37,834 bases of DNA, taken from Candidatus Tectomicrobia bacterium RIFCSPLOWO2_12_FULL_69_37 (GTDB lineage Bacteria; UBA8248). The stretch covers positions 1-37,834 of the forward strand of contig MGDP01000105.1 of the NCBI GenBank assembly GCA_001790955.1, in the 5' to 3' direction. Made by a program: the position numbers and the translations under genes. Of this stretch, positions 1 through 37,834 are shown one piece after another; within the stretch, counting starts at the first letter, position 1, and every line of letters begins with the position of its first letter. The notes beneath the pieces were generated by a model that saw nothing but the letters and a program-made list of their open reading frames with translations, searched no databases and was not told the origin of the DNA.

Positions 1-973
1 GGTCCATGTACTTCATCCCGCAGTCGGGGGCGGCGATGAGGCGCTCGGGGCTGACGAATTCGAGGGCCGCCCGGATGCGACCGGCCACGGTCCCGGGGGA
101 CTCGACGCGGGGGTCGCTGTTGTCGATGACGCCGAGGATGACGGTCTTGTCCTTGAGCTGGCGGAGGGTGCGCAGGTCCAGCCGGGGCTGGGCCGCCTCG
201 ATCGAGACCTGATCGGCCAGGCACTCGTTGAGCTGGGGGAGGAAGGCGTAGGCGTTGGGCTTGCCGTACCCCCGCCGGGCGGCCATGTGGGCGTAGCCGA
301 AGCACATGTGGACGGCGGTCGTGCCGGGGGCTCCCTCGAGGGCGAGGTTGATCGCCTCGACGGCGAAGCGGTCCGCCTTGCCGGGCTGGGCCTGCATGTA
401 GGGCTCGTCGAGCTGGACGATGTCGGCCCCGGCGCGGAAGAGGTCCTGGACCTCCTGGTTGACGGCCCGCGCGTAGTCCAGGGCGAGGGCGCGCTCGTCG
501 CCGTAGTGGTCGTCCTGGGCCTGCTGGGTCATGGTGAAGGGCCCGGGGAGGGTGATCTTGATGAGACGATCGGTGTTCTCCCGCAGGAACCGGACGTCCC
601 GCACCTCGACCGGGCGCGCCCTCCCGATCTTGCCGGTGACGCGCGGGACGGCGCTCGTGGTGCCGCCGCGGTTGACGGCCGCGCCGGGCCTCTCGATGTC
701 CACACCCTGGAGGGCGGTGGCGAAGCGGTTGGAGTAGCTCTCGCGGCGGATCTCGCCGTCGGTGATGATGTCGATCCCCGCCCGCTCCTGCTCCCGGATG
801 GCGGCGAGGGTGGCGTCGTCCTGGGCCTGCTCCAGGAACGCCTCGGGGATGCGCCAGATGCCCTTCGCGCGCACCCTCGGGACCGTCATCTCCTTCAAGG
901 CGCCCCGGTCGACCAGCCAGCCGGGCTGGGGGTAGCTCCCCACGACGGTCGTCGGTATCAGCTTCCCGATCAT
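1..973 (-). CDS. Cobalamin-independent methionine synthase (MetE)-like methyltransferase, 3' end cut off
   Basis: About 324 residues are visible from an ATG at 973; the frame is open to the window edge, so the C-terminus is missing. The N-terminus (MIGKLIPTTVVGSYPQPGWL) is typical of the short, single-barrel 'methionine synthase II' family (COG0620). Those proteins are about 340-380 residues, half the length of classical MetE. The expected zinc ligands are visible: His and Cys in VHMCFG, and a later Cys in APDCGMKY. The family transfers methyl groups from methylated donors to thiols. The substrate of the short members is usually unknown, so methionine synthesis is not proven. A PilZ gene lies 209 bp upstream on the same strand. 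Confidence 0.85.
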   Translation of the reverse strand, partial: MIGKLIPTTVVGSYPQPGWLVDRGALKEMTVPRVRAKGIWRIPEAFLEQAQDDATLAAIREQERAGIDIITDGEIRRESYSNRFATALQGVDIERPGAAVNRGGTTSAVPRVTGKIGRARPVEVRDVRFLRENTDRLIKITLPGPFTMTQQAQDDHYGDERALALDYARAVNQEVQDLFRAGADIVQLDEPYMQAQPGKADRFAVEAINLALEGAPGTTAVHMCFGYAHMAARRGYGKPNAYAFLPQLNECLADQVSIEAAQPRLDLRTLRQLKDKTVILGVIDNSDPRVESPGTVAGRIRAALEFVSPERLIAAPDCGMKYMD

Positions 974-1182
974 GCGCCGCCCGGCCTCCCGCGCCCGCCC
1001 GGGTGGAGTTTTCCCAGCGGAACGGACCAGTCTAGCCGCGCGTTCCGGCCCCCCGCAAACGGGCGCTTCCCCATGGAGGGAGATTCAGGGGGCCCGGCGG
1101 GCGCGGGAGGCATTCCATCGAGGCGGAAGGGGTTGGGCGTCTTTCCGCACGAGGCGCGGATCCCTGGGGGCACGGAAGGCGC

Positions 1183-1548
1183 TCAGGCATCCGGGACGGA
1201 AGAGGCGCTTCTCCCGAATTGCGCGGAAAGCTCTTCCAGCAGCGAGGCCAGGCGGACGCGGGCCTCGTCCCTGGTTTGGACCGATATCCCCACTTCCCAG
1301 GAGGGGGACCCCGCCGGGCCCTTCCGCACCCATGCGATTGCCCCCTCGCAGTCGCCGAACATCTCCTGGGCGATCTGGATCGAACAGGGGAAGGCCCCTC
1401 CCACCCTGGGCTGCTTGCCGACCACCACCTTGAACCCATTCGCGCTCACGTCCCCCGGCACGAGGGGAAAATCCGAAAGCTCGGGGGCGTCGACGACGAC
1501 GGGGATCCTGAAACGGGCGAAGACACGCTTTTCCGCTTGGTCGCTCAT
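1183..1548 (-). CDS. PilZ-domain protein, putative c-di-GMP receptor
   Basis: This is a stand-alone PilZ domain of 121 residues from the ATG at 1548; a GTG at 1554 is an in-frame alternative. Both c-di-GMP-binding motifs can be seen. The RxxxR box is RVFAR near the N-terminus, and the D/NxSxxG box is DVSANG about 25 residues later. Proteins like this bind cyclic di-GMP and change the activity of a partner, often in exopolysaccharide synthesis or motility. It lies 110 bp downstream of a pseudo-receiver/TPR gene on the same strand and may be cotranscribed with it. No Shine-Dalgarno sequence is obvious. Function beyond ligand binding is inference. Confidence 0.75.
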   Translation of the reverse strand: MSDQAEKRVFARFRIPVVVDAPELSDFPLVPGDVSANGFKVVVGKQPRVGGAFPCSIQIAQEMFGDCEGAIAWVRKGPAGSPSWEVGISVQTRDEARVRLASLLEELSAQFGRSASSVPDA

Positions 1549-1658
1549 GCGCACCGGCCCATCGAACGAGGAAACGGCATGAATGGCGCCCTTGCAAGGC
1601 CCCTCGTGGAGCGGCCGGCCCGCGCCCCCGCGCCCCGGGGCCCGGCCGGAGGAGGCGA

Positions 1659-2852
1659 TCAGGCCGCGCTCGACGCCCGGAGGCCGGACAGAATGTTCGA
1701 AATCGAGCCTTCCGCTTGCGCGGCTTCGACGAACTCCGGGTCGATGGCGGCGGCCTTGCGCAGCAAGGGCAGGGCCTCGCCGTAATTCTTCAGGGCGACG
1801 TAAACCATCGCCTTGTTGTAGTGGAGAACGGCGTCCCCGGGAGCGAAAGAAAGGGCCTTGTCGAAGGCGAACAACGCGGTCGCGAACTCGCGCTTCCGGC
1901 GCGCGATGAGGCCCATCTCGTTATACAGATGGAGGTCCACGGGCTCCTCGTCGATCTCGATGGCGCGCTGGTACACCCGCTCCGCCCCCGCCGCGTCGCC
2001 CATCGCCCTGAAGGTCTCCCCCAAGCCGAAGAAGCCTCCCACGCTCTTGGGATTCGCGGCGATGGCGCCCTCGAACTCCAAGATCGCCTCGCCGTACCGC
2101 TCTTCCTTGAGCTTCTGGTGCCCGCGCTGGACGAAGGCCGGGGCCCGGCGCCGGAACTCCCTCCGGGCGAAGGGCTCGATGCGGTCGGCTTCCATGAGCG
2201 CCTTCTCGGCGGCCTCGTGATCGCCCTTGGCGAAACATACCTCCGCCAGGCCGAAACAGAGAGCGGTCGAGCGTTCCGCATTCTCCAATGCGCGGGCAAA
2301 GGCCGCCCCGGCCCCCTCCAGGTCGCCTTGCGCCAGCATCTTCCGGCCGGCCTCCAGGGCCGCCGCCGCGCCCGGGCCGTCCTGGGGAGCGGCCGCCGCG
2401 CTTGGGCTCTCCTGGGGCGCCGCCGCCGCGCCCTCCGGCTTCGCGACGACGTACATGTCAAAAAGGTCTTCCAGGACCGACCGCAGCCGCCGGTCCTCGA
2501 TGGGATACTGGACGCTGCCGCTCGCGCCTGTCTCGGTGGCCCTCCTGGCGAGGTCCCTCTCGGACTTGGCGTGCATGAAGACGAGCGGGATCTCGGTGTT
2601 CTCGCTCGACGTCCGAACGTTGCCGAGGGCGTCGACGGCGCGCTCGCCCCCAAGGGTGGAGCCGATGAAGGCGACGGAAAACTTCTGGACCCTCGCGAAT
2701 TGGAGAAACTTGTAAATGCTATTCACCTCGGTCACGTTGCGGAACCCGAGCTCCACCAGCGCGCGCAGGAGGTTGTGGCTTTCACGCGCGTCTTTCTCGC
2801 CGACCAAAATGGGATCGGTTGGCTGGAGCTGCCTCGAAGGCACGGGGGCCAC
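1659..2852 (-). CDS. Degenerate receiver domain fused to TPR repeats
   Basis: The protein has 397 residues. Residues about 13-130 have the CheY-like receiver pattern. Residues 140-165 are an Ala/Pro-rich linker. Residues about 165-390 are helical repeats of TPR type, for example AILEFEGAIAANPKSVGGFF and ALPLLRKAAAIDPEFVEAA. The phospho-acceptor Asp is replaced by Gly64 (VAFIGSTLGG), the conserved Thr/Ser by His94 and the conserved Lys by Tyr116. It should therefore not be phosphorylated normally and probably acts as a protein-protein scaffold. The PilZ gene follows on the same strand, which suggests a regulatory pair. The long AT-rich gap upstream probably holds its promoter. Confidence 0.8.
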   Translation of the reverse strand: MAPVPSRQLQPTDPILVGEKDARESHNLLRALVELGFRNVTEVNSIYKFLQFARVQKFSVAFIGSTLGGERAVDALGNVRTSSENTEIPLVFMHAKSERDLARRATETGASGSVQYPIEDRRLRSVLEDLFDMYVVAKPEGAAAAPQESPSAAAAPQDGPGAAAALEAGRKMLAQGDLEGAGAAFARALENAERSTALCFGLAEVCFAKGDHEAAEKALMEADRIEPFARREFRRRAPAFVQRGHQKLKEERYGEAILEFEGAIAANPKSVGGFFGLGETFRAMGDAAGAERVYQRAIEIDEEPVDLHLYNEMGLIARRKREFATALFAFDKALSFAPGDAVLHYNKAMVYVALKNYGEALPLLRKAAAIDPEFVEAAQAEGSISNILSGLRASSAA

Positions 2853-3245
2853 CCTCCGGTTGTCTGCCGATTCCCTTCTATTTCAGCAAAGATGAACCCC
2901 CAACGTCAATCAAAACATAAACTCTCCCCGGACATTCCACGCCATTCCTGTGCGGAAGGTCACTTTTTGAGCCATAACGGGAGAGCAGCTATCTCGATCG
3001 TTGACAATTATACAAGAGGAAAAAGGGATCATCCCACTATGAGACGGATTGCGCCCGCTCCCGCCGGAGCGGCGGCACGGTCCCCATCTCCCGGCAGGGC
3101 GCTTCATCCATGGACGGAGCGAACCCTTCGAAATTCAGGGCGCCGTTCGGGTGACCCCCCTCTTCACGGGCAAAAAGACAGCTCCTCATGCCATCGGCGA
3201 ACCGGCCAGATCGGAGCGGACCATCACTCTCCGGCACGCCGGGAA
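2853..3245. other. Intergenic region upstream of the pseudo-receiver/TPR gene
   Basis: These 393 bases hold no convincing gene. The stretch 2880-3040 is clearly richer in A+T than its surroundings. It contains TATAAT on the minus strand (3007-3012) inside TTGTATAATTGTCAA, whose ends (TTG/CAA) are inverted. It probably carries the promoter of the downstream minus-strand gene. A good -35 box at the right distance was not found. Confidence 0.4.
3007..3012 (-). promoter_or_regulatory. Candidate -10 element (TATAAT)
   Basis: A perfect TATAAT reads on the minus strand in the AT-rich gap about 155 bp upstream of the pseudo-receiver/TPR start. The hexamer about 17 bp upstream does not resemble TTGACA, so this is a weak promoter call based on one box and local composition. 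Confidence 0.3.
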
Positions 3246-4451
3246 TCATGTGCCGCCCTTCACCCACAGGTCGCGGCTGTTCGGGATCAAGCGTTCATGT
3301 CCCGGCGCCGTCAGCAGCAGGCTGTACTCGAGCTGGAAGCCCCCGTAGCCCACCTCGTAGTAGGGCACCTCCACGTTGATCACCATCCCCGGTTCGAGGA
3401 CGAGCGTGTTCCCCCGCATCAGGTCCGGCACGCGGGGCTCGATCCCGATCCCGTGGCCGAGGTCGGAGCGGAGGACGTCATAGTCCTTGATGCCCCGCCG
3501 GGCGACGGTCTCCACCCCGGCCCGCCAGACGTCCTCATAGGTAGCGCCGGGGCGGACCTTCTCCAGGGCGGCCTGCATGCCGGCCGTGATGGTGGCGTAG
3601 ATTTCGCGCTGGCGCGCCGTGGGAGGGCCGATCACCGCGACGCCGCCCGTGTCCGCGTGGTAGTGGTCCAGGACCAAGCCAGCGTCGAAGCGGTAGGTGT
3701 CCCCCTTCCGGAGCCTGTAGGCGCCGGACTGGAAAAAATCCCCCGCCCGGCGCCCTCCCGCCGAGTTCCAGAACTCAAGCGCGCCGCCCCGGCGGGCCAC
3801 CGCCTCGCGGTAGGTCTGGAGGAGCGCGGCCTCGCTCACTCCCGCGCGCAGCTGGCTCATCACCTCGGCGACAGCTTCCTCGTTCACGTGCGCGGCGCGG
3901 CGGAGGCGGGCAAGCTCTTCCTCCGTCTTGATCAGCTCGATCTCCCGCCAGACGGCCCGGGCGGGCCGGAAGTCCGCCTTGGGGCAAGCCGCCTTGAGCC
4001 TCGCGTGGAGGCCGGCGGTCAGCCCGCTCTCGTCCAGGCCGATGACCGCCCCGCCCAGCCCCTTGGCGTCCAGCGCGCGGGCGAGGAGCTCAGGGAGGGA
4101 GCGGGCGTTGCGCTCCTTGTCCTTGAGGATGGCGAGCAGGCGCTCCTCGTCCGCGTCGGGCCGGAGGTCCGCCGGCCAGGCGATCTTGGAGGTGCCGTAG
4201 GTCCATATCTCCGGCACCCACACCTCCTCCCGCTTCTCGGCCAGGTAGGAGGCCTCGCCGATGTGCGCGAGCAGGGCCGCCTGGGACGTGTCCCGGGGGA
4301 GGAGGGCGAAGGCTTCTTTTTCCTCGTAGATGCGGGGGGTGTGCCCGCCGTAGTTGGAGGCGTAGGTCACGTGATTGGGGTTAGTGGCGATGAGGGCGTC
4401 GAGGCCGTGCTTTTCCATCAGCGCCATCGCCCGGGGCCTGTTCAGAAGCAT
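3246..4451 (-). CDS. M24 family metallopeptidase (Xaa-Pro aminopeptidase/creatinase type)
   Basis: The 401-residue protein has the two-domain layout of the family. A creatinase-like N-terminal domain (residues 1 to about 145) contains ATNPNHVTYASNYGG. The pita-bread catalytic domain follows. All five metal ligands are present: Asp in RFDAG, Asp in HADTGG, His in LGHGIG, Glu in NVEVPYYE and Glu in QLEYS. The enzyme probably hydrolyses an N-terminal Xaa-Pro bond or a related C-N bond in the cytoplasm, but many members are misnamed aminopeptidases and the substrate cannot be told from sequence. A NIPSNAP gene lies 75 bp upstream on the same strand, so the two probably form a small catabolic operon. 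Confidence 0.88.
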   Translation of the reverse strand: MLLNRPRAMALMEKHGLDALIATNPNHVTYASNYGGHTPRIYEEKEAFALLPRDTSQAALLAHIGEASYLAEKREEVWVPEIWTYGTSKIAWPADLRPDADEERLLAILKDKERNARSLPELLARALDAKGLGGAVIGLDESGLTAGLHARLKAACPKADFRPARAVWREIELIKTEEELARLRRAAHVNEEAVAEVMSQLRAGVSEAALLQTYREAVARRGGALEFWNSAGGRRAGDFFQSGAYRLRKGDTYRFDAGLVLDHYHADTGGVAVIGPPTARQREIYATITAGMQAALEKVRPGATYEDVWRAGVETVARRGIKDYDVLRSDLGHGIGIEPRVPDLMRGNTLVLEPGMVINVEVPYYEVGYGGFQLEYSLLLTAPGHERLIPNSRDLWVKGGT

Positions 4452-4526
4452 CGGCCCTCCTTCAGGAGTCGAGGGGAAGAACGCGGCCGCCTGGGTGGCG
4501 GCCCGAGGCCCGTGGGGAAGCTTTCT

Positions 4527-4838
4527 TCATTGCAGGGGGGAGTAGTCCGTGGGACGGAGGATGACGGTCTCCGTCCGGAGGCTGAGCCCCTGGAACCGGC
4601 CCATCAGCTTCTTGAACTCGGGATCGGCGACGAGCGACCCCTGGGCCTTTTCATAGTGGGCCCAGTCCTGAAAAGCGGTGAGGGAGACCACGCAGGGAGA
4701 GGGGCCAATCTCCGTCTTCCAGTATCCGACGACCCGGATCCCGTGCTTCTCAAAGAAGGGGAGGGCCTCCCGGCGCAGCTTGTGGAAGTCGTCCATCTTG
4801 CCCGGGGCCACGTGATGGGTGCGAAGCGAGTAAAGCAT
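4527..4838 (-). CDS. NIPSNAP family protein
   Basis: The protein has 103 residues, which is a normal length for a bacterial NIPSNAP domain with a ferredoxin-like alpha/beta fold. The typical opening MLYSLRTHHVAPGKMDDF and the late GLSLRTETVILRPT are both present. The biochemical role of bacterial members is poorly known; dimeric alpha/beta-barrel folds of this kind often act on small aromatic or acyl compounds. It is the first gene of a probable two-gene unit with the M24 peptidase, divergent from the GntR regulator on the other side of a 386-base gap. That regulator could control it, which is inference from position only. Confidence 0.75.
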   Translation of the reverse strand: MLYSLRTHHVAPGKMDDFHKLRREALPFFEKHGIRVVGYWKTEIGPSPCVVSLTAFQDWAHYEKAQGSLVADPEFKKLMGRFQGLSLRTETVILRPTDYSPLQ

Positions 4839-5224
4839 GAAAGGCCCTCCGGTGAGCCGATGCGCCGCTCTGCGGCCATGTCCATCCCGGCCGCTCCCCT
4901 CCCCCCTCCGTCTCTTCTACCACGAGAACGAGGCTTCGCCGACCTCCAGTCTCCCCCGGGCCGGACCCGGGAAGCATCCCGGGCCCGGCGGGGCGGTTCC
5001 CCCCTCGACACCGCGCGCAAGCGGAAGAAGCGCTTATCCCCAGCTATTTATCACTTGCCGATGCCCGCCTCCGGGAAGCGGAACTGGGGGGCCGCCCCTG
5101 GGTCAGAGCGAAAACCTCAGGAGCAAATTGGCGATTTCGCGCCGATCATGCCAAAATGGATCTATATCCGCCCGAGCGAAACCTCTCCTGCCGCACGGCA
5201 GGCAGCCAGACCGTGGTGAATAAA
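4839..5224. other. Divergent intergenic region, NIPSNAP and GntR genes
   Basis: No gene is supported in these 386 bases. The stretch 5030-5170 has patches of low G+C. A weak candidate plus-strand promoter is TTGGCG (5128-5133), an 18-base spacer and CAAAAT (5152-5157). The inverted repeat GCGA-TT-TCGC lies at 5131-5140. This is where a GntR-family regulator would be expected to control both divergent genes, but no full operator could be assigned. Confidence 0.3.
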
Positions 5225-6040
5225 ATGAACCGCCCCAAGGGCCTCCAAAGTCACGCGTTCAATGAGTTCGTCCCCTATTACTACCAAATCGCGGGTCTGC
5301 TTGAGAGAAAAATCGAGGAAGGGGAATTTCTCCAGGGGAGCAAGCTGCCGAACGAATTGGAGCTGGCCAGGCTTTTCAGGGTAAGCCGAGTCACCGTGCG
5401 GCACGCCCTTGCCGTCCTCCACGCGAAGGGGATGCTGCTCAGGCAGCGGGGCCGGGGAACCTTCATCAGCGAGAACCTCGCCAAACCCAAGACGGTCAGC
5501 CTCAACGGCTTCATCGAGGACTTCACTCTGGAGGCGCAGGGGCGGGAAACCCGTCTCCTCTCCGCCGACTCCGTGCCCTGCCCTCCCGAGCTGTCGGAAT
5601 TTTTTGGCATTTCCGCCGGCGATCCGATCTCCCGCGTCCAGCGTGTCGGCATCGTGGACGGCCGGCCCTTCAGCTACGTCACCCACTTCCTGCCCCCCCG
5701 GCTGACGAAGCGTATCCCGGCCCGGGACCTCCGGCTGCGCTCGATGTCGAAGATCTTCGAGGACCGCCTGGGCTACACGATCGGGGAGTACTACCAGACC
5801 ATCGAAGCCCGGATCGCGGATCACCGCATCTCGGAGCTCCTCGGCGTCAGCATCACCTCCCCGGTCGTGTACGTGGAGACGTACTCCCGCAGCGACAAGG
5901 GAGAGGCTCTCGAGTTCTTCCGCAGCTACTACCCCTCGGCCCGGTACAAGTACGCCGTCGTGCTCCGGAAGGACGGCGTGCGCTCCGTCCCCGGCCGGGA
6001 TGCCCCCGCACGCTCCACGAATGGGCATCCCGGGCAGTGA
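5225..6040 (+). CDS. GntR family transcriptional regulator with UTRA ligand domain (HutC type)
   Basis: The protein has 271 residues from the ATG at 5225. An ATG at 5156 in frame would add 23 residues without homology-like content, so the later start was chosen. Residues about 12-80 form the winged helix; SKLPNELELARLFRVSRVTV is the classical GntR helix-turn-helix. Residues about 95-245 are the UTRA domain (ISRVQRVGIVDGRPFSYVTH), which binds a small effector. It is followed after 54 bp by the remnant of a Gfo/Idh/MocA oxidoreductase, so it may once have controlled a sugar or inositol catabolic gene. The effector is unknown. Confidence 0.88.
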   Translation: MNRPKGLQSHAFNEFVPYYYQIAGLLERKIEEGEFLQGSKLPNELELARLFRVSRVTVRHALAVLHAKGMLLRQRGRGTFISENLAKPKTVSLNGFIEDFTLEAQGRETRLLSADSVPCPPELSEFFGISAGDPISRVQRVGIVDGRPFSYVTHFLPPRLTKRIPARDLRLRSMSKIFEDRLGYTIGEYYQTIEARIADHRISELLGVSITSPVVYVETYSRSDKGEALEFFRSYYPSARYKYAVVLRKDGVRSVPGRDAPARSTNGHPGQ

Positions 6041-6094
6041 CTCCCCTCCGTTAGCGGCCGAGCACGGCCCAGGCATCCCACTCTGGAGGCGGAA

Positions 6095-6555
6095 ATGGCG
6101 GGCGAGAAGATCCGCTTGGCTTCCCTGGGCCTGGGTGGATGGGGGAGTGTGCTCGCCGACGCGGCGGGCAGGAGCGGGGCGTGCGAAATCGTGACCTGCC
6201 ACTCCAGGACCGCAGAGAGCCGGGCGGCCTTCGTCCAAAGGCACGGCTGCCGTCAGGCCGGCAACCTGGACGAGGTGCTCAAGGATCCAGGGGTGGAGGG
6301 GGTGATCATCGCAACGCCCCATTCCACCCACGCGGATATCATCTGCCAGGCGGCCTCCGCCGGAAAGCACATTTTCGTCGAAAAACCCCTCGCCTTGACG
6401 GCGGCGGACGCGAGGCGGGCCATGGACGCGGCGGCCAAGGCGGGCGCCCCGAGACGGGCGGGCGCGAGGGGCTGGAGGTGGTGGCGGTTCTTCAGGCGAT
6501 CATCGAGAGCATCAACACCGGCCAGGCCGCCGAGGTCTCTCCCTTCCGGGGCTGA
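6095..6555 (+). pseudogene. Gfo/Idh/MocA oxidoreductase remnant with internal deletion and frame change
   Basis: The start is well formed: GGAGG lies 6 bases before the ATG at 6095. The first ~118 codons encode a good NAD-binding domain with GLGGWGS, ATPHSTHAD and the EKPLALTA motif carrying the catalytic-site Lys. At about 6440-6455 this frame loses sense. A second frame (offset +2) then gives ETGGREGLEVVAVLQAIIES and ends at the TGA at 6553-6555, which looks like the last ~35 residues of the same family. Roughly 180-240 residues of a normal 330-400 are missing. The 9-base repeat GGCGGGCGC flanks the junction (6439-6447 and 6457-6465). I read this as a decayed gene once served by the adjacent GntR regulator. 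Confidence 0.75.
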
Positions 6556-6652
6556 CAGAGCCCAGCCGGCGCGGTCCCGGACCTGCGGAACAAATCCGGC
6601 AAACAAGAGCTGCCCAGCCGCCGAAGAGAATCGGCTCTCTCCCCGCGCGGCT

Positions 6653-6976
6653 TCAGTCCACCACGTCCTTGCAGCTGATGAACTCCACCTCTTCGTCCAC
6701 CGCCCAGTTCGAGTGGTCCGCGTTCGAGGGGATATAGACCGCCTCGCCGGGGCCCAGGATCTTCTCCTCGTTCCCGACCCTGGAGCGGATGCGCCCCTTG
6801 AGGACGGTGATCACCTGCTCCTCGGGGTGCGCGTGGGTCTTGGCCCCCGAGCCGGACGGGTAGCGGTAGTAGCCCACCTCCACCTTCTTCCCCTTGATGG
6901 TCGGGCCCTCGGCCGTCGAGTACTGCGTGGCGATGACGCTGCGGCTCATCTCACTCAGCTTGTAGAAGGTCGTCAT
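6653..6976 (-). CDS. Small single-domain cupin
   Basis: The protein has 107 residues from the ATG at 6976, which has AAGGAG 6 bases upstream. Longer in-frame starts add an unlikely N-terminus and were rejected. The cupin motifs are clear: KTHAHPEEQ (His48, His50, Glu52/53) and later IPSNADHSNW (His88), with the LGPGEAVYIP turn between them. These residues probably bind one divalent metal. Stand-alone cupins of this size include isomerases, dioxygenase-like proteins and small-ligand binders, so the reaction cannot be named. It ends close to the Gfo/Idh remnant and converges on it. Confidence 0.82.
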   Translation of the reverse strand: MTTFYKLSEMSRSVIATQYSTAEGPTIKGKKVEVGYYRYPSGSGAKTHAHPEEQVITVLKGRIRSRVGNEEKILGPGEAVYIPSNADHSNWAVDEEVEFISCKDVVD

Positions 6977-7342
6977 GCATCTCCTTTCCCATGCCATGGG
7001 GAGGAAAAACCGACCGCCCTGCCTGACAAGTTTCTCTTTTCTCCTTTTCCCGCCGTCGCCTTGGGGCCGAGTTGGGTTTTCGATAAATACGCGGAGGAAA
7101 TCGAGCAAAAATCAACAAAATTCCTCTCTTCCATGCTTTCCATCCTCTGGGAAGACGGTGCGGGCCGTCTCGACGCGATCCTCAGGCGTCCCCTAAAAAG
7201 CCCTCGCACCGGGCGGGCTTTCCCCCCAAGACCTATTGGAGTGGCGAGGATGAATTCTGGGCCTAAATTTGTTGTATACGGATGGATAGACTGCGGGAAG
7301 GGGGCAGGGCCTTGCCCAGCCGCTGAGAGGGAAGGACGCGTC
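6977..7342. other. Divergent intergenic region, cupin and four-helix membrane protein
   Basis: No gene is supported in these 366 bases. The part next to the cupin start is pyrimidine-rich and AT-rich (7015-7125). It contains a minus-strand terminator-like hairpin at 7195-7221, annotated separately. Upstream of the plus-strand gene, 7262-7285 is AT-rich (a TTTGTTGTATAC stretch) and could be part of a promoter, but no matching pair of boxes was found. Confidence 0.3.
7195..7221 (-). terminator. Terminator-like hairpin with T5 on the minus strand
   Basis: On the minus strand AAAGCCC (7221-7215) pairs with GGGCTTT (7203-7197), with an 11-base loop between them, and the sequence ends in TTTTT (7199-7195). 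It would stop leftward transcription. Such transcription could only be read-through from the long minus-strand operon, running antisense across the membrane-protein gene towards the cupin. The stem is short, so the call is tentative. Confidence 0.35.
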
Positions 7343-7858
7343 ATGGCCGCACAGCCCAACAGCCAACCGGTGGAGATACCTCTCCAAGACTCCAAGCTCT
7401 ACGAGGAAGGGATGGTGGGGGGTCTCATCGGGGCTGCGACGATCGCCGTCTGGTTCTTCCTGCTGGATCTCTACCAGGGAAGGCCCCTGTACACGCCCAG
7501 CGTGATCGGGACCGCCCTCTTCCGGGGGGGAGTGGATGCCGCCTCCGCCCAGGGGCTTCCCATCTCCTTCGAGATAGTCCTCACGTTCACCTGGGTTCAC
7601 GGCCTCGCCTTTGCGGCGATCGGAGTGGTCGCCGCCTGGCTCATCCGCGTGGCCGAGCGCGATCCGAATTACGGCTTCGGGATCATCCTGCTCTCCATCT
7701 TCTTCGAGTTCGGGTTCATCGGAGTGAGCATGTTGTTCGTCGAGGGATTGGTTCACGCCCTCACGATTCCCGCGATCCTGATCGGGAACCTCCTGGCGGT
7801 GGCCGCCATGGCCGGTTATTTTTGGCGCCGCCATCCAAACTTCCGGTTTCACCCTTAG
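7343..7858 (+). CDS. Small four-helix integral membrane protein, function unknown
   Basis: The protein has 171 residues from the ATG at 7343. GGAAGGA lies about 7 bases upstream and decides against the longer in-frame options. Four hydrophobic segments are visible at about residues 26-44, 71-93, 109-131 and 137-158; the second is roughly ISFEIVLTFTWVHGLAFAAI. Charged ends face outward at both termini and the protein ends RRHPNFRFHP. I do not recognise a named family. It stands alone: the neighbours on both sides lie on the other strand. It could be a small membrane sensor or a stress-related protein, but nothing in the sequence proves that. Confidence 0.7.
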   Translation: MAAQPNSQPVEIPLQDSKLYEEGMVGGLIGAATIAVWFFLLDLYQGRPLYTPSVIGTALFRGGVDAASAQGLPISFEIVLTFTWVHGLAFAAIGVVAAWLIRVAERDPNYGFGIILLSIFFEFGFIGVSMLFVEGLVHALTIPAILIGNLLAVAAMAGYFWRRHPNFRFHP

Positions 7859-8058
7859 AGAATCTCCGCTTCACTCAGCAAAAAGGTGATGCCGCCCCGC
7901 GCGGGCGACTGAGCGGGACCTCGTTCGGCCGATCGAGGTCGGCGCGAGCCCGGGCACCGCGTAAGCCCCGCGGCAGAACCCTCCCCAGCCCCGCACGGCG
8001 CGGAGGAAACCCATCCCGGTATTCTGCCGAATCAGGAAACGAAGGAATTTTACCACAA

Positions 8059-8080
8059 GCCCCGGCGAAAAGCCGAGGGC
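8059..8080 (-). terminator. Possible terminator hairpin after thpR
   Basis: On the minus strand GCCC-T-CGGC pairs with GCCG-GGGC around a TTTTC loop (one bulged T), just beyond the thpR stop. Only a weak T tract follows (TTGTGG), so this may be a Rho-assisted rather than a strong intrinsic terminator. It would end the long minus-strand housekeeping operon. Confidence 0.35.
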
Positions 8081-8088
8081 GGACGGCT

Positions 8089-8664
8089 TCAAGCCAGCAA
8101 CGCGCGGTGGACGGGAGTGTAGATGGCGCCGCCGGGGCGGAGCTCGCTCCGGAATAGCGCCCCCTCCTTCATCCACAGCCTGAGCGGGGGAGAGAGCCAA
8201 CGGCGCTCCGCGGCGTCGAGTTCCCCCTCCAGGCCGGCGGGGGGGCGTCCTTTCACCCGGCGCCGGCCGATCGTCAGGTGGGCCTGGAAGGGGCGACTCT
8301 CCGGCGGGAACCCCGCCTCGGCCAGCCCGCCGGAGAGCCGCTCCACGAACTCCTCCAGCGCCCCCGGGCACTTCTCAGGCCCCGCCCACAGCACGTTGGG
8401 AATCCTCAAGTGCGGGAAGACGCCGAAGCGCTCAATGGCCATCTCGAACGCCCGTGCCCCGCAGGCGGCGGCCTCCAGCGCCTTCCCCGCGCGGCTCGCC
8501 TCATCCTCCCCGATCTCCCCGAGGAAGCGCACGGTCAGGTGGATGTTCTGGGGCGGGATCCAGCGGAACTCGGCGAGCGCGGGCAAAGTGCCCAGGGACG
8601 CCTGCAGCGAGCGGAGGGGGTCCCCCCCCTCGGGCATCAGGGGAATCGCCAGAAAGGCGCGCAA
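8089..8664 (-). CDS. thpR: RNA 2',3'-cyclic phosphodiesterase
   Basis: The 191-residue protein belongs to the 2H phosphoesterase superfamily (LigT/ThpR). The two catalytic HxTx motifs are visible as HLTV (about residue 43) and HLTI (about residue 129). The start MRAFLAIPL is typical of the family and here uses TTG at 8664. The enzyme opens 2',3'-cyclic phosphates at RNA ends. It is the last gene of the long minus-strand operon, 16 bp after pncC. The pgpA-pncC-thpR order is common in deltaproteobacteria-like genomes, where recA often follows. Here recA does not follow. Confidence 0.9.
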   Translation of the reverse strand: MRAFLAIPLMPEGGDPLRSLQASLGTLPALAEFRWIPPQNIHLTVRFLGEIGEDEASRAGKALEAAACGARAFEMAIERFGVFPHLRIPNVLWAGPEKCPGALEEFVERLSGGLAEAGFPPESRPFQAHLTIGRRRVKGRPPAGLEGELDAAERRWLSPPLRLWMKEGALFRSELRPGGAIYTPVHRALLA

Positions 8665-8680
8665 GGGAACCCCCTTCCGT

Positions 8681-9178
8681 TCAGCCCTCTTCCTCCAGGG
8701 CCTCCCGCAGGAGACGGAGCGCCGCCTCCGCCGTCTGCTCCTTGATCCGGGCGCGGTCCCCCAGGAAATGCTGCTCCCGGCATCGCGTGCCCGAGGGCAG
8801 CGCCACCGCCATGAAGACCGTCCCCACCGGCTTCTCGGGGGTCCCCCCCGCGGGGCCCGCGATGCCGGTCACCGAGAGCCCAGCCTCGCTGCCCGCCGCC
8901 CGGCGGGCGCCCTCGGCCATGGCCCGGGCGCAGGGCTCGCTCACCGCGCCGTGGCGGATGAACACCTCTTCCGGCACCCCGAGCAGCTCCATCTTGGCCT
9001 CGTTGCTGTAGGTGATGAAGCCCCGCTCGAAGTAGCCCGAACTGCCCGAGACGTTCGTGATGCGATGGGCGACGAGCCCCCCCGTGCAACTCTCGGCGGT
9101 GGCCAAGTGCCACCTCCTCCGGGTCAGGTGCCCGCCCAGCCATTCCTCCAGCCGTCCGGCCAAGAAATATTCCCTCAA
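8681..9178 (-). CDS. pncC: Nicotinamide-nucleotide amidohydrolase PncC (CinA C-terminal domain)
   Basis: The 165-residue protein is only the CinA C-terminal (amidase) domain, without the molybdopterin-binding-like N-terminal domain of full CinA. The diagnostic motifs ATAESCTGGLVAHRITNVSG and SVTGIAGPAGGTPEKPVGTV are present. It converts NMN to nicotinic acid mononucleotide in pyridine-nucleotide salvage. The start is TTG at 9178, one base from the pgpA stop codon; a second TTG at 9160-9162 is possible. The tight spacing indicates translational coupling with pgpA. Confidence 0.92.
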   Translation of the reverse strand: MREYFLAGRLEEWLGGHLTRRRWHLATAESCTGGLVAHRITNVSGSSGYFERGFITYSNEAKMELLGVPEEVFIRHGAVSEPCARAMAEGARRAAGSEAGLSVTGIAGPAGGTPEKPVGTVFMAVALPSGTRCREQHFLGDRARIKEQTAEAALRLLREALEEEG

Positions 9179-9179
9179 G

Positions 9180-9629
9180 CTAGAGGAGACCCGCGCTCCG
9201 CCCGACCGCCAGGATCACCCACCCGGCCACGCCAGCGGCGAGGTCGTCCGCCATCACCCCCCAGCCGCCCGGCAAGGATTCGAGCCCCCGCCACGGCTTG
9301 GCGATGTCGAGCGCCCGGAACACCACCAGCCCCGCGGCGAGGAGCGCGGGCGTCGGCTCGGCACCCAGGAGGCAGAGCAGCTGCCCCGTCAGCTCATCCA
9401 CCACCACTTCGGGCGGGTCCTTCCTCCCTCCTTCCTGTTCCACCACACTTGCGGCCCAGAGGCCCCCGGCGAGGAACAAGGCGAACAAGAGAAAGGGCGC
9501 CCAGCTCCCTGCCCGCCAGGCCGACCAGTAGACCGCCAGCCCCGCGATCGACCCCGCCGTGCCCGGCGCGAGGGGCACCCGGCCCAGGCCACAGAGGGTA
9601 GCGAGGACCCAGGCCAGCGAGGACCTCAC
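9180..9629 (-). CDS. pgpA: Phosphatidylglycerophosphatase A
   Basis: This is a 149-residue membrane protein, a usual length for PgpA. The family motifs are visible: VPLAPGTAGS near the N-terminus, VVDELTGQLL in the middle and GVMADDLAAG near the C-terminus, with hydrophobic segments between. It dephosphorylates phosphatidylglycerol phosphate at the inner membrane, a later step in the pathway that starts with CdsA encoded two genes upstream. The start is GTG at 9629, 7 bases after the dxr stop. Confidence 0.92.
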   Translation of the reverse strand: MRSSLAWVLATLCGLGRVPLAPGTAGSIAGLAVYWSAWRAGSWAPFLLFALFLAGGLWAASVVEQEGGRKDPPEVVVDELTGQLLCLLGAEPTPALLAAGLVVFRALDIAKPWRGLESLPGGWGVMADDLAAGVAGWVILAVGRSAGLL

Positions 9630-9636
9630 GGCCCGC

Positions 9637-10815
9637 TCAGGCCCATCGCTGGGCGCGGAGGCGTTGTCCGTCCAAGGAGGCGCGGGCGAACTCGCGGGCC
9701 CAGCGGTCGGCGGAAAGGATGGATTCGAGGTCGGAGGCCGGAGCGCCGGCGTGGGCGTCCAGCGCGGCCCCCACCACGGCGGGGATATCCATGAACCCGG
9801 CGCCGTGGGCGAGGAAGGAAGCCACCGCCTCCTCGTTCGCCGCGTTGAGGACGGCGGTCGCCGTCCCTCCCTCGCTGAGGGCCGCCTTGGCGTGGCAGAG
9901 GCAGGGGAAGCGCTCCGGATCGGGCTCCTCGAAGGTGAGGGAGCCCACCTCCACCAGGTCCAGCCGCCGGACTTCGAGCGGAATGCGCTCGGGATGGCTC
10001 AGGGCCTGGGCGATGGGGATGCGCATGTCCGGGATGCTCATCTGGGCGATGAGGCTCCCGTCCACGAACTCCACCATGGCGTGGACGATGCTCTGGGGGT
10101 GGACCACCACGTCCACCCGCTCGGGCGGCAGGCCGAAGAGCCAGTGCGCCTCGATGACCTCGAGCCCCTTGTTCATCATGGTGGCCGAGTCCACCGTCAC
10201 CTTGGGGCCCATCTTCCAGGTAGGGTGGCGCAGCGCCTCCTCCGGCGTCACGCGGCCCATCTCCGCGAGCGGAAGCCCCCGGAAGGGCCCGCCCGAGGCC
10301 GTCAGCACGAGCCGCCTCACCTCCGCCGCCGGGCGCCCGAAAAGAACCTGGGCGATCCCCGCGTGCTCGCTGTCCACGGGGAGGAGAGCGACGCCGCACG
10401 CCTGCGCGCGGCGGGTGACGAGCTCGCCGGCCATCACCAGCACTTCCTTGTTGGCGAGGGCGATCGAGGCCCCCGCCTCGATGGCGGCGAGCGTGGGGGC
10501 CAGGCCCGCCGCCCCCACCAGGGCCGAGACGACAGTCTCGGCGCCCAGGCCGGCGGCCACCTCCCGCAGGCCCGCTTCCCCGCTCAGGACCGTTGTGCCC
10601 TCGGGCACGAGGCCCCTGAGGCGCGCGGCGTCCGCCGGCTTGGCCACCGAGACGACGCGCGGTCGGAAGCGCCTCGCCTGCTCGGCCAGGCGCTCCCAGC
10701 TCCTGCCCGCGGCGAGGCCCGCCACCTCGAAGCGGCCCGGGTGCTCCGACACGATGCGGAGGGCGTTCTCTCCGATGCTTCCGGTGGAACCGAGGATGGA
10801 GATGCGGCGCGTCAT
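9637..10815 (-). CDS. dxr: 1-deoxy-D-xylulose 5-phosphate reductoisomerase
   Basis: The protein has 392 residues, standard for the family. The NADPH-binding GSTGSIGENALRIV lies at the N-terminus. The active-site regions ASGGPFR and HPTWKMGPKVTVDSATMMNK are intact. It makes 2-C-methylerythritol 4-phosphate, the committed step of the non-mevalonate isoprenoid pathway, which feeds the UppS encoded upstream in the same operon. In many bacteria dxr is followed by the site-2 protease rseP; here pgpA follows instead. Confidence 0.97.
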   Translation of the reverse strand: MTRRISILGSTGSIGENALRIVSEHPGRFEVAGLAAGRSWERLAEQARRFRPRVVSVAKPADAARLRGLVPEGTTVLSGEAGLREVAAGLGAETVVSALVGAAGLAPTLAAIEAGASIALANKEVLVMAGELVTRRAQACGVALLPVDSEHAGIAQVLFGRPAAEVRRLVLTASGGPFRGLPLAEMGRVTPEEALRHPTWKMGPKVTVDSATMMNKGLEVIEAHWLFGLPPERVDVVVHPQSIVHAMVEFVDGSLIAQMSIPDMRIPIAQALSHPERIPLEVRRLDLVEVGSLTFEEPDPERFPCLCHAKAALSEGGTATAVLNAANEEAVASFLAHGAGFMDIPAVVGAALDAHAGAPASDLESILSADRWAREFARASLDGQRLRAQRWA

Positions 10816-10836
10816 GCGGTCACCCAGAGCGGACTA

Positions 10837-11628
10837 TCATGCGGTCAGCCAGTGCAGAAGATAGTAGAACGGAGGCGCCGAGAGGAGCAAACCGTCGATC
10901 CGATCCAGCACCCCGCCGTGGCCGGGAATGAGGACCGAGGCGTCCTTCGCCCCCGCTGCCCGCTTGAGCAGAGACTCGCACAGGTCCCCCACCTGGGCCA
11001 GGAGGGCGAGGACGAGGCCGGCTACGACCGCGCCCGCGACGCCGAGGCCGGGCACGGGGCACCAGGCGGCGAACAACCCCGCCGCGACCCCCCCCGCCGC
11101 GAGCCCGCCGACCCCGCCCTCCACCGTCTTGGAGGGGCTGACGACCGGGGCGAGCCGCCTCCGGCCCAGGCTCCGGCCCACGTAGAAGGCCGCCACGTCG
11201 TTCACCCAGACCACCGCGAAGAGAAAGAGCACCGCCGCCCGGCCGCCAGGCAAGACGCCCGTCAGGGCCACGAGAGCGCCCGCGCCCCCGATCCAGACCG
11301 TCCCGAGCAGAGTGACGCCCGAGGTGGCAATGCCCTGACGCGGCTCAGGCGCCCCCAGCGAGCGCACCAGAAGGCGCAGGAGGATGAGGGTGAGCGCCAG
11401 GCCCGGGAAGATACCCCCCGCCCAGCCCGCGAGCAGGAGGGCTGCCGCGTCGAGGGCTGTCTCCCACTCCCGGCCCGGCCAGCCGCACGCCCGCATGAGG
11501 CCCTGGAACTCCCAGGCGGCCCGGAAGACGAAGGGCAGCACGAGCCAGACGAAGGCGAGGGGCGGGGCGTACCACACGAAGAGGACGACGGGGGCGCCGA
11601 GCGCGAAGGCGCTCAAGAAGCGGATCAC
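10837..11628 (-). CDS. cdsA: Phosphatidate cytidylyltransferase
   Basis: This is a 263-residue polytopic membrane protein with about seven hydrophobic segments. The family signature is clear in two parts: SPSKTVEGGVGG and KDASVLIPGHGGVLDRIDGL, the latter near the C-terminus. It makes CDP-diacylglycerol from phosphatidate and CTP at the inner membrane. The start is GTG at 11628, 7 bases after the uppS stop, so translation is probably coupled. The uppS-cdsA-dxr order is a widespread bacterial arrangement. Confidence 0.95.
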   Translation of the reverse strand: MIRFLSAFALGAPVVLFVWYAPPLAFVWLVLPFVFRAAWEFQGLMRACGWPGREWETALDAAALLLAGWAGGIFPGLALTLILLRLLVRSLGAPEPRQGIATSGVTLLGTVWIGGAGALVALTGVLPGGRAAVLFLFAVVWVNDVAAFYVGRSLGRRRLAPVVSPSKTVEGGVGGLAAGGVAAGLFAAWCPVPGLGVAGAVVAGLVLALLAQVGDLCESLLKRAAGAKDASVLIPGHGGVLDRIDGLLLSAPPFYYLLHWLTA

Positions 11629-11635
11629 GGCCGGG

Positions 11636-12394
11636 TCAGCCTTTCCGCCCGGCGACCTGCTCCTCGGTGAGACCGAACTTCCGTACCCGGGACTGGAAGT
11701 CGAGGACGGCCGCCTCTAGCTCCCGCTCGCCGAAGTCGGGCCAAAAGAGGTCAGTGAAGTAGAGCTCGGCGTAGGCGGCCTGCCAGAGGAGGTAGTTGGA
11801 AAGGCGAAGCTCCCCGCTGGTGCGGATGAGGAGGTCGAGCTCAGGCAGCGCGGCGGTGTAAAGATGCCGGGCGAGGTCCGCCTCCTCGATGTCCTCGGGA
11901 TCGAGCTTGCCTGCCGCGGCCTCGCGGGCGAGAGCGCGCGCTGCGTCGGCAATCTCGCGGCGGGAACCGTAGCTCAGCGCGAGCGTGAGCACCATGCCCT
12001 GCTGCGCGGCGGTGTCGCGCATGGCGTCCGCGACCATCTTCTGGGCGAAGGGGGGCAGGTCCTCCAGGTGGCCGATGGCGTTGAAGCGGATCCCCTCGCG
12101 GAGCATGCGCCTGAGCTCGCGCTCGAGGTACTCGGCGAGGATGCCCATGAGGGCGTCCACCTCCTCGCGGGGGCGGCTCCAGTTCTCCAGGGAGAAGCTG
12201 TAGAGCGTGAGGGCTTTGACCCCCATGCGCCGGGCGTGGGCCACCACGCGGTCCACCGCCTTCACGCCCTCGCGGTGGCCGGCGATGCGGGGCAGAAAGC
12301 GCTTCTTGGCCCAGCGGCCGTTACCGTCCATGATGATGCCGATATGGCGCGGCAGGCGGGCGAGGTCGACCCGCGGATCGATGCGAGGCTCCAT
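11636..12394 (-). CDS. uppS: Isoprenyl (undecaprenyl) diphosphate synthase
   Basis: The protein has 252 residues from the ATG at 12394, which is preceded by GGAGGG 6 bases upstream. An in-frame start at 12463 would add 23 atypical residues and was rejected. Diagnostic motifs are HIGIIMDGNGRWAKKR with the catalytic Asp, LYSFSLENWSRP, and the C-terminal RTSGELRLSNYLLWQAAYAE. It makes the C55 lipid carrier used by peptidoglycan and by the glycan locus in the right half of the window. Confidence 0.96.
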   Translation of the reverse strand: MEPRIDPRVDLARLPRHIGIIMDGNGRWAKKRFLPRIAGHREGVKAVDRVVAHARRMGVKALTLYSFSLENWSRPREEVDALMGILAEYLERELRRMLREGIRFNAIGHLEDLPPFAQKMVADAMRDTAAQQGMVLTLALSYGSRREIADAARALAREAAAGKLDPEDIEEADLARHLYTAALPELDLLIRTSGELRLSNYLLWQAAYAELYFTDLFWPDFGERELEAAVLDFQSRVRKFGLTEEQVAGRKG

Positions 12395-12416
12395 GAGCCG
12401 CCCTCCCCGGGCGGGG

Positions 12417-12971
12417 CTAGACTTCGAGAATCTCTTTTTCCTTGGTGGCAAGCAAGCCGTCAATCTGGGCGACGAACTGATCGGTCAGCTTCTGAATCTC
12501 GGCCTGGCCCCTGCGGGACTGATCCTCGGTGATCGCCTTGCTCTTTTCCTTGGCCTTGAAGCCCTCGTTCCCGTCGCGGCGGACGTTGCGGACGGCGACC
12601 TTGTTGTCCTCGGCCATCTTCTTGAGCATCTTGACCATCTCCTTGCGCCGCTCCTCCGTCAGCGGAGGGATGGGGACACGCACCACCTTGCCGTCGTTCG
12701 AGGGATTGAGGCCCAGGTCCGCCTTCTGGATGGCCTTCTCGATCTCGCCCAGGGCGTTGCGGTCGAAGGGCTGGACCACGAGGAGCTGGGGCTCCGGCGC
12801 ACTCAGGGTGGCGAGCTGGTTCAGGGGCGTCGGGTTGCCGTAGTAGGCCACCTTGATGTGGCTGATGAGCGCGGTGGAGGCGCGGCCCGTGCGCACGCGG
12901 GTGAGCTCCTGCTTGAAGCCCTCCACCGTGGAGGTCATTCGTTTCTTTACGTCGGCGGCCAAGTCGTTCAT
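12417..12971 (-). CDS. frr: Ribosome recycling factor
   Basis: The 184-residue protein has normal length and typical features: RVRTGRASTALISHIKVAYY, TPLNQLATLSAPEPQLL, and the C-terminal helix with EDQSRRGQAEIQKLTDQFV. It splits post-termination ribosomes together with EF-G. It lies between pyrH and uppS, the canonical rpsB-tsf-pyrH-frr order. Confidence 0.97.
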   Translation of the reverse strand: MNDLAADVKKRMTSTVEGFKQELTRVRTGRASTALISHIKVAYYGNPTPLNQLATLSAPEPQLLVVQPFDRNALGEIEKAIQKADLGLNPSNDGKVVRVPIPPLTEERRKEMVKMLKKMAEDNKVAVRNVRRDGNEGFKAKEKSKAITEDQSRRGQAEIQKLTDQFVAQIDGLLATKEKEILEV

Positions 12972-13015
12972 GAGCCCGCGCCCTCCGTTCCGGCTTTCCT
13001 CTCTCCGTCTCGCGC

Positions 13016-13741
13016 CTAGGCGCCCGCCGCGACGAGAGTGCCCACCTCCTCACCCATGACGACGCGGCGGATGTTCCCCTGCTTGCGCAGGTTGAAGACG
13101 ATGATCGGAAGGTTGTTGTCCATGCAAAGGCTGATGGCCGTGGTGTCCATCACGGTCAGCTGGCGGTTGAGGACCTCGATGTAGGTGAGCCGGTCGATGA
13201 ACTTCGCCGAGCTGTCCTCGCGGGGGTCGGCCGTGTAGACGCCGTCCACGTTGGTAGCCTTGAGGATGCACTCGCAGCCCACCTCGACCGCCCGGAGGCT
13301 GGCTGTGGTGTCGGTGGTGAAGTAGGGGTTGCCGGTGCCCCCGGCGAAGATGACGACGCGCCGCTTCTCCATGTGGCGGATGGCCCGGCGGCGGATGTAA
13401 GGCTCGCACAGCTCGGCCATGTGGATGGCGCTCTGGACCCGGGTGACGAGGCCCGTCTTCTCCAGCGCATGCTGGAGCGCCAAGGCGTTGATGACGGTGG
13501 CCAGCATGCCCATGTAGTCGGCGTTGGTTCGCTCCATGCCCATCGCCGCCGCCTCGGCCCCCCGGAAGATGTTCCCCCCGCCCACGACGACGGCCAGGTC
13601 CACCCCGAGCTGGTGGACCTCGGCGATCTGCCCGGCGATCTCGCCCACCGTGCCGGGGTCGATGCCGTAGCTGCGCTTGCCGCCGAGCGCCTCCCCCGAC
13701 AGCTTGAGGAGAACTCGGCGGAACCGCGGGCGCTGGCTCAA
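13016..13741 (-). CDS. pyrH: Uridylate kinase
   Basis: The protein has 241 residues of the hexameric bacterial UMP kinase type (amino-acid kinase fold, not the eukaryotic NMP kinase fold). Visible motifs are [11 protein letters not shown] near the start, [10 protein letters not shown] for phosphate binding, [13 protein letters not shown], and the C-terminal [14 protein letters not shown]. It makes UDP from UMP and ATP. The start is TTG at 13741, 25 bases after the tsf stop. Confidence 0.97.
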
Positions 13742-13766
13742 GGCGGGCCCTTTCCCAATGAGGAGA

Positions 13767-14657
13767 CTAGCCGTTCTCCATGGCCTGGCTGGCGGTTTCG
13801 CCCAACTGATAGCGCACGAAGCGGGAAACCGAAACCGTCTCGCCGAGGGCCGTGCTCCGGCCGGTGAGCATGGCCCGGACGGTCTGGTCCGGGTCCCTCA
13901 CAAAGGGTTGTTCGAGGAGGCATATCTCCTTCTTGTACTTGGCGAGCCGCCCCTCGACGATCTTGGCGAGGATGTGCTCGGGCTTGCCAGAGTCCTTCTG
14001 CTGGGCGAGGAGGATCTCCCGCTCGCCGTCGAGGAGGGACCGCGGGATCTGGCCCGGCTCCAGGTAGAGCGGGGCGCTGGCCGCCACGTGCATGGCGACG
14101 TCCTTGGCCACCTCGGCGAACTCGGGCGAGGACGCCTTGGCCTCGGACTGGCAGGCCACCTCGGCCAGCACGCCGATGCGCCCGCCCGGGTGGACGTAGC
14201 TCACCACCCGGCCCGCCTGCCCGCCCGGCAACTCGATCCGCGCGCCGCGGGCCACGACGATGTTCTCGCCCAGCTTGGCGATGGCGGCGCTCACCGCCTC
14301 CTGGATGGGCTCGCCGCCGGCGGCCGGGGGAAGGCCGCCGGGGCCCTTCTCGGAAACATGTCTCGCCACGCGGGCGAGGAGGCCCTGGAAGTCGTCCGTG
14401 CGGGCCACGAAGTCCGTCTCGCAGTTCACCTCGACGAGGACGCCCTTGCGGCCGCCGTCCTCGATCGCGGCGTGCACCTGGCCGTCGCTCGCCGCCCGGC
14501 CGGCCTTCTTGGAGGCGCTGGCCAGGCCCTTCTCGCGGAGGTAGCGGACGGCCTCCTGAATATCGCCCGCCTTCTCGCGGAGGGCCTCCTTGCAATCCAT
14601 GATCCCCGCGCCCGTGAGGGTACGGAGCTCCTTGACCATCTGTGCGGTAACTTCCAT
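13767..14657 (-). CDS. tsf: Elongation factor Ts
   Basis: The protein has 296 residues. The UBA-like N-terminus [20 protein letters not shown] matches the family start exactly at the ATG at 14657; a TTG at 14666 is an alternative but its Shine-Dalgarno sequence would be too close. [12 protein letters not shown] is the second diagnostic motif. Two dimerization/core repeats follow, for example [20 protein letters not shown]. It exchanges GDP on EF-Tu. It directly follows rpsB (51 bases apart), as in most bacteria. Confidence 0.96.
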
Positions 14658-14708
14658 GCCCGGCAATTCTCCCTCTCAATCGGCTGGCCGCCGGCGCGGC
14701 GCGCCGGA

Positions 14709-15515
14709 TTATTCCTTTTCTCCGCCGCCCTCGGAGGCTGCCTCGCCGGACTTGGCCGCCGCCATGATCTCGGCCGCCACCTTGTCGCCGGAGGCCATGA
14801 TGGCCTCCACCTCCTCGATGCCGCCCTCCTTGCGGAGGGTGGTGCCCTCGTTGATGGCCTGGGCCGACTTCGAGAGGAAGTAGCGGATGGAGCGGAGGGC
14901 ATCGTCGTTGCCCGGGAGCACGTAGTCGATGCCGTTCGGGTCGGAGTTGGTGTCCACGAGCCCGATGACGGGGATGTTCAGCTTGCGGGCCTCGCGCACG
15001 GCGATCTGCTCGTGGCCGGCGTCCACCACGAACATGGCCTGGGGCAGGCGATCCATGCCTTTGATGCCGCCGAGGAACTTCTCAAGGCGCTGGCGGTCCT
15101 TCTCCCGGCGGACGGACTCCTTCTTGGCCAGGAGGTCGAAGGTGCCGTCCGCCTTCATGGCCTCAAGATCCACGAGCCGGGCGATGGACTTCTTGATTGT
15201 AGCGAAGTTGGTGAGGGTGCCCCCTAGCCAGCGCTTGGTCACGAAGGGCATGCCGATCTTGGCGGCTTCCTCGGCCACGATCTCCTGGGCCTGCTGCTTA
15301 GTGCCCACGAAGAGGATCTTCCCGCCCTTCGAGGCCACCTCGCGCATGACCTCGCGCGCCTGGTTGAAGAGGCGGACCGTCTTCTGCAGGTCGATGATGT
15401 AGATGCCGTTGCGGGCCCCGAAGATGTAGGGGCGCATGCGGGGGTTCCAGCGGGTGGTCTGGTGCCCGAAGTGGGCGCCCACTTCCAGAAGTTCGCGCAA
15501 CAATACCGGGGTCAA
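14709..15515 (-). CDS. rpsB: Ribosomal protein S2
   Basis: The 268-residue protein starts with TTG at 15515, supported by a strong AGGAGGAG 5 bases upstream. Family motifs include [28 protein letters not shown]-like [16 protein letters not shown], and [20 protein letters not shown]. The Ala/Glu-rich C-terminal tail ([11 protein letters not shown]) is longer than in E. coli S2, which is common. A perfect 9-bp hairpin lies next to its Shine-Dalgarno sequence and may regulate it. Confidence 0.97.
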
Positions 15516-15528
15516 AGAGGCTCCTCCT

Positions 15529-15553
15529 GCTCCGCCTTTCTCTGAGGCGGAGC
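15529..15553 (-). promoter_or_regulatory. Perfect 9-bp leader hairpin adjoining the rpsB ribosome binding site
   Basis: Read on the minus strand, GCTCCGCCT (15553-15545) and AGGCGGAGC (15537-15529) form a perfect 9-bp stem with a 7-base loop. The stem ends directly before the AGGAGGAG ribosome binding site of rpsB. No T tract follows, so this is not a terminator. Ribosomal-protein S2 leaders are known autoregulatory elements in several phyla. A role in S2 feedback control here is inference. Confidence 0.5.
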
Positions 15554-15629
15554 CTAACCAGCGCCCCGGCGGATGGGGGCTGAAATAGGTTCCAAAACAA
15601 GCACTTATCGATAGGTCGCCACGCCAGCG

Positions 15630-15663
15630 CGCCCCTCAGGGGCGGCCCGCCGCTGCACGGCGG
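15630..15663 (-). promoter_or_regulatory. Two tandem GC-rich hairpins between argJ and rpsB
   Basis: Two perfect 6-bp stems stand side by side: 15630-15635 with 15639-15644 (3-base loop), and 15647-15652 with 15658-15663 (5-base loop). They lie in the 197-base argJ-rpsB gap with no T tract. They may slow or terminate arg transcription with Rho, protect an mRNA end, or form part of a structured rpsB leader together with the hairpin at 15529-15553. Confidence 0.35.
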
Positions 15664-15712
15664 CCTGGAATGTCTCATAAGCGGGGGAAGGATTCAACCC
15701 CGGCTGCGGAGA

Positions 15713-16930
15713 TCAGGTCCGATAATCAGCGTTTATCTTCACGTATTCGTAGCTCAAATCGGTCGTCCAGACCGTCCCCTCCGCCCGCCCTGCCCCCAGG
15801 TGGAGTTCGACCGTGAACTCCGGCCGCTTGAGGACGGGCGCCAGGGGCGCCTCCCAGTGCTCGACCGGGGCCCCGGCCCGCACGACCGGCACCCCGCCAA
15901 TCCGGAGGGACATCCGCTCCGGGGCGATCTTGGCCCCGCTCCTCCCCGCCGCGGCGAAGATGCGCCCCCAGTTGGGGAGTCCGCCGAAGAAAGCCGTCTT
16001 GACCAGCAGGCTCTCCGCCACCGTGCGGCCCGCCCGCTTGGCGTCCGCCGGGCTCGCGGCGCCCTTGATCCGGATCTCCACCACCTTGGTGACGCCTTCT
16101 CCGTCCCGCAGGATGGCGAGGGCGAGCTCCCGGCAAACCCGGCCGAGCCCCGCCCGGAAGCGGCCGAGCGCCTTGCCGCCGGGGATCCGGACGCCGGAGG
16201 CGCCGGTCGCAGCGAAGATGACGGTGTCGTTCGTCGAGGTGTCCCCGTCCACCGTGACACAGTTGAAGGAGAGGTCCGCCGCCTTGCGCAGGGCGGACAG
16301 GAGCACCCGCGAAGAAACTGCCGCGTCGGTCGTGAGGTAGGCCAGCATCGTCGCCATGTTGGGGGCGATCATGCCCGCGCCCTTGGTCATCCCCCCCAAG
16401 CGCACGCTCCCGCCGCCGGGCAGCTCGATCTCGACGGCCGCCTCCTTGGAGCGGGTGTCGGTGGTCATGATGGCGGTGGCGGCCTCGCGGCCCTTGCCGG
16501 GAGCGAGGCTCCGCACCAGCCTGCCCAGCGCCCGCTCCATGAGGCCGACGGGCAGCGGCTGGCCGATGAGCCCGGTCGAGGACATCACCACCTGGGCCGG
16601 GGGGCAGCCGAGATGCTTCGCCAGGGATTGGGTGAGCCGGCGCGCGTCCTGGAGACCCTGCTTCCCGGTGCAGGCGTTGGCGTTTCCGCTGTTGATCAGG
16701 ATGGCCCGCAGCGGGCCCTTCCCCACCCGCTCCCGGCAGAGGAGGACGGGCGCCGCGCAGACCTTGTTCCGGGTGAAGACCCCGGCGGACTGAGCCGGAG
16801 GATCGAAGCAGAGGAGGGTCATGTCGGGCCGGCCGGATTTCTTGATCCCGGCCGTGACGGCGGAAGCCGTCACCCCCCGGGCGGCGCAGACTCCTCCGCC
16901 GATCTCCCGCAGGAACGGCTCCGCGCTCAC
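15713..16930 (-). CDS. argJ: Bifunctional glutamate N-acetyltransferase/amino-acid acetyltransferase
   Basis: The 405-residue protein has the full ArgJ length. The self-cleavage region is visible in KGAGMIAPNMATMLAYLTTD, where the Ala-Thr bond is cut and Thr becomes the N-terminal nucleophile. Also present are NSGNANACTG and VTVDGDTSTNDT. The enzyme transfers acetyl from N-acetylornithine to glutamate, closing the cyclic arginine pathway. The start is GTG at 16930 and overlaps the argC stop by 4 bases, showing translational coupling. Confidence 0.96.
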   Translation of the reverse strand: MSAEPFLREIGGGVCAARGVTASAVTAGIKKSGRPDMTLLCFDPPAQSAGVFTRNKVCAAPVLLCRERVGKGPLRAILINSGNANACTGKQGLQDARRLTQSLAKHLGCPPAQVVMSSTGLIGQPLPVGLMERALGRLVRSLAPGKGREAATAIMTTDTRSKEAAVEIELPGGGSVRLGGMTKGAGMIAPNMATMLAYLTTDAAVSSRVLLSALRKAADLSFNCVTVDGDTSTNDTVIFAATGASGVRIPGGKALGRFRAGLGRVCRELALAILRDGEGVTKVVEIRIKGAASPADAKRAGRTVAESLLVKTAFFGGLPNWGRIFAAAGRSGAKIAPERMSLRIGGVPVVRAGAPVEHWEAPLAPVLKRPEFTVELHLGAGRAEGTVWTTDLSYEYVKINADYRT

Positions 16931-17964
16931 ATCCAGAACCCCGGATGGGCGAGACCCCGCGTCTCCTTGAGGCCCAGCATGAGGTTCATGTTCTGGACGG
17001 CGGCGCCGGAGGCCCCCTTCACCAGGTTGTCGATGGCGGTCACGATGACGAACCGGCCCGTCCGCTCATCGAGGGTGAAGCCGATGTCGAGGAAGTTACT
17101 CCCCGCCACCTGGCTCACGTCGGGGTAGGCGCCCTCGGGCATCAGGCGCATGAAGGGCTCGACGTCGTAGGCGTCCATGAAGGCCTGGCGCGCCCGGGAG
17201 GCCGTCGCGCCGGACTGGGCCTCGGCGTAGATGGTGGAGAGGATGCCCCGGGTCATAGGCACGAGGTGGGGGGTGAAGGACACCTTGACCGCCTCGCCCG
17301 CCATTGCAGAGAGCTCCTGCTCGATCTCGGGGGTGTGGCGGTGGGTGGCGATGCCGTAGGCCCGGAAGCGCTCGTTCACCTCGGCGAACTGGAGGCTCAA
17401 CTCGGCCTTGCGGCCCGCGCCCGAGACGCCAGACTTTGCGTCCACGATAATCGAATCCGGCCGGATGAGCCGCGCCTTGATGAGCGGGTAAAGCCCCAGG
17501 ATGGCACCCGTGGGGTAGCAGCCCGGGTTCGCCACGAGCTTGGCCCCGCGGATCCGCTCCCGGTAGAGCTCGGGGATGCCGTAAACGGCCTGGGGGATTC
17601 GCTCGGGGCAGACGTGGGGCGTCTTGTACCAGGCGGCGTAGACCGAGGCGTCCTGGATTCGGAAGTCCGCCGAGAAGTCCACCACCTTCAGGCCCAGGTC
17701 CACCAGGGCCGGGACCGAATTCATGGCCACGCGGTGGGGGAGGCAGCAGAAAACGAGGTCCAGGCCCCTGAGCACCTCAGGTACGAACTTCTCGAAGCGC
17801 CCCCGGATCACGCCTGCCAGGGCGGGAAAGACCTCTCCCACCTCCTTGCCGGCGTAGGTTTCGGAGGTCAGCGGGCCGGCCTCGACTTCCCCGTGGGAGG
17901 CCAGCAGGCGCAAGAGCTCGAAGCCCGTATAGCCCGTGGCCCCCATCACACCGACCCGGTGCAT
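16927..17964 (-). CDS. argC: N-acetyl-gamma-glutamyl-phosphate reductase
   Basis: The 345-residue protein starts at the ATG at 17964 (MHRVGVMGATGYTGFELLRL), with GGGAGGG about 7 bases upstream; a TTG two codons earlier is less likely. The Rossmann motif GATGYTG and the active-site Cys in NPGCYPTGAIL are intact, as is the late His region THRHTPEIEQEL. It reduces N-acetylglutamyl phosphate to the semialdehyde in arginine synthesis. It is sandwiched between rpsI and argJ, which joins a biosynthetic pair to a ribosomal-protein unit. Confidence 0.96.
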   Translation of the reverse strand: MHRVGVMGATGYTGFELLRLLASHGEVEAGPLTSETYAGKEVGEVFPALAGVIRGRFEKFVPEVLRGLDLVFCCLPHRVAMNSVPALVDLGLKVVDFSADFRIQDASVYAAWYKTPHVCPERIPQAVYGIPELYRERIRGAKLVANPGCYPTGAILGLYPLIKARLIRPDSIIVDAKSGVSGAGRKAELSLQFAEVNERFRAYGIATHRHTPEIEQELSAMAGEAVKVSFTPHLVPMTRGILSTIYAEAQSGATASRARQAFMDAYDVEPFMRLMPEGAYPDVSQVAGSNFLDIGFTLDERTGRFVIVTAIDNLVKGASGAAVQNMNLMLGLKETRGLAHPGFWM

Positions 17965-18012
17965 GGGCAAACCCTCCCCCCAAAGAACGGGGCGCGCCTA
18001 GGCGCGGTCGGA

Positions 18013-18408
18013 TTAGCGCTTGGAGAACTGGAAGCTCTTCCGGGCGGCCGCGCGGCCGTACTTCTTGCGTTCCTTGACGCGGGAGTCGCGGGTGATGAGG
18101 CCCGCCTTCTTCAGGACCCCGCGGAACGAGGCATCCACCCCGAGCAGGGCTTTCGAGATGCCGTGCCGCACGGCGCCCGCCTGGCCGGAGAGGCCGCCCC
18201 CCTGCACGGTGGCGCGCACTTCGAAGCGGCCCCAAGTGCCGGTCACGTCGAACGGCTGCTTGATGACCATGAGGGAGGTGTCGCGCAGGAAGTACTCGTC
18301 GACGGGGGTGTTGTTGACGAGGATCCGCCCGTCGCCCGGGAACATCCAGACGCGCGCGATGGAGGTCTTCCGCTTGCCGGTCGCGTAGTATGTAGTAGGA
18401 GTCGCCAT
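18013..18408 (-). CDS. rpsI: Ribosomal protein S9
   Basis: The 131-residue protein has the S9 hallmarks: [20 protein letters not shown] at the N-terminus, [20 protein letters not shown] in the middle, and the basic C-terminal tail ending KSFQFSKR that reaches the P-site tRNA. It follows rplM by 48 bases in the usual L13-S9 order. Confidence 0.97.
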
Positions 18409-18456
18409 CGTCAGGGTCCGCTTCGTTCCTTCGCCGCGGGGCCGCCGGGGGCCGCG

Positions 18457-18906
18457 CTAGCTGAGAGAGAGGGGCTCGGGCTTCTGGGCGGCGTGCGGAT
18501 GGCTGCTTCCGCTGTACACCTTGAGCTTCTGGAACATGGCCCGGCCCAGCTTCGTCTTGGGGAGCATTCCCCGCACCGCGAATTCCACCAGCCGCTCGGG
18601 GTGGGTTTCGAGGACCCGCCGGGCGGTGATCTCCTTCAAGTGGCCAGGGTAGCCCGAGTGCCGGTAGTACTTCTTCTGGTCGAGCTTCCGGCCGGTGAGC
18701 ACCACCTGCCCGGCGTTCACCACCACGACATAATCCCCCGAGTCCACGTGAGGGGTCCAGTCAGGACGGTGTTTCCCGCGCAGGATGACAGCCACCCGCG
18801 AGGCGAGCCTCCCCAGAGTCTGCCCCTGGGCGTCCACCACGACCCACCGCCGCTTCCCGGGGGCCTGTTCCTTCGTGAGCATCGTGCTCTTCTGGTACAT
18901 CCTCAC
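18457..18906 (-). CDS. rplM: Ribosomal protein L13
   Basis: The 149-residue protein shows L13 motifs: [40 protein letters not shown] and the C-terminal [14 protein letters not shown]. The GTG at 18906 has GAGGAG 7 bases upstream and was chosen; the ATG at 18900 is an in-frame alternative. It is the first gene of the long minus-strand operon, and a strong promoter and hairpins precede it. L13 binds 23S rRNA early in 50S assembly. Confidence 0.95.
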
Positions 18907-18931
18907 GCTTCGGCTCCTCAGTGCGTCCGGC

Positions 18932-18950
18932 CGCCCAGCTGGGCGTTTTT
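18932..18950 (+). terminator. Palindrome followed by T5 in the rplM leader (plus-strand terminator shape)
   Basis: CGCCC-AGCT-GGGCG (18932-18945) is a perfect 14-base palindrome followed by TTTTT on the plus strand. That is the shape of a small intrinsic terminator for rightward transcription, but no plus-strand gene lies to its left. On the minus strand it is a leader hairpin of rplM preceded by A5. It may block antisense transcription or act as an L13 leader element. The stem is short. Confidence 0.35.
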
Positions 18951-18963
18951 GCGTCTTCCGGCC

Positions 18964-18986
18964 CGCCCCTTCTGGCGGAAGGGGCG
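18964..18986 (-). promoter_or_regulatory. 9-bp inverted repeat abutting the rplM -10 box
   Basis: CGCCCCTTC (18964-18972) and GAAGGGGCG (18978-18986) form a perfect 9-bp inverted repeat with a 5-base centre. It directly adjoins the -10 hexamer, so the expected transcription start (about 18980) falls inside it. It may be a protein-binding operator at DNA level, or it may leave a partial hairpin at the mRNA 5' end. Confidence 0.45.
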
Positions 18987-19015
18987 ATTAAAACCTCAAA
19001 AAACACCCCTGTCAA
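18987..19015 (-). promoter_or_regulatory. Sigma-70-type promoter of the rplM operon
   Basis: On the minus strand, TTGACA (19015-19010, perfect -35) is followed after exactly 17 bases by TTTAAT (18992-18987, close to TATAAT). It lies about 80 bases upstream of the rplM start and just beyond the stop of the sugar dehydrogenase, in a locally AT-rich patch. It should drive rplM-rpsI-argC-argJ and possibly the genes beyond. Confidence 0.8.
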
Positions 19016-19042
19016 CCGCTTGGAGACTTGGCACCTCCCTGC

Positions 19043-20389
19043 CTAGAGCTTGTAGAGCTGACCGTCCAGGGGGGAGCCCGCGTAGGCGTTCCGCGTGTCC
19101 ACGATGCAGTGGGCGTGGGCGCGGACCAGGGCCAGATCCAACTCCTTGTGGTTGGCGAGGATGACGGCGCAGTCCGCCTTCCGCAAGAGATCCGCGTCGA
19201 GAGCCACGGAGCGCTGGCTCCGGCCCAGAAAGTCGATCTCGGGGACGTAGGGATCGTGATAGCTCACCTGAGCGCCCAGCTCCGCCAGCAGATGCCAGAC
19301 GTCCAGGGCCGGGCTCTCTCGCGTGTCGCTCACGCCCGCCTTGTAGGTGACGCCGAGGAGGAGAACCCGGGCGCCGTTCAGAGCCTTCCCCCGGTCGTTC
19401 AGGGCCTTCACGACGAGGTCGACCACGAACCGGGGCATGCTTGTGTTGATTTGGCTGGCCAGGGTGATGAACTGCGCTTCGAAACCCACTTGGCGGGCTT
19501 TCCAAGAAAGGTAGATGGGGTCGATGGGGATGCAGTGCCCTCCCAGCCCCGGGCCGGGGTAGAAAGGCATGAAACCGAAGGGCTTGGTCTTGGCAGCTTC
19601 GATCACCTCCCAGATGTCCACCCCCAGCTTGTGGCACATACGGGCCATCTCGTTCACGAGGCCGATGTTCACGATGCGGAAGGTGTTCTCCAGAAGCTTC
19701 ACCATCTCGGCGACGCGCGGCGAGCTCACCTGCACGATGCTGTCGATGCAATTGGCGTAGAGGGCGGCGGCGGCCTGGCCGCACCGGGGAGTCATCCCCC
19801 CGACGACCTTGGGGATGTTGCGCGTGTGGAAACGCGGATTCCCCGGATCCACCCGCTCGGGAGAGAAGGCGAGGAAGAAATCCTCCCCGACTTTGTATCC
19901 TTTCCGGCTGAGGGCCGGCAGGAGCACCTCCTCCGTGGTCCCCGGGTAAGTGGTGCTCTCGAGGATGTAGAGCTGGCCCGGATGCTGGTGAGTCTCGATG
20001 GAGTGGAGGGCCGCCTGGACGAAGGAGAGGTCCGGATCGCCCGATTTTCCGAGGGGAGTGGGGACACAGATGTTCACTGTCTGGACGTCGGAGAGCACCG
20101 CCGGGTCGGCGGTGACATGGAGGCGCCCCGTGTCGAGCGCCTCGCGGAGGTGCCCATCCGCCACATCGGTGATGTAGGAGTGCCCCTCGCGCATCTGGCG
20201 CACCCGGCCCTCGTCCGCGTCCAGGCCCACCACCTGATAGCCCGCACGGACGAACTCCATGGCGAGGGGCAAGCCCACGTAGCCGAGCCCCATCACGCAG
20301 GAGCGCACACGCCGTTTCTGAATGTCTTCCAGAAGGGAGGTGAACACTGAAAAGCTCGATCCTCGGGTTTCGCCGGGCGAAAGACTCAT
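19043..20389 (-). CDS. Nucleotide-sugar 6-dehydrogenase (UDP-HexNAc dehydrogenase type, WbpA/WecC-like)
   Basis: The 448-residue protein has the three-domain layout of the UDP-Glc/GDP-Man dehydrogenase family. The NAD-binding motif is GLGYVGLPLAMEFVRAG (about residues 34-50). The catalytic Cys lies in GPGLGGHCIPIDP. The C-terminal UDP-binding part has LLGVTYKAGVSDTRESPAL, a form typical of UDP-HexNAc dehydrogenases rather than UDP-glucose dehydrogenase. It makes a UDP-uronic acid for the surface glycan. Its Shine-Dalgarno AGGAAGG touches the ATG at 20389, so initiation may be inefficient or may use an internal GTG. It follows the small membrane protein by 55 bases. Confidence 0.9.
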   Translation of the reverse strand: MSLSPGETRGSSFSVFTSLLEDIQKRRVRSCVMGLGYVGLPLAMEFVRAGYQVVGLDADEGRVRQMREGHSYITDVADGHLREALDTGRLHVTADPAVLSDVQTVNICVPTPLGKSGDPDLSFVQAALHSIETHQHPGQLYILESTTYPGTTEEVLLPALSRKGYKVGEDFFLAFSPERVDPGNPRFHTRNIPKVVGGMTPRCGQAAAALYANCIDSIVQVSSPRVAEMVKLLENTFRIVNIGLVNEMARMCHKLGVDIWEVIEAAKTKPFGFMPFYPGPGLGGHCIPIDPIYLSWKARQVGFEAQFITLASQINTSMPRFVVDLVVKALNDRGKALNGARVLLLGVTYKAGVSDTRESPALDVWHLLAELGAQVSYHDPYVPEIDFLGRSQRSVALDADLLRKADCAVILANHKELDLALVRAHAHCIVDTRNAYAGSPLDGQLYKL

Positions 20390-20444
20390 CCTTCCTACAG
20401 ACGTCCCCGCATACTGTCAATGGAATGGTCGGGGATTCTCATTC

Positions 20445-20879
20445 TCACTCGCCCTTCCCTTTCCGGGCACCGAACTGCTTTTGAATCATTTCCTTGAGCT
20501 CGTTCTGCATTTCCCGTTCGCGCTCGGGAGAAATGTAGGGGTCGGAGGTCCCGAACAGGAAGAAACTGGCGGCGTCGATGATCGTGATTCGCTGGACGGC
20601 CACGAACAAAAAAGCCGCCAAAGCGCAAACGGCCAATAAGCAGGCCAAAATCTTCCACTCCCGGACCCGGGTGCTGCGCGAGGGCGAGCGGCGCGGTTTT
20701 TTCTTCTCCGAGGAAGCCCCACGCCCCGCCTCCGTATCGTCTTTTCCTCCGAAGCCAAACCAAGAACTGCGGACCTTTTTCGGCCTGCGTCGGCGCTTCT
20801 TCTCTCCCTCTTGCCGGGGAGCCGGGGAGGAGAGGGATTGGGCCTCTCGGGCCGATGAAGGCCGCGACTCGTCCCTCAT
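20445..20879 (-). CDS. Small single-pass membrane protein of the polysaccharide locus, function unknown
   Basis: The protein has 144 residues from the ATG at 20879, which has AGGAGG 7 bases upstream; longer in-frame starts lack this. Residues 1-75 are very basic (EKKRRRRPKKVR, SEKKKPRRSPSRSTR) and probably cytoplasmic. One hydrophobic helix follows, at about residues 77-95 (ILACLLAVCALAAFLFVAV). A charged tail of about 50 residues (SPEREREMQNELKEMIQKQF) could form a helix in the periplasm. I recognise no family. It is divergent from the exporter operon and leads into the sugar dehydrogenase, so a role in glycan assembly is likely by context only. Confidence 0.65.
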   Translation of the reverse strand: MRDESRPSSAREAQSLSSPAPRQEGEKKRRRRPKKVRSSWFGFGGKDDTEAGRGASSEKKKPRRSPSRSTRVREWKILACLLAVCALAAFLFVAVQRITIIDAASFFLFGTSDPYISPEREREMQNELKEMIQKQFGARKGKGE

Positions 20880-21092
20880 GGGGGATCCTCCTGCAAAAAG
20901 AACGCTCCTGTGGCGATCTCCTCGATACAGACGCCCGCCACCGCGCTCAGCTTGCCATAAAACGCAAAGCCCCTTCCAATCCCTTGTATTTGCACGTAAA
21001 GGAGGCCGGACCGCGCTGCCCACCCTAGACGCCAGATCCCTGGATTTTGGGTGCCGCGAGGAATGCCACCCCAAAATCATGTAGCTCTTAAA

Positions 21093-21104
21093 AATCAATT
21101 GATT
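21093..21104. promoter_or_regulatory. 12-base perfect palindrome AATCAATTGATT, possible operator
   Basis: AATCAATTGATT is a perfect palindrome that includes the candidate -35 hexamer TTGATT of the exporter operon promoter. A dimeric regulator bound here would cover the -35 region. The palindrome could be chance in an AT-rich patch. Confidence 0.35.
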
Positions 21105-21128
21105 ATTCACTCAATACTCTTGTAAAAT
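21099..21128 (+). promoter_or_regulatory. Candidate promoter of the exporter/kinase operon
   Basis: TTGATT (21099-21104), an 18-base spacer and TAAAAT (21123-21128) lie about 75 bases upstream of the exporter start. Four of six -35 bases and five of six -10 bases match the sigma-70 consensus. The boxes are in the expected AT-rich stretch of the divergent region. Confidence 0.5.
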
Positions 21129-21201
21129 CAGAAGTTGCCGGGGTGGGCGTGGTGCGCCGGGAGACACCTCGTCGGAGGCTTCAGGAAGCAGAAAGGTGGC
21201 A

Positions 21202-23499
21202 ATGCGCATGCGAGTCGGGCGAATCGTTCTCTCGGGGTTGGCGGTGGGCGTGCTCTGCCTCGGCATTTCCCTCATGCCGGGCGGCGATGCCGCACGGGCC
21301 GCTACGGAACCGGCGGCCGATGCCCTTCCTCCCAAAGGACCGGTGGGATCGGGTTATTTCCGCGGCCTCGTGGCTGCCGATCTGGACGGCGACGGCAAGC
21401 GCGAACTCCTATCCAGCGTTTTGGCCACGGGCCAGATCTATATATGGCGCACCCGCAAGGAGGGCGGCTGGACCGAGCCCTCGGTACTCGCGACGGGTGG
21501 CGAGGTCCGCACCATCACGATCGCGGACCTGGACGGCGATTCCCTCCCCGAGATCATCGTCGCCATCCGAGGGAAAGAGAGCGGCATCGAGATCTGGAAG
21601 AACCTGGGGAACCTCCGCTTCCGCCGGGTGGCCGGGCCCGGGCGGGGCGAGGTGTTCGCGGATGTGGCCGCGGCCGACTTCAACTACGACGGGAGGCCAG
21701 ACCTCATCGCCGTCAAGGAGGAGCCCGGCGCGCAGGGAGGCCTCAGGGTCTGGCTGAACCTCGGCGCCGATACATGGCAGGCCGCCCCGGCTCCCCGGGC
21801 CGAAGGCCCCTACCACAGCGTCGCCGTGGCGGACCTGAACCAGGACGGAATCCTGGACATCGTCGCCGCCGGCGACGGGCCGGGAGGCGGCCTTCGGGCC
21901 TGGCTGGGCCGTGACAAGCACCTCAACTGGGGGAGGCCCAACCAGCTCTCCGAGGGGGACTTCTGGGGCGTGACCGTCGCCGACCTCAACGGAGACGGAA
22001 TTCCCGACCTTCTGGCGGCCGGAAAGAATACGGGCATCCAGGTCTGGCAAGGCTTGGGCAAGGGGACCTTCAACCGCATGGCCAGCCCCGCCTCCGGGGG
22101 AAGCTTCTTCTTCGCGGTGGCCGTGGACCGGGACGGAGACGGCCGGGCGGACATCGTGGCCAGCACGATGGACGGGAAGGGTCTCCGCTACTGGCGTCAG
22201 GACGCCACGCTTGGCTGGATTGCTCATCGCCTACTCGCCGAGACGGGCCTTTTCCACAGTCTGGTGGCGGCCGACCTCGACGGCGACGGCCGGCTCGACC
22301 TGGGAGCCGCCACCCACGGCGAGGGCGTGGCCGTCTGGCCCGGCTTCGGCAAGCCCCTGCCCGGACAGATCCCGGGCGAGAAGGCCGCCAAGCATGACCT
22401 GCCCCTCGCCCCCGGCACCCGGATGCCTGATCTCGCGTCGGGTCGCCCCGTCCCGCTGCCCCAGCCCGCGAGGCCGGCGAAGCTCGAGGGCGCCTTCCCG
22501 GAGAAGCGCCTGCCCGGCGAATACGTCATCGGTCCGGGGGACGTCCTCACCGTCGCCATCTGGAGGGGCGTCACCGCCCAAAGCCAGCAGGTTCAAGTGA
22601 GCGAGCGGGGCACAGTGAGTATCGGGCTCGTTGACGACGTCCAGGCTGCGGGACTGACCATCAAGGAGGTCAGCGACCTCCTCAAGGAGAAGCTCAAAAA
22701 ATTCATCAAGAATCCGCGCGTGGACGTGGTGATGACGAGATTCGGGAGCAAGATCGTCCGCGTGATGGGCGCCGTCGCGCGGCCTCAGACCTACAACGTC
22801 TCCGCGACGGTCACCCTCCTCGACGCCATCCTTCTCGCGGGCGGCCATCTGCCCACCACCCCCGAGCGCCCCGGCGGCGATCTCACCCACGTCTCCCTCC
22901 GGCGCGGCGGAAGGACGCGGACCGTGAACATCCTCCGATACATCTCGGGCGCCGCGGGCGAAGCGGACAACCCCGACCTCCTGGACGGCGATCTCGTGTT
23001 CGTGCCCGAGTCGAGCTCCGAGCTGATCGAGCAGAAGCGGGTCTACGTGTTCGGCGAGGTCCGGGCGCCGGGCGTGCACCCCCTGACGTTCAACATGCGC
23101 GTGCTCGACGCCATCGCGCGTGCGGGCGGCTTCCTCGATTACGCCCTTCAGACCGAGGTCCGGATCATCCGCGGCGACGCCGAGCGGCCCGAGGTCGTCC
23201 ACGCCGACATCGAGGCCATGCTCAAGCGCGGCGACCGGCGCGGGGACCAGCTCCTGAAGCCGAACGACGTCGTGTTCGTCCCGCGGACGGCCGTCGGCGA
23301 CATCACCGACTTCATCCGGAAGTCTCAGCCCATTCTTGACTTCTTGTTCTACCCGCAGCGCTTCAAGGATGCCTATTCGATCAACTCGAACCTCCTGAAG
23401 TTCGACTTGGGCGGCCCGAGCCGGGCCACCGCGGAGCGGGGCGGCGAGGGGACGTTCACGCCGGGCACGCGCACAGTCACTCTCACAGAGGTGCAGTAG
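21202..23499 (+). CDS. Wza-like polysaccharide export protein with N-terminal seven-repeat FG-GAP/VCBS propeller
   Basis: The protein has 765 residues. The ATG at 21202 was chosen (AAAGG 5 bases upstream); the GTG at 21196 is possible. A signal peptide with an ARA-A cleavage site covers residues 1 to about 35; no lipobox is seen, unlike E. coli Wza. Seven calcium-loop repeats follow with a period of about 49 residues, for example ADLDGDGKREL, ADLNQDGILDI and ADLNGDGIPDL, enough for one seven-bladed propeller (about 45-400). Residue 440 starts the export domain (YVIGPGDVLTVAIW). SLBB-type domains start near 516 (IVRVMGAVARPQTYNV) and 612 (KRVYVFGEVRAPGVHPL). It probably forms the periplasmic/outer-membrane channel, and the kinase gene starts 5 bases after it. 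Confidence 0.88.
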   Translation: MRMRVGRIVLSGLAVGVLCLGISLMPGGDAARAATEPAADALPPKGPVGSGYFRGLVAADLDGDGKRELLSSVLATGQIYIWRTRKEGGWTEPSVLATGGEVRTITIADLDGDSLPEIIVAIRGKESGIEIWKNLGNLRFRRVAGPGRGEVFADVAAADFNYDGRPDLIAVKEEPGAQGGLRVWLNLGADTWQAAPAPRAEGPYHSVAVADLNQDGILDIVAAGDGPGGGLRAWLGRDKHLNWGRPNQLSEGDFWGVTVADLNGDGIPDLLAAGKNTGIQVWQGLGKGTFNRMASPASGGSFFFAVAVDRDGDGRADIVASTMDGKGLRYWRQDATLGWIAHRLLAETGLFHSLVAADLDGDGRLDLGAATHGEGVAVWPGFGKPLPGQIPGEKAAKHDLPLAPGTRMPDLASGRPVPLPQPARPAKLEGAFPEKRLPGEYVIGPGDVLTVAIWRGVTAQSQQVQVSERGTVSIGLVDDVQAAGLTIKEVSDLLKEKLKKFIKNPRVDVVMTRFGSKIVRVMGAVARPQTYNVSATVTLLDAILLAGGHLPTTPERPGGDLTHVSLRRGGRTRTVNILRYISGAAGEADNPDLLDGDLVFVPESSSELIEQKRVYVFGEVRAPGVHPLTFNMRVLDAIARAGGFLDYALQTEVRIIRGDAERPEVVHADIEAMLKRGDRRGDQLLKPNDVVFVPRTAVGDITDFIRKSQPILDFLFYPQRFKDAYSINSNLLKFDLGGPSRATAERGGEGTFTPGTRTVTLTEVQ

Positions 23500-23504
23500 C
23501 CGTC

Positions 23505-26500
23505 ATGGGCCAGTATGACATCAATTTGCGGGACTACTGGCGGATCATCCGCAAGCGCAAGATCATTGTCATCTTCACCATCATCGTCCTGGGCTTCTTC
23601 AGCTTCGTCTTCGCCAAGCTGAACGAGCCCGCCCCCATTTACTCTGCTTCCAGCGCCGTCCGCATCGAGCAGAACACCGCCCTCTCCGGCCTGGTGAGCG
23701 ATGCTTCCTCCTCCCTGGGCGCGGCCGCGGAAATCACCACCCAGACAGCCGTCATCCGCAGCTACCCCGTCATGGAGCAGGTGGCCAAGGAACTGGGGAT
23801 GGTGGACAAGTCCCTCAAGTCGGACGACATCGCCAAGAACAGCCGCCTGGTCTCCGTCATCAATGGGCTGGCGGGACAGGCGAACACCAGCCAGGTGGGC
23901 GACACCAACATCATTTCCATCACGATCACCTCGGGCGACCCGGACCAGGCCGCGCGCATGGCCAACACCATCGCCTCGGTCTTCCGGCAGTTCGACTACG
24001 AAAACCGCAACCAGACCGTCCTGCGCCAGCACGACTTCATCAAGGGGCAGCTCACCCAGAGCGAGCGGCGCCTCAAGGACTCCGAGAGAATCATCAAGGA
24101 GTTCAAGGAAGCCAAGAACTTCCTCTCTCTCTCTGTCGAAGCGACGTCCGTCGGGCGAGCCCTCGAGCGGCTGCAAGAGGTCGTCTCGGAACAGAAAAAG
24201 ATCCTCAAGCGGATCCGGGAGGCCATCGAGCAGGTCCGCAACATCCGCGACGTGCGTGCAGGCAAGACCGAGCGCGTCCCCGTGGACGACATCGACCCGG
24301 GCCTCGCCCGGCTCAACCAGCAGCTGGTGGAGCTCCAAGTCCAGCGCGACAACCTCCTCCAGGAGTTCACGCCGGAGCATCCGGCGGTGAGCGACATCCT
24401 CCTGCAGATCAGCAACGTCGTCCGCCAGATGCTGATCATCCTGGAGGGGCGGGAGAAAACCCTGGCTGACATCACCAAGGCCCGCGAGGGCGAGCTCAAC
24501 TCGGTCGAGGGGCGCAACAAGGAGATACCGGACCTCTCCCTCCAGCTCCAGCGCTTCGAGCGCCAGCTGGCCACGGATCAGGAAGTCCACAACATGCTGC
24601 GCCAGAAGTTCGAGGAGGTGAGCATCCGCCTCGCCGGCACCCAGCACCTCGTGCGCATCGTGAAACCCGCCTTCCGTCCGCTGGGCCGCGACAACCCGCC
24701 GCAAATCTTCTTAAACAGCTTCGTGGGAGCCCTGCTGGGCCTCGTGGTGGGCCTCGCCTTCGCCCTGGTGCTCGAGACGATGGACACCTCCATCGGCACC
24801 ATCGAGGACGTGGAGGCGTACCTCGAAGTCCCCGTCTTGGGCGTCATCCCCATCCTCGACAACGAGGAGCTCGAGCGCCAGTACGTGGAGAGCAACCCCG
24901 AGCGTGCGGGGCGCTTCACGCCCGACATCTACGGCCGCCTGGTCACTCACTTCGTCCCACGCTCGCCGATCGCGGAGGCCTACCGCTCATTCCGCACCCA
25001 GATGGAGTTCGTGTCGGTCGAGAAGGGCGGAAACACGTTCGTCATCACGAGCAGCACGCCGGGCGAAGGGAAGACGACCACCTCCATCAACTTCGCCATC
25101 ACCTGCGCCCAGTCGAACAAGCGCACCCTGCTCATCGACGCCGACATGCGGAAGCCCGTCATCTACCGCATCTTCGGCATCGACCGGGAGCCCGGCCTCA
25201 CCGACATCCTTCTGGGCAACAACGCCTGGGCCGACTGCATCCGCACCATGACCGACATCATGCTCGGCAAGTTCGACATGGAAGACATCATGCTGACGCC
25301 GGGTCTCGACAACCTGAACCTCCTCACCTGCGGGCACATACCGCCGAACCCCTCCGAGCTCCTCAACTCGAACCGCATGACACAGTTCCTCGAAGAGATC
25401 CGCAATGAGTTCGACGTCATCGTGATCGACACGCCTCCCCTCCTGCCCGTGACGGACGCCGCCATCCTGGGCACGCGGGTGGACGGCTGCGTCCTCGTCT
25501 ACCGCGTGGGCGCGATCGCCCGCGGAGCGCTCAAGCGGGCGAAGATGCAGCTCGACAACGTCCGCGCGAAGGTGTGGGGCGTGGTGCTCAACTCGATGCG
25601 CCCCGAGGCCACCTCCGACATCGACTCCATCCGCTACCAATCCACCTACTACTACGGCGGCTACACAGAGGAGCGCGCCGAGGCCAACCTCGCCGACCTG
25701 CCCTTCTATCAGCGCTGGTACCGCCAAACGATAGAGCTCATCTCCCCCTCCGAACGGGACGACGTGACCGAGGAGGCTTCGCCCCTGGCCAAGGGGCTGG
25801 CCGCCGCCGCCCTGCTCCTCTCCCTCTCCCTCCTTGGGGCCGGGGCGGCCTGGCAGATGGGCGCGAAGCTGCCGATCGTGGGCTCTCTCACCTCGCGCGA
25901 GGCGTCGGTCGGCGCGCCGCCCAAGGACTCCCTGGCCCCGCTGGGCGCCATCTGGAAAAGCACGCAGGAAGCGGCCACCCCGGCCTCGACCCCGGCAGCA
26001 CCCGCGACTCCCCAGGCGCCCGCGGCACCGGCCCCCGGCGGGCAGGGAAGTCCGCCCCAAACCCCGCCCGCCGGCAAGGCGCCCCAGGAGCAGGCCCCCG
26101 CACCTTCTCAAAGCCGCGCCCCCGCCCAGCCGGCGGCCCCGGTCAAGCCGAGGCAGGGAGCTTCCCTCCCGCCTCTGGAGGGAAGCCTCTTCGCCTGGAC
26201 CCCTCAGCCCTCCTCCGGGGATGTCCTCACCGAGTCGGCCGCGATCCGGCGGGCGGTCATTCGCCTCGCGAGCCAGACCCCTCGAGGCGACCTCCTCTCC
26301 GGAGAGGAAAGCCGGCGGCCCTACAGCATCGTGTTCAGCCACAACCGCAACCCTGCGCTCACCCGTCACCACCTGTCGATCCTTCGCCAGGCCGGCCTCT
26401 CGCCCTCTTTCGTCCCCGTCCGAAGGCTGGAGGGCAGTGCCGATCGTGTGTTCCTGGGAGCCTTCGCCTCCCAGGAAGAGGCCAAGGCCTTCATCGAAAA

Positions 26501-26768
26501 ACACCTCAAGCCCCTTCTCCAGCCCGGGGAGGAGCCCTACGTCGACCGCCTGCCCTTCGCCCTCGAGGTGGGCCGCGGCCTCGCCCCCGGCGAAGCGGAC
26601 GTGATGCGGGTCATCGTCAAGGCGGCGGACCTGCACCCCACCTTCGAGGAAGCGGCGGACGGCAAGGGCCGGATGCTCATCGGAGCGTTCCGGTCGCCTT
26701 CGGAGGCCGAGCAGGCCGCCATCCTCCTCCAGCGGGAGAAGATTTCCTTCCAACTCGTCACCCGCTGA
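23505..26768 (+). CDS. Wzc-like polysaccharide co-polymerase/tyrosine autokinase with C-terminal membrane helix and SPOR-like repeats
   Basis: The protein has 1087 residues; Wzc-type proteins are usually about 720-750. A Wzz-type domain opens the protein, with helix 1 at about 20-37, a periplasmic coiled-coil region and helix 2 at about 405-424. The cytoplasmic kinase has Walker A PGEGKTTT (Lys523), A' LLIDADMRKP (Asp545, Asp547) and Walker B VIVIDTPPLLP (Asp642). A tyrosine cluster (YQSTYYYGGY, 711-720) follows, as expected for autophosphorylation. The rest is extra: a third helix (about 764-786), a Pro/Ala-rich linker (about 825-890) and two SPOR-like repeats carrying VFLGAFASQEEA (982 on) and MLIGAFRSPSEA (1057 on). 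It controls chain length and export with the upstream exporter. The C-terminus should be periplasmic. Confidence 0.9.
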   Translation: MGQYDINLRDYWRIIRKRKIIVIFTIIVLGFFSFVFAKLNEPAPIYSASSAVRIEQNTALSGLVSDASSSLGAAAEITTQTAVIRSYPVMEQVAKELGMVDKSLKSDDIAKNSRLVSVINGLAGQANTSQVGDTNIISITITSGDPDQAARMANTIASVFRQFDYENRNQTVLRQHDFIKGQLTQSERRLKDSERIIKEFKEAKNFLSLSVEATSVGRALERLQEVVSEQKKILKRIREAIEQVRNIRDVRAGKTERVPVDDIDPGLARLNQQLVELQVQRDNLLQEFTPEHPAVSDILLQISNVVRQMLIILEGREKTLADITKAREGELNSVEGRNKEIPDLSLQLQRFERQLATDQEVHNMLRQKFEEVSIRLAGTQHLVRIVKPAFRPLGRDNPPQIFLNSFVGALLGLVVGLAFALVLETMDTSIGTIEDVEAYLEVPVLGVIPILDNEELERQYVESNPERAGRFTPDIYGRLVTHFVPRSPIAEAYRSFRTQMEFVSVEKGGNTFVITSSTPGEGKTTTSINFAITCAQSNKRTLLIDADMRKPVIYRIFGIDREPGLTDILLGNNAWADCIRTMTDIMLGKFDMEDIMLTPGLDNLNLLTCGHIPPNPSELLNSNRMTQFLEEIRNEFDVIVIDTPPLLPVTDAAILGTRVDGCVLVYRVGAIARGALKRAKMQLDNVRAKVWGVVLNSMRPEATSDIDSIRYQSTYYYGGYTEERAEANLADLPFYQRWYRQTIELISPSERDDVTEEASPLAKGLAAAALLLSLSLLGAGAAWQMGAKLPIVGSLTSREASVGAPPKDSLAPLGAIWKSTQEAATPASTPAAPATPQAPAAPAPGGQGSPPQTPPAGKAPQEQAPAPSQSRAPAQPAAPVKPRQGASLPPLEGSLFAWTPQPSSGDVLTESAAIRRAVIRLASQTPRGDLLSGEESRRPYSIVFSHNRNPALTRHHLSILRQAGLSPSFVPVRRLEGSADRVFLGAFASQEEAKAFIEKHLKPLLQPGEEPYVDRLPFALEVGRGLAPGEADVMRVIVKAADLHPTFEEAADGKGRMLIGAFRSPSEAEQAAILLQREKISFQLVTR

Positions 26769-26785
26769 AGCGACGGGAACCCCGC

Positions 26786-28429
26786 ATGGAATCGAAGCCG
26801 GAGATCACCCGGACCTTCGCTAGCCCTTTCCCCGAAAGATCGTTGATCGCCATCACCACCGCGCTCTTTCTCCTGGGCGTCTCCCTGAAGCTTTGGGCTC
26901 CTCTGACCTACTGGGATTCCGTCCTGATCGAGTGGGCGCGGAACCCCGTTTCGTCCCCCCTGCCTGCGGGGACATCTCCTTTCTTCCTGATCCTCATCAA
27001 GTCAATGGCTTCGGCGGGGTGGCTCGAGGCCGTCCTCCTCCGGTGGGTGCAGGCGGGCGGGGCGGTGCTGTCTGCTGCGGCGGCGTATCTCCTCGCGCGG
27101 CGTCTGTGGAAGGACACCGGGGCGGCCTGCCTCGCGTACGCCCTCTATCTCCTACACCCCGCCGTGGTGCAGGGCGCCCACAGCCTGGACATGGCCGACG
27201 CCTCTTTTTACCCCGCCTTCGTTTCCTTTTGGCTCCTGGCCTTCCTCGCACCTGTGGCCGAGGGCGGCCGCCGCTCGCTGCGCCTGGCTGGCTGGAGCGC
27301 GCTGGCGATGGGGTGGAAAACCACATCCTCGCTGGGCCTGCTCCTCTTCGCCTTCCCGGCGGTCTGGCGCCCCTCCCGGCGCGGGAAAGGGGAGTGGCGG
27401 GACTTCCTCGCCACCTGCGCGGGCTTCGCCCTCTTCTCCTTGCTATGGTGGTCCCTTCAGCGCTGGGAGGCGGCGCGGGACTCGGCCGGGAGCGCGGCCG
27501 AGTCCATCATGACTACTCGCCCGCTCGCCGCGGCCGCGTTCCACCTGGTCCTGGGAATGGTCTGGTGGGGGCCTTTCCTGGCTGTTCTGGGGGCTTGGGG
27601 GGCGCTCACACTCTATTCGGGCGGCATCCCCCGCATCGAGCCTCTCATCCGCGGCGCCGCCCTGTATCTGGCGGGGTATTGGATCGTCGGGGGCATGAAC
27701 TACGGCTTCCCACGGTACTACCTGGCGCTCCTGCCGCTCTTGTGCGGCCTGGCGGCCAACCCGGCCTGGATCCCCAAGCCCGGCGCGCGCGCGCTGGGCG
27801 CTCTTCTCCTCCTGGTGCTGCCCTTCGCGATCTGGGCGCCCGACCCGATCCTGGCCCTGAACGCCGGGCTGCGCGAGGCTTTCGTCCACCAGGAACTGAG
27901 CCAGACCCTGGGGGGGACGGTCCTCGGATGGGCGGCCTGGGCGGGCCTCGCCGCCGGGATTGGCTGGGCGCTCCGTATCCCATGGGCCAAGCTTCTGGTA
28001 TTATTGGCGTTGGCCAATATTCTGGGACTGGGCGTGAGCCAGGCCCGCGCCCCTTACGGCACGTCCTACGGGTATGGCGAGGAAGGCCGCGCGGAGACGC
28101 TTCGGTGGCTGGAGAGGAACGTGCCGCGCGGCAGCGCGCTCCTCACTCCACCCAACCTGGGGCCCGAGATCCGGAAGCTGGGCTTGCGGGGCGCGGGCCA
28201 CGGGGCATGGAAGACGCGCGAATCCATCCTCGGCTATCTCCGCCGGGAGCGCCCAGCCGCCATCGTCCTTGGGGCAACGGAGAACGCGGTATGGCAGCTC
28301 CGATGGCTCCTTCTCCAGCCTCCCGCCGAACTGGACGCTTGCCGGGGCCGTTTCTATCGGATAGGGAGCTACCAAATGTGCCGGTTGGAGTGGCCCCAAG
28401 GACCCATCCGCCCGCCGGCCTCTGGCTGA
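26786..28429 (+). CDS. Polytopic membrane protein, GT-C glycosyltransferase-like
   Basis: The protein has 547 residues with ten or more hydrophobic helices. The first lies at about residues 19-37 and is followed by a loop, LTYWDSVLIEWARNP, in the place where GT-C enzymes (PMT/ArnT type, GT39/GT83) carry their acidic catalytic motif. LYLLHPAVVQGAHSLDMAD resembles their later loops. A soluble domain fills about 410-547 (GYGEEGRAETLRWLERNVPR). GT-C enzymes use polyprenyl-phosphate sugars and act outside the inner membrane. The acidic motif is not the standard Asp-Glu, so the activity is uncertain. It lies 17 bases after the kinase gene in the same operon. Confidence 0.65.
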   Translation: MESKPEITRTFASPFPERSLIAITTALFLLGVSLKLWAPLTYWDSVLIEWARNPVSSPLPAGTSPFFLILIKSMASAGWLEAVLLRWVQAGGAVLSAAAAYLLARRLWKDTGAACLAYALYLLHPAVVQGAHSLDMADASFYPAFVSFWLLAFLAPVAEGGRRSLRLAGWSALAMGWKTTSSLGLLLFAFPAVWRPSRRGKGEWRDFLATCAGFALFSLLWWSLQRWEAARDSAGSAAESIMTTRPLAAAAFHLVLGMVWWGPFLAVLGAWGALTLYSGGIPRIEPLIRGAALYLAGYWIVGGMNYGFPRYYLALLPLLCGLAANPAWIPKPGARALGALLLLVLPFAIWAPDPILALNAGLREAFVHQELSQTLGGTVLGWAAWAGLAAGIGWALRIPWAKLLVLLALANILGLGVSQARAPYGTSYGYGEEGRAETLRWLERNVPRGSALLTPPNLGPEIRKLGLRGAGHGAWKTRESILGYLRRERPAAIVLGATENAVWQLRWLLLQPPAELDACRGRFYRIGSYQMCRLEWPQGPIRPPASG

Positions 28430-28464
28430 CCCCCCAGCCACCTTTTGGCCGCTGAGAGCGAAGA

Positions 28465-30240
28465 ATGGTCCGAAGCTCACGGGCAATCGCCGGAGGGAAC
28501 GCCCCGGGCGGGAGGAGCGGCCTGCTCCCCGTCGTGGGAATTCTGGGGTTCCTCGTGATCGCGGTGGGTATCTCCTACTCGCTCACGCAAACCTCCGCTT
28601 TCGTCGTCCTGGGCGGCCTCGTCGGCGCCGCCCTCCTCGCGGCGAGCTTCATGAGCCCGAAGTTCGGGGTCACCCTCCTTATCCTGTCCATGCTCCTCTC
28701 GCCCGAGTTCGGGAGCGGCGGAGGCAGCGGGGGCACCGACACCAGCCGCGCGGTGGTCGTCCGGCTGGACGACGTCCTCCTCGCCATCCTCTCCCTCGCC
28801 TGGTTCGCCCGCACCGCCGTCCACAAGGACCTGGGCTTCATCCTCAAGAACCCCCTGAACAAGCCCATCGGCTTCTACATCCTGAGCTGCATCATCTCCA
28901 CGATCCTAGGCTTCATGACCGGCGGGGTTCGGGGGCTGATCGGCACCTTCTTCGTGGTCCGCTATTTCGAGTACTTCGTCGTCTTCTTCCTGGCCCTCAA
29001 CTTCATGTCCGACCTCAAGGAGATGAAGCGCTTCATGAGGCTTGCCTACTTCACCTCGATCTGCATCGCCATCTACGGCCTCTCGCAGATCCCGCTCGGG
29101 GTGCGCGTCTCCGCCCCCTTCGAGGGGGACGCAGGGGAGCCGAATACCATGGGCGGCTACCTCCTCCTGATCATGTGCATGGCGGGCGGCCAGATGCTCT
29201 TCGCCCGGGGCCCGCGCGCCATCGGGGGCTGGTCCGCCCTGGTCTTCCTCCTCTTCGTGCCGATGCTGTTCACCGGAAGCCGCGCCGCCTGGCTGGGCAT
29301 ACCCGCCGCGATCGGGGCCTTCTTCGCGTTCTCTCACCGGAAGAAGCAGATCGTCCTTTTCACCGTCGCCTTCGCGTTCCTGGCGACTATCATGCTCCCG
29401 CAGTCGGTCAAGGAGCGAATCCTCTTCACCTTCCAGCAGGAGAAACAGGTAAAGGTCAAGCAGATCCAGGTGGGTGCGGTCCGGCTGGACACCTCCACCA
29501 GCGCCCGGCTGGAGAGTTACAACGAAGCGGTGAGCGGATGGATGAAGAAACCCGTCCTGGGCTGGGGCGTGACCGGTTTCATCTTCGTGGACTCCCAGGC
29601 CGTCCGCACCCTGGTGGAGACCGGTCTGGTGGGGATGGTGGCCTTCCTGTGGCTGGTCTGGACCTATTTCCAGATGGGGCGCAAGGCGATGCGGACCTCG
29701 ACGGACCGCTTCCAGCGGGGGCTCGCCATCGGCTACCTCAGCGCGCTTTTCGCCCTCCTCACCCACAGCATCGGCTCCAATACCTTCATCATCCTGCGGA
29801 TCATGGAGCCTTTCATGCTCTTCACCGCCATGGTGGCCCGCATCCCCGGCCTCTACGAGGAGCGCCAGGCGCAGTGGGAGAAGCTGGAACAGGAGGAAGG
29901 AAGGCCGCTCCTGGAAGCGCCCGCCCCGCCGGAGCCTGAAAAGAAGGAGGAGGGGGAAGAAGACTCCGGCGAGCGCGAATTCGAGAAGAAGCCCTCGGAG
30001 TTCGAGGAGTTCCTCGAGCGGGAGCGCATCGAGATGGCGCGGCGGGAGGTCGAGGCCAAGCTCCAAGAGGCCGCAAAGCCCAAGTTCCGCAAGGAACAGG
30101 GGGCGGACAGGAATGAGGGGAAGGCCGCCCCCGCCATGGCGCAGGGAGGTTCCATCGCGGGTTCCTTCCCCAAGGCGCCTCGAAACGTGGATATGGTGCG
30201 CTCGGCCCCCCCAGGCCCGTTCAGCAAGCGGCCGCGCTGA
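28465..30240 (+). CDS. O-antigen ligase/polymerase family protein (Wzy_C) with long charged C-terminal tail
   Basis: The 591-residue protein is the last gene of the exporter operon. About 11 hydrophobic helices fill residues 20-455. Typical family elements are EGDAGEPNTMGGYLLLIM, LFTGSRAAWLGIPA and, near the large periplasmic loop, GWMKKPVLGWGVTGF followed by VETGLVGMVAFLWLVW. These enzymes polymerise repeat units or ligate glycan to an acceptor outside the inner membrane. The last ~125 residues are hydrophilic and Glu/Lys/Arg-rich (FEEFLERERIEMARREVEAK) and probably form a cytoplasmic coiled coil, which most members lack. Polymerase and ligase cannot be told apart by sequence alone. Confidence 0.85.
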   Translation: MVRSSRAIAGGNAPGGRSGLLPVVGILGFLVIAVGISYSLTQTSAFVVLGGLVGAALLAASFMSPKFGVTLLILSMLLSPEFGSGGGSGGTDTSRAVVVRLDDVLLAILSLAWFARTAVHKDLGFILKNPLNKPIGFYILSCIISTILGFMTGGVRGLIGTFFVVRYFEYFVVFFLALNFMSDLKEMKRFMRLAYFTSICIAIYGLSQIPLGVRVSAPFEGDAGEPNTMGGYLLLIMCMAGGQMLFARGPRAIGGWSALVFLLFVPMLFTGSRAAWLGIPAAIGAFFAFSHRKKQIVLFTVAFAFLATIMLPQSVKERILFTFQQEKQVKVKQIQVGAVRLDTSTSARLESYNEAVSGWMKKPVLGWGVTGFIFVDSQAVRTLVETGLVGMVAFLWLVWTYFQMGRKAMRTSTDRFQRGLAIGYLSALFALLTHSIGSNTFIILRIMEPFMLFTAMVARIPGLYEERQAQWEKLEQEEGRPLLEAPAPPEPEKKEEGEEDSGEREFEKKPSEFEEFLERERIEMARREVEAKLQEAAKPKFRKEQGADRNEGKAAPAMAQGGSIAGSFPKAPRNVDMVRSAPPGPFSKRPR

Positions 30241-30254
30241 GCGCCTCCGCCCGC

Positions 30255-31511
30255 TCAAGCCGGGCTGGACCAATCCCTCCCTTGTGACGGCTCCTCCGGC
30301 CGGCGAAGCAAAACCCTCCCCGCCAGCACCCAAAGAGCCAGGGGACCGAAGAACTTCGAGGAGCGGAGCAGCTCCGGGAGCAAGCCAGGGCCCTTCCATA
30401 TCGCGTGGGGGTAGTGCTCCACCCCGATGAGGAGGAGCGCCGCAAGGAGCAGCCCCGCCTGGAGGCGGCTCTCGCGGAGGCGCGGGTCCGTCACCGCCAG
30501 GAGCAGAGGGGCGATTAGCCAGGCCAGATGATGCTCTTCGCTGAGCGGGGAGATCATCCACACCGAGAGCAGCAGGAACCCCGTTTCGAGCCACGCATCC
30601 CCCCCCCGGTGCCGCCTCCGTGTCCAAAGGACCCACAGCGTGGCCGCGGCGATCCCTGCCGTCAGGGCGGTGTTCAGGCCCTCGGCGACGAGCGGGCCCG
30701 CCCGGGGCTGGAGGGCGCGTGCCAGGAGGCCGTTGAGGGCGTAGTTCACCGAATCGGGGTTGAGCCCCTTCCCCAGGTGGTCCCGGAGGAACTGAAGGTA
30801 GTTGACCACCGATGACAGGCCGAATGCGGCGATGGTGCCCCCCAGCCAGATCAAGCCGAATGCCGCCACCACCCACAGCTCCCGGCGCACCCGGCCCATC
30901 CAGATGAGGAACACGAGGACCGCCCCGAGCTGGATCTTCATCCACCCCAGCACGAGGGCGAGGATGCCGGCCAGGGCGCCCCGGCCCCGCGCCAGCGCCA
31001 GCCCCATGCAGGCGGCGGCCAGCCCCAGGAGAAGATCCATCTGCCCCAGGGTCAGCGTCTGCTTGGCGGGGTAGAACACCACGAGGAAGCCCGTCACCCC
31101 CAGGGCGCTTTCCCAGCGGGGGAGGCCCCGGTTCGTCATCTCCCGCCACGCGATCCAGCCCATCCCGCCGAGGGCCGCCTGGGAGAGCAAGGTCCACAGC
31201 ACCTTCGCCGCCGCCCAGGGGAGAAGGGCCAGGGGCAGGAACAAGAAGGAGAAGGTCGGGGGGCTCACCCCCGTGAGAGGCTTCAGGCCCACCCGACGGC
31301 CGTACTCCAGGAGATCGGACGGGCTGGCGGGATTGGCCCCCTCCCAGAGCATCCGCGCGTGGATATAATAGGTGCCCAGGTCCACCGGATCGGAGAGGAC
31401 GGCCGTTCGCAGCACGAGCACGGCGTGACGCCCGAGGAGCATCAGCACCAGGAGAAAAAAGAGGAAGCGCAGGCGCGGATCCATCCCCCCGGAACGCTCC
31501 CGGACACTCAT
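30255..31511 (-). CDS. GT87 family (DUF2029) polyprenyl-phosphate-dependent glycosyltransferase
   Basis: The protein has 418 residues from the ATG at 31511, which overlaps the stop of the upstream deacetylase by 4 bases (ATGA). About ten membrane helices are visible. The family elements are the first periplasmic loop SDPVDLGTYYIHARMLWEG with its Asp, the motif FFLP-like SFLFLPLALLPW, and the characteristic VNYALNGLLARALQP corresponding to the NxSxxGLLxR motif. GT87 members such as mycobacterial PimE transfer mannose from polyprenyl-phosphate mannose on the outer face of the membrane. It ends only 14 bases from the convergent O-antigen ligase gene. Confidence 0.82.
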   Translation of the reverse strand: MSVRERSGGMDPRLRFLFFLLVLMLLGRHAVLVLRTAVLSDPVDLGTYYIHARMLWEGANPASPSDLLEYGRRVGLKPLTGVSPPTFSFLFLPLALLPWAAAKVLWTLLSQAALGGMGWIAWREMTNRGLPRWESALGVTGFLVVFYPAKQTLTLGQMDLLLGLAAACMGLALARGRGALAGILALVLGWMKIQLGAVLVFLIWMGRVRRELWVVAAFGLIWLGGTIAAFGLSSVVNYLQFLRDHLGKGLNPDSVNYALNGLLARALQPRAGPLVAEGLNTALTAGIAAATLWVLWTRRRHRGGDAWLETGFLLLSVWMISPLSEEHHLAWLIAPLLLAVTDPRLRESRLQAGLLLAALLLIGVEHYPHAIWKGPGLLPELLRSSKFFGPLALWVLAGRVLLRRPEEPSQGRDWSSPA

Positions 31512-32365
31512 GCCCCTTTCACCCCCTCCGCAAGCTCTTGAAAGGTGACGAATCTCAGCCGGGAGCTCCGGAGCGCCGCGCGCATCTCCTCCCCCAGGAG
31601 CACTCGCATCTCCTCTTCCCGCTGGGCCTGGTAGGAATCGAGAGCGCCCACCGCGTACCCGGGATGGAGGGCCACCTCGGTTACCCCCGGCCCCACCCTC
31701 TCGAGCACCGCCCGCAGGGTGCGACCGAAATCGCGGCTCCGCGTGAGGGCCGTGGCGTAGAAAGCATCCGGGCGGCGCAGCCCCGAGGCGGCGATGCGCT
31801 GGGGGGCCTCCCGGGCCAGGAAGCGCAGCGCGAGCGCCTTCAAGGTGGGTCTCCCCTCGCCCAGCGCACGGGGGAAATCCTCGCGCGGATTGCGCACGGC
31901 GGGAATCCCATACTCCCCCGCCAGCCGCAGGAGCACCTCGAGAAGTACGGGGAAGCCGTGCAGGTGATGGTGGGTGTCCAGGTGCCACACCCTCCCGACC
32001 CCTGCCCCGAGCACCCGCTCGATCTGGGCCCGAGCCTCCCGCTCCAGCACCTGCGCCAGGGAGCGCCCCGCCACCGCGAGGCGCAGGGCTGCCCTCCCCA
32101 GGGAGAGGAAGCGGCCATCCGGCCCGGTAAGCGCCCGCGCCTCCCCTCCTTTCAACAGGGGCTCCCTCAACGTGAAATTGAGATGAACGCCCAGGCTCCC
32201 GGGCAAGCCCTCCCGCAGACGCCCGCAGGCGTCCTCGAAGCCAGGCAGGTTCGCCATCAAGGAAAAGCTCGTGACGGCGCCCGCCTCCACGCACTCGGCG
32301 ATGCCCCGGTTGGTCTCGGGGGACATGCCGAGGTCGTCCGCATTTAAGATGACCCGCGCTTCCAC
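31508..32365 (-). CDS. YdjC/ChbG/HpnK-type carbohydrate deacetylase
   Basis: The 285-residue protein has all YdjC-family landmarks: NADDLGMSPETNRGI at the N-terminus (metal-binding Asp), GVHLNFTLREP, WHLDTHHHLHGFP (metal-binding His residues) and EVALHPGY near the C-terminus. The family removes acetyl groups from sugars; HpnK is linked to hopanoid glycans and ChbG to chitobiose. In this glycan locus a role in trimming a lipid-linked or polymer sugar is likely. The start is GTG at 32365 and overlaps the GT2 gene by 22 bases, so the three genes are translationally coupled. Confidence 0.88.
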   Translation of the reverse strand: MEARVILNADDLGMSPETNRGIAECVEAGAVTSFSLMANLPGFEDACGRLREGLPGSLGVHLNFTLREPLLKGGEARALTGPDGRFLSLGRAALRLAVAGRSLAQVLEREARAQIERVLGAGVGRVWHLDTHHHLHGFPVLLEVLLRLAGEYGIPAVRNPREDFPRALGEGRPTLKALALRFLAREAPQRIAASGLRRPDAFYATALTRSRDFGRTLRAVLERVGPGVTEVALHPGYAVGALDSYQAQREEEMRVLLGEEMRAALRSSRLRFVTFQELAEGVKGA

Positions 32366-33132
32366 GTCCCCTGCTTCTCCCAGAACTTGATCCGGATGAG
32401 GTCGCGGATCATGCGAAAGGAGTCGCTCGCGAACTCCACGGTCGTCAGCTCGGACTCGTAGTGGAAGACGACGGGAAGCTCCACGATCCGGAACCCCGCC
32501 ACCTGTGCGATCCGCAGCACCTCGGGGTCGAACGAGAATCGGTTCAGCCGCTGGCGCGAGAAGATGTGGAGCGCCGCCTCCTTGCTGAAGCCCTTGAGCC
32601 CCGCCTGGGTGTCATAGACCCCCGGCACGACGAGGCGGATGATCCGGTTCCCAAGGCGGCTCAGCCAGTGCCGGGTGAACAGCTTGTAGAACATCCGGGG
32701 GTTGATGAGGTAGCGGCTCTCGGGATGGACGCGGGAGACGATGACCACGTCCGCCCCCGCCTCGAGCATCCGCAGCATCTGCCCCACGGTGTCCAGGCTG
32801 TAGGGCAGGTCGCCGTCCATGGTGACGCGGAAGAGGCCCTCCGCGGCGAGCATCCCCTTGCGGACCGAGGCCCCCTTCCCCATGTTGCGCTCGTTCCGCA
32901 GGAGCCGGATGACGCCCGGGCACTGGTCCTGCATCTGCTGGATGACGGCGGCCGTGCCGTCCGGGCTGCAGTCGTCCACCAGGACGAGCTCGAAGGAGGC
33001 GCCGGAGCGCGTCAGCCAGGAGAGGAGGTCTTCGATGGAGCGGCGGATGAAACCCTCCCCCCGGAACACCGGCACGACCACGCTCAACCGGGGGGGGGAG
33101 GAAGGGAGGGGCACCTCGCTGGGGCTTCGCAT
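32344..33132 (-). CDS. GT2 glycosyltransferase, polyprenyl(dolichyl)-phosphate hexose synthase type
   Basis: The 262-residue protein has a GT-A fold: LSVVVPVFRGEGFIRRSI, the VLVDDCSPDGTA motif, and the metal-binding DxD in VTMDGDLPYSLD. The later VYDTQAGLKGFSKEAA and RFSFDPEVLRIA are typical of the ALG5/dolichyl-phosphate glucosyltransferase subfamily. No membrane helix is present. It probably moves hexose from a nucleotide sugar to undecaprenyl phosphate, making the donor for the GT87 and GT-C-like proteins nearby. Nine C residues in a row on its coding strand (plus-strand G9 at 33090-33098) lie near codon 15. Confidence 0.86.
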   Translation of the reverse strand: MRSPSEVPLPSSPPRLSVVVPVFRGEGFIRRSIEDLLSWLTRSGASFELVLVDDCSPDGTAAVIQQMQDQCPGVIRLLRNERNMGKGASVRKGMLAAEGLFRVTMDGDLPYSLDTVGQMLRMLEAGADVVIVSRVHPESRYLINPRMFYKLFTRHWLSRLGNRIIRLVVPGVYDTQAGLKGFSKEAALHIFSRQRLNRFSFDPEVLRIAQVAGFRIVELPVVFHYESELTTVEFASDSFRMIRDLIRIKFWEKQGTWKRGSS

Positions 33133-33170
33133 CTCATCTCACTCCCATGCCCGGCGGCCCCCCCCGGGGC

Positions 33171-33827
33171 TCACGTCTTGCGGCAGCGGAAGAGGCAGTG
33201 GGCGTAGGGCTTGCCGCGGTGAAAGGGAACCGTCTCCACCTCGAACCCGCAGGCCCGGAGGAGGCTCTCGTTCTCTTCCCTCGTTGCGTAGTGGATCTCG
33301 CGGCTGGTCGTGGTCCGGAGGACGTTCAAGGCGACCCACTCCTGAAGCAGCGCCACCCCGTACTTCCAGGCGGGCGTTGTAACAACCTCATGCACCAAAA
33401 GCAAACCCCCGGTGCGCAGCGCCCGGCGCGCGTTCGCGAGGATGCGGCGCTTCGCCTCGGCCGGCCACAGGTAGAGCACGTCCACGAGGAGCGCCGCGTC
33501 GAGGCTCCCCTCCCTCTCGCCGAGCGCCAGGAGGTCGCCCTGCCGGAACGAGAGGTTCCCGAGCCCCTCCCCCGCCCGGCGGGCGGCCTCCACCTTGCGC
33601 GCCTCCCGCTCGATCCCCGCCACCTCCCGGCCCGGGGCTGCCGCCGCGAGGGCGACCGCCACGAGGCCCTGGCCGCTGCCCAAGTCCGCCACCCGGCCCT
33701 CGCGGGGCACCTCTATCTCGAGGGGCCAGAGGTTCATCATCCGGCAGCGCAGGGCCACGTGGAACCGCTCCCGCCACGGGCAGAAGCGGTAGCGCGCGAG
33801 GAGCGCGCGCGAGTCCCCCCTCTCCAT
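33171..33827 (-). CDS. Class I SAM-dependent methyltransferase
   Basis: The protein has 218 residues from the ATG at 33827, with GAGG 7 bases before it; an upstream in-frame GTG near 33877 could add about 17 residues. Motif I is VADLGSGQGLVAVALAA, followed by GIEREARKVEAARRAG (acidic loop) and GSLDAALLVDVLYLWP (motif IV region), then LRTGGLLLVHEVV. The substrate is unknown. As first gene of the minus-strand glycosyltransferase unit it may methylate a sugar or a lipid carrier. Confidence 0.8.
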   Translation of the reverse strand: MERGDSRALLARYRFCPWRERFHVALRCRMMNLWPLEIEVPREGRVADLGSGQGLVAVALAAAAPGREVAGIEREARKVEAARRAGEGLGNLSFRQGDLLALGEREGSLDAALLVDVLYLWPAEAKRRILANARRALRTGGLLLVHEVVTTPAWKYGVALLQEWVALNVLRTTTSREIHYATREENESLLRACGFEVETVPFHRGKPYAHCLFRCRKT

Positions 33828-33998
33828 GCGGTCCCTCCATTTCCCGGCGGCCTGCCGGAAGACAGCCCTCACCCATTCTATCCGTGTCGTCTGGAAAATG
33901 GCATGAAACCAGCCCTCTCCGGGGCTTTTTGGACCTTTTTTCCCGAAGGGCCAAGTGTTAGGTTGGTTCCGGCGGCGCCCGGCCAGGCGGAGGAGCTC

Positions 33999-35129
33999 GT
34001 GCACACGGTCCTCTACTGTCACCACTACACCCAGGTCAGCGGCGGGGAGACGAGCCTCCTCGAGTTGTTCCGCCACCTCGACCGCGGCCGCTTCCGCCCC
34101 CTCCTGGCCGCCCCCGCCGAAGGGCCCTTCCCCGACGCCGCGCGGGAGCTGGGGGTGGAGGTCATCCCCACCCATTACGGCCCCCTCCGGCGACTCGACC
34201 TCATGGCCCGCACCGTCCTCCGCCTGCGGCGGGTGGCGCGCGCGCGGGCCGTCTCCCTCCTCCACGCCAGCGGGCCCGTCACCAACGTCCCGGCCGCGCT
34301 CGCCGCCCGCTCGGCGGGCCTCCCCGCCGTCTGGCACGCCCGAAACCTCATCATCCCGGGCGCGGAGATCGACCTCGACCGCCTCCTCCTCCCCCTCTGC
34401 TCCCTCCTCATCGCCAACTCGGACGCCATCCGGGAGCGCTTCCGCTACCGCAGCGGGCTTTCCCCGAAGACGCTGACCATCATCAACGGGGTAGACGTGG
34501 AGCGCTTTCACCCCGCCGTATCCGGCGAAGAGGTGCGCGCCCGCTTCGGGGCGGGGCCAGCAGAGATTCTGGCGGGCGTGGTGGGCCGGATCTCCCCCAT
34601 CAAGGGCCAGCGCACCTTCATCGAGGCAGCAATGAAGCTCATCCCCCGCTTCCCGGACCTGCGCTTCCTCATCGTGGGGGCGGGCCTCTTCGAAGGGGAG
34701 AAGCAGTGCGAGGCGGAGCTCCGCGCCCTCGTGGCCGCCCGGAACCTGGGAGGCCGCATCTTCTTCTCGGGCTACCAGCGCGACGTGCGGGCCCACACCG
34801 CCGCCCTCGACGTCTGCGTCATCCCCTCGGACGCCGAGCCCTGCGGGCGGGTCATCTTCGAGGCCATGGCCATGGCCAAGCCGGTGGTGGGCACCTCGAC
34901 CGGCGGCACCCCCGAGATCGCCGCCCAGGGAGAGACGAGCTTCCTCGTCCCTCCCCGCGACCCGGAGGCCTTGGCCGCCGCCATCGGGCGTCTCGCCGGA
35001 GACCCCGCCCTGCGGCGGGTGATGGGGGAGGCCGGGCGGCGGCGGGTGACTGAGCGCTTCACCATCCAGGCCCACGCCCGGAAGACCGAGGAAGCCTACC
35101 TCCGGCTCTTGGAAGGCCCCCGTGGCTAG
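33999..35129 (+). CDS. GT4 family glycosyltransferase
   Basis: The protein has 376 residues from the GTG at 33999, preceded by GGAGGAG at 3-4 bases. The first residues (VHTVLYCHHYTQVSGGETSL) form the expected first strand and loop of a GT-B enzyme; an upstream in-frame ATG at 33903 adds unlikely sequence. Other landmarks are NGVDVERFHP, VVGRISPIKGQRTFIEA and the EX7E motif in EPCGRVIFEAMAMAKPVVG. It transfers a nucleotide sugar to a growing glycan in the cytoplasm. Its 3' end overlaps the next gene by 8 bases. Confidence 0.93.
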   Translation: MHTVLYCHHYTQVSGGETSLLELFRHLDRGRFRPLLAAPAEGPFPDAARELGVEVIPTHYGPLRRLDLMARTVLRLRRVARARAVSLLHASGPVTNVPAALAARSAGLPAVWHARNLIIPGAEIDLDRLLLPLCSLLIANSDAIRERFRYRSGLSPKTLTIINGVDVERFHPAVSGEEVRARFGAGPAEILAGVVGRISPIKGQRTFIEAAMKLIPRFPDLRFLIVGAGLFEGEKQCEAELRALVAARNLGGRIFFSGYQRDVRAHTAALDVCVIPSDAEPCGRVIFEAMAMAKPVVGTSTGGTPEIAAQGETSFLVPPRDPEALAAAIGRLAGDPALRRVMGEAGRRRVTERFTIQAHARKTEEAYLRLLEGPRG

Positions 35130-36819
35130 CCTCTCGGGCGCCCTCCGGCTTGCGGCGAGCTCGGCCGAGCGGCGGGAGGGAGGGAGCGCCTCTCTCGCTT
35201 GGGGAGAGGGCTGCGCCGAGGCCCAGAAAGATGGAGAGGCCCAGGCCGTCGTCCTCGGCCCCGCCCGGCAGGCTCTCCACGCCTCCGCCCTCGCCCTGGC
35301 CGCCTGGCCCGAGGGCGCGGAGACCATCCTGCGGCCCTTCCTCCAAGCAGGGCTGGGCTTCGCCTTCGCCGTCTGGGAGGGGGGCCGCCTCACCCTGGGA
35401 GCCGATCCCTGGGGGCTCCAGACCCTTTACTACCGGGAGGCGGAGGGCCAGTTCATCTTCAGCGACCGCTTGGCCGATCTCGCCCGCGAAGGTGGAGAGA
35501 AGCTTCACCTCGCCTCCTGCGAGCATTTCATGCGCTACCTCTCAGTCCCGGCTGGGCGCACCCTCCTGGGCGGGGTGCGGAGGCTCCATCCAGGGGAGCG
35601 CCTGATCGTCTCCTCCGAGGGAACCGCCCGGGAACCATTCATCCCTCTGGGCGGGGAAGCGGCGCCGGGACGCAAGGAGGCCCGGCGGCGGCTGCGGCGC
35701 CTCGCCGAGGAGGCCGTGGGCGCGGCGGCCGACCTGCCCGAAGGGGAACCGGTCGGCCTCCTCCTGAGCGGCGGGATGGACAGCACCGCCCTCCTCGCCA
35801 TCCTCCGGGAGGTGCGGCAGGGGCCCATCCTCGCCATCCACGCCGGAGCCGAGGGGAGCCCGGACCGGGAGTTCGCCCGCGCCATGGCCGGGCGCCACGG
35901 AGTGGAGTTCCTGGACCTCACCCTCGCGCCCCAGGACGCCCGCGAGAGCCTGGGCTGGATCGTGCGCGGCATGGAGGCTCCCGGCGGGAACGCCTCGGCG
36001 GTAGCCAATTGCCGGGCCTTCTCCCTGGCCCGGGAGCGGGGGCTGCGGCGGGTGATCTCGGGCCTGGGGGCGGACGAGGTGTTCGGGGGCCACCAGAAGC
36101 ACCTCCTGGCCCCTTGGTGGCCCTGGCTGAGCCCCCTGCCCCTCTTCCTGCGGCAGGCGATCGCCCGGCGGGCCGGTCACCCCTCCCTCCGCGAGGCGCT
36201 GACGGCCGGGGGCGGACCCGCCGAGATGCACCGGGCGATGTATTCGCTCATGGGGGAGGAAGACTGCGCCCGCCTGCGGGGCGGGCTGGCGCGCTTCGCC
36301 CAGGTTGTCCGCCCGGAGGACGGCCCAAGCCTCCCTACCCGCTACCCCCTCGCCCTTCTCCAGGTGGACCTGGACCAATGGCTGCGGGCCGCCCTTGCTC
36401 CCATGGCCGGGGCCCTTGCGGCGGCGGACGGGCTGGAGCTGGCCCTCCCCCTGGCCTCGGCCCCCATGCTCGAACTCTCGGCCTCGATGCCCCTCTCCTG
36501 GAAGGCGTCTGGGCGCACTGGCAAGCGCCTCCTCCGGGAGGCCCTGGGGGGCCTGGTGCCTCCGGAGGTCATGGGGCGCCCCCGGAAGGGCTTCACCGTA
36601 CCCGTCTCGGAGTGGCTGCGAGGCGATCTGGCCGGCACGGCCCGGGAGCTCCTGGCGCCCGGCAAGGTGGAGCGCTGGTGCCTGCTCGAGCGCGAGGGGC
36701 CCATGCGGCTCCTGGGTGAGCATATCGCGGGCCGCGCCGACTGGGGGCTGGTCCTGTGGGGGTGGATGACCTTCTCGGCGTGGCACGACCGATTTTTCCC
36801 CGCCGAAGGGGGGATGTGA
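35122..36819 (+). CDS. Asparagine-synthetase-like protein lacking the N-terminal glutaminase cysteine
   Basis: The 565-residue protein starts with GTG at 35122, inside the 3' end of the GT4 gene. Residues about 70-190 keep the fold pattern of the class II glutamine amidotransferase domain (GADPWGLQTLYY). The required Cys2 is absent, since the chain begins V/M-ASLSGAL instead of MCGI, and the RGPD motif is missing. The synthetase half is intact, with the PP-loop LLLSGGMDSTALLA (Ser216-Ser221) and SGLGADEVFGGHQKH (313 on). It probably activates a carboxylate with ATP and uses free ammonia or another amine. Amidation of a uronic acid in the glycan is a reasonable guess, given the UDP-sugar dehydrogenase in the locus. 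Confidence 0.88.
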   Translation: MASLSGALRLAASSAERREGGSASLAWGEGCAEAQKDGEAQAVVLGPARQALHASALALAAWPEGAETILRPFLQAGLGFAFAVWEGGRLTLGADPWGLQTLYYREAEGQFIFSDRLADLAREGGEKLHLASCEHFMRYLSVPAGRTLLGGVRRLHPGERLIVSSEGTAREPFIPLGGEAAPGRKEARRRLRRLAEEAVGAAADLPEGEPVGLLLSGGMDSTALLAILREVRQGPILAIHAGAEGSPDREFARAMAGRHGVEFLDLTLAPQDARESLGWIVRGMEAPGGNASAVANCRAFSLARERGLRRVISGLGADEVFGGHQKHLLAPWWPWLSPLPLFLRQAIARRAGHPSLREALTAGGGPAEMHRAMYSLMGEEDCARLRGGLARFAQVVRPEDGPSLPTRYPLALLQVDLDQWLRAALAPMAGALAAADGLELALPLASAPMLELSASMPLSWKASGRTGKRLLREALGGLVPPEVMGRPRKGFTVPVSEWLRGDLAGTARELLAPGKVERWCLLEREGPMRLLGEHIAGRADWGLVLWGWMTFSAWHDRFFPAEGGM

Positions 36820-36869
36820 TAGATTGGACCTGCACTTCCCGGGAGACGGATTGCCATGAGGAGATCACG

Positions 36870-37834
36870 TTGAAGAGCCTCGCGGCGCGCCTGCGCCCTC
36901 CCTCGGAGAAAACCCAGATCATCGAGACCGACGTCCTCGTCGTGGGTGGCGGAGTGGCAGGGTGCCTCGCCGTCCTCGGGGCCGCCGAGGCCGGGGCCCG
37001 GGTCGCCGTGTGCGAGAAGGGCGGCATCATCGAGCGCTCGGGGAGCGTGGCCGCCGGGGTGGATCACTTCTTCTCCATCCTGGAGGAAGGCCCGGAGTGG
37101 GACACACCGGACTACCTCCTCCGGCACGTCCCCCGGCTCACCGACGGGATCGCCGACATGCCCTCGGCGGCCCGGCTGCTCCACGGCTTGAAACCCATGG
37201 TTCACTACCTCGAGAAGCTGGGAGTGGACTTCACCGACCCGGAGACGGGGCGCAAGTACTACCGCCACCGCTCCTTCGGGATGCCGGGCGAGTACACCAT
37301 CAATTTCGACGGGCGGGACTTCAAGCACCTCATCGGCCGGGCCGCCCGCAACACGGGGGCGCTGGTGCTCGAGCGGGTGATGGTGCCCGAGATCCTGGCC
37401 GAGGACGGCAAGGTGCGCGGCGCGGTCGCCTTCCACATCCGCCACGGCACCTTCTACTTCATCCTGGCGCGCGCGGTGGTGATGGCCACCGGCGAGACCA
37501 ACCGCATGTCCCGCAACGCCTCGGGCCTCCCCTTCGACAGCTGGCACACCCCCTACAACACCGGGGACGGCCAGGCCATGTCCCTCCGCCGGGGCGCCCG
37601 CCTCGCGAACATGGAGTTCTACGACTGCACCCTCTGCCCCAAGGGCTACTCCACCCAGGGGACGAACGCCTTCGTGGGAGGGGGCGGCCACCTCATCAAC
37701 CGCCTGGGCGAGCGCTTCATGGCCAAGTACCACCCCGACGGGGAGCGCGCCCGGCGCGGCGACCTCGTCCACGGGATCGTGTCCGAGATCATGGCGGGCC
37801 GGGGCCCCATCTACTGCGACTGCACCCACCTCCC
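36870..37834 (+). CDS. FAD-dependent oxidoreductase, AprA/fumarate-reductase flavoprotein type, 3' end cut off
   Basis: The first 321 residues are present and the frame runs off the right edge. The start is TTG at 36870 with GAGGAG 6 bases upstream. The FAD-binding motif is VLVVGGGVAGCLAV, followed by EKGGIIERSGSVAAGVDHF, which resembles the ERSGAVAQG region of adenylylsulfate reductase alpha. NTGDGQAMSLRRGARLANME and GGHLINRLGERFM are also typical of this flavoprotein family. Substrate and redox partner cannot be told. It follows the AsnB-like gene by 50 bases and may be cotranscribed, but it need not belong to glycan synthesis. Confidence 0.85.
   Translation, partial: MKSLAARLRPPSEKTQIIETDVLVVGGGVAGCLAVLGAAEAGARVAVCEKGGIIERSGSVAAGVDHFFSILEEGPEWDTPDYLLRHVPRLTDGIADMPSAARLLHGLKPMVHYLEKLGVDFTDPETGRKYYRHRSFGMPGEYTINFDGRDFKHLIGRAARNTGALVLERVMVPEILAEDGKVRGAVAFHIRHGTFYFILARAVVMATGETNRMSRNASGLPFDSWHTPYNTGDGQAMSLRRGARLANMEFYDCTLCPKGYSTQGTNAFVGGGGHLINRLGERFMAKYHPDGERARRGDLVHGIVSEIMAGRGPIYCDCTHL

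Follow-up and report, generated by a model that had tools for sequence, protein, structure and literature searches.

Does a Wzc-type tyrosine autokinase that continues past its tyrosine cluster carry SPOR domains into the periplasm, and what might such a tail do in polysaccharide assembly? The question is raised by one open reading frame in the window, the 37,834-nucleotide stretch of DNA analysed here. The frame (23505 to 26768, on the plus strand like all features given below) runs without stop or frameshift along 1087 aa and encodes a SPOR-tailed BY-kinase of the Wzc polysaccharide co-polymerase type. Residues 1-440 (23505 to 24824) form the Wzz/GNVR periplasmic part, flanked by TM1 (about residues 19-39) and TM2 (about 401-423), both helices in the AF2 model. 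The cytoplasmic BY-kinase domain occupies residues 441-710 (24825 to 25634) and is followed by the tyrosine cluster YQSTYYYGGY at residues 711-720 (25635 to 25664). Pfam matched Wzz at 5-97 and AAA_31 at 514-656, with GNVR below cut-off in this protein, and the sequence contains Walker A (STPGEGKTT), A' (LLIDADMRKP) and B (VIVIDTPP) motifs. The protein scores 182 bits against TIGR01007, the NCBIfam model for polysaccharide biosynthesis tyrosine autokinases (cut-off 108). With Wzz and BY-kinase parts in one chain, all three Walker motifs and a tyrosine cluster, it classifies as a PCP-2a BY-kinase; the family models set no sequence criterion for a free tyrosine-cluster end or for having two transmembrane helices, features in which variants differ. 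The kinase domain is related to that of the XrtA/EpsG-type tyrosine kinases (TIGR03018, 144 bits), but the protein misses the curated thresholds of both TIGR03018 and TIGR03029, and membership of the XrtA and EpsG equivalogs was rejected.

About 365 residues follow the tyrosine cluster, so that it is not the free C-terminus. A third transmembrane helix (TM3, residues 764-786; 25794 to 25862) had been predicted from the sequence, and hydropathy, alignment and the full-length AlphaFold model, where it appears as a helix at 760-784, all place it there. Beyond it lies a Pro/Ala-rich linker at residues 787-935 (25863 to 26309), predicted to be disordered, with pLDDT below 50 over 792-909 and 921-935. 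The existence of the linker was correctly foreseen; its length was not, being about 150 residues rather than about 65, and the first fold starts near residue 938. The overall pTM of the full-length model is low (0.37), and the placement of domains relative to one another was therefore left unused. The periplasmic end of TM3 (about 25850 to 25862) carries a recurrent W-Q/R-x-G motif, W-Q-x-G in the window; W followed by Q, R, K, H, T or E occurs at this point in 48 of 59 helix-bearing relatives, including kinases that stop right after the helix.

Two SPOR-type domains make up the remainder, SPOR domain 1 at residues 938-1015 (26316 to 26549) and SPOR domain 2, a weaker sequence match, at residues 1016-1087 (26550 to 26765). 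Pfam SPOR matched the whole protein at 957-1002 with 27.7 bits (cut-off 21, E 3.6e-6), and the isolated tail reached 31.1 bits (PF05036, E 3e-7). In the sister protein of genome G001 the best SPOR stretch is 1020-1061, in the second repeat; Pfam recovery in the family relatives is weak (17.8-22.1 bits). The AlphaFold model of the tail, built from a 32-sequence alignment, has a mean pLDDT of 88 and contains two consecutive beta-alpha-beta-beta-alpha-beta (RNP-like) units. When a profile of the tandem tail was searched against the PDB, the three best structures were DedD (E 1.7e-8), CwlC (2.8e-7) and FtsN (1.3e-5). A Foldseek search of the tandem model against the PDB ranked ACT-domain pairs first rather than SPOR entries; most SPOR chains in the PDB are single-domain, and the fold class is shared. 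The intact frame, the Pfam match, the PDB profile matches and the tandem-fold model together establish that the observation is real. The original prediction of two SPOR-like repeats thus stands, each repeat being a complete SPOR-type fold, and the profile search and structure prediction proposed with it returned SPOR above the Pfam cut-off and two SPOR folds rather than none.

Each hydrophobic helix switches the side of the membrane, and from this helix parity we infer that the kinase C-terminus is periplasmic, in support of the earlier placement. The positive-inside pattern at TM3 holds on average only (cytoplasmic side favoured in 18, the other side in 8 of 42 comparable proteins), and in the window protein the flanking charges are 2 and 2, favouring neither side.

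A whole-protein search of 61 genomes recovered the tailed kinase in G001 (84% identical over the whole protein), G008 (62%) and G007 (60%, with the first part on another contig). In G003 a contig break inside the linker separates the kinase, which closes one contig, from the tail, which opens another; the G003 kinase frame (L008, contig C21) is also interrupted at the TPP motif, near residue 645, either through an assembly error or because the copy is broken. One genome of the family (L043) is publicly listed as an uncultured Nitrospinae bacterium. Compared with its G001 counterpart, the window protein has dN/dS values of 0.045 for the kinase, 0.17 for the Wzz part, 0.33 for the linker and, for the SPOR folds, 0.19 and 0.23; the SPOR tail is under purifying selection. 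An assembly artefact or an accidental fusion is ruled out by this selection together with the presence of the intact tail in several genomes.

The selection result also bears on the idea that an FtsN/DedD-like SPOR protein was passively fused to the kinase and that the tail is itself without function. Stand-alone proteins consisting of a transmembrane helix, a linker and tandem SPOR domains do exist in the same phyla, and tail presence changes repeatedly on the kinase tree (see below), as such a fusion would allow. The SPOR folds are nevertheless constrained to much the same degree as the periplasmic Wzz part and the tail is retained across a phylum, so that we regard this explanation as very improbable; the constraint on the folds already disfavours it.

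How widely the layout occurs was assessed by scanning GTDB genome contigs with the family alignment, the relatives being sampled from two peptide patterns. Eighty loci were kept, their kinase frames were extended to the stops and the region after the kinase domain was examined. Pfam was run on 40 long tails (that of the window, those of four other whole-genome loci and 35 from the 80 loci) and found SPOR in 36 and bacterial SH3 in one. SPOR-tailed kinases occur in Nitrospinota-labelled relatives, Rokubacteria, Latescibacterota, Methylomirabilota and Deltaproteobacteria; the order Wzz-kinase-TM-SPOR, for which a search had been proposed, is thus present in the family and in several other phyla. 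The window family and the entire Rokubacterial clade have tandem SPOR tails (22 rows in the clade, one of them labelled Chloroflexota yet nested with Rokubacteria), as do three Latescibacterota, one Methylomirabilota and one Deltaproteobacterium; single or partial SPOR tails occur in five further rows, including G023 of another family. The tyrosine cluster is conserved in all SPOR-tailed kinases counted, with four to six tyrosines. Among the relatives lacking SPOR, 23 keep the third helix with little or nothing beyond it, many of them Planctomycetota (Brocadiales and kin), and about twenty have no C-terminal extension at all. In three Nitrospinota kinases (L044, L045 and L051) the chain continues with two extra helices and finishes in a long acidic stretch that shares a conserved 'FKGF'-like motif, and Pfam found no SPOR and no other shared family in this stretch.

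A quick kinase tree with several long branches requires no fewer than 10 changes in tail presence. The tails are strongly clustered on it, and gains cannot be distinguished from losses. A single origin of the SPOR tail is not established. Nor is the tail always a separate gene: in the phylum of genome G061 a strong tail match occurs in 41 of 95 genomes, 35 of them within frames longer than 850 aa, which refutes that possibility, named at the outset as one that would count against the fusion. The short tail frames checked lie at contig ends (L132, L133) or are a stand-alone paralogue (L134, L138). The stand-alone gene for a transmembrane helix, linker and tandem SPOR adjoins a DegQ/HtrA-like protease gene in L134 and L138, which belong to two genomes of the G061 phylum. 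Tandem SPOR cassettes resembling the kinase tails also occur on other separate proteins, namely L123 (transmembrane helix and linker) and L124 and L125 (TPR-repeat).

The best functional clue is an exchange of SPOR for SH3 between two close relatives. The kinases of L092 and L096 are 88% identical over an aligned 852 residues that include TM3 and the proximal linker, after which all similarity stops. The C-terminus of L092 consists of two bacterial SH3 domains (SH3_3 1.2e-15, SH3_4 7.1e-14). L096 ends in SPOR, recognised by the tail profile at 2.6e-15 and just under the Pfam cut-off in the whole protein; the second of its SPOR repeats is truncated. SH3_3 and SPOR, though unrelated in fold, are both common among wall-associated proteins. 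The replacement of one by the other indicates that TM3 and the linker are a carrier for a wall-type domain.

Chiefly on the strength of this replacement, which is its main inferential support, we favour the reading that the periplasmic SPOR tail on TM3 is an envelope tether of a Wzc-type (PCP-2a) co-polymerase and tyrosine autokinase, to which we assign a probability of roughly 55%. The C-terminus of the kinase would cross the inner membrane a third time and put two SPOR domains into the periplasm on a long flexible linker. If an octamer forms as in Wzc, its eight tails would display sixteen SPOR folds in all, each pair on a linker of about 150 disordered residues that is long enough to reach into the peptidoglycan layer. 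The tail could then hold the co-polymerase, octamer and phosphorylated monomers alike, at the peptidoglycan layer under the Wza pore. Keeping the co-polymerase at the export site through assembly and disassembly would be the simplest function of such a tether. Candidate ligands of the tail are denuded glycan, another wall structure or the exported polymer.

Denuded glycan is the ligand invoked when the tail is taken as a septal targeting device, binding amidase-stripped glycan at division sites and so confining export to the septum or coupling it to division. The SPOR domains studied so far bind in this way (PMC6895207). The genomes, that of the window included, encode Amidase_3 proteins, so that denuded glycan can be present. 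In the SPOR domain of RlpA, the glutamine at profile position 8 (Q270) contacts the glycan, and the homologous Q251 of FtsN and Q351 of DamX are needed (PMC6895207). The window protein has V at this position in the first repeat and E in the second. In first tail domains the residue is V (three times), A or I within the window family, E in 22 of 22 Rokubacterial rows and H in the three tandem Latescibacterota. Of 37 first tail domains only 3 retain the glutamine, compared with 37 of 45 other SPOR domains from the same genomes, a control somewhat biased to consensus since its members were chosen as Pfam hits. The controls lacking it include several second domains of tandems and L186, a stand-alone relative of the kinase tails. 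As the tail rows are not independent, the residue was also counted by lineage and is kept in 4 of 12 tail lineages. Many contacts in the solved SPOR-glycan complex are main-chain (PMC6895207) and the glutamine is not strictly required, so that its loss weakens the claim of denuded-glycan binding without refuting it. The exchange with SH3 likewise speaks for association with the wall in general and not with septal glycan in particular. That the tail binds peptide-stripped glycan and sits at the septum, as the original prediction had assumed, is accordingly not supported by these results, and we consider septal targeting unlikely.

The surrounding genes are those of polysaccharide export. Upstream of the kinase lies a Wza-type polysaccharide export protein with N-terminal FG-GAP/VCBS repeats (21196 to 23499; Pfam FG-GAP_3, Poly_export and SLBB), and the kinase is followed by a 534-residue frame and a Wzy_C polymerase or O-antigen ligase-like protein (28465 to 30240; Pfam Wzy_C, with synteny in relatives). 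A Wza-type gene adjoins the kinase in G001 and G008 as well, and in most of the relatives' loci the kinase has a Wza-type export gene and a gene of Wzy type as neighbours, which identifies its setting as Wzx/Wzy-type polysaccharide assembly. The form of Wza with N-terminal FG-GAP/VCBS repeats recurs next to kinases of either kind, SPOR-tailed or not; a repeat domain was matched at 23 loci, for example L034, L035, L049, L055 and L062.

This setting is compatible with SPOR folds turned to binding protein or polymer, contacting Wza, which here has an FG-GAP propeller of its own, or the growing polysaccharide and so aligning the inner- and outer-membrane parts. The tail does occur in Wza-kinase-Wzy loci, and what stands in place of the glycan-contact residue varies from lineage to lineage (E, V, H, Y, C, R or L). 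Against it, SPOR-tailed and SPOR-less kinases alike adjoin Wza, whether or not it has FG-GAP repeats, and the exchange with SH3 better fits wall binding; we think a change of this kind improbable.

The wall tether, our preferred reading, would also alter the picture of autophosphorylation. In Wzc of E. coli the free tyrosine-rich tail enters the active site of the neighbouring subunit and phosphorylation dissolves the octamer (PMC8285477). The present kinase shares with Wzc and Etk the Wzz-GNVR part, two flanking transmembrane helices, Walker motifs, tyrosine cluster and Wza-kinase-Wzy locus, but Wzc has two transmembrane helices and a free tyrosine tail (PMC8285477), whereas TM3, linker and tandem SPOR are added here. 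The tyrosine segment would have no free end but form a loop with a membrane attachment at either side. Held between the kinase domain and TM3, the cluster would have to be phosphorylated as part of this loop, and the picture drawn for a free tail changes to that extent. A further-reaching proposal is a receptor-like tyrosine kinase of the cell wall, in which the periplasmic SPOR or SH3 tail senses the state of the wall and acts through TM3 and the tyrosine loop to set the phosphorylation cycle, gating export by peptidoglycan state or position in several phyla, independently of CpsC/D; this is a speculative extension that we would not expect to hold. CpsC/CpsD of the Streptococcus pneumoniae capsule is also a BY-kinase system, one that works at the division site (PMC4574921), but it is localised through the cytoplasmic end of CpsC, has no SPOR domain and has its kinase as a separate protein. 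FtsN, DedD, DamX, RlpA and CwlC share the SPOR fold, which in FtsN, DedD and DamX is also the periplasmic end of a transmembrane helix and linker; they have no kinase and conserve the glycan-contact glutamine, whereas the kinase tails mostly lack it and carry SPOR in tandem.

The SPOR-tailed kinase layout is real, recurrent and apparently undescribed. The claim that no kinase with this layout had been described agrees with the open-access papers searched, which yielded no description of a SPOR-tailed Wzc or BY-kinase; the layout is nonetheless widespread in genomes, and automatic annotations of such kinases surely exist. Capsules and exopolysaccharides are assembled under the control of Wzc-type kinases, and it is unsettled in what way the complex spanning the envelope is fixed to the peptidoglycan and passes through it. 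A naturally recurring class of kinases with a wall-type domain on a third helix, in which almost identical proteins bear either SPOR or SH3, makes this question directly testable. Elsewhere in the window, an ARAGORN call of a tRNA-Arg at 36244 to 36327 falls inside an asparagine-synthase frame (35122 to 36819) and is probably a false positive.
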